NCBI RefSeq assembly: GCF_003989515.1
Contig: NZ_RBLU01000009.1
Coordinates: 1-64,000, forward strand
Source of the DNA: Curtobacterium sp. HSID17257
Lineage (GTDB): Bacteria; Actinomycetota; Actinomycetes; Actinomycetales; Microbacteriaceae
Length of the DNA: 64,000 nt
Direction of reading: 5' to 3'
The notes below the pieces were generated by a model. That model worked only from the letters and a program-made list of their open reading frames with translations. It had not been told where the DNA came from and did not search any database. Position numbers and translations under genes: made by a program. This document shows, piece after piece, positions 1 to 64,000 of the stretch. How positions within the stretch are numbered: the stretch's first letter is position 1; the number at the start of each line of letters is the position of its first letter.

Positions 1-1861
1 CCGCGTCGGCGGGGTGGGTCGCGCCTCCCGGCCGGTCGATCCGTCGGTACGGCCACGCCGCCTGCTCGTGCCGCCCCGGTGCGTACCCGGGCACGCGCAG
101 CGTGACGACCCCGTCGAGCAGGTCGACGCGGCGCTCCTCGGTGATCGGCGCCGTGGCGTCGACCGTCAGGTCGTCGACCGTGAAGCCCTGCTGGCCGGCC
201 TGCTCGACGGCGTACACGAGCGGGCCGCGCTCGATCGCGAGCTGACCGCGCGCCGCGTCGATGCGGGAGTCTGCGACGTACCGGTGCGGTGTCGTGTCGA
301 AGGCGAGCTCGACGGTCTCGCCGACCGACCAGTCGCGCTCGACCACGTGCAGGGTGCCGGGCTCCGGCGAGGCGGTGCCGTCGGGGGTCGTCACGGTGGT
401 GGTGTCCGACCACGCGGGGATGCGCAGCCCGAGTGCCAGGGGGCCGCCCTCGGTGACCGTCACCACCACGCGGCCGTCGTGCGGGTACCCGGTCGCGACC
501 CGCACGGGACCGAGGTCGGCGTCCGCGTACTGGTGGACCTGCAGGCCCCCGTCGGTCGCGGTCGCCAGGTAGCCGTCGAGGCTCGCGAACGTGCGCATGA
601 TGTTCGGCGGGCAGCAGGCGCAGTCGAACCAGCCGCGGCGGCCGTGGGCGGGGGAGCGGTTCTCGTCCCGGTGGGCGCCGTCGCGGTGCTGCAGCGGGTT
701 GACGTAGAAGTACTCCGTGCCCGCCAGGCTGACCCCGGGCAGGAACGCGTTGTAGAGCAGGCGCTCGATCGCGTCGGCGTAGACCGGCTTCCCGGTCGCG
801 AGCAGCAGGCGCCACGCCCACTGGACGCCGCCGATCGCCGCGCAGGTCTCGGCGTAGCCGCGGTCCGTCGGGAGCTCGTACGGGTCGCCGAACGCCTCCC
901 AGTCCCAGCGGGCGCCGAGGCCGCCGGTGATGAACGCCTTGGTCGCCTGCATGTCCGCGAACTGCCGCTCGCTCGCCGCCAGGAGCTCGGCGTCACCGGT
1001 CTCGATCGCGACGTCCACGGCACCCGCGGCCAGGTACACGGCGCGGACCGCGTGGCCCTCGACGGTGGTGGCCTCGCGGACCGGGACCCGGTCGGAGAAG
1101 TACGTCGGCTCGCCGCCGGCGCGCTCGATGATGCCGTGCCCCCGGGCGTCGACGAACCAGTGCGCCAGGTCGAGGTAGGCGCGGTCCCCGGTCTCGCGGT
1201 ACAGCTCGACGAGGCCCGTCTCGACGACCGGGTGCCCGTCGACGTCCTGGGTGTGGTCGTCGCCGGGCCCGAACGTGGCGACGAGGTGGTCGGCGTTCTT
1301 CGTCGCGACGTCGAGCAGCGCGGTGTCGCCCGTCGCACGGTGCTGCGCGACGGCGGCCTGGTACAGGTGCCCGGCGCAGTAGAGCTCGTGGCTCCACTTC
1401 AGGTCGACGTAGCGCTCGCCGTTCCCGCGCACCTGCTGGACGGAGTCGACGTAGCCGTCCGCGGCCTGTGCCCGGGCGTACAGGGCCGTGACCTCGCGCT
1501 GCAGGTCGAGCAGGTCCTGGGCGGGGGCGCGGCCGTACTCCCACGCGACGGCCTCGAGCCACTTCGTCACGTCGGAGTCCATGAAGACCGGCCCGACGAC
1601 CTCGCCCTGCTCGTCGCCGGCGGCGATCCGGAGGTTCCGGAAGTTCCCGGCGTCGCGGAGGCGCTCGTACCCGCTGCGGACGGCGTCGCGACCGTTGCGG
1701 TCCTGGCGCTGGGCCCAGAAGCCCCCGGTGATGCGGGCGGCTCCGGCCGGGAGCGGACGACACGACAGGTGCGCCGCCGCGGTCGGGAGGGCCGGGGTCG
1801 CGGTCCGCACGCGGCGCCCGGTCGCGGGGGTGTCGGTCCTGGTGCCGGTCGTGGTGGTCAT
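1..1861 (-). CDS. Glycoside hydrolase family 127, probable beta-L-arabinofuranosidase (3' end outside window)
   Basis: Hydrolyses terminal beta-L-arabinofuranosyl residues, probably cytosolically since no signal peptide is visible. About 620 residues are seen and the frame is still open at the window edge; the family is usually 640-660. The retaining cysteine-type active site is present: Glu338 and Cys340 (E-T-C) and Cys416-Cys417 in the run CCPPN, matching the zinc-coordinating Glu/Cys set and nucleophilic cysteine known in HypBA1. The ATG at 1861 has GGAGG six bases upstream; the first 30 or so residues are Thr/Ala-rich and poorly conserved-looking. It is divergent from lacI with a palindromic operator between them, and lies near araBDA, so released L-arabinose would feed that operon. 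Confidence 0.9.
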   Translation of the reverse strand, partial: MTTTTGTRTDTPATGRRVRTATPALPTAAAHLSCRPLPAGAARITGGFWAQRQDRNGRDAVRSGYERLRDAGNFRNLRIAAGDEQGEVVGPVFMDSDVTKWLEAVAWEYGRAPAQDLLDLQREVTALYARAQAADGYVDSVQQVRGNGERYVDLKWSHELYCAGHLYQAAVAQHRATGDTALLDVATKNADHLVATFGPGDDHTQDVDGHPVVETGLVELYRETGDRAYLDLAHWFVDARGHGIIERAGGEPTYFSDRVPVREATTVEGHAVRAVYLAAGAVDVAIETGDAELLAASERQFADMQATKAFITGGLGARWDWEAFGDPYELPTDRGYAETCAAIGGVQWAWRLLLATGKPVYADAIERLLYNAFLPGVSLAGTEYFYVNPLQHRDGAHRDENRSPAHGRRGWFDCACCPPNIMRTFASLDGYLATATDGGLQVHQYADADLGPVRVATGYPHDGRVVVTVTEGGPLALGLRIPAWSDTTTVTTPDGTASPEPGTLHVVERDWSVGETVELAFDTTPHRYVADSRIDAARGQLAIERGPLVYAVEQAGQQGFTVDDLTVDATAPITEERRVDLLDGVVTLRVPGYAPGRHEQAAWPYRRIDRPGGATHPADA

Positions 1862-1896
1862 GGCGCCTCCTTGCGTCTGACTGGCGGCCGTCCGTT

Positions 1897-1912
1897 CGGA
1901 AAGCGCTTTCCG
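1897..1912. promoter_or_regulatory. 16-bp perfect palindrome, probable LacI-family operator
   Basis: CGGAAAGCGCTTTCCG is a perfect palindrome with the central CG typical of LacI/GalR operators. It lies 36 bases before the GH127 start and 89 before the lacI start, so it could control both. A TTGACG that could be a -35 for lacI begins at 1916. Binding by the adjacent regulator is inferred. Confidence 0.75.
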
Positions 1913-2000
1913 TTCTTGACGCTACGGCACCGTCAGGGCATGCACAAGAGCCTTCCGCGCTAGCATCGGGCCAGCCCTCCGAGTCGGAAAGGACCTTGCC

Positions 2001-3005
2001 GTGGCCGTCGATCACCCGAACCGGTCCGTCCGCATCACCGACGTCGCAGCGCTCGCCGGGGTGTCGATCGGGACCGCCTCGAAGGCACTCAACGACACCG
2101 GGCAGCTGCGCGACGAGACCCGTCGTCGCGTGAAGGACGCCGCCGACAAGCTCGGCTTCGTCGGTGACGCACGGGCGCGGGCGCTGTCGTCCGGCCGCAC
2201 GTTCATGGTGGGCATGATCACGACGGACTCGTTCGGACGGTTCACCATGCCGGTGCTGCTCGGCGCCGAGGACGCCCTGTCCGCCGGCGAGATGATGGTG
2301 CTCGTCTGCGACACCCGCGACGACCACGTCCGCGAGGCCCACTACCTCCGCTCGCTCGTCGCCCGGGGTGTCGACGGCATCGTCGTCACCGGTCGGTCCG
2401 CCGACGCCCGTCCGCCGATCGACGTCCCGGTGCCGGTCCCCGTCGTCTACGCGCTGACGCCCTCGACCGACCCGTCCGACGTGTCGGTCACCCTCGACGA
2501 CGCCGCCGGTGCTGCTGCTGCGGCCGCGCACCTGCTCGGACTCGGGAAGCAGCGGGTCGCCGTCGTCACCGGGCCCGAGGACGCGCGGTCCGCGGTGGAC
2601 CGGGCACGCGGCGCCGCTCCGGTGCTCGGGGAGCGCATGGTGGGTGCTCCGATGCACGGCGAGTGGTCCGAGCGCTGGGGGCGGCAGGCCGTGGACCTCC
2701 TCGACCGGAGCCCGGCCGCGGTGGACGCGGTGCTGTGCGGGAACGACCAGATCGCCCGGGGCGTGTGCGACCGGCTGCGTGAGACCGGTCGGACGGTGCC
2801 GGGCGACGTCGCGGTGACCGGGTACGACGACTGGGGCGTGGTGGCGCTGGCCTCGAGGCCGCCGTTGACCACCGTCGACCTGCGGCTCGACGAGCTCGGT
2901 CGCATCGCGGGGCGGGCGCTGCTCGACCTCGTGGCGGGTGGGCGTCCGGCGTCGACGGCCGTCACCCCGGCGCTCGTCGTCCGCGAGAGCACCCTCGGCG
3001 CGTAG
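2001..3005 (+). CDS. LacI-family transcriptional regulator, probably of arabinoside/arabinose use
   Basis: 334 residues, usual for the family. An N-terminal LacI helix-turn-helix (about residues 11-30, ITDVAALAGVSIGTASKAL) is followed by a periplasmic-binding-protein-like sugar domain (about 65-330). The GTG start is preceded by GGAAAGGA at suitable spacing. In the recognition helix the residues matching LacI Tyr17, Gln18 and Arg22 are Ile, Gly and Lys. Sitting between a GH127 gene and araBDA, it most likely senses arabinose or an arabino-oligosaccharide. The effector is not readable from sequence. Confidence 0.93.
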   Translation: MAVDHPNRSVRITDVAALAGVSIGTASKALNDTGQLRDETRRRVKDAADKLGFVGDARARALSSGRTFMVGMITTDSFGRFTMPVLLGAEDALSAGEMMVLVCDTRDDHVREAHYLRSLVARGVDGIVVTGRSADARPPIDVPVPVPVVYALTPSTDPSDVSVTLDDAAGAAAAAAHLLGLGKQRVAVVTGPEDARSAVDRARGAAPVLGERMVGAPMHGEWSERWGRQAVDLLDRSPAAVDAVLCGNDQIARGVCDRLRETGRTVPGDVAVTGYDDWGVVALASRPPLTTVDLRLDELGRIAGRALLDLVAGGRPASTAVTPALVVRESTLGA

Positions 3006-3121
3006 CCCGGCGGGTGTCCGGGGCCGGCGGACCGGGGCGCCGAGTGGGCAGGACGTGCCGCGTGCGCGTCGCCGAGCGGGTGAGATGTGTCGGCGAGGGG
3101 TGCTGAGCGTGACAGATCGTG

Positions 3122-3145
3122 CCCGCTCGGGGCGACCCGAGCGGG
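3122..3145 (+). terminator. GC-rich hairpin after lacI
   Basis: A perfect 10-bp stem (CCCGCTCGGG / CCCGAGCGGG) closes a GCGA loop of the GNRA type. It lies 117 bases after the lacI stop and before the araB operators; no U-run follows. Confidence 0.5.
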
Positions 3146-3212
3146 GTACGGGCGGAGGGTGGCGGAGGGAGCGGCGAGCGGCGGGGACCGCGGCGCGCCG
3201 TCGCGTTGCACG

Positions 3213-3247
3213 CGTGAGCGCTCACGTGCCAGGATGTGAGCGCTCAC
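3213..3247. promoter_or_regulatory. Tandem pair of perfect LacI-type operators upstream of araB
   Basis: GTGAGCGCTCAC occurs twice, at 3214-3225 (extended to 14 bp, 3213-3226) and 3236-3247. The centres are exactly 22 bp apart, about two helical turns, so two dimers would sit on the same face. The second copy ends 28 bases before the araB ATG. The core equals the symmetric half-site arrangement of the classical lac operator. It differs from the palindrome between GH127 and lacI, so which regulator binds here is open. Confidence 0.85.
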
Positions 3248-3275
3248 GCAGGACGACGAGGTCTCGGGAGGACAC

Positions 3276-5018
3276 ATGAGCGACGACCGCCGGCAACAGG
3301 TCGAGGACGGCCGCACGACCCTCGGTGTCGAGCTCGGCTCCACCCGGATCAAGGCCGTGCTCGTCGACGAGCAGCTGCGACCGATCGCGAGCGGCTCCCA
3401 CGAGTGGGAGAACGAGTACGTCGACGGCCGCTGGACCTACCCGCTGGTCGCCGTCGAGGCCGGGGTCCGCGCGGCCTACGCCGACCTGGTCGCCGACGTC
3501 GAGCGGCAGTTCGGCGTCCGTCCGACGGCCTTCCGCGCCGCGGGCGTCTCCGCGATGATGCACGGGTACCTGGCGTTCGACGAGGACGGCGAGCTCCTCG
3601 TCCCGTTCCGTACCTGGCGCAACACCTCGACCGGCCCCGCCGCCGAGCGCCTGAGCGCCGCGCTCGACTTCAACGTGCCGCAACGCTGGTCGGTCGCGCA
3701 CCTGTACCAGGCCGTGCTCGACGAGGAACCGCACGTGGCGCAGCTCGCGGGCATCACGACTCTCGCCGGGTACGTGCACCGCATGCTCACGGGCCGCGAC
3801 GTCCTCGGTGTCGGCGACGCCAGCGGCATGTTGCCGATCGAGTCCGGCCCGGTCGAGAGCGCCCCGGGGGAGCCCGGCCGCCGTGACTACGACGCCGCGA
3901 TGCTCGCGACCACGCAGACCCTGCTCGGCGACCACGTCCCCGACCTCCGCGCCCTGCTGCCCGAGGTGCTCGTGGCGGGCGAGGACGCCGGCGTGCTCAC
4001 CCCCGAGGGTGCCGCGTGGCTCGACCCGACCGGCACGCTGCAGCCCGGCATCCCGTTCTGCCCGCCCGAGGGCGACGCGGGCACGGGCATGGTCGCGACG
4101 AACGCCGTCGCCCCGCGCACCGGCAACGTCAGCGTCGGCACGAGCATCTTCGCGATGGTCGTGCTCGAACGGGCGCTCCGGACCCCGCACGAGGAACTCG
4201 ACGTCGTCACGACCCCGGCCGGCGACGCCGTCGCGATGGTGCACTGCAACAACGGCGCGAGCGAGATCGCCGCCTGGGCACGCGTGTTCGGTCGCTTCGC
4301 CGACGCCACGAGCGAGCGGACCGGCAGCCCGTCGGTCGCGGTCGACGACGTCTACGCGACCCTGCTGGCCGAGGCCGCCGACGCCGACCCCGACGCCGGC
4401 GGGCTGCTCTCCTTCAACTACCTGGCGGGCGAACCCGTCACGGGCGTCGAGGACGGCCGTCCGCTGCTCCTCCGCACCCCCGACGCCCGGTTCACCCTGG
4501 GCAACCTGGTCCGCTCCGAGGTCCACGGCGCCTTCGCCACCCTCGCGATCGGCATGGAGGTCCTGCACGGCGAACACGTCGCCGTCGACCGGATGACCGC
4601 GCACGGCGGACTCTTCCGCACGCCGGGTGCCCCGCAGCGCCTGCTCGCCGCGGCGCTCCGCGTGCCGGTCGCCCTCGAGGAGACCGCGGGCGAGGGCGGC
4701 GCCTGGGGCATCGCCGTGCTCGCGGCGTACCTGGAGCACACCGACCGGCCGCTCGAGGACTTCCTCGCCGACACGGTGTTCCGCGGCGACGCGGTGCACG
4801 TCGCCGAGCCCGAGGAGCGCGACGCCCGGGGCTTCCAGGACTACCTGGCCCGGTACCGCGCGGCCCTCCCCGTGCAGGACGTGGCAGCCGCGGCGACCCG
4901 CACCAGCCCGACGACCGATCAGGGCGAGCCGGCGGGGCAGCCCGCACCGACCGACCAGGGCGAGCCGATCGACGTGGTCGAGGCGCGCCTCCAGACCGAA
5001 CAGGAGCCGACCCGATGA
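3276..5018 (+). CDS. araB: Ribulokinase-type FGGY carbohydrate kinase
   Basis: ATP-dependent phosphorylation of L-ribulose to L-ribulose 5-phosphate, second step of L-arabinose catabolism. 580 residues, FGGY fold: N-terminal phosphate-binding stretch GVELGSTRIKAVLVD (about 17-31) and a C-terminal ATPase half beginning around GNVSVGTS (about 283). The ATG at 3276 has GGGAGGA upstream. It overlaps araD by four bases (ATGA) and heads araB-araD-araA behind a double operator. The C-terminal tail (about 545-580) is low-complexity with TDQGEP repeated, from an 18-bp near-duplication at 4914-4931 and 4950-4967. Context, not sequence alone, picks ribulokinase over xylulokinase. Confidence 0.88.
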   Translation: MSDDRRQQVEDGRTTLGVELGSTRIKAVLVDEQLRPIASGSHEWENEYVDGRWTYPLVAVEAGVRAAYADLVADVERQFGVRPTAFRAAGVSAMMHGYLAFDEDGELLVPFRTWRNTSTGPAAERLSAALDFNVPQRWSVAHLYQAVLDEEPHVAQLAGITTLAGYVHRMLTGRDVLGVGDASGMLPIESGPVESAPGEPGRRDYDAAMLATTQTLLGDHVPDLRALLPEVLVAGEDAGVLTPEGAAWLDPTGTLQPGIPFCPPEGDAGTGMVATNAVAPRTGNVSVGTSIFAMVVLERALRTPHEELDVVTTPAGDAVAMVHCNNGASEIAAWARVFGRFADATSERTGSPSVAVDDVYATLLAEAADADPDAGGLLSFNYLAGEPVTGVEDGRPLLLRTPDARFTLGNLVRSEVHGAFATLAIGMEVLHGEHVAVDRMTAHGGLFRTPGAPQRLLAAALRVPVALEETAGEGGAWGIAVLAAYLEHTDRPLEDFLADTVFRGDAVHVAEPEERDARGFQDYLARYRAALPVQDVAAAATRTSPTTDQGEPAGQPAPTDQGEPIDVVEARLQTEQEPTR

Positions 5019-5725
5019 CCGAAGCGCCCACCGACGAGACGAGGCAGGCCGTCGCCGCCGCGCGCGAGCGCGTCGCCGCCCTGCACGGTGAGCTCGTCCG
5101 CTACGGCCTGGTGATCTGGACGGGCGGCAACGTGTCGCAGCGCGTCCCCGGCACCGACCTGTTCGTCATCAAGCCGAGCGGGGTCGCCAGCGACGACCTG
5201 ACCCCCGAGAACCAGGTGGTCTGCACCCTCGACGGCGTCCTCGCCGACGGGTGGGGCAACGCGCACGGCCCGTCGTCCGACACCGCAGCGCACGCCTTCG
5301 TCTACCGGAACATGCCCGAGGTCGGCGGCGTCGTGCACACCCACTCGACGTACGCGACCGCGTGGGCGGCGCGCGCCGAGGAGATCCCGTGCGTGATCAC
5401 GGCGATGGCCGACGAGTTCGGCGGACCGATCCCGGTCGGCCCGTTCGCGATCATCGGCGACGACTCGATCGGCCGCGGCATCGTCGACACCCTCGCGGGC
5501 CACCGGAGCCGCGCCGTGCTCATGCAGAACCACGGGGTCTTCACGATCGGCAAGGACGCGAAGGACGCCGTGAAGGCCGCGGTGATGTGCGAGGACGTCG
5601 CCCGCACCGTGCACATCGCGAAGCAGGGCGGCGAGCTCGTGCCCATCGCCCCCGACGACATCGATCGACTCTTCGATCGCTACCAGAACGTCTACGGACA
5701 GAACCCCGAAGGAGCCATGCGATGA
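5015..5725 (+). CDS. araD: L-ribulose-5-phosphate 4-epimerase
   Basis: Interconverts L-ribulose 5-phosphate and D-xylulose 5-phosphate. 236 residues, class II aldolase/adducin fold, close to the 231 of the Escherichia coli enzyme. Visible motifs: substrate-phosphate loop WTGGNVS near the N-terminus, the zinc pair HTHST at about 108-110 and a third zinc histidine in QNHGVFTIG near 171. It is joined to araB and araA by ATGA overlaps, implying translational coupling. Confidence 0.95.
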
Positions 5726-7248
5726 CGCAGGTGAACCCCCAGGCCACCCTCGACAGCTACGAGGTCTGGTTCCTCACCGGGTCGCAGGGCCTGTACGGCG
5801 AGGAGACCCTGCGCCAGGTCGAGGAGCAGAGCCGCGCCGTGCACGCCGAGCTGGCGCCGCACGTGCCGGTGAAGCTCGTGTGGAAGCCGGTCCTCAAGGA
5901 CGCCGACGGCATCCGCCGCGCGCTGATCGAGGCCAGCGCCGACGACAAGGTCATCGGTGTGACGACCTGGATGCACACGTTCAGCCCGGCGAAGATGTGG
6001 ATCGGCGGCCTGCAGGCGCTCACGAAGCCGCTGCTGCACCTGCACACGCAGGCGAACGTCGCGCTGCCGTGGGGCGACATCGACTTCGACTTCATGAACC
6101 TCAACCAGGCCGCGCACGGCGACCGCGAGTTCGGCTACGCCCTCGCCCGTCTCGGCGTCCGGCACGCGACAGCGGTCGGGCACGTGTCCGACCCGCGCGT
6201 GGTCTCGCGAGTGGAGAACTGGACGCGCGCGGCGGCCGGTGCCGCCGCCGTCCGTGAGCTCAAGCTCACGCGCTTCGGCGACAACATGCGCTACGTCGCC
6301 GTCACCGAGGGCGACAAGACCGAGGCCGAGATCGAGCTCGGCGTGCAGGTGAACACCTGGGCGGTCAACGAGCTGGCCGCAGCGGTGGCCGAGGCCGAAG
6401 CGGACACGGCAGCGGTCGACGAGCTCGTCGCCGTCTACGAGCGCGACTACGACGTCGACGCATCGCTGCGGCGTGACGGCGGTGACCGTCACCAGGCGCT
6501 CCGCGACGGCGCCGCGATCGAGCTCGGCCTCCGTGCACTCCTGGAGCAGAACGGCTCCGCGGCGTTCACCACGAACTTCGAGGACCTCGGCACGCTCAAG
6601 CAGCTGCCCGGCCTGGCGGTGCAGCGGCTCATGGCCGACGGCTACGGGTTCGGCGCCGAGGGCGACTGGAAGACCGCCGTGCTCGTCCGTGCGATGAACG
6701 TCGCGGGCGCGGGCCTCCCGGGTGGTGCCTCGCTGATGGAGGACTACACGTACGACCTCACCCCGGGTGCGGAGAAGATCCTCGGCGCCCACATGCTCGA
6801 GGTCTCGCCGACGCTCACCACGACGAAGCCGACGCTCGAGATCCACCCGCTCGGCATCGGCGGCAAGGACGACCCGGTCCGCCTGGTCTTCACCGCGGAC
6901 GCCGGCGAGGCGGTCGTCGTCGCCCTGTCGGACACCCGTGACGGCTTCCGCCTCACCGCGAACGTCGTCGACGTGGTGCCCCCGACCGAGGCGCTGCCGA
7001 AGCTCCCCGTCGGCCGCGCCGTCTGGGAGCCGCGCCCGTCCTTCCCGGTCGCCGCGGAGGCCTGGCTCACCGCCGGCGCCGCGCACCACACCGTGATGAC
7101 GACCGCCGTCGGCCTGCAGGTCGTCGAGGACCTCGCGACCATGGTCGGCACCGAGTTCCTCGTCATCGACGAGCACACCACGGCCCGCGCGTTCAAGGAC
7201 GAGCTCCGCCTGCAGCAGGCGTGGCACCGTCTGGACCGCGGGTTCTAG
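5722..7248 (+). CDS. araA: L-arabinose isomerase
   Basis: Manganese-dependent isomerisation of L-arabinose to L-ribulose, first step of the pathway. 508 residues, matching the approximately 500 of the family. Recognisable stretches include [16 protein letters not shown] at the N-terminus, [16 protein letters not shown] and GEGDWKT-like sequence (here AEGDWKTA) in the metal/substrate region, and the C-terminal TAGAAHH. Its start overlaps the araD stop (ATGA). Last of the three pathway genes; an alditol oxidase follows after four bases. Confidence 0.97.
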
Positions 7249-7252
7249 GGCC

Positions 7253-8518
7253 GTGACCGTGGCCGCGACGACACGCACCAACTGGGCGGGGAACGTCACC
7301 TACCATGCCTCCGCGCTGGAACGCCCCACCTCGGTGGCGGCCCTGCAGCAGCTCGTCGCGGCCACGCCGCGCCTGACGGCGCTCGGCTCGACGCACTCGT
7401 TCAACGAGATCGCCGACACCGACGCCGTGCAGGTCACGCTCGCCGGCCTGCCTCCGGTGCTCGAGATCGACGCCGACCGGCGCGTGGTGCGGGTCGCGGC
7501 CGGCATGACGCACGCGCAGGTGGCGGCCGGCCTGGAGGCTCGTGGCTGGGCCCTCGCGAACCTCGCCTCCCTGCCGCACATCTCGGTCGCCGGCGCGGTC
7601 GCCACCGGCACGCACGGCTCCGGCGTCCGTAACCCGTCGCTCGCGCAGGCGGTCGTCGGTCTCGAGGTCGTCCGGGCCTCCGGCGACGTCGTCGGGGTCG
7701 ACGCGTCGTCGCCGGACGGCGCCCTCGACGCGCACCGGGTGGCACTCGGCGCGCTCGGCGTCGTCACCGCGGTCGAGCTCGCGATCGAGCCGACGTTCCA
7801 GGTGGCCACGACCGTGCACCTCGACTTGCCGTGGGACGCCGTGACGGCACACTTCGACGCGGTGATGTCGGACGCGTACTCGGTGTCGATGTTCACGTCG
7901 TTCGACGACCGCGGCGCCCGCCAGGTGTGGACGAAGCACCGCGTGGACGAACCCGCACCGTCGGTCGACCTCGTCGCAGTCGGTGCACGCCGAGCCGACG
8001 GTCCGGTGCACCCGGGGGAGAACGACGCCGCGAGCGTGACCGAGCAGGGCGGTGTCCCCGGGCCGTGGGCCGAACGGTTGCCGCACTTCCGGTCGACCTT
8101 CGAGCCGTCCACCGGCGCCGAGATCCAGGCGGAGTACCTGATCCCCGCCGAGCACGCCGTCGCCGCGCTCGAGGCCCTGCGTCCGCTCGAACCGCTCTTC
8201 GCGCCGCTGCTCATCGCGGCCGAGGTCCGCACGGTCGCTGCCGACACGGCCTGGCTGGCGCCCTCGTCGGGACGGCAGTCGGTCGGCCTGCACTTCACGT
8301 TCCGACGGGATGCCGCCGCCGTCGCGGAGACGGTCGAGCGGATCGAGGAGCTCCTCGCGCCGTTCGACCCCCGGCCGCACTGGGGCAAGGTCTCGGCCGC
8401 GAGCGTCGAGCGCCTGCACGAGGCGTACCCGCGGCTGGACGACTTCTCGGCGCTGGCGCGGGACCTCGACCCGACCGGGCGGTTCCGCAACGCGTTCCTG
8501 GCGCGCCTGCTGTCCTGA
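7253..8518 (+). CDS. FAD-dependent alditol oxidase (AldO-like)
   Basis: Likely oxidises a polyol at C1 to an aldose, reducing O2 to H2O2. 421 residues versus 418 for Streptomyces AldO, which it resembles along its length. Vanillyl-alcohol-oxidase fold: GSTHSFNEIA contains the histidine (His48) expected to bind FAD covalently; LPHISVAGAVATGTHGSG follows; the C-terminal half has AEVRTVAAD and HWGKVS with the Glu, Arg and Lys seen in the AldO active site. The GTG start is only four bases after the araA stop, so it is co-transcribed with araBDA and could convert arabinitol-like alditols into substrate for araA. The substrate is inferred. Its last 17 bases are duplicated after the stop. Confidence 0.88.
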   Translation: MTVAATTRTNWAGNVTYHASALERPTSVAALQQLVAATPRLTALGSTHSFNEIADTDAVQVTLAGLPPVLEIDADRRVVRVAAGMTHAQVAAGLEARGWALANLASLPHISVAGAVATGTHGSGVRNPSLAQAVVGLEVVRASGDVVGVDASSPDGALDAHRVALGALGVVTAVELAIEPTFQVATTVHLDLPWDAVTAHFDAVMSDAYSVSMFTSFDDRGARQVWTKHRVDEPAPSVDLVAVGARRADGPVHPGENDAASVTEQGGVPGPWAERLPHFRSTFEPSTGAEIQAEYLIPAEHAVAALEALRPLEPLFAPLLIAAEVRTVAADTAWLAPSSGRQSVGLHFTFRRDAAAVAETVERIEELLAPFDPRPHWGKVSAASVERLHEAYPRLDDFSALARDLDPTGRFRNAFLARLLS

Positions 8519-8535
8519 CGCGCCTGCTGTCCTGA
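8502..8535 (+). repeat. Perfect 17-bp tandem duplication of a gene 3' end including stop
   Basis: CGCGCCTGCTGTCCTGA occurs at 8502-8518 and immediately again at 8519-8535. The first copy encodes the last five residues and stop of the alditol oxidase; the second is outside the gene. Confidence 0.97.
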
Positions 8536-8541
8536 CCGACG

Positions 8542-8578
8542 GGGTGCCCCTCGCCGCTGGTGGCGGCGAGGGGCACCC
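8542..8578. terminator. Strong 16-bp hairpin terminator after the ara operon
   Basis: A perfect 16-bp stem (8542-8557 with 8563-8578) closes a five-base loop. It sits between the plus-strand ara operon and a minus-strand small gene, so it can serve both directions. There is no clear U-run. Confidence 0.8.
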
Positions 8579-8584
8579 GCATCC

Positions 8585-8695
8585 TCAGCCCTTGCGGAGC
8601 AGGTCGACCAGCAGCCTGGTGGTGTTCACGAGCAAGCTCGCGATCCCCAGCCAGAGCGCGTGACGCCTGTTCCGGCCGTCGTCGTCTCGCGACAT
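8585..8695 (-). CDS. 36-residue putative membrane peptide
   Basis: Reads MSRDDDGRNRRHALWLGIAS at the N-terminus, continues with a hydrophobic segment (about 14-32) and ends in Arg-Lys-Gly: a single-helix peptide with a charged N-terminus. An excellent AGGAGGT sits five bases before the ATG at 8695, which is why I prefer this start over longer in-frame options. It is convergent with the ara operon across a shared terminator. A complex foldable element lies 45-125 bases upstream in its likely leader. I do not recognise a family; function unknown. Confidence 0.6.
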   Translation of the reverse strand: MSRDDDGRNRRHALWLGIASLLVNTTRLLVDLLRKG

Positions 8696-8739
8696 CGAGG
8701 ACCTCCTGGTGTCGTCGCCGGCGGACACGAAGAGCTTCG

Positions 8740-8872
8740 AGCCAGGGATGCGAAGCCGAGCGGGCTCGGCTACCATCGGTCCGAGCGCTGAGCTCGGGGA
8801 TGGGTTTGCATCCCTGGCTTTCCACTCGGAAGGCGAACTGAGGCCCGGATCTGTTCCAGCAGATCCGGGCCT
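8740..8872. other. Structured multi-stem element, candidate ncRNA or cis-regulatory leader
   Basis: In the 329-base gap between the small peptide gene and the DUF2510 gene. Outer 12-bp perfect arms (AGCCAGGGATGC at 8740-8751, complement at 8808-8819) enclose two hairpins (8754-8771 and 8781-8797), giving a three-way junction. CATCCC at 8809-8814 can alternatively pair with GGGATG at 8797-8802, which excludes the outer stem. A separate 13-bp hairpin with a six-base loop follows at 8841-8872. The element would fold on either strand. No known class is recognised. Confidence 0.55.
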
Positions 8873-8948
8873 CGCACGTTCACCTGGCCGCGCTCCGGCG
8901 GGTGCGCGGGCGAGGACACCCTACCGAACCGTCCGGTGATGTACTAGT

Positions 8949-8988
8949 GATCGGTCCCGAACAGGGGCTGCCCCGAGCGTGACCGATC
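8949..8988 (+). promoter_or_regulatory. Inverted repeat in the promoter region of the DUF2510 gene
   Basis: GATCGGTC (8949-8956) and GACCGATC (8981-8988) flank an inner AGGGGCTGCCCC-type hairpin (about 8963-8975). A TACGCT -10-like hexamer begins at 8993, so the repeat covers the expected -35 zone. It may be an operator or the terminator of an upstream transcript. Confidence 0.4.
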
Positions 8989-9004
8989 TGGTTACGCTCC
9001 GAGC

Positions 9005-9028
9005 ATGCCTCAGAGAGATGACCTGTGA
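9005..9028 (+). CDS. Seven-codon leader ORF (MPQRDDL) overlapping the DUF2510 start
   Basis: The ATG lies six bases after the -10-like TACGCT, the leaderless geometry seen at many genes here, so it may be the first base of the transcript. Its stop TGA overlaps the GTG start of the next gene (GTGA), a coupling arrangement. Coding function of the peptide itself is unlikely; translation through it may deliver ribosomes to the downstream GTG, which lacks a strong Shine-Dalgarno. Confidence 0.35.
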   Translation: MPQRDDL

Positions 9029-9489
9029 CTCTCCCCCTTGCGGGCTGGTACCCGGACCCGCAAGACCAGGCCCGGCTTCGTTGGTGGGACGGCCAACGGT
9101 GGGGCGATCCCGCTCCACAGCCAGTGGTGCCCTCGTTCGGGAGGTTCGTGGAGGCCTCGCCGCGCCCACCCGCTCCATCCGAGTACCGAGGGATCGCAAT
9201 GCCCGGGCGTGCGACCGGACGCGGGGCGAGGATCGCCCGTGATCGTGCCACGCGGGCAGCGAATCCCTACGGGTACGCCGGTCTCGTGCTGTCCCTGATC
9301 GCCTTCATCGTGAACCTGTTGGCGATCCCCAGCCTGCTCGGGATCGTCTTCGGCGCGATCGGCCTCGTGCGAGCTGGGCAGTTGGTCGGGGAGCGGGTCA
9401 CTGGCTTCGGCGTCTCGCTCGCCGCCGTCATCCTCGGCCTCGTCAGTGGTGCGCTCTTCTTCGTCCGGCTGGCAGAGGTGTTCGGCTGA
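9025..9489 (+). CDS. DUF2510/DUF4190-like small membrane protein
   Basis: 154 residues. The N-terminus carries the DUF2510 signature (AGWYPDP then RWWDGQRW, about 6-27), a tryptophan-rich cytosolic motif common in actinobacteria. A Pro/Arg-rich linker leads to two hydrophobic helices (about 88-120 and 128-150) separated by GRAGQLVGERVTG-type sequence, as in DUF4190 proteins. Role unknown; such proteins are thought to be membrane-associated accessory factors. The GTG start is chosen because it begins the DUF2510 motif and overlaps the leader ORF. Confidence 0.75.
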   Translation: MTLPLAGWYPDPQDQARLRWWDGQRWGDPAPQPVVPSFGRFVEASPRPPAPSEYRGIAMPGRATGRGARIARDRATRAANPYGYAGLVLSLIAFIVNLLAIPSLLGIVFGAIGLVRAGQLVGERVTGFGVSLAAVILGLVSGALFFVRLAEVFG

Positions 9490-9559
9490 ACAAGCGTTCA
9501 CAGCGCTCTCGGACCTGATCGGCGGGTGGCGCACTGCTCCGTCGCTGAGTGCTCACATG

Positions 9560-9569
9560 TGTGATCACA
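9560..9569. promoter_or_regulatory. 10-bp palindrome TGTGATCACA overlapping a ribosome-binding region
   Basis: TGTGATCACA ends at the AAAGG ribosome-binding site of the gene starting at 9581. Its arms resemble half-sites of Crp/Fnr-type regulators, but the spacing is too short for the usual consensus. Weak call. Confidence 0.25.
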
Positions 9570-9580
9570 AAGGTTGGGGC

Positions 9581-10468
9581 ATGGCGAACCTCAACCGGAT
9601 CCTCGGCATGGCCTCGAAGGTCATCGACAAGCAGATGCAGAAGCAGCGCGCGCAGGGGAACGCCGCCGCCGGCGACCAGCAGAACGCGCGCGGCACCGGG
9701 GGTGGGGCCGACTGGCGCGACATCGTCCGCGGCGCGGCGGACAAGCTGACGGGCGACGACCGCTCACGGCAGCAGCAGCCGGGCCAGCAGCAGTACGGAC
9801 AGCCGCAGCAGTACCGCCAGCCGCAGCGACACCAGGGACAGGCAGACCCCGACAAGGTCGCCCTCGCGAAGTACGACTACCTGCTCCGCACGGCGAACCC
9901 CGACCAGATCGAGCAGGTGCACCACGACGCCTTCGCCCGGCTCACCCCGGCGCAGCGCCAGCAGGTGCGGGACCGGCTCAACTCCGAGCTGCCGCCGCAC
10001 GAGCACCTGCGCGACGACTCGTCCGGCGGCATGGCCCGTGCGATGACCCGTGGTGAGATGTCGCGGCCCGGGCTCATCCGTCGGGTGCTCGGTGGTTCGG
10101 GTCGTCCGGGCGGCGGCAGTGGGCGCGGCGGCGCGTTCGCCGGCGGCGCGGCCGTCGGTGCCGGTGCGATGGCCCTGGGCGGTCTCGCGGTGGCCGTCGC
10201 CGGTGGAGCGGTGGTCAGCGCAGCAGCCGCGCCGGTCCTGGCCGGCGCGGCCGACCTCGGCGTCGACTTCGAGGGCATCGCCTCCGGCATGGGTGACCTC
10301 GGACTCGCGGACCTGGGCGGCGGGGTCGAGGGCTTCGCCGCCGAGGGCGAGCAGTTCCTGGGCGGACTGGGCGAGCAGGCCTCCGGGCTCGGCGAGCAGG
10401 CCTCCGGGCTGGGCGAGCAGGCGTCGAACCTGGGCAACGACTTCCTCGGCGGACTCTTCGACCGCTGA
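9581..10468 (+). CDS. Gln- and Gly-rich protein of unknown function
   Basis: 295 residues. An amphipathic N-terminus (MANLNRILGMASKVIDKQM) is followed by a Gln/Tyr/Pro-rich linker (about 64-88), a conserved-looking core with PDKVALAKYDYLLRTANPDQ and RLTPAQRQQVRDRL (about 88-150), a Gly/Ala-rich hydrophobic stretch (about 180-225) that could insert in a membrane, and a C-terminal heptad repeat. Related actinobacterial proteins are often labelled cation-transporting ATPase, but no P-type ATPase motif (DKTG) is present, so I do not use that name. ATG at 9581 follows AAAGG. Confidence 0.7.
   Translation: MANLNRILGMASKVIDKQMQKQRAQGNAAAGDQQNARGTGGGADWRDIVRGAADKLTGDDRSRQQQPGQQQYGQPQQYRQPQRHQGQADPDKVALAKYDYLLRTANPDQIEQVHHDAFARLTPAQRQQVRDRLNSELPPHEHLRDDSSGGMARAMTRGEMSRPGLIRRVLGGSGRPGGGSGRGGAFAGGAAVGAGAMALGGLAVAVAGGAVVSAAAAPVLAGAADLGVDFEGIASGMGDLGLADLGGGVEGFAAEGEQFLGGLGEQASGLGEQASGLGEQASNLGNDFLGGLFDR
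10364..10426 (+). repeat. Three tandem 21-bp units encoding a GLGEQAS heptad
   Basis: Units at 10364-10384, 10385-10405 and 10406-10426 encode three near-identical heptads close to the C-terminus of the preceding protein. The unit length of 21 keeps frame on expansion or contraction. Confidence 0.95.
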
Positions 10469-10486
10469 CACGCCACGGCGGCGCGC

Positions 10487-11443
10487 TCACTCCCGGCGGA
10501 CGAGCGCGTCGCCGACCGCGCTGCGGTAGTACAGGACCGCTCGGCCGTACCGGGTGCGGTTCAGCAGTCCTCCGCGCTCCATCACCCGCAGGTGCTGGTT
10601 CACGGCAGAGGTCGAGACGCCGAACCGCATGGCGAGGTCGGTCGACGACGCCGGCTCGCCGAGCGCGTCGAGGAGCGCCGCCCGGGTGGCACCGAGCAGG
10701 TCCCGGACGGCCCCGACGTCGGGGTGCGACGCGGTCGACCACATCGCTCCCTGGCCCCGGGCCGGGTACATCACGGTCGGAGGCAGGTCGTCGTCGATCG
10801 GCGTCGACGCACGGACGACGAAGACTGACGGGACGAGCGTCAAGCCCTCGCCCTGCACCGGACGGTCGCGGGCGATCGGGCTGTTCAGACGGACGTCGAC
10901 GTGCCGACCGTCGAACCGCACCGACTCGGACAGGCCGCCGAGCGCCGCGCCGACACCCTCGTGCGCGGCGATCCGTCCGCGGTGCGTGACGTCGGCCTGC
11001 AGCACGCGGCGCATCCGTGGCCAGTACGGTGCGAAGCAGAGCTCCCACGTCGTCGCGAGCGCGCGCACGAGCCGGTCGACGACGTCCTCGTGCCGTCCGA
11101 CGAACACGTCCGGCACGGAGCCGTGCACCCGCTCGAGGTCGGTGCGGAGCCGTGCGGGGGAGATCCGGCCGAGGGCTCGGAGCTCGTCGTCGATCGACCC
11201 GAGGGGCGAGTCCGGTCGGGGGTTGACGAAGTCCGCGACCCACCGGCGCTCGTCGACCAGACCGGCGAGGACGGGGCGGTCGAGGACGGGGAGCACGCCG
11301 GCGATGCGCTCGAGCCACGGGCGCTGCAGCGGGTACCGCTCCGGCGCTCGGAAGGCACGCAGCCCGAGGCCCAGCTCCGACAGCGGCGAGATGCCGAACC
11401 GCACCGCCGAGACGTCCGACGGGTCGAGGCGGTACCGGATCAT
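10487..11443 (-). CDS. DUF5937/ArsR-type winged-helix regulator
   Basis: 318 residues from the ATG at 11443. The N-terminal two thirds match the DUF5937 type (MIRYRLDPSDVSAVRFGISP), a probable ligand-binding domain; the C-terminus is an ArsR-like winged helix (about 240-310, TDLAMRFGVSTSAVNQHLRVMERGGLL). This start is chosen over a GTG 33 bases upstream because it begins the conserved domain and has TAGCGT eight bases before it. Divergent from an MFS exporter with a 56-base gap, so it probably represses that gene. Confidence 0.85.
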   Translation of the reverse strand: MIRYRLDPSDVSAVRFGISPLSELGLGLRAFRAPERYPLQRPWLERIAGVLPVLDRPVLAGLVDERRWVADFVNPRPDSPLGSIDDELRALGRISPARLRTDLERVHGSVPDVFVGRHEDVVDRLVRALATTWELCFAPYWPRMRRVLQADVTHRGRIAAHEGVGAALGGLSESVRFDGRHVDVRLNSPIARDRPVQGEGLTLVPSVFVVRASTPIDDDLPPTVMYPARGQGAMWSTASHPDVGAVRDLLGATRAALLDALGEPASSTDLAMRFGVSTSAVNQHLRVMERGGLLNRTRYGRAVLYYRSAVGDALVRRE

Positions 11444-11499
11444 GAAGCCCGACGCTACATCTGTTCGGCGGAGCACCGCGACGGTGCGAGAACTGGAGC

Positions 11500-12780
11500 G
11501 TGAGCACCACGGCGCAACCGGTCCCGATCCGCACCCTCGTCCGGCAGGACCCGACCCTCCGACGCCTGCTCACGGTCACGCTGGTGGACACCCTCGGTCG
11601 CGGCGCCTTCTTCACGCTCACGTCGCTGTACCTCATCACGATCGTCGGGATCCCGGCGGTCGCGGTCGGTCTCGGGCTCACCGTCGCCGGAGCGGTCGGT
11701 GTGGCCTCGTCGCTGGTCTTCGGGCACCTCGCGGACCGCTTCAGCGCGCGACGGATGCTCGTCTGGCTGCACCTCGTGCAGGGTCTCGCGCTCGTCAGCT
11801 ACGTGCTCGTCCACGACCTGCCGACCCTGATCGCGACGGCGTCCGTCGTGACGCTCGCGCAGCAGGGCGGCGGCTCCGTCCGGGGTGCCGCGGTCGGACG
11901 GGCGTTCCCCGGTGCCGAGCGCGTCCGCGTCCGGGCGACCATGCGCACGGTCACGAACGTCGGCATCGGCGTGGGCACCGCACTGGCCGCGGTCCCGCTC
12001 GCGATCGGCACCGGCGAGGCCTACCGCGTGACGATGGTCCTCTCGGGCGCCCTGTTCCTGGCGTCGGCGGTCCTCGTCGCCGGTCTCCCCGCGGTGCGGG
12101 TCGACGCGGCACCGGCCGACCGGACCGACACCGGCACGATCGTTCGGCAGGAGCCCGCCGGCCGCAGCCCCTACCGTGACGTCCGGTTCCTCGCGGTCAC
12201 CGCCCTGACCGGACTGTTCGGCATGCAGTTCGGCCTGTTCGAGGTCGGCGTGCCGATCTGGGTCGTGCAGCACACCGTCGCGCCGGACGTGCTCGTCTCC
12301 CCCCTGCTGCTCGTGAACACCGTGATCGTCGTGCTGCTGCAGGTCCGGCTGAGCCGCGGGACCGACACCGTCGCGGGTGCGGCGCGGGTCATGCGGCACG
12401 CGGGGTGGGTCATGGCGGTGGCGTGCGGGCTGTGGGCGGCTGCCGGATGGGTACGCGGGGACGACTGGGTGCCGGCGGCGATCGCGACCGCCGTGCTCGT
12501 CCTCGCGGCGGTCGCCCACTCGCTCGCGGAGATCACGTCGAGCGCCGCCGGGTGGGCGCTGAGCTTCGAGCTCGCACCGGCGGACCGCGTCGGCGCCTAC
12601 CAGGGCATCTACGGCACCGGGTACGCGGTGGCGGCGATGATCGCCCCGACCGTGGTGACCCTGACCGCCGTCGACCTCGGGACGGTCGGGTGGGGGATCC
12701 TCGCCGTCGTGTTCCTCGGCGCGGCGCTCGGCGTCGGTGCGATCGCCGGGCGGGCCGCGCGCACGACGGTCGCGGCGTGA
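11500..12780 (+). CDS. MFS transporter, probable drug exporter
   Basis: 426 residues with about 12 hydrophobic segments. The loop after TM2 has the MFS signature in the form GHLADRFSARRML. The family commonly pairs with DUF5937/ArsR regulators; the divergent arrangement here suggests inducible efflux. The start GTG is close to GGAG (1-2 bases), so the real start could be slightly different. The last 36 bases around the stop are duplicated 50 bases downstream. Confidence 0.8.
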   Translation: MSTTAQPVPIRTLVRQDPTLRRLLTVTLVDTLGRGAFFTLTSLYLITIVGIPAVAVGLGLTVAGAVGVASSLVFGHLADRFSARRMLVWLHLVQGLALVSYVLVHDLPTLIATASVVTLAQQGGGSVRGAAVGRAFPGAERVRVRATMRTVTNVGIGVGTALAAVPLAIGTGEAYRVTMVLSGALFLASAVLVAGLPAVRVDAAPADRTDTGTIVRQEPAGRSPYRDVRFLAVTALTGLFGMQFGLFEVGVPIWVVQHTVAPDVLVSPLLLVNTVIVVLLQVRLSRGTDTVAGAARVMRHAGWVMAVACGLWAAAGWVRGDDWVPAAIATAVLVLAAVAHSLAEITSSAAGWALSFELAPADRVGAYQGIYGTGYAVAAMIAPTVVTLTAVDLGTVGWGILAVVFLGAALGVGAIAGRAARTTVAA

Positions 12781-12836
12781 CGGGGCAGCGGTCGTCCGGA
12801 CGGGCCGCGCGCACGATGATTGCGGCCTGACGGGGC
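12751..12836 (+). repeat. Duplicated 3' end of the MFS gene (36 bp, period 50)
   Basis: 12751-12786 and 12801-12836 match at 32 of 36 positions. The first copy spans the last codons, the stop and six bases beyond; the second lies outside the gene and also contains the in-register TGA. Confidence 0.9.
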
Positions 12837-12937
12837 CGCACCGTGCCTCCCGGCCGGTCCGACCTGGCCCGGCGCCGGGCGCGATCCGGACGACCCGCGC
12901 GCCCCGGGAATACGCTCGGGGCGCAGACGTTGGGACG

Positions 12938-12963
12938 TTGCGTCATGCAATGTTGCGTTGCAT
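12938..12963. promoter_or_regulatory. Nested inverted repeats in the leader of the peptide ABC operon
   Basis: ATGCAA (12945-12950) and TTGCAT (12958-12963) form an inverted repeat with a seven-base spacer; overlapping it TTGC/GCAA arms occur at 12938-12941 and 12947-12950. The rest of the 357-base gap 12781-13137 shows only the duplicated gene end, a GC-rich stretch and no credible gene. The site lies about 175 bases before the operon start and is the best operator candidate. Confidence 0.5.
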
Positions 12964-13137
12964 GTCGTCCGGACCCCGCGGGCGTTCGGATCCGCGCACC
13001 GACCGGTGCGACCATGGACCGCCCGGCCACCCGAACCGGGCCGGACGCCCCGTCCACCACGACGACGAGGGCCGCAGCCGACCGGGCCACCCGGTCGTCC
13101 GCGCCCGACACCCCCACCCCACGAGGAGCAGCACACC

Positions 13138-14805
13138 ATGCACCGCCCCAAGCGCTTGACGATCACCGCGGCCGTCGCCGCCGCCGCAGCCCTCGTGCTG
13201 ACCGGCTGCTCGGGTGGCGGCGCGTCGGACGACGCGTCCACCGGCACGAGCAAGGGCGGCACGCTCGACATCCTGACGGCGCAGACCGCGCTGCACTGGG
13301 ACCCGGCGACGAGCCAGAGCCTCGGCATCACCTCGATGGGCCTGGTCGCCCGCCGCCTGACCACGTGGGACGTCCAGCCCGGCAAGACCGCGAAGGTGGT
13401 GCCGGACCTCGCGACCACCACGGGTGAGTCGAGCGACGGCGGCAAGACTTGGACGTACACGCTGAAGGGCGGCCTGAAGTTCCAGGACGGCACGCCGATC
13501 ACCACGAAGGACGTCAAGTGGGGCATCGAGCGGTCGTTCGCCCCGAACCTCACCGGTGGCCTGAGCTACCACAAGTCCCTGCTGGTCGGCGGCTCGGACT
13601 ACCAGGGCCCCTTCGAGGGGAAGACGCTCGACAGCATCGAGACCCCGGACGACAAGACCATCGTCTTCAAGCTCGACGCCCCGTACGGCGACTGGCCGTG
13701 GCTCGCCTCGATGCCGGCGTTCGCACCCGTGCCCGAGGGCGCGGGCAAGGACACCGGCGCCTACGACGCGAAGCCCGTGTCGAGCGGTCCGTACCAGATC
13801 GAGTCGAACACGCAGGGCTCGCAGGTCACGCTCGTCCGCAACAAGGAGTGGAGCGCGAAGACCGACGCGATCCGCACCGCCGGTCCGTCGAAGATCGTGT
13901 TCAAGGAGAGCCAGGACGCCTCGACCACGACGCAGAGCCTGATCGCCGACAACGGTGACGCGAAGAACGCCTTCGGCGCGCAGTTCCTCGGTGCCGCCGA
14001 GCTCAACCAGGTGCGCGCCAACCCCGCTGCACAGGACCGCCTCGCGACGAGCAAGGCCGGCCCCATCACCTACATGGCGATCAACACCCAGCGTGGGGCG
14101 CTGAAGGACCTCAAGGTCCGCCAGGCGCTGCAGTACGCGGTCGACCGCAAGTCCTTCCGCATCGCGGCCGGTGGTGCGCTCGCCGGCGAGTACGCGACGA
14201 CCCTCGTGACGCCGGGCATCGCCGGACGCCAGGACTACGACCTGTACGAGACCGGCGCGACGGGCGACGTCGACAAGGCGAAGGCGCTCCTGGAGGAGGC
14301 CGGGGCCGAGGACCTGTCGCTCACCCTCGTGACGCAGAACGACCCGACGTACCTCGCGCAGGCGCAGGCGCTGCAGGCCGGTCTGAAGCGCGCCGGCATC
14401 GCCGTGACGCTCAAGCCGCTCGACTACGACTCCTTCACGCAGGCCACCACGAACGGCACCGACTTCGACCTGTCGCTGTCGAGCTGGCAGCCGGACTTCC
14501 CGAGCGCGAACGCCAACATCCAGCCGCTCTACGACTCGTCGCAGATCGGTGGGGGCGGCTACAACGTCTCGAAGTACAGCAACCCCGAGGTCGACGCCCT
14601 CATCGCGAAGGCGACCGGCACCGTCGACCAGTCCGATGCGCAGGAGCTGTGGGCGCAGGCGGACCGCCGCATCATGGAGGACGCCCCCGTCGTCCCGCTG
14701 ATCTACGCGAAGCAGTCCTTCCTGGCCGGGTCGAACGTCGAGAACTTCCGCATCGCGGACTTCCCGGCCTACCCGAACTACCTCAAGGTCTCGCTCGCCC
14801 AGTGA
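13138..14805 (+). CDS. Peptide/oligosaccharide ABC transporter substrate-binding lipoprotein (SBP_bac_5)
   Basis: 555 residues. A lipoprotein signal with lipobox LTGC (Cys about 23) is followed by a Ser/Gly/Asp linker and a family 5 solute-binding domain. LKFQDGTPITTKDVKW and the late DLSLSSWQPDFP region are typical of DppA/OppA-type proteins. GAGGAG precedes the ATG. First gene of a four-gene operon; its stop overlaps the ATPase GTG (GTGA). The ligand could be peptide, nickel-like chelate or oligosaccharide; nothing nearby decides. Confidence 0.92.
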   Translation: MHRPKRLTITAAVAAAAALVLTGCSGGGASDDASTGTSKGGTLDILTAQTALHWDPATSQSLGITSMGLVARRLTTWDVQPGKTAKVVPDLATTTGESSDGGKTWTYTLKGGLKFQDGTPITTKDVKWGIERSFAPNLTGGLSYHKSLLVGGSDYQGPFEGKTLDSIETPDDKTIVFKLDAPYGDWPWLASMPAFAPVPEGAGKDTGAYDAKPVSSGPYQIESNTQGSQVTLVRNKEWSAKTDAIRTAGPSKIVFKESQDASTTTQSLIADNGDAKNAFGAQFLGAAELNQVRANPAAQDRLATSKAGPITYMAINTQRGALKDLKVRQALQYAVDRKSFRIAAGGALAGEYATTLVTPGIAGRQDYDLYETGATGDVDKAKALLEEAGAEDLSLTLVTQNDPTYLAQAQALQAGLKRAGIAVTLKPLDYDSFTQATTNGTDFDLSLSSWQPDFPSANANIQPLYDSSQIGGGGYNVSKYSNPEVDALIAKATGTVDQSDAQELWAQADRRIMEDAPVVPLIYAKQSFLAGSNVENFRIADFPAYPNYLKVSLAQ

Positions 14806-16505
14806 GTGCACCGCTGCTCGAGGTCGAGGGGCTCCGCGTCGCGTTCGGCGACGCGGAGCCCGTCGTCCGTGACGTCTCCTTCACCCTGACGCCCGGTCGG
14901 GTGCTCGCACTCGTCGGCGAGTCCGGTTCCGGCAAGTCGGTCAGTGCCATGAGCGTGCTCGGACTCCTGCCGGCCGCCGCCCGGGTGTCGGGCAGCGCCC
15001 GCTTCCGCGGGACCGAGCTGATCGGCGCCTCCGCGGAGGCGCTGCGTGCCGTGCGGGGTGCGGGCATCGGGGTCGTGTTCCAGGAACCGATGAACTCGTT
15101 CACCCCGGTGCTGTCGATCGGCACGCAGATCGCCGAGGCCGTGCGGGCACACCCGACCGACCTCGACCGCGCGGGCGTCTCGGCCCGCGTGGACGAGCTG
15201 CTCCGCGCCGCCGGGCTCCCGGACCCCACCCGGATCCGGAAGGCGTACCCGCACGAGCTGTCCGGCGGGCAGCTCCAGCGGGCGATGATCGCGATGGCGC
15301 TCGCGGGCGACCCCGTCGCGCTGTTCGCCGACGAGCCGACGACCGCGCTGGACGTCACCGTGCAGGCCGGGATCCTCGACCTGCTGCGTCGGCTCGGTCG
15401 CGAGCGCGACCTCGCCGTCCTGCTCATCACCCACGACATGGGTGTGGTGGCCGACGTCGCCGACGAGGTCCTGGTGATGCGCCGCGGCGACCCCGTCGAG
15501 CACGGCACGGTCGCCGACGTCTTCGCGCACCCGACGGCCGACTACACGCGCGAGTTGCTCGCCGCGGTCCCCGCCCTGGAGGCACGACCCGCGTCCGGCG
15601 ACGAGGTCGAGTCTCGGGCCCAGCGACCGTCCTCGGGCTCCGCGGCGCGAGGAACGTCGCCCAGCGCGAGTCTCGCGTCGGCAGCCGAGCACGTGGTCGC
15701 GCGCCTGCGTGACGTCGCCGTGCGTTACGCACGCCGCGGTGAACCCACCGTGCGCGGGATCGACCTCGAGCTCACGGCCGGGTGGACGCTCGGCCTGGTG
15801 GGGGAGTCGGGGTCCGGCAAGTCGACCATCGGCCGTGCGCTCGCCGGACTCGTCCCCGTCGTGGACGGCTCGGTCGAGGTCGACGGGAACGACCTGCGCA
15901 CCGCACGCGGGAAGCGCCTGCGCGAGCTCCGCAGCCGCGTGGGCATCGTCTTCCAGGACCCGGCGTCGTCGCTGAACCCGCGACAGACCATCGGCTGGAG
16001 CATCGCCGAACCGCTGCTCGTGCACGGCGAGGGCACACCGGCATCGCGCGCCGACCGCGCCCGCGACCTCCTGTCCGCGGTGCAGCTCGATCCGTCGTGG
16101 ACCGAACGGTTCCCGCACCAGCTGTCCGGCGGCCAGCGGCAGCGCGTCGCCGTCGCCCGGGCACTGGCGCTCCGACCGGCCCTGGTGATCGCCGACGAGC
16201 CGACCAGCGCCCTCGACGTCACCGTGCAGGCCGCCGTGCTCGACCTGCTCGCGGACCTGCAGGACGAGTTCGGCTTCGGCATGCTGCTCATCAGCCACGA
16301 CCTGGCGGTGGTGCGCCAGCTCGCCGACGACGTCGTCGTGCTGCACGACGGCCGCATCGTCGAGCGCGGCGCGACCTCCGCCGTGCTCGACCACCCGCAG
16401 CAGGACTACACGCGCATGCTGCTCGCGGCGGCCCCGGTCGCCGACCCCGAGCGCCAGGCCGCCCGCCGCGAGGCCTGGCGGGCCTGGGAAGGAGTGGTCT
16501 CGTGA
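14802..16505 (+). CDS. Fused double ATPase of a peptide-type ABC importer (DppD-DppF fusion)
   Basis: 567 residues with two complete ABC cassettes: Walker A GESGSGKS at about 38-45 and again about 335-342, signature LSGGQ in both halves and Walker B followed by DEPT in both. A variable Ser/Ala/Arg-rich linker (about 265-305) joins them. Each half ends with the oligopeptide-transporter C-terminal extension (HPTADYTRELL, HPQQDYTRMLL). The fusion provides both nucleotide-binding domains in one polypeptide. Starts GTG overlapping the lipoprotein stop and ends overlapping the next permease. Confidence 0.95.
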   Translation: MSAPLLEVEGLRVAFGDAEPVVRDVSFTLTPGRVLALVGESGSGKSVSAMSVLGLLPAAARVSGSARFRGTELIGASAEALRAVRGAGIGVVFQEPMNSFTPVLSIGTQIAEAVRAHPTDLDRAGVSARVDELLRAAGLPDPTRIRKAYPHELSGGQLQRAMIAMALAGDPVALFADEPTTALDVTVQAGILDLLRRLGRERDLAVLLITHDMGVVADVADEVLVMRRGDPVEHGTVADVFAHPTADYTRELLAAVPALEARPASGDEVESRAQRPSSGSAARGTSPSASLASAAEHVVARLRDVAVRYARRGEPTVRGIDLELTAGWTLGLVGESGSGKSTIGRALAGLVPVVDGSVEVDGNDLRTARGKRLRELRSRVGIVFQDPASSLNPRQTIGWSIAEPLLVHGEGTPASRADRARDLLSAVQLDPSWTERFPHQLSGGQRQRVAVARALALRPALVIADEPTSALDVTVQAAVLDLLADLQDEFGFGMLLISHDLAVVRQLADDVVVLHDGRIVERGATSAVLDHPQQDYTRMLLAAAPVADPERQAARREAWRAWEGVVS

Positions 16506-17440
16506 CCGCGAACGTCGTCGACCGGCCCGTCTCCGCGTCGGCCGGTCGGACCACCGGGTTCCGGGCCGTCGTGCGCCGGGTCCGTCAGGACCGCTGGGCC
16601 GTGGCCGCCGCGGTCGTCATCGCGGTGTTCGTCGTCGTGGCGATCGCCGCACCGCTCATCGCAGCCGTGACGGGGCAGAACCCGTACAGCTACAACGTCG
16701 ACGCGCTGAACGACTTCGGGGCGCCCCGCGGCGCTGCCGGCGGTGTGAGCGGCGAGCACTGGTTCGGCGTCGAGCCGCTGACCGGGCGGGACCTCTTCGC
16801 CATCGTGACGTACGGCGCGCGGACCTCGCTGGGCATCGGGCTCGCCGCGACCGCGATGTCGATCGTGATCGGGGTGCTCGTCGGTGTCACCACGGGGTTC
16901 CTCGGCGGCTGGTACGACCGGGTGCTGTCGCGCGTGGTCGACGTGATCTTCGGCTTCCCGTCCCTGGTCTTCATGATCGCGCTCACCGCGGTCGTACCGA
17001 CCTCGTTCCCGAAGCCGCTGCTCGTCGTGCTCGTCATCGGGTTCTTCGGCTGGCCTTCCGTCGCCCGCGTCGTGCGCGGGCAGACGCTCTCGCTCGTGAG
17101 CCGGAACTACGTCGTCGCGTCGACCGCGATGGGTGCGGGGCGCTGGCACGTCATCCGCAAGCAGCTCCTGCCGAACCTCGCCGCGACGATCACCGTCTAC
17201 GCGACCATCTCGATCCCGTCGATGATCGGCGCCGAGGCCGCGCTGTCCTTCCTGGCCGTCGGCGTCAACCCGCCGACGCCGTCGTGGGGCCGCAGCATCG
17301 GCGACGCGATCGGCTGGGTGCAGACCGACCCGATGTACCTCGTCTTCCCCGGAGCCGCACTGTTCCTCATCACCCTGGCCTTCAACGTGCTCGGTGACGC
17401 CCTGCGCGACGCCCTCGACCCGCGAGGGGGCGACCGATGA
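16502..17440 (+). CDS. ABC permease, DppC type
   Basis: 312 residues, about six membrane helices, with the long extracytoplasmic stretch after TM1 typical of DppC/OppC proteins and the EAA-like cytoplasmic loop (TAMGAGRWHVIRKQLLPNLA). Start GTG overlaps the ATPase stop by four bases. The order here is binding protein, ATPase, C-type then B-type permease, the reverse of the common B-C-D-F order. Confidence 0.93.
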   Translation: MTANVVDRPVSASAGRTTGFRAVVRRVRQDRWAVAAAVVIAVFVVVAIAAPLIAAVTGQNPYSYNVDALNDFGAPRGAAGGVSGEHWFGVEPLTGRDLFAIVTYGARTSLGIGLAATAMSIVIGVLVGVTTGFLGGWYDRVLSRVVDVIFGFPSLVFMIALTAVVPTSFPKPLLVVLVIGFFGWPSVARVVRGQTLSLVSRNYVVASTAMGAGRWHVIRKQLLPNLAATITVYATISIPSMIGAEAALSFLAVGVNPPTPSWGRSIGDAIGWVQTDPMYLVFPGAALFLITLAFNVLGDALRDALDPRGGDR

Positions 17441-18435
17441 ACACCTTCCGCTTCCTGGCCGTCCGGATCCTCGGTGCGGTCGTCGTGCTGTTCGTCGTCG
17501 CGGCGATCACCTACGCGCTGTTCATGCTGCTGCCGACGAACCCGGCCCGGGCGATCTGCGACAAGCCGTGCACGCCCGAGCGGCTCGCTGACGTGCAGGC
17601 GTTCCTCGGCACCGACAAGCCGTGGTTCGCGCAGTTCGGGGCGTACCTCGCCGGCATCTTCGCGGGTCGCACGTTCGGTTCCGGCGCGTCCACGATCACG
17701 TGCGCGGCGCCGTGCTTCGGGTACTCGTTCCAGCTGCACGACAGCGTCACGAACCTCATCGCGTCGCGCCTGCCCGTGACCGCGTCGATCGCCGTCGGGG
17801 CCGCCGTGCTGTGGCTCGTCGCCGGTGTCGCAGGCGGCACGGTGTCCGCGCTCAAGCGGGGGACGATCGCCGACCGCGCGGTCATGACGGTCGCCGTCGC
17901 CGGGGTGTCCTCGCCCGCGTACCTGATCGGGCTGCTCGCGATCCTGCTGTTCGGGTTCACCCTCGGGTGGCTGCCCACGAGCGGCTACGTGCCGTTCGTC
18001 GAGGACCCGGTCGGCTGGGTGACGCACCTGGTGCTGCCGTGGTGCGTGCTCGCGTTCATCAGCGCCGCCATCTACGCCCGGCTGACCCGCGGCGAGATGC
18101 TCGAGTCGATGTCGCAGGACTTCGTCCGGACCGCCCGCGCGAAGGGCCTGCGGGAGCGCCAGGTCGTCGTGCGGCACGGACTCCGGACGGCGATCCTGCC
18201 CGTGGTGACGCTGTTCGGGCTCGACCTCGGGTCGCTGCTCGGCGGTGCGGTCATCACCGAGAAGGTGTTCTCGATGCAGGGCCTCGGAGCGTTGCTCATC
18301 GACGCGGTGCACACCCTCGACCTGCAGGTGGTCGTCGGCTTCACGGTGTTCTCGGCGCTGCTCATCGTCACCGCGAACGTGATCGTGGACGTCGTCTACG
18401 CGTTCGTCGACCCACGGGTGCGCCGCCGCGCCTAG
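17437..18435 (+). CDS. ABC permease, DppB type
   Basis: 332 residues. N-terminal helix and the large loop with the Cys-containing CDKPCTPERLADVQAFLG match DppB/OppB proteins, as does the EAA-like loop TARAKGLRERQVVVRHGLR. ATGA overlap with the preceding permease. Partner of the DppC-type permease in the heterodimeric channel. Last gene of the operon; a large bidirectional hairpin follows. Confidence 0.93.
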   Translation: MNTFRFLAVRILGAVVVLFVVAAITYALFMLLPTNPARAICDKPCTPERLADVQAFLGTDKPWFAQFGAYLAGIFAGRTFGSGASTITCAAPCFGYSFQLHDSVTNLIASRLPVTASIAVGAAVLWLVAGVAGGTVSALKRGTIADRAVMTVAVAGVSSPAYLIGLLAILLFGFTLGWLPTSGYVPFVEDPVGWVTHLVLPWCVLAFISAAIYARLTRGEMLESMSQDFVRTARAKGLRERQVVVRHGLRTAILPVVTLFGLDLGSLLGGAVITEKVFSMQGLGALLIDAVHTLDLQVVVGFTVFSALLIVTANVIVDVVYAFVDPRVRRRA

Positions 18436-18469
18436 GGCGAGGCCCGCTCAGCCGGCAGTCCGGGACCGC

Positions 18470-18533
18470 AACGCGCAACGTCGGCGACCGCTCGCAGCGG
18501 TACAGCGCTGCGAGGAGTCGCCGACGTCGCGTT
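18470..18533. terminator. Large bidirectional hairpin, palindrome family 2
   Basis: Arms of 6, 11 and 9 bp, interrupted by two-base bulges, close a six-base loop. It lies between convergent operons (dppB-type permease plus strand, DUF2087 gene minus strand). Its core (18495-18527) recurs at 59447-59480 with about 31 of 34 positions identical. Confidence 0.8.
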
Positions 18534-18557
18534 CTGCGGAAGGGGCCCCGCCGGTCG

Positions 18558-19022
18558 TCAGCGGGTGAAGCGGTAGGCCGCGCCGTCGTCCGTCCGCTCG
18601 AGCACACCGAGGTCGACCGCGTCGCGCCGGACGATCGCGACGTCGGCGCAGAACATCGCGATCGCCGCGTTGAGCTCGCGCTCCGACACCGGCCGCGCTC
18701 GACCGAGGCGATCCCCGACGATGCCGATGATGCGCACCGAGACCGGGTGCCGCTGGTCCTCCGGCACGGGCATGCGCTCGATCCGCCCGAACTCGAGCAG
18801 CGCAGCCGGGCCCTGCAACCGCTGCAGGTCCTTCGTCGTCCGTCCGAGGACGGCGCTGTCCGGTCCGCCGTCGCCCAGCCAGTCGAACGCCGCCACGGAC
18901 GCCGCGGTCCGGTCGTCGAGCGTCCCGCCACCGACCACCGCGGCGCGGAGCGTCGGGGAGGCCAGCACGGCCACGGCCTGCCGCGCACGTCCGATCGACG
19001 TGGTGAGCTCGCCGTCCGGCAT
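18558..19022 (-). CDS. DUF2087 domain protein
   Basis: 154 residues. The C-terminal half matches DUF2087: a segment with RPVSERELNAAIAMF then DVAIVRRDAVDLGVLERT and a final AYRF, a winged-helix-like fold. The N-terminal half (about 10-70) resembles the small helical module often fused to DUF2087. Start ATG shares one base with the stop of the upstream acetyltransferase, so the two are coupled. Possibly a regulator of or partner to the acetyltransferase; function unproven. Confidence 0.75.
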   Translation of the reverse strand: MPDGELTTSIGRARQAVAVLASPTLRAAVVGGGTLDDRTAASVAAFDWLGDGGPDSAVLGRTTKDLQRLQGPAALLEFGRIERMPVPEDQRHPVSVRIIGIVGDRLGRARPVSERELNAAIAMFCADVAIVRRDAVDLGVLERTDDGAAYRFTR

Positions 19023-20350
19023 CAGAAGTACGTGATCCCGTGCGGCGTGCGGGTCGGCGTGAGCATCGCCCGGAGCAGCGCCGGTGCCGCCGGGTCCGCC
19101 GCCCGCACGAGTCCGGCCGCGGCGAGGGTGACCGGGGACACCGAACCGATGAGCACCGCGCCGAGGTCCGCCACGTCGAGCCGCAGGTCGGCCTCGCCGT
19201 CGTCGCCGTCGGACAGGCGCGTCACCGTGCCCTGCCCGTCGACGACGTCGAGCCGGTAGGTGCCCGCCGCGAAGCCCATCGCGTCCGCGACCGCGAGCGT
19301 CACCGACCCGTCGACGGCGTACGGGCGGCTGGTGAGCACCGCCGGCACGTCGAGCACCCGGAGCCACACGTGGTCCTCCTCGTGCTCGACGTCGTACGCA
19401 CGGTTGTCGCCGAGCGCCGCGACGATCGGGTCGTCGAGCCGCGAGCGGTTGTACTTCACCACGTCGTTCAGGTCGATCGACAGCAGGAACTCCCACAGCG
19501 ACAGGTACGCGGCATCGGTCGCGTAGACCAGGTCGACGACCTCGAGCACGGTGTCGCCCGTGCCCTCCTTCACGCGCCAGGTCACGTAGCCGTCGATCTC
19601 GGCCGGGTCGGACCCTGCGCCCTCCGGGCGGTGCACCGCGGCGCGGACGTCCTTCGCCGGGGAGCCGTCGCCGTTCCGCTGCCCGAGGACGATCGGCCAC
19701 GTGCCGGCGTTCCGGACCATCGAGCCGGGGGTGCGCGCGTCGAACCGGTCGAACACGGCGCGGCCGGTGCCCTCGGCGAGCCACTCCGGCGTCACGACCG
19801 TCACGGTGCCGGTCGTCGGTGCGAGCAGCGGCAGGGCACGCTCGCGGCGGACGGTGACCGCTCGCTCGCGGATGGCGCAGCCGAAGCCGAAGCGTCGGTA
19901 GATCGTGCCCTCGGACGCGGTGAGCGACGCGACGGCGTAGCCCTCGGCGACACCGCCCTCGAGCGCGTGCGTCATCATCCGTCGGAGGATCCCTCGACGG
20001 CGCTCGGTCGGCCGGACCGTGACGGCGGAGATCGCCTGGGTGTCGATCGCGGCGCCCTCGTCCCAGGTCAGGCGCTTGCGGAACCACGTGAAGGTCCCCG
20101 CCGGCCAGGTCTCGTCGACCGATCCGGGGAGCGGCTCGCGCACGTACACACCGAGGAACGTCTCCTGGTCCTCGAGGAAGTGCGACGCCATCCGCGCGGC
20201 GCCCTCGGCATCGGGGTGCGGCTCGTGGAAGCCGAGCCCCACGGCGTGCATCCACGCCTCCGTCTCCGGTGTCGGAGCGCCCTGGTCGTCGGTCGTCGGC
20301 GCGAACTCGCGCAGGTCGTAGCGGTCGTCGAATGCGTCGTTGCTGGCCAC
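19022..20350 (-). CDS. Eis-like GNAT N-acetyltransferase
   Basis: 442 residues with the Eis architecture: two GNAT domains (first with VTVRPTERRRGILRRMM acetyl-CoA loop, about 110-130) and a C-terminal sterol-carrier-like domain. It ends in Phe, and Eis enzymes use the C-terminal carboxylate of the last residue as the base; the tyrosine acting as acid fits the Tyr of GTIYRRFGFG. Family members acetylate amino groups of aminoglycosides or lysines. GTG start with TAGGGT six bases upstream, a leaderless pattern. Forms a two-gene unit with the DUF2087 gene. Confidence 0.87.
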   Translation of the reverse strand: MASNDAFDDRYDLREFAPTTDDQGAPTPETEAWMHAVGLGFHEPHPDAEGAARMASHFLEDQETFLGVYVREPLPGSVDETWPAGTFTWFRKRLTWDEGAAIDTQAISAVTVRPTERRRGILRRMMTHALEGGVAEGYAVASLTASEGTIYRRFGFGCAIRERAVTVRRERALPLLAPTTGTVTVVTPEWLAEGTGRAVFDRFDARTPGSMVRNAGTWPIVLGQRNGDGSPAKDVRAAVHRPEGAGSDPAEIDGYVTWRVKEGTGDTVLEVVDLVYATDAAYLSLWEFLLSIDLNDVVKYNRSRLDDPIVAALGDNRAYDVEHEEDHVWLRVLDVPAVLTSRPYAVDGSVTLAVADAMGFAAGTYRLDVVDGQGTVTRLSDGDDGEADLRLDVADLGAVLIGSVSPVTLAAAGLVRAADPAAPALLRAMLTPTRTPHGITYF

Positions 20351-20487
20351 GAGCCGACCCTACCGGGGCGCTCCTCACGGGCGCCTCCCTCGCTCGGTGG
20401 AGCAGGAACCGTCGGGTGGACTGGGGCGACCCGACGTCTGCTGCTCCATGAACGCACGCCGGTTGCGTGCGCGGTGGTGACGGACGT

Positions 20488-20531
20488 CGGACGGGAGGCT
20501 CGTGGCGGCGTCGCACCGAGCCTCCCGTCCG
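20488..20531 (-). terminator. Palindrome family 1 hairpin after the photolyase gene
   Basis: 15-bp perfect stem CGGACGGGAGGCTCG (20488-20502) with its complement at 20517-20531 and a 14-base loop. Same arm sequence family as 35063, 43851, 55057 and 59347. Confidence 0.75.
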
Positions 20532-20561
20532 CCCCGTGGCCACCCGGCCTGCCGCGGCCGG

Positions 20562-22037
20562 TCAGGGCGTGCCGCGTCGCGCCTCCTGCGCCACCACCTC
20601 GTCGAGGTCCGCCAGCTTCCGCATCTGCTGCAGCGGCCGCGCCATCCGGTTGTTGTCCCGCAGGGCGGGCTCGGTGCGCGACAGGAACGCCCAGTACCCC
20701 GCCGTGAAGGGGCAGGCGTCCTCGCCGAGCCGCTTCGTCGGGTCGTAGCGGCACCCGCCGCAGTGGTCGGACATCCGGTCGATGTACCGCCCGCCGGACG
20801 CGTACGGCTTCGTCGCCACCATGCCGCCGTCGGCGTGCTGCGACATCCCGATGATGTTCGCCGGCATCACCCAGTCGGTGCCGTCGACGAACACGTCGGT
20901 GAACCACTCGGTCAGGTGCACCGGGTCGTACCCGCGCTGCAGCGCCCAGTTGCCGAGCACCATGAGTCGCTGGATGTGGTGCAGCCAGCCGTGGTCGTGC
21001 AGCCCCTCGATCGCGGTGGACAGGCAGACCGCGTCGATCTCCGACGCGTCGAGCTCCTGCCACCAGCGGGGCAGCCGCTCGTGGGCGCCGAGGGCGTTCT
21101 CGTCGGCGCCGTAGTCGTCGCCGAACCACCAGTAGAGGTGCCAGACGTAGTCGCGCCAGCCGGCGACCTGGCGGACGAAGCCCTCGACGCTCGCGAGCGG
21201 GGCGTCGTGGTCGCGGTGCGCGGTGAGGGCCGCCTCGACGACCTCGAACGGGTCGAGCACGCCGAGGTTCATCGGCACGCTGAGCAGCGAGTGCGCCATC
21301 GTCCAGTCGTTCGTCAGCGTGGCGTCCTCGAACGGCCCGAAGTCCCCGAGCCGGACCTGCACGAAGTCGTCGAGGGCCTGTCGGGCCTCGTCGGCGGTGA
21401 CCGCGAAGCGGCGGGTGTCGTCCCTGCCGACGAACCGGACGTCGCCGTCGCGTTCCCAGCGGTCGAGGTCGTGGCGGACCTCGTCGTCGATGCCGTCCTC
21501 GGTCGGCCACCAGGGGTCCGGCAGCCCGAGCGTCGTCGCACCCCTGGGCGGGGGTTCGCGGTTCTGGTCGTCGAGGCTGAACTTCCCGCCGACGGGCTGG
21601 TCCGAGTACATCAGCCAGCCCTCGCGGCGGCGGACCCGCTCGTAGTGGGTCTCCATCCGGAAGCGCCCCGTGCGCTCGGCGGCCCACTCGGCGAACTCGG
21701 CTTCGTCGGTGATGAACCCGCGGCTCGGCAGGACCTCGGTGCGGCGGCCCCAGTGCCGGACCTGCGCGCGGAGGGTGCGGGACGGCGGGTCGACCACGTC
21801 GAGGTCGTCGCGTCCGACCAGGGCGTCCTTCAAGGTCTCGACCTGCACGTGCTCGGCCCGGTCGCCGAGCTCGCGCACGCGGTGCCGGAGGGCGCTCAGC
21901 CAGAGGTGCGCCTTCGCGCGGTGCACCGGTCGGGCGGTGAAGAACTCGCGGGCCTCGACCACGAGCGCGGGGCCGCCGTCGTCGAACAGCGGTCCGTACT
22001 GTCCGGGGAGGACGAGCCTGGTGCGGTCGGGTGCCAT
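20562..22037 (-). CDS. Iron-sulfur bacterial cryptochrome/(6-4) photolyase (PhrB/CryB type)
   Basis: 491 residues, close to the 507 of Agrobacterium PhrB. Light-driven repair of (6-4) photoproducts or a related photoreceptor role, with FAD and a 4Fe-4S cluster. The four cluster cysteines are visible: one in the DAVCLSTAIE stretch and three in CGGC...ACPFT near the C-terminus. HHIQRLMVLGNWAL carries the catalytic-type histidine, and the N-terminal Rossmann part lacks classical antenna motifs. ATG at 22037 with TACCGT six bases before it, so leaderless. Confidence 0.93.
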   Translation of the reverse strand: MAPDRTRLVLPGQYGPLFDDGGPALVVEAREFFTARPVHRAKAHLWLSALRHRVRELGDRAEHVQVETLKDALVGRDDLDVVDPPSRTLRAQVRHWGRRTEVLPSRGFITDEAEFAEWAAERTGRFRMETHYERVRRREGWLMYSDQPVGGKFSLDDQNREPPPRGATTLGLPDPWWPTEDGIDDEVRHDLDRWERDGDVRFVGRDDTRRFAVTADEARQALDDFVQVRLGDFGPFEDATLTNDWTMAHSLLSVPMNLGVLDPFEVVEAALTAHRDHDAPLASVEGFVRQVAGWRDYVWHLYWWFGDDYGADENALGAHERLPRWWQELDASEIDAVCLSTAIEGLHDHGWLHHIQRLMVLGNWALQRGYDPVHLTEWFTDVFVDGTDWVMPANIIGMSQHADGGMVATKPYASGGRYIDRMSDHCGGCRYDPTKRLGEDACPFTAGYWAFLSRTEPALRDNNRMARPLQQMRKLADLDEVVAQEARRGTP

Positions 22038-22098
22038 GCCCGGACGGTACCGACGGCGTGTGACGACGGGCTGACGGGACTTGTGCCCCGGTCGTGGT

Positions 22099-22134
22099 CG
22101 GGGCCGCCGACGAGCAGTGTCGTCGACGGCCCCG
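22099..22134 (-). terminator. Hairpin after the beta-helix gene
   Basis: CGGGGCCG (22099-22106) pairs with CGGCCCCG (22127-22134); inside, CGACGA pairs with TCGTCG, with one mismatch between the two stems and loop GCAGTG. It lies just after the stop of the minus-strand beta-helix gene. Confidence 0.7.
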
Positions 22135-22153
22135 GTGCCGCTGGACAGCCGCG

Positions 22154-23935
22154 TCAGTTGTACGACGCGAGCCGGTTCGGCGCCGTGTTGCCCGCCGGCG
22201 TCGGCACCGCCCCGCCGACCCCGTTGATGACGCTCGAGATCGTGCCCGTGTCCCCGAGCGACACCGTCACGAGCCCGTGCGCCCTGATGCCCGAGCCGGT
22301 CGGGGTCTCGAACGCCCGGTCGGCGTGGACGGCCGGGTTCGTGTTGAAGAAGCAGTACACGCCACCGCCCCAGATCTCGTGGTTCGTCACCCCCGACGCG
22401 ACCTTGTACGCCGCGTAGCCGGCCCCGGTCGGGCTCTGCCACGAGGCGTTGTCCGGCACGTCGTACGGCATCTCGTTCTGGAAGAAGATCGTCCGACCCC
22501 GGTTGCCGTTCCACAGCACCTCGTACTGCTGGTAGTGCTCGACGAACAGCCCCGTGGCGAGCACGTCGTCCCCGTTCACCTCGACGCCCCGGGCGCCGGT
22601 GTTGACGTTCCACCCCGTCGCTGCTCCGCCGTGGTCGGCCCGCCACGCCCAGATGTGGTCGACCAGCGTGTCGTCCGCGTTGACCTGCAGCGTCGTCGAC
22701 GCCTTGCCCTGGATGCTCGACCCGACGCGGAAGAACACGTCCTGGATGCTCTGCGGGTCGGCCGCGTGGTCGGCGTGCGAGCCGCTGGTGCCGAGTCGGA
22801 CGAGCTGCGCGCTGTTCTGCGTCCCCGCGTCCACCACGAGGTTCGACACGTTCACCCCGGAGACGTCGGCGGTGGTGAGCACGGCGTTGCCGGCGGTCGG
22901 CACGAGCGTCGGGAAGCCGATGCCCGTGACGACGGTGTCCGGACGCGTGACGTTCAGCGCGGCGTCCAGCTGGTAGGTGCCCGGAGTGAAGAACAGGTTC
23001 AGCCCCTGCGCGAGTGCGCTGTTGATCGTCGCCGCGCTGTCACCGGGGTGCGCGACGTAGAAGTTGCGCATCGGGATGTCCGTCCCCGGCGTGTTCGGCC
23101 ACGTCACCCCTGCGGAGTTCGTCCGCAGCGACGGCACGAACACGTGGTACCGGTTCGACGAGTCGACGTACAAGTACGGCTTCTCCCGCGTCACCGGGGT
23201 GGTCGACAGCGTCGTGAAGCTCTTCGAGAAGTCGTTCGCCGGCGCGCCCTGCACGCCCGAGAACACCATGTTCCAGTTGCCGCCTTGCCAGCTGCCGAGC
23301 GTCGAGTTCCGCGTGTACCACTGCTGCTGCGACCCGCTCGTGACCGTGCCGTCGACCTTCGAGTCGGCGATGTAGCCGCCGGACGAGTACCCCTGCCCGC
23401 CGTCCTGGTTCGACGGCCCCATGGTCAGGTTCCCCTTGACGTGGACCCGCCGCATCGGTGCGGCCTGCGACACCGCCCACCGGTCGGTCCCGCCCTCGGG
23501 CACCACCGACAGGTTCTCCGCCGACCGCCAGAAGTTCTGCGTCGCGTTCTTCTCGTCGCCGGCGTTCCAGCCGGAGTCGACGTTGAGCGCGCCGGAGATC
23601 GTCACGTCGTCGGGGTTCTTCCCGAGACCGGCCACCGAGGTGTAGAAGCCGAGGTTCGCCCAGACCCGACCGTAGCTGCCCGGCTTGAACAGGAAGGCGT
23701 ACCGCTGCGAGCCGAACTGCGCGCTGGTGCTGCGGAGCTGCGAGTTGAACGCTGCGTCGACGTCGGCCTGGATCGTCGACGTCGGGGTGGACGGGTCGTA
23801 GACCTTGACGTTGCTCCCGAAGTCCGGGGTGTCGCTGGTCGGGACGGCTGCCTGTGCCTGCAGGGCAGGGGTCAGGGCGCCGACCAGGCCGACCGCCGTC
23901 ATCGTCGCGAGGAGCGTGCTCATCCGTCGTTGCAT
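22154..23935 (-). CDS. Secreted right-handed beta-helix protein, probable polysaccharide-active enzyme
   Basis: 593 residues from ATG 23935. A Sec signal with cleavage expected at AQA-AVP (about residue 29) is followed by repeated short strands and Asn/Gly/Asp-rich turns typical of parallel beta-helices: FLFKPGSYGRVWANLGF, DVTISGALNV, GVNVSNLVVDAG, RGVEVNGDDVLATGLFVEH. Actinobacterial relatives are labelled adenylyl cyclase or coagulation factor 5/8-type without support. The fold and secretion suggest binding or cleavage of a plant or fungal polysaccharide; catalytic residues cannot be assigned. No strong Shine-Dalgarno is visible. Confidence 0.75.
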   Translation of the reverse strand: MQRRMSTLLATMTAVGLVGALTPALQAQAAVPTSDTPDFGSNVKVYDPSTPTSTIQADVDAAFNSQLRSTSAQFGSQRYAFLFKPGSYGRVWANLGFYTSVAGLGKNPDDVTISGALNVDSGWNAGDEKNATQNFWRSAENLSVVPEGGTDRWAVSQAAPMRRVHVKGNLTMGPSNQDGGQGYSSGGYIADSKVDGTVTSGSQQQWYTRNSTLGSWQGGNWNMVFSGVQGAPANDFSKSFTTLSTTPVTREKPYLYVDSSNRYHVFVPSLRTNSAGVTWPNTPGTDIPMRNFYVAHPGDSAATINSALAQGLNLFFTPGTYQLDAALNVTRPDTVVTGIGFPTLVPTAGNAVLTTADVSGVNVSNLVVDAGTQNSAQLVRLGTSGSHADHAADPQSIQDVFFRVGSSIQGKASTTLQVNADDTLVDHIWAWRADHGGAATGWNVNTGARGVEVNGDDVLATGLFVEHYQQYEVLWNGNRGRTIFFQNEMPYDVPDNASWQSPTGAGYAAYKVASGVTNHEIWGGGVYCFFNTNPAVHADRAFETPTGSGIRAHGLVTVSLGDTGTISSVINGVGGAVPTPAGNTAPNRLASYN

Positions 23936-24114
23936 GATGCTCGATTCGTCGTCGGGCGGCCCCGTTGCCGCCCGCAACAGACGGTAGACCCACCCGGGTG
24001 CCGCGGCAGTCGGTGCTGCGGCGGACAAGTGCGTACCCCGTTCGGGGGCCGGTCGGGAGGCCCGGACCGCGCCCGCCCCGCAGCTCCCGGTCCGGCGGTC
24101 GGTACGCTGCGCGC

Positions 24115-24990
24115 ATGTGGCCGACCGAGCAGGACTGGCGTGCGTCCGTCCCGCGTCTGCTCGCCCGCGCGGTCGAGCGCTGGGACCTGCGCCCCGGCGA
24201 GCCGTACGCCGGCGGCAGCGTCTCGCACGTCGTGCCCGTGCGGCTGCCCGACGGTGGCGATGCCGTCCTCAAGCTGTCCCTCCCGCACCGTGAGGCCGAG
24301 CACGAGGCCGCAGCGCTCGCGTGGTGGGACGGCACCGGTGCGGTCCGCCTGCTCGCCGTCGACCCCTTCGTGCTCCTGCTCGAGCACTGCGACCCCGGCA
24401 CCCGACTCGTGGAGCGCGACGACCTGCCGGCCGCGGACCGCCTCCGCACCGCGGCCGGCCTCCTCACCCGGCTCTGGGCGACCGGGGTCCCGGACGACCA
24501 CCCGTTCGAGTGCGTCGCCGACGTCGCCGCGGAGTGGGCGGCGCTCGCGGATGCCCGGATGCGCGAGCTCGCGCCACCGTTCGACCCCGGGCTCGTGCGC
24601 CGCGGCACCGACCTGCTCCGCACCCTTCCCCGCAGTGCCGCACGGTCGGTGGTCGTGCACGGCGACGCGAACCCGGGCAACGTCCTCGCGGCCCGGCGGG
24701 AGCCGTGGCTCGTCATCGACCCGAAGCCGATGGTCGGCGATCCTGCCTACGACCTGTGCCCGTTGCTCGTGCAGGTCGACGACCCCTTCCGCGCGGACGA
24801 CCCCCTGCGTGCTGTCCGACACCGGGTCGCCGTGCTCGCGGACGCGACCGGTGAGCCCGAGGACCGGATCGCCGCCTGGTGCACGGCGCGGCTGGTCGAG
24901 TCGGCGCTGTGGTCGGTCAGCCGTGGGGCGCTCGATGACGGCCTGGACGCGATGCGGCGCGCAGCGGTGACGGACCGACTCGCGACCTGA
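24115..24990 (+). CDS. Aminoglycoside phosphotransferase family kinase (APH(6)-like)
   Basis: 291 residues. Motifs of the APH/choline-kinase fold: VVHGDANPGNVL (catalytic loop, about 178-190) and VIDPKPMVGDPAYDL (metal-binding loop, about 201-215). These particular forms resemble streptomycin 6-kinase-type proteins. In environmental actinobacteria such genes are common and need not confer resistance. ATG 24115 with TACGCT six bases upstream (leaderless). Convergent with a TetR gene 12 bases away. Confidence 0.82.
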   Translation: MWPTEQDWRASVPRLLARAVERWDLRPGEPYAGGSVSHVVPVRLPDGGDAVLKLSLPHREAEHEAAALAWWDGTGAVRLLAVDPFVLLLEHCDPGTRLVERDDLPAADRLRTAAGLLTRLWATGVPDDHPFECVADVAAEWAALADARMRELAPPFDPGLVRRGTDLLRTLPRSAARSVVVHGDANPGNVLAARREPWLVIDPKPMVGDPAYDLCPLLVQVDDPFRADDPLRAVRHRVAVLADATGEPEDRIAAWCTARLVESALWSVSRGALDDGLDAMRRAAVTDRLAT

Positions 24991-25002
24991 CCGTCGTGGG
25001 GA

Positions 25003-25575
25003 TCAGCGTCGCTCGAGTCCGACGACGTAGGCCGTGAGCACCGCGGTGGAGTCGACCGTGGCGACCGTGGCGACCGTGGCGACCGTGCCGACGCGGTAGA
25101 GCAGCAGGGCGTCGACGACCCCCACGAGGTCCGGTGCAGTCGCATCCGGATCGACGACGCCGATGCCGTCGAGGAGGGATCGAGCTGCACGGACGAGCTC
25201 GTCGCGCACCGGGTCGGCTCCGGTCAGGGGAGCGCGGAGCTCGGTGTCGTCCCGCAGCTCGACGAGGAGTGCCAGCCGCGCGGCCTGTGCGTCGCTGCGG
25301 GCGGCCAATGCGTCGAGGAACCCCGTCGCCACGGCCACGACCGCGGCGTCGTCCGGGTCCTCCGGCAGTCGGAGCCCGGCGACGTCCGCCGCCAGCTGCT
25401 CGGTGATCCGTGCCGCGACCAGTGCGAGCAGGGCGCGGCGTGTGGACGCGTAGTACGTCGTCGACCCGGGTGGGACGCCTGCCTCGGTGTCGACACCACG
25501 GTGCGTGAGCGACCGCGCGCCCCCGCGCGCCACGAGGCGGACCGCTGCGTCGGCGAGGTCCTCGCGTCGTCCCAT
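25003..25575 (-). CDS. TetR-family regulator with tandem VAT tripeptides
   Basis: 190 residues from ATG 25575. N-terminal TetR helix-turn-helix (about 5-50, REDLADAAVRLVARGGARSLTHRGVDTEAGVPPGSTTYYAS). The C-terminal ligand domain contains VATVATVATV (about 165-175), encoded by a four-unit 9-bp microsatellite. No divergent target is intact: immediately upstream lies the broken gene end of the island, so its original neighbour may have been lost. Confidence 0.82.
   Translation of the reverse strand: MGRREDLADAAVRLVARGGARSLTHRGVDTEAGVPPGSTTYYASTRRALLALVAARITEQLAADVAGLRLPEDPDDAAVVAVATGFLDALAARSDAQAARLALLVELRDDTELRAPLTGADPVRDELVRAARSLLDGIGVVDPDATAPDLVGVVDALLLYRVGTVATVATVATVDSTAVLTAYVVGLERR
25054..25089. 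repeat. Four-unit 9-bp microsatellite inside the TetR gene
   Basis: Units GACCGTGGC start at 25054, 25063, 25072 and 25081 (the last with one change). Slippage would add or remove three residues without breaking the frame. Confidence 0.95.
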
Positions 25576-25593
25576 GGTGCACGGTCCGCGCGG

Positions 25594-25753
25594 CGAGAGC
25601 ACCGAACAGGTTCGGGTTCTGCAGCGGCTCGATGATGTTGCGTTCGATCGTCTGCAGCGTCCTGCCGATGATGGCCAGCAGGCCGATGTCGCGGGCGGCG
25701 GGGACGGCGAACAGGAACGCGAAAAGAGAAGCGATCATCTTCCCGCCGGACAC
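25594..25753 (-). pseudogene. 5' fragment of an unknown membrane-protein gene
   Basis: From GTG 25753 about 53 residues are plausible protein, with a hydrophobic start (MIASLFAFLFAVPAARDIGL) and then RTLQTIERNIIEPLQNPNLFG. Then the frame runs into the TetR upstream region and loses coding character. This looks like a gene cut at the edge of the accessory island. The remaining bases up to 25855 show nothing recognisable. Confidence 0.45.
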
Positions 25754-25855
25754 GGCGCCAACCCAGAGGGCCAGCTTCCGGGTCGTGGAAGCGGTGATCG
25801 ATCAGACCTGCTTCGGGAAGAGCGCCGGGGCGGAAACGCCACCTCCTCGGAGAGT

Positions 25856-26410
25856 TCAGAGCGGGATGTGCATCGGGCTCCGCTTGCCGGCCTCCTTGGT
25901 CGTGACCCATCGCCCGTTCGCCTTGCGGGGCCAGTGGCGCCACCGGAAGATGCGCCACCGCTCGTACTCGGCCTCGGCGTCCAGCGTCGTGCGTGCGCCG
26001 GCTGCGTAGGGCCCGAAGCGTCGAGGCACGACCCAGAGCACGCCGACGTGTACCTCCGCGAGATCCACATCGTGGGGGAAGTAGAGCGTGATGCTGGCAG
26101 GATCAGAGCGGACGTCGAGGACCGGTGCGATCTCAGGAGTTGTGACGGCGTCATAGCCCCACACACGCCACTCCGGTTCGTAAAGCACGTGAGCGCCCAT
26201 CGGCCGAGCAGTGACGGTCACAGTCACGTACGGATGCCGCTCGTCCCGCACATGCTCACCGTCGCGCTTCAGCCCGAACGCCATGGCGATCGGCGGTTCG
26301 TGATTGATGCGGATGAGGAAGTCGGCGACGGCGATCGTGATCGCGAGGACCCCGATCACGGAGCAAACGCCCTGCACGCCAGCCCACCAGGGCTCTGTCC
26401 ACCAGGTCAT
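25856..26410 (-). CDS. Hypothetical membrane-anchored protein (island)
   Basis: 184 residues from ATG 26410. One N-terminal hydrophobic helix (about 10-32), then a soluble domain rich in beta-strand-like alternation (HPYVTVTVTARPMGAHVLYE, LDVRSDPASITLYFP) and a basic Trp/Arg-rich C-terminus. Architecture resembles the neighbour at 27499. No family recognised. Base composition is less GC-rich than the flanking core genes. Its 11 bases before and including the ATG recur before a small ORF at 28356. Confidence 0.5.
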   Translation of the reverse strand: MTWWTEPWWAGVQGVCSVIGVLAITIAVADFLIRINHEPPIAMAFGLKRDGEHVRDERHPYVTVTVTARPMGAHVLYEPEWRVWGYDAVTTPEIAPVLDVRSDPASITLYFPHDVDLAEVHVGVLWVVPRRFGPYAAGARTTLDAEAEYERWRIFRWRHWPRKANGRWVTTKEAGKRSPMHIPL

Positions 26411-26530
26411 GTGGCGACGGTACACAGCGCGGCAGACACGTCGTGCGGTGCACCGACCTGGCAGCGATACGAAGCGCTCCGGGACCGGGCGTCCGTGGCA
26501 TCACTGCCCGAGATCGGGGAGGATGCGGGG

Positions 26531-27028
26531 ATGGACTGGTTCGCTCCCGTGCTTACAGCGATCAGCGCCGTGGTCGTCGCGCTGATCGCTGCCCTCATCG
26601 CCGACCGGACGACGTTGCGCCGACTTGAGCGAGTCGACGGCCTGCTTCGTGAGTCAGGACTCACCGGTGAGCACCGGAAGGTACTCGAGGACGTCCGCGC
26701 TCGGCTGGTCGAGCGCATCGCGTACCGCGAGCTTCGTCCTGTGTTGCGCCGGTTCAGCTCCCTTGCCTGGCTACTGACCGTCTCCGGCCCAGTGCTGGTG
26801 GCGAGCTGGGGGATCGACCTGGCGCGTGCGACCGACGGTAAAGAGCCGGAGTTCCCGGGGTTCCTGTCGGGCCTCGTCCTCGCCATGGGTGTCGGGATGA
26901 TCGTGGGTGCCTTCTACCTGTTCGTGTCCCTCAGCGCCGAGCGACAGGTGTGGGCGATGCAGACACTCCCATCGCGGCGGGACGAGCTCGCCGAGTTAGA
27001 TCTTGAGTCGACGGACGAGGGCGCATAG
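26531..27028 (+). CDS. Hypothetical three-helix membrane protein (island)
   Basis: 165 residues. Hydrophobic helices at about 4-25, 78-96 and 111-133, with a charged helical stretch between the first two (RLERVDGLLRESGLTGEHRKVLEDVRARLVERI) that could form a cytosolic coiled coil. GGGAGGA eight bases before the ATG supports the start. No family recognised. Confidence 0.55.
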   Translation: MDWFAPVLTAISAVVVALIAALIADRTTLRRLERVDGLLRESGLTGEHRKVLEDVRARLVERIAYRELRPVLRRFSSLAWLLTVSGPVLVASWGIDLARATDGKEPEFPGFLSGLVLAMGVGMIVGAFYLFVSLSAERQVWAMQTLPSRRDELAELDLESTDEGA

Positions 27029-27067
27029 TAGGAGTCCGCGGCGGCCTTGAACCCGGCGGCGAGCGTG

Positions 27068-27460
27068 TCAAGCAGCGAGCTGGTCGAGGGTTTCTTCGTT
27101 GAACGTGTTCTCCTCCCCGCCGAACGAGTACACGAGGTTTGGCTTCCGGGCGCGATCGAGCTGCCCGCCGGCGATGGCCGCGATCTTCTCGGCGAGGCGA
27201 GTGTGCATTTCCGCGAGCCTTGTCAACCGGGCGTGGACCGCGACCGCGTCCTGCGCCCGGGAGAAGTCCAACACAAGCGCCTTCGTGATCCGAGCGACCG
27301 TCGAGTTCCCGAGGCCGAGCTCCGCGGCGATCGCGTTCCGACCCCTGCCCTCAGCGTGCAGCGCAGCCACACGCGCACGCACGGCGGGGTCCTGGACCGG
27401 ACCAGGCGTGGTCATGTCGTCGATCATGGTTCTCGGCTCCGTGCTCGCCTGGGTGCTCAT
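27068..27460 (-). CDS. Small helix-turn-helix protein, phage- or plasmid-like (island)
   Basis: 130 residues. RVAALHAEGRGRNAIAAELGLGNSTVARI (about 29-57) is a clear helix-turn-helix of the kind found in resolvases and phage terminase small subunits. The C-terminal part (LARLAEMHTRLAEKIAAIAGG and after) is helical. The upstream ATG at 27460 or one at 27415 could start it. It lies divergent from the gene at 27499. Confidence 0.6.
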   Translation of the reverse strand: MSTQASTEPRTMIDDMTTPGPVQDPAVRARVAALHAEGRGRNAIAAELGLGNSTVARITKALVLDFSRAQDAVAVHARLTRLAEMHTRLAEKIAAIAGGQLDRARKPNLVYSFGGEENTFNEETLDQLAA

Positions 27461-27498
27461 CGAAGGTGTGCGTGCGTTGGTGTCAGTAGGCTCAGCGC

Positions 27499-28029
27499 GT
27501 GAGCGCGTTGGGTCTGATTCTGAGTGCTGTCGCAGTCCTAGTGGCGATCATCAGCGCGAGTATCGCGTACAGGGCGTACAAGCTGACGCAGCACTACAGA
27601 GATCCGATTTGGGTGCTGCGTGTTGACCGGCAGGTTCCCCCGGGGTGGGACATCACTAAGGAATGGGAAAACGCACAGCCTGGGATGCAGCTGCGGCTTG
27701 AGAACCACGGCACCGACACGGTGAAGCAGGTAACAGTGCGAGCAATTTTCGACCCGACTGACATCAAGGGTTTTGCCGCCAAGTGGCCCTTGATTGAGGC
27801 TGGTGAGTTCCGGCGCTGGCAGGTCACCGGTCTGCCCTTGTCGAAGGATTACCAGTACGAGCGTCAGGCCGTTGACAGCTTCACCCAGGCAGAGGGGCGT
27901 CGAGTGCTACGCGTCGAGTGGAAGGGGCCGCAGCGACGTCGCCGTCGGGAAGACATCCCGATCCCGACTCTAGAGGACACGATTGACCGGCTGCGGTGGC
28001 AGGCCGATCCGGACGAGCCGACGCGATGA
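27499..28029 (+). CDS. Hypothetical membrane-anchored protein (island)
   Basis: 176 residues. An N-terminal hydrophobic helix (about 2-25) leads to a soluble domain with Ig-like strand pattern (MQLRLENHGTDTVKQVTVRAIF) and a basic RRRRR C-terminus. GTG start with TAGGCT six bases upstream, the leaderless pattern. Noticeably AT-richer codons than neighbours. Similar in layout to the minus-strand gene at 25856, suggesting a related surface or stress function; no family recognised. Confidence 0.55.
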   Translation: MSALGLILSAVAVLVAIISASIAYRAYKLTQHYRDPIWVLRVDRQVPPGWDITKEWENAQPGMQLRLENHGTDTVKQVTVRAIFDPTDIKGFAAKWPLIEAGEFRRWQVTGLPLSKDYQYERQAVDSFTQAEGRRVLRVEWKGPQRRRRREDIPIPTLEDTIDRLRWQADPDEPTR

Positions 28030-28565
28030 GTTCAGGAGGCGTTCCCTCACAGAGGAACGTCAACAAATCAGGTCGGAGGTTGCTCCTCGTGCGGTACGCG
28101 GTGAGGGCGGGGTCGTCCGCGCGCCCTGGTTCACGAACGCGATCGACAGGGTCGACGCGTCGACAGCGTTCTGGTCCCATCCCGCGAGGGCATCGAGGGC
28201 GTCGAGGGCGTCGAGGGACGAGGGTGGCGTTGAAGTCGGCGCTGAGGTTGATGCCGCCGATCGGGGCTACCGCTCGGGGCAGTCGTTCGCCTGGTGGAAG
28301 GCGACCGCGGGTGCCGGGTCGGCGGTGGGCTCGGAGGTCCAGTCGCAGCGGGGCATGTGGCGACGGTGTCGTGCACGTGTGTCTCCTCGAGGTCAGGGTG
28401 TCAGGGGTGAGCGCAGGTCGCCTCGGCCGGGAGAATCAGCGGCCGTACTGCGGCGGGCCTTCGCGTGCATGATGGGGCACGCGTTGACGCCCACCCTTTG
28501 AGGGGTTCCCGTGCTCGCGCCGCCTGCGTGGAGTCGCTGGGCGGCCGGCGTTCCACCCGAGGGCG
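28030..28565. other. Degenerate stretch of the island without an intact gene
   Basis: About 535 bases. On the minus strand, 28356-28267 holds a 29-codon ORF (MPRCDWTSEP...) whose upstream bases copy those of the gene starting at 26410, and downstream frames continue with protein-like stretches (IGGINLSADFNATL, then DALAGWDQNAVDASTLSIAF) in different frames. This suggests a frameshifted remnant. A short GTCGAGGGC repeat lies near 28196-28220. Nothing else is seen. Confidence 0.4.
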
Positions 28566-28787
28566 GTGCCGGCGGCCGATGCGGTAGCGGTGGTCGCCGG
28601 TCCGGAGCGCACGACACTCCTCGAGATGACCAGGGCGTTGCCCGGTCCCGGGGTCCGCGCGCTGTCGCTCCGCCTCCCCGGGCGTCTCGGGCGCGCGTTC
28701 CGGGACGGTGCGCTCCTGCCGGGTGCGGGCACGGAGGTGGTCGGGCCGTCGTTCGACGAGTGGGTCGCCGCTCCGTCACGACGCTGA
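28566..28787 (+). pseudogene. 3' fragment of an NAD(P)-dependent short-chain-type oxidoreductase
   Basis: About 73 codons ending in TGA. The reading (LLEMTRALPGPGVRALSLRLPGRLGRAFRDGALLP then EVVGPSFDEWVA) matches the C-terminal end of NmrA/UDP-sugar-epimerase-like reductases, but there is no N-terminal Rossmann motif upstream. A truncated remnant at the right edge of the island. Confidence 0.6.
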
Positions 28788-28877
28788 TACCGGCCGGCCG
28801 GCCGGCCGCGAGCTCGTGCTCGTCGGCCGACCGGTTCGGCGTGGACCACGCGCTCGGGTCCACGCAGCGGCGTGCGT

Positions 28878-29744
28878 TCAGCGAGCGGCGGCAGCCACGA
28901 TGTCGCCGAGCGCGTCGTCCGCCGACCGCGGCTCGCGTCCGAGCAGCGTCCGGAGCGTCGGGTCCGTGCCGGCGAACCACCCTGCGCCCGCGGCCTGGTA
29001 CATCCCGAGCAGGAACCGGACCATGCGCTCGTCCTGCCCGGCACCGACCGCCCCCTCGACCCAGCGATCCGGGTCGACGAGCGTGAAGCGGACGTCGCGT
29101 CCGACCCGCTCGGCCAGCCGGTCCGTCAGCTCGGCGAAGGTCGGCGCGGCGGGCGCTGTGACGGTCACCGGCCCCTCGGGAGGGGTGTCCTGCAGCAGCA
29201 GGGCGGCGGCGGCCTCGGCGGCGTCCTCGCGAGCGGTCCACGAGACCGGGCCGTCCGCCGGCAGGGCGACCGTCCCCGTCTCCGCCCACGGCCCGAGCAG
29301 CCACTGCAGGCTGTGCGCGTAGAACCCGTTCCGGAGCGCGGTCCACCGGAGGCCTGCGTCGGCGAGCAGGTCCTCGGTGGCCGCGTGGTGCTGTGCGGGG
29401 ACGAAGGGCGATCCGGCCCCTGCGCCCTGGTGGCTCGTGTAGAACACGTGTCCGACGCCGGCAGCGGTCGCCGCCTGCACGGCGTTCCGGTGCTGCCGGA
29501 CGGTGTCCCCGGTGGGGTCGTTCGATGAGACGAGCAACAGGCGGTCGGTGTCGGCGAAGGCGGCGGTGAGAGCAGCCCGGTCGTCGTAGTCACCCTGCCG
29601 GACCGTCACGCCGCGCTCGGCGAACCGCGCTGCGCGGGCGGGGTCCCGGGTCACGACGACGAGCTCGGAGGCCGGTACCTGTCGGAGGAGGTGGTCGGCG
29701 GTGGCGCCGTTGAGGGCGCCGGTCGCCCCGGTGATCGTGATCAT
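28878..29744 (-). CDS. NmrA/QOR2-type NAD(P)H-dependent quinone oxidoreductase
   Basis: 288 residues. N-terminal Rossmann motif ITGATGALNGATADHLL (a GxTGxxG form, about 4-20), RDPARAARF after strand 2, and a C-terminal substrate part with FYAHSLQWLL typical of QOR2 (YtfG). Reduces quinones or senses NADP(H). ATG at 29744; divergent from a TetR gene with an inverted repeat between, so it is the probable target of that regulator. Confidence 0.87.
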   Translation of the reverse strand: MITITGATGALNGATADHLLRQVPASELVVVTRDPARAARFAERGVTVRQGDYDDRAALTAAFADTDRLLLVSSNDPTGDTVRQHRNAVQAATAAGVGHVFYTSHQGAGAGSPFVPAQHHAATEDLLADAGLRWTALRNGFYAHSLQWLLGPWAETGTVALPADGPVSWTAREDAAEAAAALLLQDTPPEGPVTVTAPAAPTFAELTDRLAERVGRDVRFTLVDPDRWVEGAVGAGQDERMVRFLLGMYQAAGAGWFAGTDPTLRTLLGREPRSADDALGDIVAAAAR

Positions 29745-29768
29745 GGTGCGCTCATTCCTGTTATCGGT

Positions 29769-29798
29769 GGAAACACCAGAACGGTAGCGCTGGTTTCC
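29769..29798. promoter_or_regulatory. Inverted repeat, probable TetR operator
   Basis: GGAAACACCAG (29769-29779) and CTGGTTTCC (29790-29798) are inverted arms differing by a two-base insertion, in the 85-base divergent gap. The position fits a shared operator for the reductase and its TetR neighbour. Confidence 0.5.
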
Positions 29799-29829
29799 GC
29801 TGGAAGCAAGCACCTGTTAGCGTTGCTCC

Positions 29830-30588
29830 GTGAGCAGCACCACGCCGGAGACCGACGCCCGCCGAGACGTCCGCGACCGCATCGTGCTCGCCGCTGCCGA
29901 CCTGCTGCACGACGACGGCGTCGACGCGGTGACGACCCGAGCAGTTGCTGCGCGGGCAGGTGTGCAGGCGCCCACCATCTATCGGCTCTTCGGCGACAAG
30001 GACGGGCTGCTCGACGCGGTCGCCGAGCACACCATGACGGTGTTCAGCGCCGAGAAGGCAGCGGTGGCCGACGCCGCTGGTGGGGACGGGGCCGACCCGG
30101 TCGAGGCGCTCCGGGCGGGGTGGGACGCGACCGTCGCCTTCGGCCTCGCGAACCCCGACCTGTTCGTCATCATGAGCGACCCGCGCCGCGGGCGGGGCTC
30201 ACCTGCGGTGGCCGCCGGGCTGCGTGTGCTCGAAGAACGACTGCGACGGGTCGCTGCGGCCGGACGCCTGCTCGTCCGCGAGTCGGAGGCGGTCCGGCTG
30301 GTGCACGCCGCCGGCACCGGGGCCGTGCTCGCGATCCTGGCGGAACCGGAGGGTGCGCGTGACCCGGCCCTGGCGGACGCGATGTGGGCCGCACTCGAGA
30401 CACAGGTCGTGGTCCCGGAGCGCGACGTCGTCCCCGGTGCCGCCCGGCCGCTCCGCACGGCGGCGTTGACCCTGCGGGCCGGCGTCGACGAACTCGACCG
30501 ACTGTCGGCGGGCGAGCGTGCCGTCCTCGCGGAGTGGCTCGACCGCGTGGTGGCGGAACGCGAGGGATCCGGGTCCGACGCCGTCTGA
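29830..30588 (+). CDS. TetR-family regulator
   Basis: 252 residues. Helix-turn-helix at about 18-62 (IVLAAADLLHDDGVDAVTTRAVAARAGVQAPTIYRLFGDKDGLL), then a larger ligand domain. GTG start with TAGCGT six bases upstream, consistent with a leaderless transcript. Divergent from the NmrA-type reductase and likely its repressor. Confidence 0.88.
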   Translation: MSSTTPETDARRDVRDRIVLAAADLLHDDGVDAVTTRAVAARAGVQAPTIYRLFGDKDGLLDAVAEHTMTVFSAEKAAVADAAGGDGADPVEALRAGWDATVAFGLANPDLFVIMSDPRRGRGSPAVAAGLRVLEERLRRVAAAGRLLVRESEAVRLVHAAGTGAVLAILAEPEGARDPALADAMWAALETQVVVPERDVVPGAARPLRTAALTLRAGVDELDRLSAGERAVLAEWLDRVVAEREGSGSDAV

Positions 30589-30620
30589 CCCCCTGCCCGT
30601 CGTCGCACCGGGCCCGCGGC

Positions 30621-31163
30621 TCAGTCGGTCGCGCCCCTCGGCGGGTCCACGAGCAGGGCGACCCGGTCGCGCAGGTAGTCCTCGAGCGGCACGGCGGTCC
30701 CGGCGGTGGGGGACCAGCGGACGACCGGTTCGCCGTCGACCACGGCGAGCACGCCGTCGGCGCCGACGAGCGAGTCGTCGAGCGGGACGGGTACCGCGCC
30801 GTGGTTGACCGTGTCGCCCGCGGCGAATTGCCCCTTCGCCGCGGCGGCCCGGTACGCGCGACGCACCTCGGCGGAGACCGAGACGAACTGCTGACGACCC
30901 GGATCGGTCACCCGGGTGATCCGGCCGGTCGCCCAGACCCGACCCGCCGTCTCGGGGGAGGACCCGAGCAGCAGCGCACCGACGCGCCACACCCGGCCGA
31001 GGGAGCGGATCGTCGGCTCCCGCCGGATGCCGAGGACGGCGCGCGGCTCGACGTACTCGCCGAGGGCCTCGTCGCGGACGCCGGCTCCCCGGAGGCGGGC
31101 CGCGGCCTCGTCGAGGGCAGCGCGGGTGCGCTGCACCGCGTCCTGCACGACCCCGTCCGTCAC
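30621..31163 (-). CDS. Conserved hypothetical protein
   Basis: 180 residues from GTG 31163. No membrane segment or signal. Contains PRAVLGIRREPTIRSLGRVWRVGALLLG and a late VVDGEPVVRWSPTAGTAVPLEDYL stretch; homologues in related bacteria are sometimes labelled glutaminase, for which I see no catalytic motif. TAGGCT lies eight bases before the start. Divergent from pnuC; no functional link evident. Confidence 0.6.
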   Translation of the reverse strand: MTDGVVQDAVQRTRAALDEAAARLRGAGVRDEALGEYVEPRAVLGIRREPTIRSLGRVWRVGALLLGSSPETAGRVWATGRITRVTDPGRQQFVSVSAEVRRAYRAAAAKGQFAAGDTVNHGAVPVPLDDSLVGADGVLAVVDGEPVVRWSPTAGTAVPLEDYLRDRVALLVDPPRGATD

Positions 31164-31262
31164 GGTGCCCGAGCCTAGCCCGGCGCGTCACGCGGGGTCT
31201 CGTGGCCGGTGGAATGCGTCTGCTGCCCGTACGGTTGCACGGTCTCGGAACGAGGAGGGCCC

Positions 31263-31928
31263 ATGGGCATCGTGCGGTGGTTGTTCGACGCGCAGCTCGT
31301 CATCGGTGACCAGACGGTGCTCTGGCGCGAGGTGATCGGCAACGTGTTCGGGTTGCTCAGCGCGCTCGGCGGGATGCGCCGCAAGGTCTGGGCCTGGCCG
31401 GTGGGGATCCTCGGCAACGCCCTGCTCTTCACGGTCTTCATGGGTGCGCTCTTCGACACCCCGAACCCGGTGAACCTGCTCGGCCAGGCCGGCCGACAGG
31501 TCATGTTCATCGCGGTCAGCGTCTACGGGTGGTACCGGTGGACGCACCGCGCGGACGAGGCGACGACCGTCGTGGAGCCGCGGTGGGCCTCCTGGTCGAC
31601 CCGCGGTCTGCTGGTGCTGGCGCTGGTGGGCGGCACCGCCGTCCTGACCCCGGTGTTCCGCGCCCTCGGTTCGTACGAGCCGGTGTGGAGCGACGCCTGG
31701 ATCTTCGTCGGGTCCGTGCTGGCGACCTACGGCATGGCGAAGGGGTGGGTCGAGTTCTGGCTCGTCTGGGTCGCGGTCGACCTGGTCGGTGTGCCGCTGC
31801 TCTTCTCGGCCGGGTACTACGCGTCCGGCCTCATGTACGTGTTCTACGGGGTGTTCACCCTGACCGGGTTCTTCGTCTGGATGCAGCAGGGGCGGAAGCC
31901 CTCGGCCGCGCCGGTGACGGTGGGCTGA
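31263..31928 (+). CDS. pnuC: Nicotinamide riboside/NMN transporter PnuC
   Basis: 221 residues with about seven hydrophobic helices. PnuC family features: GxLSALGGMRRKVWAWPVGILGNAL near TM1-2 and YGWYRWTH, the WxxW substrate motif, around 92-99. Imports an NAD precursor vitamin by facilitated diffusion. GAGGAGG precedes the ATG. No NAD-salvage gene is adjacent. Confidence 0.93.
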   Translation: MGIVRWLFDAQLVIGDQTVLWREVIGNVFGLLSALGGMRRKVWAWPVGILGNALLFTVFMGALFDTPNPVNLLGQAGRQVMFIAVSVYGWYRWTHRADEATTVVEPRWASWSTRGLLVLALVGGTAVLTPVFRALGSYEPVWSDAWIFVGSVLATYGMAKGWVEFWLVWVAVDLVGVPLLFSAGYYASGLMYVFYGVFTLTGFFVWMQQGRKPSAAPVTVG

Positions 31929-32010
31929 CGCACTCGACCGGTGCGACACCTGTCGACTGGCCCCCGCACTGGGTGGGGACACCGCGGCACCGGTGCGATG
32001 GAATGTCGGG

Positions 32011-32643
32011 ATGGCAGACATGCACGGCGGGCGCGTCGAGGACGACGCGTCATCGGCCGAGCGGATCGTGCGCGGCGCGATCCGGGCCTTCCGGCTGCAC
32101 CCGTTCCACGAGGTCGACGCCGGCACGGTCGCCGAGACGTGCGGCGTGGACCGCGCGGTCGTCGATCGGCTCTTCCCGACCTGGGACGGACTGCTCCTGG
32201 TCGCCTACGACCGCTGGCTCCAGCTCCGCGGCTCCCGACGCTCGTCCGTGCCGCGGTGCACGATCGACCACGTGCGGATGACCCTCGCCGAGGACGTCGC
32301 CGACCCGGGACTCGTCCGGCTGCTCGCCGGCGTGCTGCCCCTCGCCGCCTCGGAGCGTGACTTCGCCGGCTTCTTCCGCAAGCGGTTCGAGGAGTACGTC
32401 GAGGAGCTGACCGTCGGGCTGCAGCGTGACATCGCCACCGGGGTCGAGACCATCGGCATCCCGGCGCACCAGGCAGCCACCCAGCTGCTCGCCGTCCACG
32501 AGGGGCTGCAGGTGCAGATGCTCGTCCGGCCGTACCTCGACGTGCTGGTCGAGTACGACCGCGCCGTGCACACGCTCCGGTACGGGTGGCGCCAGCCCGA
32601 ACCCGTGGCCTGGGACCTCGACGCGGCGCTCGTCCGCGGCTGA
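32011..32643 (+). CDS. TetR-family regulator
   Basis: 210 residues. A TetR-like N-terminus (about 14-60, AERIVRGAIRAFRLHPFHEVDAGTVAETCGVDRAVVDRLFPTWDGLL) is somewhat divergent in the recognition helix. An in-frame ATG 18 bases upstream is possible. The gene's 3' end is duplicated after the stop. Convergent with the ABC exporter, target unknown. Confidence 0.8.
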   Translation: MADMHGGRVEDDASSAERIVRGAIRAFRLHPFHEVDAGTVAETCGVDRAVVDRLFPTWDGLLLVAYDRWLQLRGSRRSSVPRCTIDHVRMTLAEDVADPGLVRLLAGVLPLAASERDFAGFFRKRFEEYVEELTVGLQRDIATGVETIGIPAHQAATQLLAVHEGLQVQMLVRPYLDVLVEYDRAVHTLRYGWRQPEPVAWDLDAALVRG

Positions 32644-32716
32644 GCCCGCGGCTGAGCCCGGGGCGCTCGTCCGTGGCTGAGCCTGCTTCAGCGGGTCGCG
32701 CCCGCTTCAGCGGGTC
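32625..32716. repeat. Duplicated 3' ends of two convergent genes
   Basis: Plus strand: 22 bp spanning the TetR stop (32625-32646) recur at 32662-32683 with one change, with a partial third copy between. Minus strand: 13 bp covering the ABC permease stop (32704-32716) recur perfectly at 32685-32697. The two duplicated tails abut, filling the whole convergent gap. Confidence 0.92.
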
Positions 32717-33933
32717 CGGGGCCGGCCCTTCCGCCACCCGGCGATCTGCTTGAGGCTGACCTTCGACCCGTACTGCGCGACCGAGTGGCGGAACAGGTAC
32801 TCGGCGAACCAGAGCAGCAGTGCGGCGACGGCGAACACCTCGACGATGCAGACGACCGACTCGGCGACGGACAGCGACCCGACCGCGTTCCGGACCATCG
32901 CCGTGATCGGCGTGAAGGTCGGGAACCACGTGAAGAACGCCGCCACCGGTGACGAGGGCGTCGTCATCACGAAGAACGCCGCGTAGAGGGGGATGATCAG
33001 GGCGAAGATCGCGGCGGACTGCAGCGTCGAGGCGTCCTTGATCGAGGGCACGGCGGCACCCACGGCGACGAAGAGGCCGCAGGCGAGCAGCACCCCGCCG
33101 ACGAGCAGCAGGGCTCCGACGACCATCCGCCACGGGTCCACCGTCAGACCGCCGAGCCGCGAGGCGACCAGGGGCAGTGCGGCCAGTGCCACCGCGAGCC
33201 CCGGCAGGACGACGACCCCGACCTGCACGAGCCCGACGAGCAGCATGGCGAGGACCTTGCCCCGGATCAGGTCACCGGCCGTCACCGTGGTCAGGATCAT
33301 CTCGGAGATGCGGTTCTCCTTCTCCTCGACCACCACCGTCACCATCCGGGTCGCGAGCAGGATCACGATCCCGAAGAACGCGAGCGGGAACAGCAGGGGC
33401 GGCACGATCGACAACCAGCCCGGCGCCACCCGGCCGTCCGCGTATGTGGTCAGGTCGGTGGACGGCGGTGCTCGGAGGAGCGCGACGGCTTCGTCGTCGC
33501 CCACCGAGTCCGCGACGCTCCGCTCGAGCACGCGTTCGGCGAGCGTCGAGTAGCCGCCGTTCTCGAACAGTCCGCGGTCGGCGGCGTCCAGCCGGATCGA
33601 CTGCGACGAGGGCTTCTCGGGGTACTCGACGAACAGGTCGAGCGTGCCCGCCCGGACTGCCGCCCGGTCGGCTGCCGGGTCGTCGGAGGGCGAGCCGCCC
33701 CACTCCGCGGCGATCCTGGCCGACACCAGACCGGAGTGGTCGACGTACCGGAACGGTGTCTTCGCCGCCGACGTGCTCGCCGAGATCGAGTCGGAGCCGG
33801 CCGCCTGTCCGATGCCGACGAGCACCGAGACCAGGACGACCACGATCGGCAGCGCGAGCGTGCCGATCCAGAACGCGGGCTTCTTGATCGTGCGCACGAA
33901 CTCGAAGCGGACGACCGTCCCGAGCCGGCTCAC
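32707..33933 (-). CDS. ABC-2 type exporter permease (NatB-like)
   Basis: 408 residues. N-terminal helix after FEFVRTIKKPAFWIGTLALP, a long extracytoplasmic domain (about 45-185), then five or six helices with the NatB-like cytoplasmic stretch TVVVEEKENRISEMILTTV. Pairs with the ATPase whose stop overlaps its GTG start (GTGA). Substrate could be Na+, a peptide or lipid-linked compound. Confidence 0.87.
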   Translation of the reverse strand: MSRLGTVVRFEFVRTIKKPAFWIGTLALPIVVVLVSVLVGIGQAAGSDSISASTSAAKTPFRYVDHSGLVSARIAAEWGGSPSDDPAADRAAVRAGTLDLFVEYPEKPSSQSIRLDAADRGLFENGGYSTLAERVLERSVADSVGDDEAVALLRAPPSTDLTTYADGRVAPGWLSIVPPLLFPLAFFGIVILLATRMVTVVVEEKENRISEMILTTVTAGDLIRGKVLAMLLVGLVQVGVVVLPGLAVALAALPLVASRLGGLTVDPWRMVVGALLLVGGVLLACGLFVAVGAAVPSIKDASTLQSAAIFALIIPLYAAFFVMTTPSSPVAAFFTWFPTFTPITAMVRNAVGSLSVAESVVCIVEVFAVAALLLWFAEYLFRHSVAQYGSKVSLKQIAGWRKGRPRTR

Positions 33934-34895
33934 GCGGCTGCCCCGCGCGCGGTGCCCGTGGTCGTCGTCGGGCCGTCCGCGGACCGGTCCTCACCGGCGT
34001 CGTGGCCGTAGACCTGGACGAAGATCTCGTCGAGCGGGATCCGTCGCATCTCGAACCCGGTGACGTGCACCCCGGCCGCGACGAGCGAGGCGAGGACGTC
34101 CGACCCGTCGACCGCCGCGTCCGCCGTGGGCACGAGGTGCGCGACGTGCCCCTCGTGCCGGGCCAGCTCGTACAGCGGGGAGCGGGGGACCGAGCCGGTG
34201 AGCTGCACCCGGGCGACGGCACCACCGAAGGCGTCCTGCACGTCGGGGATGCTGCCGTACGCGGCCGCCCGACCGTCCTTGAGCAGCAGGATCCGGTCGC
34301 AGAGCCGCTCGACCTCGTCCATGTGGTGCGTCACGAGGACCACGGTCGCGCCGTCCGCCTTCCGTTCGTCCACCAGGTCGAGCAGCAGCCGACGGTTGAC
34401 CGGGTCGAGGCCCTTCGTCGGTTCGTCGAGGATGAGCAGGCGCGGGCGGTCCATGATCGTGATCCCGAGCTGCACCTTCTGCTGCTGCCCGCCGGACAGC
34501 TTGTCGACCCGGAGCTTCGCGCGGTCCGCGAGCCCGACGCGCGCCAGGTACTCGGTGCTCCACGCGGCGGCCTCCGGACGGCGCAACCCCCGCAGCGTGC
34601 CGAAGTAGGTCATGACGTCGAGCACGGACTCCTTGCGGTAGAGCCCGCGTTCCTCGGGCAGGTAGCCGATCCCTCCGGTCGCCGGACGGTACGGCGCTCC
34701 GTCGATGTGCAGCGTGCCGGAGGTCGGCGTCGTGATGCCGAGGAGCGCCCGGATCGTGGTCGTCTTGCCGGAGCCGTTGCTGCCGAGCAGCCCGAACGTC
34801 TCGCCGGGGGCGACGTCGAACGACAGCCCGTCGACGACGTCCCGGTCGCCGAAGCGCATGACGAAGTCCCGCACGCTGATGGCCGCACCGCTCAT
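33930..34895 (-). CDS. ABC exporter ATPase (NatA-like)
   Basis: 321 residues. Walker A GSNGSGKT (about 38-45), Q-loop region YLPEERGLYR, signature LSGGQQQKVQ and Walker B LLILDEPTKGLDP. The C-terminal extension is the NatA/CcmA type. ATG 34895 with TAGGGT seven bases upstream. First gene of the two-gene exporter operon; the highly palindromic gap at 34.9-35.1 kb is directly upstream. Confidence 0.93.
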   Translation of the reverse strand: MSGAAISVRDFVMRFGDRDVVDGLSFDVAPGETFGLLGSNGSGKTTTIRALLGITTPTSGTLHIDGAPYRPATGGIGYLPEERGLYRKESVLDVMTYFGTLRGLRRPEAAAWSTEYLARVGLADRAKLRVDKLSGGQQQKVQLGITIMDRPRLLILDEPTKGLDPVNRRLLLDLVDERKADGATVVLVTHHMDEVERLCDRILLLKDGRAAAYGSIPDVQDAFGGAVARVQLTGSVPRSPLYELARHEGHVAHLVPTADAAVDGSDVLASLVAAGVHVTGFEMRRIPLDEIFVQVYGHDAGEDRSADGPTTTTGTARGAAA

Positions 34896-34929
34896 GGTGC
34901 CGACCCTACCGACCGACACCGCGAGTTCA

Positions 34930-35037
34930 GCGCGCCCGTTCCTTCCCATAACGCCTGCGATGGGAAGCGAGAACGGGCGTACCTGGTCGAACGGTTCGAC
35001 CAGGTACGCCCGTTCCGGCCAGGTACGCCCGTTTCCG
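34930..35037. repeat. Cluster of competing palindromes built on GAACGGGCG
   Basis: Positions 34971-35015 are a 22-bp perfect inverted repeat around one central base. The left arm's GAACGGGCG can instead pair with CGCCCGTTC near 34933-34941, which also closes a hairpin with TTCCCAT/ATGGGAA arms. The right arm is followed by two further direct copies of a 19-bp unit, CCAGGTACGCCCGTT (35001-35015, 35020-35034) and a decayed third from about 35038. No gene is present. Confidence 0.9.
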
Positions 35038-35062
35038 CCAGGCACGCGGAACGGCCCCCTGA

Positions 35063-35106
35063 CGGACTGGAGGCGCGGTGCCTGCCCGCACCGCGCCTCC
35101 AGTCCG
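35063..35106 (-). terminator. Palindrome family 1 hairpin after the glucosidase gene
   Basis: 19-bp perfect stem (35063-35081 with 35088-35106), six-base loop. Arm CTGGAGGCGCGGTGC is the family 1 core. It lies 14 bases beyond the GH13 stop. Confidence 0.8.
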
Positions 35107-35119
35107 CCACCGGGCTGCG

Positions 35120-36781
35120 TCAGGAACGCAACCAGGCGGTCCCCACACCCGACAGTGCGCCGTCTGCCACCGGCGCGGAGGCGAGCAGCAGCTCGCCGGC
35201 GGGGAGTACGTAGGGCTCGTCGCCGAACACCGTGACGCTCGTCCAGCCGTTCGGCCGGCGGAACGCGAGCACGTCGTCGCGGCCGGTCTCGAGCCACTCG
35301 AGGTGCTCCTCGGACTGCAGCTGGCCGCGCAGGCCCAGGGCCTTCCGGTACAGGTTCAGCGTCGAGTCGGGGTCGGCGTCCTCCGCCTCGACCGACGACT
35401 CGGCGAACCACGCCGGCTGCGGCAGGTGCGAGCCGCCCTCGCCGAAGCCGAACGACGACCCCTGCCGCGTCCACGGGATCGGGACGCGGCAGCCGTCACG
35501 GCCGACGTCGACGCCCGGGTTCCGGAAGAACGCCGGGTCCTGGCGGTCGGCGTCCGGGATGTCGCCCACCTCGTGCAGCCCGAGCTCCTCGCCCTGGTAC
35601 AGGTAGGCCGAGCCGGGCAGCGCGAGCTCGAGGAGCGTCGCCGCCTGGGCGCGTCGGAGGCCGAGCGAACGGTCGAGCGCCGCCTGGTCGCCGCCGGCGA
35701 GCAGCCACGCGGACCCCTGCTTCTGCTCGTCGCCGTCGCGGGCGGGGAGTGCGTAGCGGGTGGCGTGCCGGACGACGTCGTGGTTCGAGAACACCCACGT
35801 GGTCGACGAACCGGACTGCTCGGCGAGGCCGAGGTTGAACTCGATGATCGTGCGGAACTGCTGGGCGTCGAAGTCGGCCTCGAGCAGGTCGAAGTTGAAC
35901 GCCTGCCCGAGCCCCTCGGCACTCGCGTACCGGGCACGGCGGTCGGCGGCGACCCACGCCTCGGCGACCGCGGTGCGGGCCGGGGTGTACTCGTCGAAGA
36001 CCTTCCGCCACTCGGCGTAGATCTCGTGCACGTCGTCGCGGTCCCAGAGGATGTGCGACCCGTCCTTCGGCGCCGCCAGGACCTCGGCCCAGGTGGGCAG
36101 CTCGCCCGCGGGCAGGTCCTTCGCCAGGCCGTGCGCGACGTCGATGCGGAAGCCGTCGACCCCGCGGTCCGACCAGAAGCGAAGCGTGTGCAGGAAGTCG
36201 TCGCGCACCTCGCGGTTCGCCCAGTTCAGGTCGGGCTGCTCCTTCGCGAAGTTGTGCAGGTACCACTGGCCGTCGCCCACCGCGGTCCACGCCGGGCCGC
36301 CGAAGATCGACACCCAGTCGGCCGGCGCCTCGGATCCGTCGGGGCCGGTGCCGTCACGGAAGACGTAGCGGTCGCGTGCCGGGCTGCCCTTCGGCGATGC
36401 CAGGGCCTCGCGGAACCACTCGTGCCGGTCGCTCGTGTGGTTCGGCACGATGTCGACGATCACGCGGATGCCGGCGCCGTGCAGGGCCTCGACCATGTCG
36501 TCGAAGTCGGCGAGGGTGCCGAGGCGCGGGTCGACGTCGCGGTAGTCGTCGACGTCGTAGCCGCCGTCGGCCAGTGCGGACGGGTAGAACGGGCTGAGCC
36601 AGACGGCCTCGATCCCGAGCGAGGCGAGGTACGGCACGCGCGAGGTCACACCGCGCAGGTCACCGATCCCGTCGCCGTCGGCGTCGGCGAACGAGCGCGG
36701 GTAGACCTGGTAGACGCTCGCCTGGCGCCACCAGGTCTCGGCGTCGGTGGATGCTGCGGGCTGGACGAGCGTGTCGGTCAC
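35120..36781 (-). CDS. GH13 alpha-glucosidase / oligo-1,6-glucosidase
   Basis: Cytosolic hydrolysis of alpha-glucosides delivered by the adjacent ABC importer. 553 residues. GH13 regions: DIVPNHTS (region I), GFRIDVAHG with nucleophile Asp about 214, AVAEAWV with acid/base Glu about 274, and SNHDVVR with the third acid about 335. N-terminal YQVYPRSFADADGDGIGDLRG is typical of alpha-glucosidases of subfamilies 23/30/31. GTG start at 36781 with GAAAGG upstream. Last gene of the operon. Confidence 0.93.
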   Translation of the reverse strand: MTDTLVQPAASTDAETWWRQASVYQVYPRSFADADGDGIGDLRGVTSRVPYLASLGIEAVWLSPFYPSALADGGYDVDDYRDVDPRLGTLADFDDMVEALHGAGIRVIVDIVPNHTSDRHEWFREALASPKGSPARDRYVFRDGTGPDGSEAPADWVSIFGGPAWTAVGDGQWYLHNFAKEQPDLNWANREVRDDFLHTLRFWSDRGVDGFRIDVAHGLAKDLPAGELPTWAEVLAAPKDGSHILWDRDDVHEIYAEWRKVFDEYTPARTAVAEAWVAADRRARYASAEGLGQAFNFDLLEADFDAQQFRTIIEFNLGLAEQSGSSTTWVFSNHDVVRHATRYALPARDGDEQKQGSAWLLAGGDQAALDRSLGLRRAQAATLLELALPGSAYLYQGEELGLHEVGDIPDADRQDPAFFRNPGVDVGRDGCRVPIPWTRQGSSFGFGEGGSHLPQPAWFAESSVEAEDADPDSTLNLYRKALGLRGQLQSEEHLEWLETGRDDVLAFRRPNGWTSVTVFGDEPYVLPAGELLLASAPVADGALSGVGTAWLRS

Positions 36782-36858
36782 GTCGGGCCTTTCGTTGGTC
36801 GTGCGGGTGGTGGTGGTCGTGTCGGTGGCGGAGGCAGTGCCGGTCGTGGCCGCGTGGG

Positions 36859-37764
36859 TCACTTGATCGCGCCCTGGGTCACACCGGCCATCACCCATCG
36901 CTGGGTGACCAGGTAGACGAGGATCGCCGGTGCCATGGCCATCAGGTACGAGGCGAACGACACGTTGTAGTTGTTGCTGAACTGCGTCTGGAACATCTGC
37001 TGCAGCACCGGCAGGGTCTGCAGCGCCGGGTCGGAGGTGATCAGCGACGGCATCACGAAGTCGTTCCAGGACGCGAGGAACGCGAAGATGCCGACGGTGG
37101 CGCTCATCGGTGCGAGGAGCGGGAACACCAGACGCCAGAACACCTGCCCCGTGCTCGCGCCGTCGATGCGTGCACTCTCCTCCAGCTCCGCCGGGATCGA
37201 GCGCAGGAACGCGGTGAAGAGCAGCACGCTGAAGGACAGTTGGAACATGACGTGCAGGATCGCGACGCCGAACGGGTTGTCCAGTCCGGCGAGACCGGTG
37301 AGCTTCACCTGCGACAGCGCGAGCACCGGGAACGGCAGGAACATCGCGGCGAGCAGGTAGAAGAACGACCAGCGGAAGAACCGGCGCTCCCAGTTCCGGG
37401 CGATGGCGTACGCGGTGAAGGACGCGAGCAGGATCGTGCCGACGACGGTGATCGCCGCGATGAGCACGGAGACACCGAACGCCCGCGGGAAGTCGGTCAG
37501 CTCCCAGGCCTGCACGAAGCCGTCGACGCTGAACGGCGCGGGCAGCGAGAACGCGTTGCCGTCCACGGCCTGCGACGTCGTCTTGAACGCCATCGTCACG
37601 GTGACGTACAGCGGGACGAGGACCGACAGCGTGCACAGCGCGAGGACGATCGTGACCGGCCAGTTGAAGCGCTCGCCGCGACGTCCGGCAGTGCGGTCGG
37701 CGTCGACGGACCGGATGCTGCCGGTGGCCGTCGTGCCCGGGCGGAGGGGTGCTTGCATGGTCAT
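36859..37764 (-). CDS. Sugar ABC permease (MalG-like)
   Basis: 301 residues, six helices. EAA loop ELEESARIDGASTGQVFWRLVFPLL near the C-terminus is the family signature. Its ATG shares one base with the stop of the upstream permease (TGATG). Forms the channel heterodimer with that permease. No ATPase is encoded here, so a shared MsiK-type ATPase elsewhere is expected, as is common in actinobacteria. Confidence 0.92.
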   Translation of the reverse strand: MTMQAPLRPGTTATGSIRSVDADRTAGRRGERFNWPVTIVLALCTLSVLVPLYVTVTMAFKTTSQAVDGNAFSLPAPFSVDGFVQAWELTDFPRAFGVSVLIAAITVVGTILLASFTAYAIARNWERRFFRWSFFYLLAAMFLPFPVLALSQVKLTGLAGLDNPFGVAILHVMFQLSFSVLLFTAFLRSIPAELEESARIDGASTGQVFWRLVFPLLAPMSATVGIFAFLASWNDFVMPSLITSDPALQTLPVLQQMFQTQFSNNYNVSFASYLMAMAPAILVYLVTQRWVMAGVTQGAIK

Positions 37765-38714
37765 CAGAGCGCTGCCTTCCCGCGGGTCGCCCGCAGCTGG
37801 ATCACGGCGATGACCACGGCGATCACGAAGAAGATCGTCGCGTTCGCCATCTGGTACGCGTAGTCGCCGCCGCTGAAGCCCTTGAAGATCGACATCGCGA
37901 CCGACGTGGTCGAGGTGCCCGGGCCACCGTCGGTCAGGCCGACGATGATGTCGTACGAGTTCAGGAAGTTCTTGAACCCGATCACCAGGTTGATGAGGAT
38001 GTAGCCCGCCGTCAGCGGTGCCGTGATCGAGACCAGCTGCCGCCACGCGCTGGCGCCGTCGAGCGCCGCCGCCTCGTAGACCTCGCCGGGGATCGACAGG
38101 ACGCCGGCGATGTAGATGAGGAGCGTCGACGGGATCGCCTGCCACGCGGTCACGAGGACGATCGCGACCCACGCCAGGTCCGGGTTCGCCAGGATGCTCT
38201 GCTCGAGCGGGGCGAAGCCGAGCGCGGACGCGAGCGCCGGCAGGCTGTTCGCGAAGAGGAACGAGAACACGTAGGCGATGACGATGCCGGAGATCACCAT
38301 CGGCAGCACGAAGACCGCACGCAGCGCGATCTTGCCGCGGATCTTCGACGTCAGCGCGATCGCGAGCAGGAACGCGACCGCGTTCACCAGGAGCACGGTG
38401 ACGAGCGAGAAGCCGATGGTGAACAGGTACGCCTGCAGGATCGCGGGGTCGGAGAACACCGCGACGTAGTTCGTCAGGCCGGTGAACCGGAACTCGCCGA
38501 AGCCGACGGAGTTCGTGAAGCTCAGCACGATGCCCATCACCGCGGGGAGCGTGATGGCGAGCGTGAAGAGCACGAGCGTGGGGACGAGGAACACGAGGAA
38601 GAGCGGGTCGACGCGCTTCCCGCGTCCGCGGCTGCCGGCCTGGAGGCGCGGTGCGGCTCCGCCCCGGCGGCGGCGGTCCGCCGTCGTGATCGATTCGGTG
38701 GTCGTGGTGGCCAA
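37764..38714 (-). CDS. Sugar ABC permease (MalF-like) with repeat-derived N-terminus
   Basis: 316 residues from a TTG start at 38714, chosen because AAGGAGA lies five bases upstream. Six helices and EAA loop GEVYEAAALDGASAWRQLVSITAPLT. The first 40 residues are Arg/Gly-rich (RRRRGGAAPRLQAGSRGRGKR); bases 38640-38654 within them are an exact arm of palindrome family 1, so part of this cytosolic extension is derived from a repeat. Confidence 0.88.
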   Translation of the reverse strand: MATTTTESITTADRRRRGGAAPRLQAGSRGRGKRVDPLFLVFLVPTLVLFTLAITLPAVMGIVLSFTNSVGFGEFRFTGLTNYVAVFSDPAILQAYLFTIGFSLVTVLLVNAVAFLLAIALTSKIRGKIALRAVFVLPMVISGIVIAYVFSFLFANSLPALASALGFAPLEQSILANPDLAWVAIVLVTAWQAIPSTLLIYIAGVLSIPGEVYEAAALDGASAWRQLVSITAPLTAGYILINLVIGFKNFLNSYDIIVGLTDGGPGTSTTSVAMSIFKGFSGGDYAYQMANATIFFVIAVVIAVIQLRATRGKAAL

Positions 38715-38724
38715 GGTCGTCTCC

Positions 38725-40023
38725 TTACGCGGCCGACCGGAGCGCGAGCCGCGCCCAGTCGCCGTCGAGGGTGCGGAGTTGCGGTTCGGGCGCACCGCCG
38801 AAGGCGATGGACTGCAGGTAGTTCGCCACCGGGATCTCGGCGGGGATGAGCTGCGAGGCGCCCAGGTAGAACGCGGCGCGGTCGTACGAGTCCTGCATGC
38901 CGCTGAGCGCGGGGTTCGACACCGGCGGGGAGTCCTTGCGGACGCCGAAGCCGTTGTTGTCGGCGTTGTACTGGTCGCTGATCGCCGGGCTCATCAGGAA
39001 GGACAGGAACTCGCGGGCGGCCTCCTGCTTCCGGGACGCCTCCGGGATCCACAGCCCGAGGTCGACGTTGACGCGCACCTTGTTGTCGGCGGGGTCGTCG
39101 GTCGCGGGGAACGGGAACGTGCCGAGGTCCATGTCGGGGTTCGTCTTCGCGATCTCGCCGAGCGCCCACGGGCCCTGCAGGTACATCGCGGCCTTCCCCT
39201 GCGCGAACGCCAGGTTGCCGTCGCCGTAGCCCCGACTGGCCGCACCCTCCTGGTGCCACTGCAGCAGGTCCACCATGCGTCCGACCGGAGCGGCGAAGTC
39301 CTTCTCGAACGACACCTTCGACCCCCTGCCGACCGACGTGCCCTCGCTGTCGAGTGCCGCGAAGGTCGCCGGCACGTCGAGCATGCCGCCGACCGAGTAG
39401 TCGAACATGCCCTGGGCGATGGTCCAGTTGTCCTTGTAGGTGCCGTACATCGGGGTGATCCCGGCCGTGACGAGTCGCTTGCACACGTCGGTGAACGCGC
39501 TCCAGGTCGTCGGCACCTCGAGGCCCTGCTGGGCGAACAGCTGCTTGTCGTAGATGACGGACGCGGCGGTGACCGAGTACGGCAGGACGCTCGTCCGACC
39601 CGGGTAGTCCGCGGTCTGCTGCATCAGCGGCCACAGGTCGGGGTTGATCGTGTCCTTCTCGGGCAGGTCGGACAGGTCGGTCAGGGCCCCGTGCTCGACG
39701 AACGACACCATCGCGTAGTTGTAGTTCAGGCACCCGAGGTCCGGCGGCCGGTTCCGGACGAAGTTCGCGGACATGTTCGACGTCGAGTCGCGGACCACGC
39801 GGATCTTCGACTGGCTGTCGTGGAACTTCGCGATGACGTCGTCGAAGTACCCGATGACCTCGGGCTTCGACACGTAGAAGGTGATGGTCTCGGGTCGGCT
39901 GCTCGATCCTCCGAGCGGGGCGCACCCGGCGAGTGCCAGGCCCGCGCCGATACCGCCCGCACCGAGCAGGAACCCGCGGCGGGTGACCCCGGCCGCGCTC
40001 CTGGTGGTGGCGTGTGCTTGCAC
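38725..40023 (-). CDS. Sugar ABC transporter substrate-binding lipoprotein (SBP_bac_1)
   Basis: 432 residues from GTG 40023. Signal with a twin-arginine-like TRRGFLLGAGGIG and lipobox LAGC (Cys about 34). Family 1 binding-protein body with TFYVSKPEVIGYFDDV early and YLQGPWALGEIAKTNPDMDLGTFPFP mid-protein, typical of oligosaccharide binders. GGAGA precedes the start. First gene of the operon and divergent from the ROK regulator. Confidence 0.9.
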   Translation of the reverse strand: MQAHATTRSAAGVTRRGFLLGAGGIGAGLALAGCAPLGGSSSRPETITFYVSKPEVIGYFDDVIAKFHDSQSKIRVVRDSTSNMSANFVRNRPPDLGCLNYNYAMVSFVEHGALTDLSDLPEKDTINPDLWPLMQQTADYPGRTSVLPYSVTAASVIYDKQLFAQQGLEVPTTWSAFTDVCKRLVTAGITPMYGTYKDNWTIAQGMFDYSVGGMLDVPATFAALDSEGTSVGRGSKVSFEKDFAAPVGRMVDLLQWHQEGAASRGYGDGNLAFAQGKAAMYLQGPWALGEIAKTNPDMDLGTFPFPATDDPADNKVRVNVDLGLWIPEASRKQEAAREFLSFLMSPAISDQYNADNNGFGVRKDSPPVSNPALSGMQDSYDRAAFYLGASQLIPAEIPVANYLQSIAFGGAPEPQLRTLDGDWARLALRSAA

Positions 40024-40096
40024 GTCGTCTCCGTCCGTCCGGACCCGGCGTCCCTGCCGTTCCGGCTCGCGTGCCGGCGTCGGTGTCGGCTCGCGA

Positions 40097-40120
40097 GAGT
40101 AAATCTACTCAGAAAATCTA
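40097..40120. promoter_or_regulatory. AT-rich operator candidate for the ROK regulator
   Basis: GAGTAAATCTACTC (40097-40110) is a five-base-armed inverted repeat; AAATCTA occurs at 40101-40107 and again at 40114-40120. The stretch is strikingly AT-rich in this genome and lies in the 134-base gap between the binding-protein gene and the ROK gene. ROK repressors such as Mlc/NagC/XylR bind AT-rich sites. Confidence 0.65.
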
Positions 40121-40157
40121 ATCGCGCAAGCAACTCTTCGGGCGGTAGGGTCGGCGC

Positions 40158-41357
40158 ATGCCGCAACGCCGTGTGACCCCCCGCGCCACCAGCGCCGAGA
40201 CGGTCCTGGCGTACGCCCTCGACCCGCTGTCCGGGGCCTTCACGGCGACCGAGGCGATCGAGGCGACGGGGCTGACCCGGTCGACCGTGCTCGCCGCGTG
40301 TGCGGAACTCGTCCGGCTCGGCTGGCTCCGCGACCTCGACGATGCCCGCGCGGCGGGGGAGTACCGGAAGGGCCGACCCGCGCGACGCTACGAGCTCGAC
40401 ACCGACGCCGGCGTCGTCGTCGGTGTCGACGCGGGACAGCACCGCGTCACGGCGCTCGTCGCGGACCTCCGCGGCACGGTGCTCGCCCGGACCGAGGGCG
40501 CGCTCGGGGAGTCGGGACTCGACGTGCCCGTCCGACTCCGGGTGACGACCGAGACGATCACGGCAGCGCTCGCCGTGGCCGACGTCGACCCGGCTCGCGT
40601 GCTCGTGACGGTCGTGGGCATCCCGGCCCCCGTGGACTCGCTCGGCGCGTCACCCCGCGACGGCGGGTTCTGGGACAGCATGAACCCGGGCTTCGCCGAC
40701 GTGGTGTCCCACGGTGTCGTGGTCGTGGAGAACGACGCGAACGCAGCGGCGCTGGCCGAGCGACCCTCCTCCGGTGACGCGTCCTTCGCCGCGCTGCTCT
40801 CCGGGGAACGCTTCGGCGCCGGCCTGGTCGTCGACGGCGCACTGCTCCGCGGTGCCCGGGGCGGTGCGGGTGAGCTCCGGGTGCTCGACCTGGTCGAGGG
40901 GGTGTCCTCGTCGAACGGCATCGGTCGCACCGCCCGCGAGCTCGTCCGCGAGGCCCGCGCCGAGGGGCTCGTCGGGCCGGCGTCCCTGCTCGGCGGGGCC
41001 GAGGAGCCCGGGGCCGAGGCGGTGTTCGCCGCCGCAGCGCTGCTCGACCCGGTCGCGCTCGAGGTCGTCGACCGGCTCGGCGACCGGCTCGCCCGGGTGT
41101 GCGTCCTGCTCGCGAGCCTGCTCGACATCGACCGCGTGGTCGTCGCCGGGGCGATCGCCGATGCAGCAGCGCCGGTGATCGAGCGTGCACGCGAGCGCCT
41201 GGCGACCGGGGAGTACGACCCGACGCCCGAGGTCGTGGCCTCCCGCCTCGGCGGCGACGTCGTCGTGCTCGGAGCCGTCGCGCGTGCGCTCGACCTCGTG
41301 CACGCCGACCCACTGGCGTTCCCGCTGCCGGCGGAGACCTCCGCCCTCGCGACCTGA
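40158..41357 (+). CDS. ROK-family transcriptional regulator
   Basis: 399 residues. N-terminal winged helix (about 25-62, FTATEAIEATGLTRSTVLAACAELVRLGWL), then a ROK sugar-kinase-like domain with VVGVDAGQHRVTALVAD and ENDANAAALAE. The zinc motif CxCGxxGCxE of catalytic ROK kinases is absent (GARGGAGELRVL instead), so it is a regulator only. ATG with TAGGGT six bases upstream. Divergent from the alpha-glucoside operon and probably its repressor. Confidence 0.9.
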   Translation: MPQRRVTPRATSAETVLAYALDPLSGAFTATEAIEATGLTRSTVLAACAELVRLGWLRDLDDARAAGEYRKGRPARRYELDTDAGVVVGVDAGQHRVTALVADLRGTVLARTEGALGESGLDVPVRLRVTTETITAALAVADVDPARVLVTVVGIPAPVDSLGASPRDGGFWDSMNPGFADVVSHGVVVVENDANAAALAERPSSGDASFAALLSGERFGAGLVVDGALLRGARGGAGELRVLDLVEGVSSSNGIGRTARELVREARAEGLVGPASLLGGAEEPGAEAVFAAAALLDPVALEVVDRLGDRLARVCVLLASLLDIDRVVVAGAIADAAAPVIERARERLATGEYDPTPEVVASRLGGDVVVLGAVARALDLVHADPLAFPLPAETSALAT

Positions 41358-41396
41358 CCGCTGACGCCGCGGCGTGTTCCGCGCCAGAATGGGCAC

Positions 41397-41831
41397 GTGA
41401 CGAACCGGGCCGTCCTCGTCCCCGTGGTCCTCGGCGTGCTCGCGGTGGTGCTCACCGGATGCGTCGCCGTCGGCCCGCAGGAGGGCGTCCTCACGCTGAC
41501 GGGCAGCGACGCGGTCCCGCTCCCGGCGTGCGACCACGCAGCGCCCGTGCCGGTCGCCGCGCTCGCGTCCGACGACCTGCCGGCGTGCGAGCCCGTCGGT
41601 CAGGTGCTCGTCTTCCCCGACGGCGGTCAGCTGCAGTTGCCGGAGGAGTCGATCGGCGTCGGTTCGCAGGCGGGCTCGTCGGACGTCCGGTACTCGTACA
41701 GCGGTGTCGGGCGGTTCGGCGTCGTCGCAGCGCAGGCCGGTCCGGGTTGCGTCGACGTGCACGAGTGGGGCACTCCGGAGGCGCTGCGCCGGGTCCACGA
41801 CGCGTTCGGCTCGCGCTGGATGTGCGACTGA
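41397..41831 (+). CDS. Small lipoprotein of unknown function
   Basis: 144 residues. Lipobox VLTGC (Cys about 22) after a hydrophobic signal. The mature part has three further cysteines (near 45, 64 and 120) plus a penultimate Cys, suggesting two disulfides. GTG start with CAGAAT six bases before it. No family recognised. Confidence 0.65.
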   Translation: MTNRAVLVPVVLGVLAVVLTGCVAVGPQEGVLTLTGSDAVPLPACDHAAPVPVAALASDDLPACEPVGQVLVFPDGGQLQLPEESIGVGSQAGSSDVRYSYSGVGRFGVVAAQAGPGCVDVHEWGTPEALRRVHDAFGSRWMCD

Positions 41832-41838
41832 GCGGCTC

Positions 41839-41855
41839 GAGGACGCGGCCCGTCC

Positions 41856-41857
<2 letters not shown>
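41839..41857. terminator. Short bidirectional hairpin
   Basis: GAGGACG / CGTCCTC, 7-bp stem with a five-base loop, between the lipoprotein gene and the convergent aldolase gene, whose stop it touches. Confidence 0.5.
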
Positions 41858-42866
<1,009 letters not shown>

Positions 42867-42925
42867 CAGGCAACGCTAACCCGCCGTCCAGACCCCGGAC
42901 CACCACCGCGGCTACCGTGAGCCGC

Positions 42926-43846
42926 ATGCAGCCGCCAGCAGCCGGGAGCCTCCGGATCCTCCACCTGTCCGACACCCACCTGACCGGCGACGGAGCCCTG
43001 CACCAGGGGTCGGTCGACACGACGGCGGCCCTGGACGCGGTGCTCGCCCACGTCGACGGCGTCCCCGGTGTCGGCCTGGTCGTGGTCTCGGGGGACGTCT
43101 CCGAGGACGGCAGCCCCGAGTCGTACCGCACCGCTCGCGAGCGCATCGGCGCGTGGGCCGAGCGTCACGGGGCAGCGCTCGTGCTGGTGCCCGGGAACCA
43201 CGACCTCCGCGAGGGGTTCCGCCAGGTCCTCGCGAACGGCCACGTCCTGGGCGAGGCTGGCACCCCGCTCGCGCACACGATGGAGTACACGCCGCCGTCC
43301 GTGCCGGTCTCCGGTCAGTCCGTCGTCGCGGGCTTCCGCGTGGTGACGGTCGACACGAGCGTCCGCGGGGCGGGCTACGGCGCGCTCAGCGACACCGCGC
43401 TCGAGCGACTCCGGACGGCGCTGGCCGGCGAGCCCGTGCCGCACGGCACGGTCGTCGTGCTCCACCACCCGCCGGTCCCCTCGCCGACGCTCCTGCACGA
43501 GGCCCTCCGCCTGCAGGACCCCGAGGACCTCGCGGAGGTCCTCGACGGCTCGGACGTCCGGGTGGTCCTCGGCGGGCACCAGCACCACCACGCCGTCGGC
43601 TCGCTCGCCGGCGTCCCGGTGCTCGTCGCGCCCGGCGTCGCCAACGACACGGACGTCGTCGGCCCGTACGACGAGGAGTCCGCCCACGTCGCCCACGGCG
43701 CACTGATCGTCGACGTCGGTGCCGACGGCTCCGTCTGGTCGACGCCGGTGCGCGTCCCGGACCCGGACCGCGACGTGCTCGCCTTCGCGCTCGACGCCGA
43801 GACCGTCACGCGGATCGCGGAGCAGGCGGGACCCGCCGCGCGCTGA
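42926..43846 (+). CDS. Calcineurin-like phosphodiesterase (CpdA-like)
   Basis: 306 residues. All metallophosphoesterase blocks are present: LSDTH, GDVSEDG, GNHDLR, LHHPP and GGHQHHH, giving a dinuclear metal site. Class III 3',5'-cyclic nucleotide phosphodiesterases look like this. The ATG at 42926 has TACCGT seven bases upstream, so I prefer it to a GTG nine bases earlier that overlaps this hexamer. Confidence 0.85.
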   Translation: MQPPAAGSLRILHLSDTHLTGDGALHQGSVDTTAALDAVLAHVDGVPGVGLVVVSGDVSEDGSPESYRTARERIGAWAERHGAALVLVPGNHDLREGFRQVLANGHVLGEAGTPLAHTMEYTPPSVPVSGQSVVAGFRVVTVDTSVRGAGYGALSDTALERLRTALAGEPVPHGTVVVLHHPPVPSPTLLHEALRLQDPEDLAEVLDGSDVRVVLGGHQHHHAVGSLAGVPVLVAPGVANDTDVVGPYDEESAHVAHGALIVDVGADGSVWSTPVRVPDPDRDVLAFALDAETVTRIAEQAGPAAR

Positions 43847-43850
43847 CCGC

Positions 43851-43894
43851 CGGACGGGAGGCGCGCTGCCGGCCCGCCCCGCGCCTCCCGTCCG
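43851..43894 (+). terminator. Palindrome family 1 hairpin after the phosphodiesterase
   Basis: 15-bp perfect stem CGGACGGGAGGCGCG (43851-43865) with complement at 43880-43894; 14-base loop. It begins five bases after the stop. Confidence 0.8.
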
Positions 43895-43973
43895 CAGGCC
43901 GGTACCCCTCGCTCACGGACACCGTCCCGTCGGCGCGAGTACACCGGAGCCATGACCACGGAAGGAGTCAGCC

Positions 43974-45035
43974 ATGCGCATCGGTAGTGCCGTGCAGTAC
44001 GACCGGTACGGCGGGTTCGACGTCGTCGACCTCGTCCCGCAGGAACGTCCCGAACCCGGACCCGGCGAGATCGTCGTCGAGGTCGTCGCCGCAGGTCTCA
44101 ACCACGTCGAGCGGTTCCTCCGCGAGGGGAAGCTGCGCGACCACATCGACCTCGAGTTCCCGGCGCACCAGGGCGTCGACTTCGCGGGCATCGTCCGCGC
44201 TCGTGGCGCCGAGGTCCGCGACCTCAAGGTCGGCGACGAGGTCATGGGACACGCCCCCGAGGGCGGCGCCCACGCGACCTGGGTCCGCGTGGCCCGCGGA
44301 GCCGTCGTGAAGAAGCCCGAGCACGTCGGGTGGGAGGTCGCGGGTGGGCTGTACCTGGCCGGCGCGACCGCTGCGACGATCGTGCGGAACCTGCGCCTCG
44401 GCCCCGAGGACACCGTGGTGATCTCGGCCGCAGCGGGCGGGGTCGGACACATCCAGTGCCAGCTGGCGCACGACGCCGGCGCCACCGTGATCGCCCTCGG
44501 GAGTCCGCGGAACCACGACTACCTGCGGCAGATCGGCACCCTGCCCGTCGCCTACGGTGACGGCGAGGAGGACCGCATCCGCGAGATCGCGGGCGGTCGC
44601 CCGATCACGGCGTTCATCGACAACCACGGCGGTGGCGGTGCGGCGGACCTGGCCTCGCGACTCGGTGTGCCCGCCGAGCGGCTGGTGACCTCCGAGCACC
44701 GGCGCGACGTCGAGATCCGGTTCCTGCGGGCCCCGGCCGACGACGAGGAGGCCCGCGACCTGCTGACCCTGCTGGCGAAGGCGGTGCAAGACCGCCGCGT
44801 GCAGGTGCTCATCTCGGGCTTCTACCCGTTCGAGTACATCGTCGACGCGTACGAGGACCTGGCCGAGATGCGCTCCCGCGGCAAGGTCGTGATCGGCATG
44901 CAGACCGTCGAGACCGGCGCTCGGCTCGACTGGTACCGCTCCGAGAAGGCCCGCGACCTGCGTGACCGGTACGCCGACGAGCGCGGGGCGGACACGGAGA
45001 CAATGGCCGGCGGATCGGCGAGCCCCACGGCGTGA
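43974..45035 (+). CDS. MDR-type NADPH-dependent oxidoreductase (quinone-reductase-like)
   Basis: 353 residues, zinc-free medium-chain fold. N-terminal GroES-like part with AAGLNHVERFLREG and HQGVDFAGIV; NADP-binding stretch VISAAAGGVGHIQCQLAHDAGATVIALGS (about 145-175). No structural or catalytic zinc ligands are visible. GGAAGGAG precedes the ATG. Single gene ended by a strong hairpin; substrate unknown. Confidence 0.87.
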   Translation: MRIGSAVQYDRYGGFDVVDLVPQERPEPGPGEIVVEVVAAGLNHVERFLREGKLRDHIDLEFPAHQGVDFAGIVRARGAEVRDLKVGDEVMGHAPEGGAHATWVRVARGAVVKKPEHVGWEVAGGLYLAGATAATIVRNLRLGPEDTVVISAAAGGVGHIQCQLAHDAGATVIALGSPRNHDYLRQIGTLPVAYGDGEEDRIREIAGGRPITAFIDNHGGGGAADLASRLGVPAERLVTSEHRRDVEIRFLRAPADDEEARDLLTLLAKAVQDRRVQVLISGFYPFEYIVDAYEDLAEMRSRGKVVIGMQTVETGARLDWYRSEKARDLRDRYADERGADTETMAGGSASPTA

Positions 45036-45049
45036 GCCGACCCCGGCAC

Positions 45050-45087
45050 GATCGGGCCCGGTCTCCTGCGGGAGGCCGGGCCCGATC
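45050..45087. terminator. Strong hairpin between convergent genes
   Basis: GATCGGGCCCGG (45050-45061) with its complement at 45076-45087, and an inner CTCC/GGAG pairing. It serves the plus-strand oxidoreductase and possibly the minus-strand ABC operon ending at 45155. Confidence 0.85.
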
Positions 45088-45154
45088 CGTGTTCCGGGCC
45101 GTCGGGCGACCGACACGGGCCTCGCAGCCGTCGCGGCCGTCGGTCGGCCGTCGG

Positions 45155-45997
45155 TCAGCTCAGCACGTCCTTCGTCGCGAAGCGGCCGTACGCCAGCGCA
45201 CCGAACACGGCGACGTAGCCGAGCTGCAGCAGCGCGTTCGACCCGAACGAGTCGAAGGAGATCGGGTCGCGGAGGAGGTCTCCGAACCCGAGCCAGAGGT
45301 GCGAGAACAGGAACGGGTGCAGCCAGTCGAGCTGCGGGAGCTGGTCGAGCACCTGCGAGACCCCGGCGAGCACGACCGTCGCGGCCATCGCCCCGACCGG
45401 CACCGTCGTCAGCGTCGAGGCGAACAGCCCGATCGCGGCCAGTCCGAGCATCGAGAGCGTGACGTACAGCGCCAGGAGCACGGCCCGGCCGGCGTAGGAC
45501 CAGCCGCCGACCTGCGTCCCCGACAGCAGGGTGACCGGTCCGATCGGGAAGAGCAGCGCGCCGACCGCTGCTCCGACGAGCACCACGAGGAGCGTCGCCG
45601 CGAGACAGAACGCCACCGCGCCCGCGTACTTGACGAGGACGAACCGCAGCCGCCCGGTCGGCGCCACCAGCAGGTAGCGGATCGTGCCCTGGGACGCCTC
45701 GCCCGCGACGGTGTCGCCGGACACGACGCCGACGGTGAGCGGCAGGAACAGCGGGATCGAGACGGTGAGCGCGGTGAAGGCGACGAACAGGCCGTTGTTC
45801 GTGATGTCGCCGAGGAAGGCCGGGCCGCCCGAGCTGCGGTCGGTCGTCAGGCGGACGGCGATCGCGATGAGCACCGGCACCAGGGCGAGCGCACCGAGCA
45901 TCGCCCAGGTCCGTCGACGGCGGAACACCAGCGCGAGTTCGGACCCGAGGAGGGCGAACGGCCGCGTCGGGCGGCGCACGGTGTCAGGCTGCGACAT
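45155..45997 (-). CDS. ABC-2 exporter permease
   Basis: 280 residues, six helices. Cytosolic N-terminus (RPFALLGSELALVFRRRRTWAMLGAL) and the internal ASQGTIRYLLVAPTGRLRFVLVKY stretch are typical of ABC-2 (BcrB/NosY-like) permeases. The ATG at 45997 lies 14 bases inside the upstream ATPase gene, implying coupling. Works with that ATPase; substrate unknown. Confidence 0.87.
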   Translation of the reverse strand: MSQPDTVRRPTRPFALLGSELALVFRRRRTWAMLGALALVPVLIAIAVRLTTDRSSGGPAFLGDITNNGLFVAFTALTVSIPLFLPLTVGVVSGDTVAGEASQGTIRYLLVAPTGRLRFVLVKYAGAVAFCLAATLLVVLVGAAVGALLFPIGPVTLLSGTQVGGWSYAGRAVLLALYVTLSMLGLAAIGLFASTLTTVPVGAMAATVVLAGVSQVLDQLPQLDWLHPFLFSHLWLGFGDLLRDPISFDSFGSNALLQLGYVAVFGALAYGRFATKDVLS

Positions 45998-46994
45998 CGA
46001 AGCCCTCCCCGGTGAGTGCGACGAACAGGTCCTCGAGCGTGCCACCACCGACGGCGATGCCCCGCACGCGGACGTCGGCGCGGACGAGCGCCGCGGTGAC
46101 GGTCTCGGGCTCGACGTCGGCGGGAAGGTCGGCGACCACGGCGTCCGGACCGGCGTCCCGGCGGGGGACGAGCCCGATCCGGACGAGGACCGCGGAGGCC
46201 TCCCCGACGTCCGGCGTCCGCACGGTGACGGTCCGTCCGCCGGTGGACCGGAGCTCGTCGAGGGACCCCTGCGCCACGAGCCGTCCGCTCCGCATCACCG
46301 CGGCGTGCGTGCAGACCTGCTCGATCTCCGCGAGCAGGTGGCTCGACACGAACACCGTCGTGCCGTCGTCGGCGAGGGAACGGATGAGGTTCCGGACCTC
46401 GCGCGTGCCCTGCGGGTCGAGGCCGTTCGTCGGCTCGTCGAGCACCAGCAGGTCGCGCGGTGCGAGCAGGGCGTTCGCCAGCCCCAGGCGCTGCTTCATG
46501 CCGAGCGAGTACGCGTGCGCCTTCTTGTCCGCGGCGTGGGTGAGCCCCACGCGCTCGAGGGCGGCGGCGACGCGGTCCCGACGGGTGCGCGGGTCCGAGC
46601 TGGGGTCGGCGGCGTCGAACCGCTGCAGGTTGGCCCGGCCGGACAGGTACGGGTACGCGGCCGGACCCTCGACGAGCGCCCCGACGCGGGGGAGGACCTC
46701 CTGCAGCGCACCGGGCACCGGTCGGCCGAGCACCTCGATCGTGCCGCTCGTGGCGGACGACAGTCCGAGCAGCATGCGGATGGTGGTGGTCTTGCCGGAG
46801 CCGTTCGGCCCGAGGAAACCGAAGACCGATCCGCGGGGCACGGCCAGGTCGATCCCGTCGACCGCGCGCTGCTTCCGGAACACCTTGACGAGCGCCTCGG
46901 TCCGGACCGCGTACTGCGGCGCCGCGTCGCCCGGCTGCCGCGCTGCGTCACCGGACGGCCGTGCTGCGCCGTCCGGCTGCGGTGCTGCCGTCAC
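45984..46994 (-). CDS. ABC exporter ATPase (BcrA/CcmA type)
   Basis: 336 residues from GTG 46994. Walker A GPNGSGKT (about 60-67), signature YSLGMKQRLGLA (the SLGM variant usual for BcrA-like proteins), Walker B LLVLDEPTNGLDP, and a C-terminal ligand-associated domain. The first 28 residues are a repetitive GDAAR/PQ-rich extension. The start overlaps the stop of the MucB/RseB-like gene (GTGA). Confidence 0.92.
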   Translation of the reverse strand: MTAAPQPDGAARPSGDAARQPGDAAPQYAVRTEALVKVFRKQRAVDGIDLAVPRGSVFGFLGPNGSGKTTTIRMLLGLSSATSGTIEVLGRPVPGALQEVLPRVGALVEGPAAYPYLSGRANLQRFDAADPSSDPRTRRDRVAAALERVGLTHAADKKAHAYSLGMKQRLGLANALLAPRDLLVLDEPTNGLDPQGTREVRNLIRSLADDGTTVFVSSHLLAEIEQVCTHAAVMRSGRLVAQGSLDELRSTGGRTVTVRTPDVGEASAVLVRIGLVPRRDAGPDAVVADLPADVEPETVTAALVRADVRVRGIAVGGGTLEDLFVALTGEGFDVAA

Positions 46995-48061
46995 TTCGCG
47001 GCGGCGACCAGCGCGGACACCGGCACAGCACCGGCGAGCACCCGACCGTCGTCCGTCAGGTAGACCGACACGAGCGAGGTCTGCAGCGCCCGTCCGCCGT
47101 CGACCGGCTTCGTCAGCTGGTCGAGGAGCGCCGTGGCGTCCGTGTCCCGGGTCGTCCGAGCGGAGTCGCCGGCGGGCAGCTCGACCACGGTGTCCCAGCC
47201 GGATCCGGTCACGGTCGGCTCGACACCGCCCCGCTCGCCACCGTGTGCCCGACCGTCCTGCCCGGACTGCTGGGCGTCCGCGAGGTCTTTCGTCGTGACC
47301 TCGGCGCCGGCCGGCGGCGTGAAGTCGAACAGTCGTGCGTCGGGTGCGCCGTAGTCGAGGCTCGTGAACCCGACCTGGAACGCCGGGTCCTGCTGCCCGG
47401 CCGCCGTCACCGTGACCCGCAGCGGCAGGCCGGTCTGCTGGTCGACCGCGAGCCGCACGGTGCCGACCAGGGTGTCGTCGGACCTCGGCGTCAGGGTGAC
47501 CTGCCACGCCTCGTGTCCGGCGACGCGGACCGTCGTCGGGGCGGACACCCGGGTGCTCGGAGTGATCGCCGCGACCGCGCGCTCGGCCGCCTGCGCCGGC
47601 GTGGTCGCGCCGGCCGTGGGGGCGTCGGAGCCGGCGGGGAGCGTCAGGTGCACGGCCTTCCGCGCCTTCGAGTCCCACGTCCACACGTCGGATCCGTGCC
47701 GCACGACGTCCTGTTCCGCCAGCTGCTGCGTGAGCTGGAAGCGCTGCTCGTCCTCGCCGCCGACGTACAGCCGCGCGGTGTGCGACGCGGTGAGCAATCC
47801 GAGGACGTCGGACGCGTCGTCCTCGAGCGAGGACCCGCCGCTGCCGGAGGGGAGCTCGGGCAACCCGAGGTCGCTCGTCTGCGAGAGCGTGCCGGAGTAC
47901 TGCGCGGTGCGCGAGGCCGTGATGCTCGCGAGCACGTCCGCCGCGGTCGGGTCCGAGCCGGCGACCGGTTCGGCGGCGGCGTTCGCGATGACGGGCGCGG
48001 CGATCGCTCCGGCGACGACGACCGGCGCGATCGCGGCGGGCAGCCAGGCTGACTTCTTCAT
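46991..48061 (-). CDS. Secreted LolA/RseB-like outer-surface protein (DUF2092 type)
   Basis: 356 residues. Signal peptide with cleavage near ANA-AAE (about 28). The body has VLASITASRTAQYSGTLSQTSDLGLP early and LVGTVRLAVDQQTGLPLRVTVTA mid-protein, the beta-sheet signature of the LolA/RseB/LppX half-barrel that binds lipids or lipoproteins. First gene of a three-gene operon with an ABC exporter, suggesting export or sensing of a lipid-like or antimicrobial compound. Confidence 0.78.
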   Translation of the reverse strand: MKKSAWLPAAIAPVVVAGAIAAPVIANAAAEPVAGSDPTAADVLASITASRTAQYSGTLSQTSDLGLPELPSGSGGSSLEDDASDVLGLLTASHTARLYVGGEDEQRFQLTQQLAEQDVVRHGSDVWTWDSKARKAVHLTLPAGSDAPTAGATTPAQAAERAVAAITPSTRVSAPTTVRVAGHEAWQVTLTPRSDDTLVGTVRLAVDQQTGLPLRVTVTAAGQQDPAFQVGFTSLDYGAPDARLFDFTPPAGAEVTTKDLADAQQSGQDGRAHGGERGGVEPTVTGSGWDTVVELPAGDSARTTRDTDATALLDQLTKPVDGGRALQTSLVSVYLTDDGRVLAGAVPVSALVAAAK

Positions 48062-48112
48062 CGGGTCCCCTTCGGTGGAGCGGTGGGTGCACGAGCGGCG
48101 TCACCGTGGAGC

Positions 48113-48148
48113 GTCGGGTGCGCGAGCACCGTACGTCGCGCACCCGAC
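48113..48148. terminator. 13-bp hairpin terminator
   Basis: GTCGGGTGCGCGA (48113-48125) pairs perfectly with 48136-48148, loop of ten bases. It ends the tetritol operon (minus strand) 21 bases after its last stop. Confidence 0.8.
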
Positions 48149-48168
48149 AGCGCGCTGGGGATCGACGG

Positions 48169-48663
48169 TCAGCGGCCGGTCGCCCCCGCGGTGTCGGCCC
48201 CCACCGGCTCCGATCCGTCGTAGCCGCAGATCGCCGCGACCTTCTCCGCAGAGGCACTGGACGGGTCGAACGTGTACCCGAGCCACTCCGTCGCCAGACG
48301 ACGTGCGAGCTCGAGTCCGATCACGCGCTGCCCCATGCAGAGCACCTGGGCGTCGTTCGACAGCACGGAGCGCTCGACACTGAACGAGTCGTGCGCGGTG
48401 ACCGCCCGGATGCCCGGCACCTTGTTCGCGCTGATCGCGACGCCGAGTCCGGTCCCGCAGACCAGGATCGCCCGGTCCGCGTCGCCGTCGGCGACCATCC
48501 GCGCGGCGTCGACCGCGACGTGTGGGTACGCCGTGTGCCCGTCCGCGTCCACGCCCACGTCGACCACGCTCACCACGCGGTCGTCCGCCTCGAGGTCACG
48601 CTTGATGACCTCCTTGTAGTCGAAGCCCGCGTCGTCCGAGCCCACCACCAACCGGAACGTCAT
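48169..48663 (-). CDS. RpiB-family isomerase, probable D-erythrulose 4-phosphate isomerase
   Basis: 164 residues, LacAB/RpiB fold. [14 protein letters not shown] at the N-terminus, [19 protein letters not shown] with the catalytic-type cysteine (about 69) and [15 protein letters not shown]. RpiB homologues that sit with a Dha-type kinase and tetritol dehydrogenases convert erythrulose 4-phosphate to erythrose 4-phosphate; the same context here points to that role rather than ribose 5-phosphate. ATGA overlap with the kinase gene. Confidence 0.85.
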
Positions 48664-50402
48664 GCGTCCACTCCTTCGCGTCGTCGTGCACGGTCGGCGA
48701 GCACCTCGCCGATCCGCGTGAGGACCATCCCCATCGAGGTCGCGCCCGCGTCGGGCGTCCCCACGCTCTTCTCGGCCAGGGGCCGGGCTCGCCCGACCTT
48801 CGGTCGGAGGTCCGCGGTGGCCGCCGCCTGCTCGACCGCGACCCCGGCCGCCACCTGCCACGCCTCCGACAGGTCGGCGCCGTCGTCGATCCGGGACCGC
48901 AGCGCGTCGACGAACGGCAGCAGGGCGTCGAGCAGCGTCTTGTCGCCGCGGGACGCACCGCCCAGGTGCACGATCGAGTCCGCGAACGCCTGCGCCGCCG
49001 TGACGACCTCGGCCGCGCCGACCTCGTCGGCGTCGTCGCCGAGCGCGCGACCGAAGGCCTCGAGCGCCGCACCCCACAGCACACCGGACGTGCCACCGGC
49101 CGACGCGGCCCACGCCTCACCGGCACGGCCGAGGACGAAGGCGACCCCGGCCTCCCGGTCGGTCTGCTCGACTGCGCGACGGGCCGCACCGATCCCCTTC
49201 ACCATGCCGCGACCGTGGTCGCCGTCACCGGCGACCGCGTCGATGCGGCCGAGCGTCTCCTCCTGCTCGCGGAGCAGGACGTCCATCGCCTCGACGGCGA
49301 CGCGTGCGGTGTCGGCGGCCCGCCGGGAGGCACCGGTCGCCTCCGGTACGACCGTCGCCTCCGCCGCGGCCTCGGCGACCGCGGTGGCCGGCACGAGCGC
49401 GGCGACCGGCGCGGCGACCTTGCGGTACGCCGGCGTGTAGGCGTCGGCGCGCCAGTACCGTTCGAGCTCGTCGTCGAGGAACTGCAGCGTCAGCGAGCAC
49501 CCGCCCATGTCGAGGCTGGTGACGAGCTCCCCGACCTCGGGCTCGACGACCTCGAGGCCCGCGTCCTGCAGGAGGGGCAGCACTCGGCCCCACAGCAGGA
49601 AGAGCTCCTCGTACTTGGTGTCGCCCAGGCCGTTGAGGATCGGTGCGACCCGCGGCCCGGCGCCCTCTGGGCGTTCGGCCAGCAGCCGGTCGACGAGCAG
49701 TGCGGCGAGCTCCCGGGCGGGCAGTACCGGGACGTCCCGGATGCCCGGTTCGCCGTGGATGCCGAGGCCGAGCCCGAGGTGGCGGTCCGGGACGGAGAAG
49801 AGCGGTTCGGTGGCACCGGGCATGGTGCAGCCGGAGAACGCGACGCCGATCGTGCGGGTGGCGGCGTTCGCGGCGGTGCCGACCCGCTCGACCTCGTCCA
49901 GGTCCGAACCGGCGGCGGCAGCGGCACCCATCGCCTTGAAGACCGAGAAGTCCCCGGCGATGCCCCGACGCGCGGCGACCTCGTCCGCGCTGGCCACGTC
50001 GTCGGTGACCACGACGATGCGGGTGTCGATGCCCTCGGCGCGGAGTCGTTCGGCGGCGAGCCCGAAGTTCATCGTGTCGCCCGCGTAGTTGCCGAAGGAC
50101 AGCACGACGCCGCGGCCCTGGTCGGCGGCCTTGGCGACCGAGTACACCTGCGCCGCCGAGGGTGACGTGAACACGTTGCCGACGACGGCACCGGTGGCGA
50201 AGCCGGGGCCGACGACACCGCAGAACGCGGGGTAGTGACCGGACCCGCCGCCGACGACGACGGCGACCTGCGGATCGGCGCCCTCGCTCGGGAGGGCGAC
50301 CACCCCGCCGTGTACACCGCGGACCCGGTCGGCGTACAGGGCCAGCCAGCCGGCGAGCTGGTCCTCGGCGAAGTCCTCGGGGTCGTCGTGGATCGTGGTC
50401 AT
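48660..50402 (-). CDS. Single-chain DhaK-DhaL kinase, probable D-erythrulose kinase
   Basis: 580 residues: DhaK domain (about 1-330) with [15 protein letters not shown] and the substrate-binding histidine His216 in LGIHGEP, and DhaL domain (about 370-575) with GDGDHGRGM for metal-ADP and [12 protein letters not shown]-dependent fused form. In tetritol clusters this family phosphorylates erythrulose rather than dihydroxyacetone. Downstream of the MFS permease gene and coupled to the RpiB gene. Confidence 0.88.
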
Positions 50403-50467
50403 GGGAGTGCGTTCCTGTCGTGCGGTGGACCGGGGTCCGGGGTGGGTTGAGGGAGAGGCGACGTGTC

Positions 50468-51796
50468 TCAGCGGGTGCCGCGGTGCGGGCGCCCCTGGGG
50501 CACGTCGAGGAAGTGGATCATCACGAACGCGCAGGCGTAGAGGCCGACGAAGGTCCACGTGACCGCCTGGCCGCCGCCGCCGAGCGCGAAGACCGCCGCG
50601 ACGACACCGGTGCCGAGGAAGGCCGCGCCACCGGCGGCGGTCGTGTACATCGCCATCGCGGCGCCCTTGTGCTCCGGGGCGAGCGCCGGCATGATCGCGC
50701 CCATCGGGACGAAGCCCGCGAGCAGGCAGCCGAAGACGCAGCCGGCGACGACCGAGAGCACGTAGCCCCAGTCGGACCCGGCGGGCACGAGCTGCGGGAC
50801 GTACCACCAGGCGACGAGCCCGGTCGCGGAGCCGACGATGCCGAACCACTTCACGGTGCGCTGCCAGCCGATGCGGTCGCCGACCCAGCCGAACAGGGCG
50901 TTGACCAGGATGTTCGTCGCGTACACGCAGACCGTCATGAGCAGCCACCGGCTCTGGCCCCAGCCGCGGTCGTTCGCGATGATCGCGGGAAGCACGACGA
51001 ACATGCCGAACTCGGGTGCGGTGTTGATCAGGCGGACGAGGAAGCCCATCAGGACCTTCGGTCGGGTCGCCGTGAGCCGGATGCCGCTCGTCAGGACCCG
51101 CCAGGCGCTCTCGCCGGCCGGCGCGATCCGCGAGAACCCGTTGGGCAGGCGGACGCCGAACAGCATGATCAGGAACCCGGCGACCACCAGGCCGATCGAC
51201 GCGGTCATCGCGCCCGTCTCACCCACCGTGCCGCCGCCGAACACCGGGATCGCCCCGATGGCGAAGAGCGACCCGAGGGTCGGGAGACCGCCCGTGAACG
51301 CGACGTAGAACCAGCCGACCGCCGCACCGTTGCGCTCGACCGGCGTGGTGATGTTCACCCACACCAGGAAGGCGAACGCGAAGAGCGGGTAGCCGAAGCC
51401 GCGCAGCGCGTAGGCGACGGCGGCGAAGGGAACGCTCTCGACGTTCAGCGCCAGCAGGAACAGCACCTCGAAGACCACCCAGACGGCGAACCCGAGGATC
51501 ATCACCCGGCGCGGCCCGACCAGGTCGGAGAGGGCGCCGGAGACGTAGCTGCCGATGAGCGCGGCGAGGCTGTAGGACGTGACGATCGTGGCGACGGTGG
51601 CCTCGGGGCTGCCGAGGACTGCGACCATGTGCGGCGTGATGAAGTTCGACTCGACGCCGTTGCCGGTCATGAAGACCAGCACGGCGACGAAGCCGAGGGC
51701 GAGCGGACGGGGGATGCCCATCCGGTCGAGCCGACCTTCGGGGCGGGCGGCGGTGGTCGTGGGCGCAGTGGTGGTGCGCGCGGTCGTCGTCGACAT
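50468..51796 (-). CDS. MFS polyol transporter (RbtT/DalT type)
   Basis: 442 residues, twelve helices. MTGNGVESNFITPHMVAVLG in TM1 and SYVSGALSDLVGPRRVMILG after TM2 match the ribitol/arabitol permease group. Encoded between the erythritol/threitol dehydrogenase and the kinase, so it likely imports a tetritol. A Thr-rich N-terminal tail precedes TM1. Confidence 0.88.
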   Translation of the reverse strand: MSTTTARTTTAPTTTAARPEGRLDRMGIPRPLALGFVAVLVFMTGNGVESNFITPHMVAVLGSPEATVATIVTSYSLAALIGSYVSGALSDLVGPRRVMILGFAVWVVFEVLFLLALNVESVPFAAVAYALRGFGYPLFAFAFLVWVNITTPVERNGAAVGWFYVAFTGGLPTLGSLFAIGAIPVFGGGTVGETGAMTASIGLVVAGFLIMLFGVRLPNGFSRIAPAGESAWRVLTSGIRLTATRPKVLMGFLVRLINTAPEFGMFVVLPAIIANDRGWGQSRWLLMTVCVYATNILVNALFGWVGDRIGWQRTVKWFGIVGSATGLVAWWYVPQLVPAGSDWGYVLSVVAGCVFGCLLAGFVPMGAIMPALAPEHKGAAMAMYTTAAGGAAFLGTGVVAAVFALGGGGQAVTWTFVGLYACAFVMIHFLDVPQGRPHRGTR

Positions 51797-51814
51797 CGCG
51801 GGACTCCTCGGCGC

Positions 51815-52990
51815 TCAGGCCCGCGCGGCGGACGTGGTCGGGACGGACGTGGTGGGCGCCGACAGCGACGGGACGATCGACACCTTGACGGACGCGCCCG
51901 CCGAGTCGCCGACCAGGTCGAGCGCCTGCTGGAAGTCCTCGAGCGGGAACTGGTGCGTGCAGATGTCGTCCATCGGCAGCGTGCCCGACTCGAGCAGCTT
52001 GATCGCGGCCGGCCAGGTGTGCGGCCCGAGGTGGGCACCGCGGACGTCGAGCTCCTTGTCGTCGGAGATGATCGACCAGTCGACCGAGACGGCGTCCTTG
52101 AACACCGAGTACTCGACGAAGGTGCCGAGCTTGCGGAGCAGGTTCAGCCCCTGCGGCACGGCGGAGGGGTGGCCGGTCGCCTCGATGTAGACGTCGGCGC
52201 CGTAGCCGTCGGTGAGCTCCTTCACCCGAGCGACGGCGTCCTCGTGCGCGATGTTGATCGTGAGGTCGGCACCGACCCTGCGGGCGAGCGCGAGCTTGTC
52301 GTCGACGACGTCGAGGGCGATGATCCGCAGCGGGTTCTTCTGGCGGGCACCGGCGATGGCGGACAGGCCGATCGGGCCGGCGCCGGCGATCACCACGGTG
52401 TCGCCGAACCGGATGTCGCCGCGCTCGACGGCGTGGAAGGCGCAGGACAGCGGCTCGGCGAACGCGGCGACCTGGCCGGGCAGCGAGCGGTCGACCGGGT
52501 GCGTCAGGGCCTTCGACGGCACGAGCACGTACTCGGCCATGGCGCCGTCGAAGCCCTTGAAGCCGAACATGTCGTGGACGTTGCACATCCAGTAGGCACC
52601 CTCGAGGCAGTACCGGCACTCCCAGCAGGGCACGATCTGCTCGCAGGCGATCCGGTCGCCGAGGGACACCCCGCGCTTCGCGAGCGCGACGTCGTCACCC
52701 GCGACGATCGTCCCGACGAACTCGTGACCGGGGATGCGGTCCCGCTCGGCCCACGCGGGGCGGTTCTCGTCGCCCCAGAACTTCGCGGCGCCGTGGTAGC
52801 ACTTCAGGTCGCTCGCGCAGATGCCGACGGCGTCCGTGCGGAGCAGGAGCTCGCCCGGTCCGGGCTGGGGGACCGGGCGTTCCTCGAGTCGGTAGTCGCC
52901 CGGTCCGTGGACCACGACGGCGCGCATCGTGGTCGGGATCTCGCGGTGCGCGTCGCCCTGCGCCGGGGTCTCGGTCGTCGTCGTCGACAT
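51815..52990 (-). CDS. Zinc-dependent erythritol/L-threitol dehydrogenase (MDR)
   Basis: 391 residues. Zinc MDR: catalytic Cys in GICASDLKCYHG, GHE in IPGHEFVG, structural zinc cysteines in CWECRYCLEGAYWMC, and NAD loop GAGPIGLSAIAG (about 198-209). Closely resembles the enzymes annotated as erythritol/L-threitol dehydrogenase. It heads the minus-strand operon and would give D-erythrulose from erythritol. Long Thr-rich N-terminus before REIPTTMRAVV. Confidence 0.88.
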   Translation of the reverse strand: MSTTTTETPAQGDAHREIPTTMRAVVVHGPGDYRLEERPVPQPGPGELLLRTDAVGICASDLKCYHGAAKFWGDENRPAWAERDRIPGHEFVGTIVAGDDVALAKRGVSLGDRIACEQIVPCWECRYCLEGAYWMCNVHDMFGFKGFDGAMAEYVLVPSKALTHPVDRSLPGQVAAFAEPLSCAFHAVERGDIRFGDTVVIAGAGPIGLSAIAGARQKNPLRIIALDVVDDKLALARRVGADLTINIAHEDAVARVKELTDGYGADVYIEATGHPSAVPQGLNLLRKLGTFVEYSVFKDAVSVDWSIISDDKELDVRGAHLGPHTWPAAIKLLESGTLPMDDICTHQFPLEDFQQALDLVGDSAGASVKVSIVPSLSAPTTSVPTTSAARA

Positions 52991-53060
52991 GTGCTGGTCC
53001 TCCGTTGGTCAGCCGGGCGGTGCGCCCGTTCCGATGGTTCGGCGACGACTGTACACGGTC

Positions 53061-53100
53061 GGGAACAGATGTCCAGAACACAATTTCTGGTACGGTTCCC
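53061..53100. promoter_or_regulatory. Inverted repeats in the divergent tetritol promoter
   Basis: GGGAAC (53061-53066) and GTTCCC (53095-53100) form outer arms; CCAGAA (53073-53078) and TTCTGG (53085-53090) inner arms with a six-base AT-rich spacer. They lie in the 142-base gap between the zinc dehydrogenase and the SDR gene. Probable site of the SorC regulator. Confidence 0.6.
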
Positions 53101-53132
53101 TCTCGACCACCGCGCATCGCAAGGGAGCGACC

Positions 53133-54020
53133 ATGACCACCGCCGACACCGACCGCACCGCCGACACCGCCGACACCGACCGCACCGACCGCACCGCCGA
53201 CACCGACCTCGCCGCGGAAACCGACCTCGCCGCCGCGCTCCGACCGGGCCCCGGTGCCGTCGACCTGACCAACGACCTGACGGGCCGGACCGCCGTCGTC
53301 ACGGGCGGCGCGTCCGGCATCGGCAACGCGATCGCGCACGCCTTCGCCGCGCGCGGTGCCCGGGTCGCCATCGTCGACGTCAGGGCCGACCCCTCCGCCG
53401 AGGCTGCCGCCGAGCTGCCCGCCGTCACCGCCGGCGCGCACCTCGGGCTCGCGTGCGACGTCACCGACGACGGCTCCGTCGCCGCTGCGGTCCAGCAGGT
53501 CGTCGAAGCCGCGGGCTCGATCGAGGTGCTCGTCAACTGCGCCGGCATCGTCGCGCTCGACGCCGCCGAGGACCTCGACGCCGGGGCCTGGGCGCGCACG
53601 CTCGACGTCAACCTGACCGGGACGTTCCGGCTGGCGCAGGCCGTCGGGCGGCACATGCTCGCCGCGGGCGGCGGCCGGATCGTGAACATCGCGTCGCAGG
53701 CCGCCCACGTCGGCCTCGACCGGCACGCTGCCTACTGCGCGTCGAAGGCCGGCGTCCTCGGGCTGACCCGGGTGCTCGCGCTCGAGTGGGGCGGACGCGG
53801 GGTCACGGTCAACACGGTCTCGCCGACCGTCGTGCTCACCGACCTCGGTCGGGCGGCCTGGGGGAACGAGGCTGGCCTCCGGCACCAGGACGAGATCCCG
53901 ACCGGGCGGTTCGCGACCCCCGCCGAGATCGCCGCCGCGGTGCTGTTCCTTGCGAGCGACGGTGCCGCGATGGTGAACGGCGCGGACCTCCGCGTGGACG
54001 GCGGGTTCACGATCCGGTGA
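53133..54020 (+). CDS. SDR oxidoreductase, probable D-threitol dehydrogenase
   Basis: 295 residues. Classical SDR core begins at about residue 44: VVTGGASGIGNAIAHAF, NCAGIV, and catalytic Ser...Tyr-x-x-x-Lys in ASQAAHVGLDRHAAYCASKAG. Resembles D-threitol dehydrogenases. AAGGGAG six bases before the ATG supports this start even though the first 40 residues are a Thr/Asp repeat absent from typical SDRs. Divergent from the zinc dehydrogenase operon. Confidence 0.85.
   Translation: MTTADTDRTADTADTDRTDRTADTDLAAETDLAAALRPGPGAVDLTNDLTGRTAVVTGGASGIGNAIAHAFAARGARVAIVDVRADPSAEAAAELPAVTAGAHLGLACDVTDDGSVAAAVQQVVEAAGSIEVLVNCAGIVALDAAEDLDAGAWARTLDVNLTGTFRLAQAVGRHMLAAGGGRIVNIASQAAHVGLDRHAAYCASKAGVLGLTRVLALEWGGRGVTVNTVSPTVVLTDLGRAAWGNEAGLRHQDEIPTGRFATPAEIAAAVLFLASDGAAMVNGADLRVDGGFTIR
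53139..53226 (+). repeat. Degenerate hexanucleotide repeat encoding a TADTDRT tract
   Basis: Reiterated GCCGACACC / GACCGCACC units encode ADTDRTADTADTDRTDRTADTD at the start of the SDR gene. Units are multiples of three. Confidence 0.85.
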
Positions 54021-54073
54021 CCCTCGGTCGGACTACGATCCGAGTGTCCGACCGATCCGAAGGGTCCCGCAGC

Positions 54074-55039
54074 ATGTCCTCCGAGAGCACCACCGGCGCC
54101 GAGGGGTCGCGGGCCCGCTTCCCGCTCGACACCGTCTACCAGGCGGCGCGGATGTACTACCTCGAGGACGCCACCCAGGTCGAGATCGCCTCACGCCTCG
54201 GGGTCTCCCGCCCCACGGTGAGCCGCCTCGTCGCCGAGGCCCGTCGTGCCGGCCTCGTCCGCATCGACGTCGTGGACCCCTTCCAGGACGAGACCGTCGC
54301 GCTCGCCGAACGGCTGCAGGTCGTGCTCGGCCTCGGCGCCGTGCACCTCGCCGCCGTGACGCACCAGACGACGCTCGGCGCCGACCTCGCCGCCCCCATC
54401 GCGACCGCGGTCGAGGGGATGGGACTCACCCCTGGTGACGCGGTCCTGGTGTCCTCGGGGCGGACGGTCTACGACGTCGCGCAGACGGGGATGCCGCCGC
54501 TCGCGGGCGTGCAGCTCGTCCCCACCGTCGGTGGGCAGGCGGACCCGATGCCGTGGTTCCAGACGAACGAGATCACCCGCACCGCAGCGGAGCACTCCGG
54601 TGCGATCCCGGCGTTCCTGTTCGCGCAGGCCCTGCCGTCGGCCGCGATGCGGGCGTCGCTCGACGAGGACCCCGCCTTCCAGCACGTCGTCGGGCTCTGG
54701 GGGCGCGCGAAGGGGGCGATCCTCGGTGTCGGTGCGCCGACCGCGACGCGCGACGCACTCGCGCGGGGGATCCCGGTCGAGGACGCCGTCTTCGACCAGG
54801 CCGCCGGTGACGTCTGCCTGAACTTCTTCGCCGCCGACGGGTCGCCGATCGAGTTCCCCGGCAGCGAGCGCATGGTCCGGACCTCGCGTGCGGTCCTCGC
54901 GGGCGTCCCGCACGCGGTCGGCGTCGCCGTCGGGGCGGCGAAGGTACCGAGCATCATCGGCGCCGTCCGCGCGGGCATGATCAACGAGCTCGTGACGGAC
55001 GCCGCGACCGCGCGCGCCCTGCTCGACGCGCTCGCCTGA
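54074..55039 (+). CDS. SorC/DeoR-family sugar-binding regulator of the tetritol cluster
   Basis: 321 residues. N-terminal helix-turn-helix (about 24-48, ATQVEIASRLGVSRPTVSRLVAEARRAGLV) and a C-terminal SorC sugar-phosphate domain with GVGAPTATRD. ATG 54074 follows GAAGGG; in-frame GTGs at 54044 and 54017 (the latter overlapping the SDR stop) are alternatives. Likely senses an erythrulose phosphate and controls the divergent promoter at 53.0-53.1 kb. Confidence 0.88.
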   Translation: MSSESTTGAEGSRARFPLDTVYQAARMYYLEDATQVEIASRLGVSRPTVSRLVAEARRAGLVRIDVVDPFQDETVALAERLQVVLGLGAVHLAAVTHQTTLGADLAAPIATAVEGMGLTPGDAVLVSSGRTVYDVAQTGMPPLAGVQLVPTVGGQADPMPWFQTNEITRTAAEHSGAIPAFLFAQALPSAAMRASLDEDPAFQHVVGLWGRAKGAILGVGAPTATRDALARGIPVEDAVFDQAAGDVCLNFFAADGSPIEFPGSERMVRTSRAVLAGVPHAVGVAVGAAKVPSIIGAVRAGMINELVTDAATARALLDALA

Positions 55040-55056
55040 GCCGCGACGCGACCACG

Positions 55057-55104
55057 GACGGACGGGAGGCGCGGTGCGGGCCGGCACCGCGCCTCCCGTC
55101 CGTC
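55057..55104. terminator. Palindrome family 1, bidirectional terminator
   Basis: 21-bp perfect stem (55057-55077 with 55084-55104), six-base loop, between the convergent SorC and DinB genes; the right arm overlaps the DinB stop codon. Confidence 0.88.
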
Positions 55105-55639
55105 ACTCCGTGCGGTCGGCGGTCCGGCGCACGTCCCACAGGTGGTGCACCGGGTCGTGCGCGGAGTAGGTCGCGAGGGTCGCGACCGTGAAGACGCTGC
55201 CGTCCGACCGGCGACCGGTCCGCCCGAGGGCGTCGTCGGGGACCGCTGCGAAGGCGGCCGCGGCGGCGCGCGCCGCGTCGGTGAGCTCCCGGGAGACGAC
55301 CGCCGGGTCCTGCTCGTCGTAGCGGTCCTCGACGGCGGTGGCGTCCTGGTCCCAGTTCGGGAAGGCCGGGTCGTCCTCGGCGAGGACGAGCTGGAGGCGC
55401 TCCGTCATCTTCCGGTGGACGTCGCGGACGTGCGCGCCGTACTCGAGCGGCGACCACGTGTGGTCGTCGGGGCGCTGCCGCACGTCGTCGCGGGCGAGCT
55501 GCTCCGGCCAGGCGGCGGCGTTGTCGGTGAGCACCGCCGGGACGTCACGGAACGCCAGGGCCGCGCCGTCGAATCCGCAGTCGGGGCAGGCGCTGCCGAT
55601 CACCCAGGTCCAGTCCTTCGTGTCCGCTTCGATCGCCAC
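55103..55639 (-). CDS. DinB-family protein
   Basis: 178 residues from GTG 55639. Four-helix DinB/maleylpyruvate-isomerase-type fold: DDHTWSPLEYGAHVRDVHRKMTERL with one metal His and a later YSAHDPVHHLWDV with the others. The N-terminus adds a CPDCGFDG cysteine pair. Such enzymes are often mycothiol- or bacillithiol-dependent S-transferases. TAACGT lies seven bases before the start. Confidence 0.82.
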   Translation of the reverse strand: MAIEADTKDWTWVIGSACPDCGFDGAALAFRDVPAVLTDNAAAWPEQLARDDVRQRPDDHTWSPLEYGAHVRDVHRKMTERLQLVLAEDDPAFPNWDQDATAVEDRYDEQDPAVVSRELTDAARAAAAAFAAVPDDALGRTGRRSDGSVFTVATLATYSAHDPVHHLWDVRRTADRTE

Positions 55640-55724
55640 GGGGCCGACGTTACCGCCTCGTGACCTCGCGGCACATCGGCACCGGCGAGCGGAAGCGCGG
55701 TGACCCCCGTCCGGGTGACACGCC

Positions 55725-55796
55725 GGTACCTGTGAATCCCCGACCAGTGACATGTCGGTCGGTCGGTACCGTAGCTGGCTGTTCCGGGCCGGTACC
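55725..55796. promoter_or_regulatory. Three GGTACC boxes upstream of the MHS transporter
   Basis: GGTACC occurs at 55725-55730, 55765-55770 and 55791-55796, the last two inside TCGGTACCG/CGGTACCGA arms that are inverted copies. They lie 33-104 bases before the transporter ATG and may be operator or promoter elements. Confidence 0.35.
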
Positions 55797-55828
55797 GATC
55801 GGCCCGCCCCACCACGAGGAGATCGCGT

Positions 55829-57328
55829 ATGGGTTCCGACCCCAGCAGTACCACCACCCGACCGCCCCGACGTCTGCGGGTCAGCGACGTCACGGTGGTC
55901 GACAAGAGCATGATGCGCCGGGCCGTCAGCGGCATGGTCGTCGGCAACACGATGGAGTGGTACGACGTCGGGGTCTACGGCTACCTGGCGGTGACGATGG
56001 GCAAGGTGTTCCTGCCCACGGCCGAGCCGTCGGTGCAGATCCTCTTCAGCCTCGGGGTGTTCGCGGCCACCTACGTCGCGCGGCCCCTCGGCGGGATCGT
56101 GTTCGGGCGGCTGGGGGACCGGCTGGGTCGGCAGAAGGTGCTCGCCACGACGCTGGTCCTGATGGCGTCGTCGACCTTCCTCATCGGGGTGCTGCCGGCG
56201 TGGTCGACCATCGGTGCGGTCGCTCCGGTCGTGCTCGTCGTGCTGAAGCTCGCACAGGGCTTCTCGACCGGTGGTGAGTACGCCGGCGCCACCACGTTCG
56301 TCACCGAGTACGCACCCGACCGCCGACGCGGCTTCTTCGCGAGCATCCTCGACTTCGGCAGCTACATGGGCTTCGCGCTCGGCGCCACCGTGGTGACCGT
56401 GCTGCAGGTGACGCTGGGCGACGAGAGGATGACCGCCTGGGGCTGGCGCCTGCCGTTCCTGCTCGCCGGTGTGATCGGCGTCGTCGCGATCTGGTTCCGC
56501 CTGCGCATCGAGGAGTCCCCGGTCTTCCAGGCGACCCAGGCCGCGCAGGAGGCCGCTGCGTCGGACCGCGAGGCAGCCGAGGGCGGTCGCCCCGCCAACG
56601 TGCTCGTCATGGTGCGGGACCACTGGCGCCCGATCGTCATCGCGATCATGCTCGTCGGCGCCTCGAACACGGTCGGCTACGCGCTGACCTCGTACATGCC
56701 GACGTACCTCACCGACTCGCTCGGCTACTCCGCGATCGACGGCACGCTCCTCACCATCCCCGTCCTCGTGCTCCTCGCCGTGATGCTGCCCGTCGCCGGA
56801 CGGCTGTCGGACCGCATCGGGCGTCGCACCGTGATGTGGATCGGCGCCGGCACCACGGTCGTGCTCGCCGTCCCCGCGTTCCTGCTCATCGGTCACGGTG
56901 CGCAGTGGTCGACCCTCGCCGGTCTCGGGCTGCTGGCGCTGATGACCGCGCTGTGGGTGTCGAACCAGGCGGCGTCGCTGCCCGCGCTCTTCCCGACGTC
57001 GACCCGCTACGGCGGCATGGGTTTCGCGTACAACATCGCCATCGCGGTGTTCGGCGGGACGACGCCGCTGATCGTGCAGGCACTCCTGACCGCCACCGGG
57101 GACCAGCTCGCGCCCGCGTACTTCCTCGTGGCGATGAGCATCGTCGGGGCGATCGGCGTGTTCTGCATGCGGGAGTCGTCGCAGCGGCCGCTCCCGGGGT
57201 CGATGCCCGCGGTGGAGTCCGAGGACGAGGCGCGCGAGCTCGTGCTCACGCAGGACACGAACCCGAACCTCGACCTGGGGGACCTGCCGTTCGCGGCGCA
57301 GGACCGGGCGGACGCCGTCCGGCGCTGA
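55829..57328 (+). CDS. MHS-family proton symporter (ProP-like)
   Basis: 499 residues, twelve helices. MVVGNTMEWYDVGVYGYLAVTMGKVFLP at TM1 and GRLGDRLGRQKVL after TM2, LAQGFSTGGEYAGATTFVTEYAPDRRRGF after TM4: the metabolite:H+ symporter group that takes up proline/betaine, citrate or shikimate. Closest in look to ProP osmolyte transporters. The C-terminus lacks an obvious coiled coil. Confidence 0.87.
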   Translation: MGSDPSSTTTRPPRRLRVSDVTVVDKSMMRRAVSGMVVGNTMEWYDVGVYGYLAVTMGKVFLPTAEPSVQILFSLGVFAATYVARPLGGIVFGRLGDRLGRQKVLATTLVLMASSTFLIGVLPAWSTIGAVAPVVLVVLKLAQGFSTGGEYAGATTFVTEYAPDRRRGFFASILDFGSYMGFALGATVVTVLQVTLGDERMTAWGWRLPFLLAGVIGVVAIWFRLRIEESPVFQATQAAQEAAASDREAAEGGRPANVLVMVRDHWRPIVIAIMLVGASNTVGYALTSYMPTYLTDSLGYSAIDGTLLTIPVLVLLAVMLPVAGRLSDRIGRRTVMWIGAGTTVVLAVPAFLLIGHGAQWSTLAGLGLLALMTALWVSNQAASLPALFPTSTRYGGMGFAYNIAIAVFGGTTPLIVQALLTATGDQLAPAYFLVAMSIVGAIGVFCMRESSQRPLPGSMPAVESEDEARELVLTQDTNPNLDLGDLPFAAQDRADAVRR

Positions 57329-57358
57329 GGGCGACCGGCTCGCTCGGGTGACCGGCAC

Positions 57359-57410
57359 ACGGACAGCGACGTCGCACGTGTCGATCGACGCGTGCGACGT
57401 CGCTGTCCGT
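57359..57410. terminator. 20-bp bidirectional hairpin
   Basis: Perfect 20-bp stem (57359-57378 with 57391-57410); the 12-base loop contains the self-complementary GTCGATCGAC. Between the convergent transporter and CobW-like genes. Confidence 0.88.
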
Positions 57411-57432
57411 CCGGGCACGCGCCCGGCGTCGG

Positions 57433-58470
57433 TCAGTCGTGTCGGTGCTCGTGCGAGGGGTCGAGCGCCGGCCACACCGGGAACGGGTCCGCCCACCGTC
57501 GCCAGACGTCCGGTCCGGCGAGCAGCTCGTCCGGCGTGAGCAGGGCGCCGTCGAGGGCCCGCTCGATCGCGTGCACGTCGAGGCGCTCGCCGACGAACCA
57601 GATCGCCTGACCGACGGGTGCGTCCTCGTCCCAGGACGGGTTCGCCGTGGGGTCGAGCGCGAGCATCGCCCCGAAGCTCGACCACGACCCGACGTGGTCC
57701 GGGCGGGATGCCAGGCGGAAGAAGCCCTTCGAGCGCAGCACACGGCCGTTCGCCCCCGCGGCGAGGTCGTGTGCGATGACGTCGGCGAGTCGGCCCGGGT
57801 GGAACGGCAGGGGTTCGCGGTACCGCATCGACACCAGGTCGTCCCGCGGACCGCGGCCGGTGTCGGCCCGGTCCGCGTCGGTCGAGAGCGCGCGCATCCA
57901 TCCGGCGCCGGACACCAGCAGCCGCGCCGCGCCGCCGTTCGACGCCGGGAGGTCGAGCGGGCTGCGCAGGGTGGGCGCCGCGACGATCACCGCGTGCGGC
58001 GCCATGCGGTGGAGCAGTGCCACGAGCGCACGACGCCGTCGACCGGACAGCGGCTCGACGCGGTCGAGTGCGATCACCGTGGCGTACTCGACGACGGAGA
58101 CCACCCGCTCGGCCGCCACGAAGGCGTCGTCCACGTCCGACCAGAGCAGGTGGGCGACATCGTCCGCACGGAGCACGGCGACGACGTGGCGCAGGACCCG
58201 GTCGTCCCCGGTCTCCGAGCGTGCGGCGTTCGCGAGCATCATGCCGACCGCGCGGACGTCGACCTCGGGCGCGAGCGTCACGACCAGGTCGTGGTCGGCG
58301 TCGGGCCCGCACACCCGGTCGAGCTGGTCGCGGCGCGCGGCGATGCCCCGGGCTGCGGCGAGGGCGTTGCCGGCGACGTGCATGCGGTGGCCGCTGCTGA
58401 TCCGTGCGGCGGTGCGGACGGCGTCGGCATCGTGCAGGGCGGTGACGAGGGTGGTTGCTGCGGGGCGCAT
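57433..58470 (-). CDS. CobW/COG0523-like protein with degenerate GTPase motif
   Basis: 345 residues. The C-terminal half is a normal CobW C-terminal domain ([43 protein letters not shown]) and the tail is HEHRHD, as in zinc metallochaperones. The N-terminus, where GxxGxGKT should be, reads [18 protein letters not shown], so the P-loop is absent and GTP hydrolysis is doubtful. ATG 58470 with TAGGGT seven bases upstream, next to a Zur-like box. Divergent from zinc-free bL36. Confidence 0.8.
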
Positions 58471-58485
58471 GTCGAGTACCCTACA

Positions 58486-58500
58486 TGATAACCGTTCTCA
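58486..58500. promoter_or_regulatory. Zur-type box between CobW-like gene and bL36
   Basis: TGATAACCGTTCTCA is a near-palindrome (one mismatch per arm pair) resembling actinobacterial Zur boxes. It directly abuts the TAGGGT -10 of the CobW-like gene (58477-58482) and lies 29 bases before bL36, so one repressor could control both. Confidence 0.75.
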
Positions 58501-58528
58501 ACAAGGAGTCGGTGCAGGAAGGAGCCCC

Positions 58529-58651
58529 GTGAAGGTCCGCAACTCGCTCAAGGCGCTGAAGAAGATCCCCGGTTCGCAGATCGTGCGTCGCCGTGGACGC
58601 GTGTACGTCATCAACAAGCGTGACCCCCGCTGGAAGGCCCGCCAGGGGTAG
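58529..58651 (+). CDS. rpmJ: Ribosomal protein bL36, zinc-independent paralogue
   Basis: 40 residues starting [20 protein letters not shown], no Cys or His at all, so the zinc ribbon of the C+ form is missing. The C- paralogue replaces zinc-bearing bL36 when zinc is scarce, releasing metal. GGAAGGAG precedes the GTG. The Zur-like box upstream fits this role. Confidence 0.95.
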
Positions 58652-58678
58652 GTCACCGGCCGTCCGTAGGGTGGGATC

Positions 58679-59335
58679 ATGCGACTCCTGCTCATCCGGC
58701 ACGGCCAGACCCCCGCGAACGTGGACGGCGTGCTCGACGCCGAGGTACCCGGCCCCGGGCTCACCGAGCTCGGGCAGCAGCAGGCGGACGCGCTGCCGAC
58801 GGCCTTGGCCGACCGCGGCATCGAGCGGCTCTTCGTCTCGTCGATGGTCCGGACGCAGCTCACCGCGGCGCCGCTCGCCGCCGCACTCGGGATCGAACCC
58901 GTCGTGCTCCCCGGACTGCGCGAGATCGAGGCGGGGGACCTGCAGGGCAAGCGCGACCGGACCTCGGTGCAGCTGTACATCTCGACCGTGCACGGCTGGT
59001 CGGCGGGCGACCGCGCGAGCCGGATGCCCGGTGGCGAGAGCGGCGACGACTTCTTCGCGCGCTACGACGTCGCCGTGCGGGAGATCCTCGCGTCGGGGGT
59101 CGAGGTCGCTGCCGCGTTCAGCCACGGCGCGGCGATCCGGACGTGGGCCAGTGCGGTCGCGCAGAACACCCCCGACGAGTTCGGCACGAAGCGGCACCTC
59201 GAGAACACCGGCATCGTCGAGGTCGAGGGGTCATTCGACGACGGGTGGCGCCTGGTCGACTGGGAGGGCGAGCCCGTCGGGGGCGAGGACCTGATCGACC
59301 GGACGGCGCAGGACCCGACCGGCGACGCGTTCTGA
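58679..59335 (+). CDS. Histidine phosphatase (phosphoglycerate-mutase-like)
   Basis: 218 residues. LLLIRHGQTPANVDG (phosphohistidine loop, about 3-17), SSMVRTQLTA and a late FSHGAAIRTW with the second histidine. Dephosphorylates a small metabolite; substrate unknown. TAGGGT six bases before the ATG suggests a leaderless transcript independent of bL36. Ended by a very long palindrome. Confidence 0.9.
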   Translation: MRLLLIRHGQTPANVDGVLDAEVPGPGLTELGQQQADALPTALADRGIERLFVSSMVRTQLTAAPLAAALGIEPVVLPGLREIEAGDLQGKRDRTSVQLYISTVHGWSAGDRASRMPGGESGDDFFARYDVAVREILASGVEVAAAFSHGAAIRTWASAVAQNTPDEFGTKRHLENTGIVEVEGSFDDGWRLVDWEGEPVGGEDLIDRTAQDPTGDAF

Positions 59336-59346
59336 CCCGCCGACAC

Positions 59347-59402
59347 GACGGACGGACGGGAGGCGCGGTGCCAGCTGGCACCGCGCCTCCCGTCCGTCCG
59401 TC
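59347..59402. terminator. 56-bp perfect palindrome (family 1)
   Basis: Every base from 59347 to 59374 pairs with 59402 back to 59375, with no loop bases and no mismatch. The centre is CCAG-CTGG. It is the longest family 1 member and lies 12 bases after the phosphatase stop. Confidence 0.95.
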
Positions 59403-59425
59403 CGTCGTCCGTCTCGACCCGCGGA

Positions 59426-59485
59426 ACGCAACGAAGGCGGCTCCCCGCAGCGGTACATCACTGCGAGGAGCCGCCGACGTTGCGT
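59426..59485. terminator. Imperfect hairpin, palindrome family 2
   Basis: ACGCAACG/CGTTGCGT and GGCGGCTCC/GGAGCCGCC arms around a GCAGCGGTACA loop region. Core shared with 18470-18533. Lies 13 bases beyond the glpD stop, so it probably terminates glpD. Confidence 0.8.
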
Positions 59486-59497
59486 CTTGCGGAACCC

Positions 59498-61240
59498 CTA
59501 CGCGGGCTGCGCCGTCGTGTGCAGCGGCACGATCACGCCGTGCGACTCGCGCAGGACGTCGAGGGTGCGCTGGACCTCGTCCGCTCGCTCCTCGGTGCTC
59601 CAGCCCAGGGCGTCCGCGAGCACGTCGGCCAGCTCGTCGAGCAGGTCGATCGTGACACCGCCGACGAAGGCGAGGTTCGTGCGACGGAGTACCACGTCGA
59701 CCAGGTGGACCGCCTGCTCGTGCTGCGCGAAGTACGCGACCTCGGCACGGGTGAGCGAGGGGTCGGACTCGAGCGGCTCGACCGGGCCGTCGGTGAGGAC
59801 GTCCACGACCTCGGCGGCACGGGTGCCGTAGCGCTCGAGCAGCCCCTCGACGACGGACTCGTCGAGGCCGTCACGGTGGGACTTGATCCACAGGGCGCGC
59901 TGCGCGTCGGTCGTCGGGAAGTCCTTGCCGCCGCCGATCGCCATGCCGGTCGTGTCGACCTTCCGGGCGATGCCGAGCTTCGTGGTGACGTCGCTCGACA
60001 GGTGCGCGGCCAGGGCGCGGAACGTCGTCCACTTGCCGCCGACCAGGCTCAGCACCGTGGTGCCGGGCAGCCCGGCGATCGGGGTGTCGACGATCCGGTA
60101 GTCGCGGGAGACGAAGCCGGGAGCGGTGTCCTCGTGGCGGGGGAGCGGGCGGATGCCCGAGTAGCTGTAGACGATGTGGTCGCGGGTGACCTCGATCTGC
60201 GGGAAGACGTGCTTCACCAGCCCGAAGAAGTAGTCGATCTCCTCCTCGGTCGTGGTCACCGGCTTCGACGGGTCCGCGTCGATGTCCGTCGTCCCGATGA
60301 GCACCCGGCCCTTGAGCGGGTAGATGAGGACGATGCGGCCGTCGTTGTTCTCGAAGAACAGCTCGCGGCCCTTGGTCGCCTCGAGCAGCTCGTCGTTCTT
60401 GACGACGATGTGCGAGCCCTTCGTGCCGCCCATGAACTTCGTCTCGCCGCCGAACGCCTGGTTCGTCAGGTCGGTCCAGGGGCCGGAGGCGTTCACGACG
60501 ACGTCAGCGGTGAACACGAAGTCCTCGCCGGTCTCGCGGTCGCGGAGCACGACGCCGCCGTCGCGGGTGCCGGCTGCCTCGACGTAGTTGACGGCACGGG
60601 CGGTCGCGGCGCTGCCGGTGCCCTGCGCCGCGGCGAGGCCGTCCTTCAGCACGTCGAGCGCGAGGCGCTCCGGCTCGTGCACGGAGGCGTCGTAGTAGGT
60701 GCCCGTGTACTTCAGGTCCTTGTTGAGCGCCGGCATGTCGGCGAGCGCCGCCTTCTTCGTCAGGAAGCGGTGCTTCGGCACCGATCCGCCGTCACGCGAG
60801 AAGGAGTCGTAGATCGTCATGCCGATCTTGATGAGCGCGGCGCCGCGCTCCTTGGTCGAACGCTGCTTGTGGGTGAGCATGCGCAGCGGGGCGTTCATGA
60901 TGCCGGAGAAGGTCGAGAAGATCGGCATCGTCGTCTGCAGCGGCTTGACGTAGTGCGGGGCGATGCGGATCAGGCCGTTGCGCTCCTGCACACTCTCGCG
61001 CACCAGGCGGAACTCGCCGTTCTCCAGGTAGCGGATGCCGCCGTGGATCATGTGGCTCGACGCGGCCGAGGCGCCGCCGGCGTAGTCGCCGCGCTCGACG
61101 AGCACGACGTCGACGCCCTGCAGGGCGAGGTCGCGGAAGGTGGCGATGCCGTTGATGCCGCCACCGACGATGAGGACCTGTGCGTTCGGGCGCTCGGTGA
61201 GCGCGCTGACCGTCTTCCGGGGCTGCGTCTTCTTCGACAT
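59498..61240 (-). CDS. glpD: Glycerol-3-phosphate dehydrogenase (FAD, aerobic)
   Basis: Oxidises sn-glycerol 3-phosphate to DHAP at the membrane, feeding electrons to quinone. 580 residues. VLIVGGGINGIATFRDLALQGVDVVLVERGDYAGGAS (FAD dinucleotide motif, about 22-58), SSHMIHGGIRYLE, and the C-terminal DAO_C domain. ATG 61240. Divergent from a SorC-type regulator with two identical-core operators between. Confidence 0.96.
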   Translation of the reverse strand: MSKKTQPRKTVSALTERPNAQVLIVGGGINGIATFRDLALQGVDVVLVERGDYAGGASAASSHMIHGGIRYLENGEFRLVRESVQERNGLIRIAPHYVKPLQTTMPIFSTFSGIMNAPLRMLTHKQRSTKERGAALIKIGMTIYDSFSRDGGSVPKHRFLTKKAALADMPALNKDLKYTGTYYDASVHEPERLALDVLKDGLAAAQGTGSAATARAVNYVEAAGTRDGGVVLRDRETGEDFVFTADVVVNASGPWTDLTNQAFGGETKFMGGTKGSHIVVKNDELLEATKGRELFFENNDGRIVLIYPLKGRVLIGTTDIDADPSKPVTTTEEEIDYFFGLVKHVFPQIEVTRDHIVYSYSGIRPLPRHEDTAPGFVSRDYRIVDTPIAGLPGTTVLSLVGGKWTTFRALAAHLSSDVTTKLGIARKVDTTGMAIGGGKDFPTTDAQRALWIKSHRDGLDESVVEGLLERYGTRAAEVVDVLTDGPVEPLESDPSLTRAEVAYFAQHEQAVHLVDVVLRRTNLAFVGGVTIDLLDELADVLADALGWSTEERADEVQRTLDVLRESHGVIVPLHTTAQPA

Positions 61241-61316
61241 GGTGCGTCGCTTCCTTGGTCGGTTCCGTGGGGACGCCTTCGATGGTGCTCCTGGGTGAGA
61301 GGGCGGGCAACTTGCG

Positions 61317-61330
61317 TGCACGAACGTGCA
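61317..61330. promoter_or_regulatory. Operator copy 1, TGCACG-NN-CGTGCA
   Basis: TGCACGAACGTGCA, perfect 14-bp palindrome apart from the two centre bases, 77 bases before glpD. Same core as copy 2 at 61425. Probable SorC-family site. Confidence 0.8.
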
Positions 61331-61424
61331 GCACACGTGTCGGTCGCGTCGTCGGGGCGGCTCCCGACGCCGCTGCGGGGGCGGGGGCGACGGCCGGGAG
61401 GCGCGACAGGGGTTGCAGAGGCCG

Positions 61425-61438
61425 TGCACGTCCGTGCA
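61425..61438. promoter_or_regulatory. Operator copy 2, TGCACG-NN-CGTGCA
   Basis: TGCACGTCCGTGCA, centre 108 bp from copy 1. It overlaps the ATG at 61438 and lies just before the GTG at 61450, fitting autoregulation and arguing for the later start. Confidence 0.8.
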
Positions 61439-61449
61439 TGCTCGGTTCC

Positions 61450-62412
61450 GTGACTGACGCAGCGCAGCCGATGCGAACGCAGCAGGCGCTGCGCGCCGCG
61501 CACCTGTACTACCTGCAGGACCTGACGATGGACGCCATCGCGGACGAGCTCGGGACCTCGCGGTCCTCGGTGTCGCGGTTGCTGAAGTACGCCAGGGACA
61601 CCGGGCTGGTGGACATCCAGATCCGTTCGCCGCTCGACCAGGCGGCCGCGCTCAGCCGGAACATCCGCGCACGGTTCGGGGTGCACGCGCACGTCGTCCC
61701 GGTACCGGACCACACGAGCGACGTCGACCGGCTCGAGCGCGTCGCCCTGTCCGCCGCGCGCATCCTGACGCAGTACGTCGAGTCGAACATGGTGATCGGC
61801 ATCTCGTGGGGATCGACCGTCAGCGCCGTGAGCCGCTACCTCGTGCCCAAGACGACGCACGGGTCCACGGTCGTGCAGATCAACGGCGCCGCGAACACCC
61901 GGACCACCGGCATCGTCTACGCGTCGGAGATCCTCCGTCGCTTCGGTGAGGCGTACGGCGCGTTCGTGCAGCAGTTCCCCGTCCCGGCGTTCTTCGACGA
62001 CCCGGCGACGAAGGAGGCCCTGTTCCGCGAGCGGTCGATCCGTCGCGTGCTCGACCTGCACGAACGCATGGACCTCGTCGTGTTCGGCGTCGGAGCGCCG
62101 CAGGCGCCGGTGCCCTCGCACGTCTACTCGGGCGGGTACCTCGACCCCTCGGACCGTGACGAGCTGTCCGAGGCCGGCGTCGTCGGGGACGTCTCGACCG
62201 TGTTCTACCGCGCGGACGGGTCCTGGAAGGACATCGGGGTGAACGCCCGGGCCGGGGCGCCGGACCTCGACACGATCAAGCGGGCGCCGCGGCGGGTGTG
62301 CGTGGTGGCCGGGCGGTCGAAGGCCGCGTCACTGAAGGGCGCGCTCGCGGCCGGCCTGGTCACCGACCTCATCCTGGACGAGAGCGTCGGACAGGCGATC
62401 CTGCAGCCCTGA
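61450..62412 (+). CDS. SorC-family sugar-phosphate-responsive regulator of glpD
   Basis: 320 residues from GTG 61450 (an ATG 12 bases upstream is possible). Helix-turn-helix (about 22-45, LTMDAIADELGTSRSSVSRLLKYA) and the SorC effector domain with GISWGSTVSAVSRYL, VVFGVGAPQAPV and C-terminal AGRSKAASLKGALAAGLVTDLILDE. CATGCT lies seven bases before the GTG. Divergent from glpD with paired operators, so it probably responds to glycerol 3-phosphate or DHAP. Confidence 0.88.
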   Translation: MTDAAQPMRTQQALRAAHLYYLQDLTMDAIADELGTSRSSVSRLLKYARDTGLVDIQIRSPLDQAAALSRNIRARFGVHAHVVPVPDHTSDVDRLERVALSAARILTQYVESNMVIGISWGSTVSAVSRYLVPKTTHGSTVVQINGAANTRTTGIVYASEILRRFGEAYGAFVQQFPVPAFFDDPATKEALFRERSIRRVLDLHERMDLVVFGVGAPQAPVPSHVYSGGYLDPSDRDELSEAGVVGDVSTVFYRADGSWKDIGVNARAGAPDLDTIKRAPRRVCVVAGRSKAASLKGALAAGLVTDLILDESVGQAILQP

Positions 62413-62508
62413 CCGCAGTGCATGCGTGCGGAGCCCGTGCGGTGCCTGCGCGGTGCCTGGGTCAGGTGCCGACCTTCTTTGTCGGTGGTCCCCAGTACGT
62501 TCTCGTGC

Positions 62509-63513
62509 ATGGTGCCTTCCCACGAGAACCCCGGCCAGGTGGAGTCCGACGGCGCCGTCCTGGCGGCACCTGCGACCGCGACGGACGGCCGTTCCTTCCG
62601 ACGCATCGCCGGTACCGACGTCGACGAAGCGCTGTCGTTCTTCACGGGCGACTACGACTTCCGCGCCCCTCGGGTCCGGCGGACCCGGCAGCGCCCGCAG
62701 TGGGACTTCGCGGGGGTGAGCGACGACCTGATGTCGCTGCGGACGTCACGGTTCATGGTCGACCTGCGCACCGAGAGCGTCGTCGACGACCAGGTCATCG
62801 TCGCGTGGCTGCGATCCGGCTCCAGCACCCTCACCTTCGGCGGTCGGAGCGTCGACTTCGAGGCCGGCGTGCCGGTGGTGCTGCCCGACGCCTACGAACT
62901 GCACCACCGCGACATCGGGTTGAACCTCGTGCAGCTCGACCGTGCCCACGTCCGAGCACTCGTGGGCGATGACGACCTCACGTTCGACGCGATGCACCGG
63001 CCGACCGCCGAGGGCATCAACGCGTGGCAGTCGGTCGTCCGTGCGCACTCGTCCACCTGGTTGCGCAGCGACCACGACCTCACTCCGGCGGCACGGCGCA
63101 GCATCGTCGACGCCTTCGCGACGGCGGCGGTCGAGGCCTTCCCGCACCGCGAGCGGTGGCAGTCGACGGTGACCGGCAACGGTCCGGAGCACGCCCGACT
63201 GCGGCTGGCGCTCGAGTACGTGCACGCCCACGCGCGGGACGCCATCGGGACCGCCGAGATCGCCGCGGCCGCGGGGCTCAGCCCGCGTGGACTCCAGCAG
63301 TCGCTCCGGCGACACCTCGACCAGACGCCGGGAGACCTGCTGCGCAGCGTGCGCCTCGACGGCGCACGGGGGGACCTGCTCCACGGTGACCGCGACGACA
63401 CCAGCGTGGCGGACATCGCCCGGGCCTGGGGCTTCGGACACCTCGGACGGTTCTCGGCGACCTACCGCGCACGCTTCGGCGAACTGCCGAGCGAATCGCT
63501 CCGGACGCGCTGA
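62509..63513 (+). CDS. AraC-family transcriptional regulator
   Basis: 334 residues from ATG 62509. The C-terminal HTH_18 domain (about 228-330) has IGTAEIAAAAGLSPRGLQQSLRRHLDQTP and the second helix-turn-helix SVADIARAWGFGHLGRFSATYRARFGELPSE. The N-terminal part resembles the AraC binding domain of ligand-sensing members. TACGTT lies seven bases before the ATG. Upstream, GGTGCC occurs three times (62440-62470), a possible self-binding site. Target unknown; alanine dehydrogenase lies next on the same strand. Confidence 0.9.
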   Translation: MVPSHENPGQVESDGAVLAAPATATDGRSFRRIAGTDVDEALSFFTGDYDFRAPRVRRTRQRPQWDFAGVSDDLMSLRTSRFMVDLRTESVVDDQVIVAWLRSGSSTLTFGGRSVDFEAGVPVVLPDAYELHHRDIGLNLVQLDRAHVRALVGDDDLTFDAMHRPTAEGINAWQSVVRAHSSTWLRSDHDLTPAARRSIVDAFATAAVEAFPHRERWQSTVTGNGPEHARLRLALEYVHAHARDAIGTAEIAAAAGLSPRGLQQSLRRHLDQTPGDLLRSVRLDGARGDLLHGDRDDTSVADIARAWGFGHLGRFSATYRARFGELPSESLRTR

Positions 63514-63555
63514 CCGAGCGGTCGCGGGAGCGGCGTGAGCCGAATCTCGCGCAAT

Positions 63556-63569
63556 CGAACGGGCGTTCG
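63556..63569. promoter_or_regulatory. 14-bp inverted repeat before alanine dehydrogenase
   Basis: CGAACGGGCGTTCG (six-base arms, two-base spacer), 87 bases before the ald ATG and in the gap after the AraC gene. Related CGGAAC/GTTCGG arms follow near 63580-63604. Possible operator. Confidence 0.45.
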
Positions 63570-63655
63570 TCGCGCAGATGTTCGGTCGGAACGTACGCGG
63601 AACGAACTCCGGCGCATCGTGGAGGTGTCCTGCACCACCCACGAAGGAGTCCGTG

Positions 63656-64000
63656 ATGCTGATCGGCGTCCCCACCGAAGTCAAGAACAACGAGTACCGC
63701 GTCGCGGCCACACCGGCGGGTGTGGGTGAACTCGCCCTGCACGGACACCGCGTGCTCGTGCAGGCCGGCGCCGGAGCAGGATCGTCCTTCTCGGACGACG
63801 AGTACCGGGCTGCGGGGGCCACCGTCGTCGACACCGCCGCCGAGGTCTGGGAGCAGGCGGAGCTCGTCCTCAAGGTGAAGGAGCCGGTCGCTTCCGAGTA
63901 CGGCTCGATCCGTCCGGGACAGGTGCTCTTCACCTACCTGCACCTGGCGGCCGACCGCCCGCTCACCGACGCGCTCGTCGCCTCCGGAGCGACCGCGATC
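63656..64000 (+). CDS. ald: Alanine dehydrogenase (3' part outside window)
   Basis: NAD-dependent interconversion of L-alanine and pyruvate plus ammonia. 115 residues seen, matching the N-terminus: [38 protein letters not shown] and [32 protein letters not shown], which includes the substrate-binding Lys of KVKEP and the His of YLHLA. AAGGAG six bases before the ATG. Confidence 0.95.

Follow-up and report, generated by a model that had tools for sequence, protein, structure and literature searches.

A conserved two-state mRNA leader and a candidate antisense RNA at a small-peptide locus of Curtobacterium, a possible type I toxin-antitoxin module

Several described type I toxin-antitoxin systems provide a template against which the locus reported here can be read. 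In hok/sok of plasmid R1, according to PMC8167048, a small membrane peptide is opposed by a cis antisense RNA directed against the mRNA leader, the full-length mRNA has a metastable 5' hairpin and stays inactive while its 5' end is in contact with a remote region, processing is needed before that mRNA can be either translated or bound by the antisense RNA, and copies occur on plasmid and chromosome. The aapA3/IsoA3 system of Helicobacter pylori, as PMC6733600 describes it, forms successive metastable hairpins during transcription and a long-distance contact, with its ribosome-binding site (RBS) covered and compensatory changes across strains. In tisB/istR and zorO/orzO of E. coli, antisense action falls on a long structured leader far upstream of the start codon, and repression involves RNase III (PMC8167048 and PMC3919570). 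A 2025 paper names Proteobacteria, Firmicutes and Tenericutes as the only phyla with type I systems up to then and proposes a further one in a cyanobacterium, msoT1/msoA1 of Microcystis (PMC12390103). The literature we searched, partly available as excerpts and with subscription journals and T1TAdb outside its scope, yielded no type I system in actinobacteria or in Curtobacterium; the excerpts mention a toxin-antitoxin system on the Curtobacterium plasmid pCff1, type not given, report type II toxin-antitoxin systems in Bifidobacterium, and include one survey of marine toxin-antitoxin systems.

A small membrane-type peptide, a cis antisense RNA against its leader acting far upstream of the start codon, a full-length mRNA made inert through its 5' end, metastable hairpins formed during transcription, an RBS that can be covered, compensatory changes, plasmid and chromosomal copies and a host outside the usual phyla all have observed or predicted counterparts in a locus of Curtobacterium sp. 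HSID17257. We put the probability that this is a stand-alone peptide-RNA module working like a type I toxin-antitoxin locus at roughly two in three on the sequence comparisons set out below, and read the locus as most probably a new peptide-RNA family that operates in the manner of hok/sok or tisB/istR.

The locus lies in a stretch of 64,000 nucleotides of contig NZ_RBLU01000009.1, called the window below. The original prediction, made from these letters, described a three-way-junction element with two alternative pairings in the leader of a 36-residue peptide, and when the bases were re-read its pairings proved correct: perfect 12-nt arms, AGCCAGGGATGC at 8740-8751 and GCATCCCTGGCT at 8808-8819, enclose hairpins at 8754-8761/8764-8771 and 8781-8786/8792-8797, and CATCCC at 8809-8814 can pair with GGGATG at either 8745-8750 or 8797-8802. 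A separate hairpin, credited with 13 bp, is present with 14 perfect pairs (8840-8853/8860-8873). The element is indeed the leader of a 36-residue peptide with a good RBS, but both the frame and its AGGAGG are on the minus strand, so the leader runs from about 8911 down to 8696. The parts of the sense transcript, followed by those of the opposite strand, are these:

8918-8923, minus strand: sense -10 box TAGGGT, which would start the RNA near 8911
8888-8909, minus strand: P1, the 5'-terminal hairpin of the sense RNA, with CGCCGG as its loop (8895-8900 on the plus strand)
8840-8873, either strand: P2, hairpin in the sense leader and proposed 3' end/terminator of the antisense RNA
8821-8830, minus strand: near-invariant UCC-GAGU-GGA hairpin (UCC-ACUC-GGA on the plus strand), helix 1 of the alignment, 98.9% of cells paired
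8808-8819, minus strand: A, the arm with two partners
8797-8802, minus strand: A', local partner of A
8781-8797, minus strand: P4, junction hairpin and also 5' hairpin of the proposed antisense RNA
8754-8771, minus strand: P5, junction hairpin in the sense RNA only; helix 5, 7 of 8 pairs with two-sided changes
8740-8751, minus strand: A'', distal partner of A, closing the three-way junction (P3)
8709-8735, minus strand: hairpin beside the RBS, GTGTC...GACAC, with CCGGCG in its loop (plus strand 8716-8721)
8702-8707, minus strand: RBS AGGAGG, read directly
8585-8695, minus strand: 36-aa peptide MSRDDDGRNRRHALWLGIASLLVNTTRLLVDLLRKG, a candidate toxin with a single predicted helix, based on the frame, 61 loci in the genus and a structure model
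8628-8641, minus strand: hairpin G(CUUG)C inside the peptide frame, based on third-codon-position conservation
8542-8578, either strand: 16-bp hairpin after the frame, read directly and present in aligned homologs; proposed end of the sense mRNA
8771-8776, plus strand: antisense -10 box TACCAT, abutting the junction arm at the foot of P5
8749-8754, plus strand: candidate antisense -35 TGCGAA, 16 nt from the -10 box; weak, with no TTGACA-type match
8783-8880, plus strand: proposed antisense RNA (candidate antitoxin) of about 100 nt, with predicted ends

Upstream of the sense -10 box, a GAAYATCA-like stretch recurs at varying distance in many homologs and could be a regulator site. Imperfect inverted repeats (8949-8966/8971-8988 and 8975-8984/8990-8999) also lie just upstream of the sense promoter, by the start of a DUF2510 gene.

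The peptide is conserved in both length and sequence. The frame has 36 or 37 codons in 63 of 65 distinct versions, residues D4, R11, W15, A19, R27 and R34 are identical in all 55 frames compared, and the N-terminus is charged. A single-sequence model of the peptide predicts a helix over residues 5-35 (mean pLDDT 84.1), which would make it a short hydrophobic peptide with one membrane-type helix, as expected of a type I toxin. Twenty members of the peptide family matched no family in Pfam, NCBIfam or PHROG (best chance matches at E 0.021, 0.03 and 0.095), and among those collections the peptide has no sequence relation to the named type I families (hok, ldr, ibs, fst, txpA and others). Ka/Ks is mildly below 1, with a median of 0.76 and 73% of 1446 pairs under 1, a ratio whose Ks is lowered by restraint on third positions at codons 17-24. 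These codons (window 8624-8647, minus strand) are near-fixed at third positions in the 55 distinct frames, with GCG kept in 55 of 55, the leucine codon TTG in 52, CTC in 52 and GTG in 53. As judged from this codon pattern, a constraint at the RNA level is acting within the peptide frame at codons 17-24.

The structure of the leader is real and conserved. The stretch 8700-8880, folded as plus-strand RNA, reaches -105.3 kcal/mol; shuffled versions average -76.8 (sd 4.45; z -6.40), and 0 of 200 come as low. A plain alignment of 26 leaders with RNAalifold missed P3 and P5, so a model was made from a closer subset of leaders with the structure named by hand from the window fold, and the others were realigned onto it. 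In the resulting 63-leader alignment, which is fitted to the structure model and leans towards that structure, pairing holds in 91.3% of 2243 cells. Its covariation score of 0.342 compares with 0.131 when shuffled (0 of 500 as high) and with 0.024-0.052 when partners are displaced along the sequence. The comparison of relatives for which the original prediction had called found the three-way junction covarying as RNA, with two-sided changes at 23 of 36 pairs. Helices 6 and 7, in the region of the RBS, are paired in 96.4% and 97.2% of cells; helix 6 is the covering helix, with two-sided changes at 3 of its 4 pairs across the family, and the upstream arm of the hairpin beside the RBS, GCUCUUC, is able to cover GGAG.

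Because the alignment was fitted to the model, an alignment-free comparison served as a check, in which each arm was paired either with its own partner or with those of other groups, across 22 groups of leaders less than about 80% alike. Own partners were better for A:A'' (-21.45 against -15.80 kcal/mol), for A:A' (-10.01 against -8.37), for P5 (-15.78 against -8.60) and for P2 (-26.83 against -18.36), with 0 of 5000 permutations as good in each case. P4 and the hairpin beside the RBS gave no such signal (1606 and 1220 of 5000 permutations as good), since their sequences barely vary.

These results also bear on whether the element is a palindromic repeat at the level of DNA, or a small mobile element, that merely chances to precede an open reading frame. 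Strong inverted repeats and the presence of several copies per genome at different places are what such an element would show, but the arms covary among family members rather than holding one sequence, the genome of the window itself has a single copy, and order, spacing and peptide frame are kept, aligned homologs running in the same succession from P1, P2, UCC-GAGU-GGA, A, A', P4, P5 and A'' to the RBS hairpin, the frame and the 16-bp hairpin. We consider this explanation very improbable.

The mutually exclusive pairing that had been proposed for the leader is also supported, both pairings being backed by covariation. In all 22 groups, A contains 3 to 7 bases that could pair with A' as well as with A'', so the exclusive pairing is a kept feature of the family and not an accident of the window. 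Prefix folding of the window mRNA from its proposed start, a thermodynamic prediction and not a kinetic one, gives A:A' a probability of 1.00 at 125, 135, 145 and 165 nt and 0.99 at 155 nt, and then gives A:A'' a probability of 1.00 at 172 nt, once A'' has been made. In the window folds, the change from A' to A'' neither frees nor covers the RBS, and in neither state is a partner exchanged with it.

If these two states were those of a ligand riboswitch or an attenuator, as originally suggested, or of a translational riboswitch or thermosensor whose opposite-strand TANNNT is a by-product of conserved junction residues, then one would expect a covarying junction, two states and a hairpin able to cover the RBS, all of which are present, and in the sense RNA an A..TA does occur at the base of P5. 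The glutamine riboswitch of the Downstream-peptide type is likewise a structured leader of a very small peptide gene. However, the sole two-state element swaps A' for A'' and leaves the RBS untouched, which argues against a simple riboswitch platform, and the switching arms themselves vary in sequence. Nor does a class or a pathway suggest itself: the window has no Rfam match at gathering score, in keeping with the earlier observation that no known RNA class is recognised, and a relaxed search of 8560-8960 gave four sub-threshold matches, the best at 24.8 bits against a cut-off of 78. Flanking sequences fall into 17 clusters for 66 upstream flanks and 21 for 65 downstream flanks, some of which may be one site grown apart, with no fixed partner gene and no single pathway adjoining. 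Of the features found, an antisense promoter box is kept most strictly, and the helices within the proposed antisense RNA tolerate G-U pairs of the antisense strand. We regard a riboswitch or thermosensor as improbable.

In the reading as a type I-like module, closure of the RBS would depend in part on a conserved long-range contact. In 60 of the 62 parsed leaders, every base of a six-base stretch in the loop of P1 finds a partner in the loop next to the RBS: 56 have CGCCGG:CCGGCG, three leaders of one group have CACCGG:CCGGUG, and one has a G-U pair. In the other two leaders, five of the six pairs form. The distant L134 has GGUCGG:CCGACC. The main evidence for the contact is these two matched loop changes, since the common version may be kept for other reasons. 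The parsed set is 62 of 65 distinct leaders, excluding L127 (no leader), L132 (an insert) and L134 (too distant). In the fold of the complete sense transcript of the window copy, four bases of the AGGAGG hexamer have high unpaired probabilities (0.78-0.82), so that cover there would depend on the hairpin together with the loop contact, which the program cannot score jointly.

Evidence for a transcript on the opposite strand comes from comparing the two candidate promoter boxes. The sense -10 box is TANNNT in 50 of 65 aligned leaders; the remaining 15 comprise three alignment gaps, three shifted or unclear cases and nine changed boxes, eight of them with a usable peptide frame. The antisense box is TANNNT in 61 of 62 parsed leaders, the exception being L129 (TGCACT), in which the peptide frame is altered. 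Positions 1, 2 and 6 of the box are the same in all 48 distinct stretches and positions 3-5 vary; most leaders have a TG some 16 nt before the box, and the box of L132 is TACACT. Every parsed locus with a usable peptide frame keeps TANNNT (61 of 61, counting L058, whose frame runs past the usual stop), against 4 of 9 loci in which the peptide is broken or gone, a comparison that ignores kinship. The nine are those whose box region survives (L011, where the region is deleted, is left out): the box is kept in L026, L152, L153 and L182 and changed in L129, L146, L180, L181 and L183. It is the altered frame of L129 that places it among the nine; counted with the intact loci instead, it would make the comparison 61 of 62 against 4 of 8. 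A box that is stricter than the sense -10 box and relaxed when the peptide goes is the pattern expected of an antitoxin. A scan of 8500-9050 for consensus sigma-70 promoters or T-run terminators found none on either strand.

A G-U pair on one strand is an A-C mismatch on the other, and wobbles can thus be assigned to the strand on which they would pair. With one leader per group, the counts of sense and antisense G-U pairs are 1 and 9 for A:A', 9 and 15 for P2, 2 and 3 for P4, 6 and 7 for P3, 20 and 12 for P5, and 11 and 5 for the hairpin beside the RBS; in these small numbers, helices within the proposed antisense RNA lean towards the antisense strand and those outside it towards the sense strand. 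Over all distinct arms, P3 has 11 sense and 27 antisense wobbles, which is unexpected given that A'' lies outside the proposed antisense RNA and may be explained by A being common to A:A'. The antisense RNA of the window is predicted to fold into four successive hairpins, with the UCC-ACUC-GGA loop presented. Antisense RNAs often recognise their targets through U-turn loops.

The original prediction had also offered an independent plus-strand RNA ended by the hairpin at 8840-8873, and the conserved TANNNT box is consistent with such a transcript. It had set this against the leader as an alternative; each of the two finds support, and the choice between them falls away if both strands are used.

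How these parts may work together can be outlined as follows. From the plus-strand -10 box, an antisense RNA about 100 nt long would be transcribed, with its end at the hairpin at 8840-8873; it would fold into P4, A:A', UCC-ACUC-GGA and P2 and could pair with the 5'-proximal half of the leader. While the mRNA is being made, A:A' would form first, and A:A'' would then close the junction. The junction and the 5' loop contact would hold the RBS shut and partly hide the antisense target, and a processed or nascent mRNA would be accessible to ribosome and antisense RNA alike. In growing cells the antisense RNA would prevail, probably through cleavage of the duplex. If the antisense RNA dropped, the peptide would be made and would act on the membrane.

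The module is patchily distributed within its genus. Searched at the DNA level, 25 of 59 relatives had matches, as did the window's own genome, which has one copy; all of these are Curtobacterium. The peptide profile finds 61 loci in 43 of 66 genus genomes, with one to three each, leaving 23 of the 66 with no peptide match, and the final leader model finds 68 leaders in 46 of 66. Sixty loci are common to both lists, which leaves eight leaders unaccompanied by a peptide match and a single peptide, L127 (G010:C1:834169), unaccompanied by a leader. No other intact peptide frame that was found lacks one; what lies upstream of L127 is unrelated sequence, and its genome has two further complete copies.

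Outside Curtobacterium, the peptide occurs in 3 of 7 genomes of a second, Frondihabitans-type genus, Frondihabitans sucicola among them. The leader model matched 12 of 398 genomes of the family in three genera; the match in the third genus, L147 (E 0.0011), is taken as a chance one, motif and peptide being absent on inspection. Weak peptide matches outside the two genera (E 0.001-0.01) lie within long frames. Among 297 sampled genomes of the order, the only match was the window's own; phages gave no match, and three stretches of viral contigs fit a sequence pattern, none encoding a relative. One copy is on a plasmid of Curtobacterium sp. MCLR17_054 (L135, 2700-3120 of NZ_CP126264.1), where it is flanked by genes for a MobF relaxase and an IS5 transposase; a tRNA-like stretch adjoins it, and the incomplete gene table for that plasmid lists no gene under the module.

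Next to the module in the window are genes for a DUF2510 protein and for an FAD-linked oxidase of D-arabinono-lactone oxidase type. The region 3276-8518 carries L-arabinose-type sugar genes (an isomerase with three AraA Pfam domains) and then the FAD-linked oxidase, whose 3' end borders the module.

Decayed copies are found at L152, L153, L180, L181, L182, L183, L026, L129, L146 and L011, where the leader is whole or partial and the peptide is deleted or out of frame. Genome G034 contains two decayed leaders, both with an intact antisense box, and no peptide match.

The distribution is relevant to whether the peptide is a toxin at all. With the same antisense-controlled anatomy, it might instead be a non-toxic small membrane protein, acting in stress or signalling or modulating a membrane complex, and kept at a low level. 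The RNA evidence would be identical in that case, the role as a toxin being a putative one, and the invariant R27, R34 and W15 and the charged N-terminus would fit a binding role. Patchy presence, one to three copies per genome in many contexts, a copy on a plasmid and leaders that persist after the peptide is lost look instead like an addiction-type element, and we think a non-toxic peptide unlikely.

Read as a type I-like module, the locus still differs in several respects from the systems it resembles. No sequence relation to hok/sok was found, and the contact here joins the 5' loop to a loop beside the RBS, whereas in hok/sok the 5' end meets the 3' end; the three-way junction here also holds the antisense promoter, and a non-systematic look identified no upstream overlapping frame of the mok kind. 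In aapA3/IsoA3 the metastable hairpins cover the RBS, which A:A' of Curtobacterium does not (PMC6733600). IstR and OrzO are described in PMC8167048 and PMC3919570 as separate or short-complementarity RNAs, while the proposed Curtobacterium RNA would be fully antisense to the leader. The msoT1/msoA1 locus, according to PMC12390103, belongs to a cyanobacterium, has two predicted helices and was tested in E. coli, whereas the Curtobacterium locus is a candidate from sequence comparison.

A more specific proposal, which we judge to be evenly balanced, is that Curtobacterium and the Frondihabitans-type genus share a type I toxin-antitoxin family native to actinobacteria, in which the antitoxin promoter would lie within a junction arm of the toxin mRNA, the 5' loop and the loop beside the RBS would form a lock, and the antitoxin half would outlive the toxin at decayed loci. 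The case suggests that such systems have been missed because their peptides are unannotated and their RNAs absent from Rfam. The more than 60 natural variants of such a family, with their several states of decay and contacts that covary, would allow direct tests of how mRNA folding and antisense binding are timed against each other.
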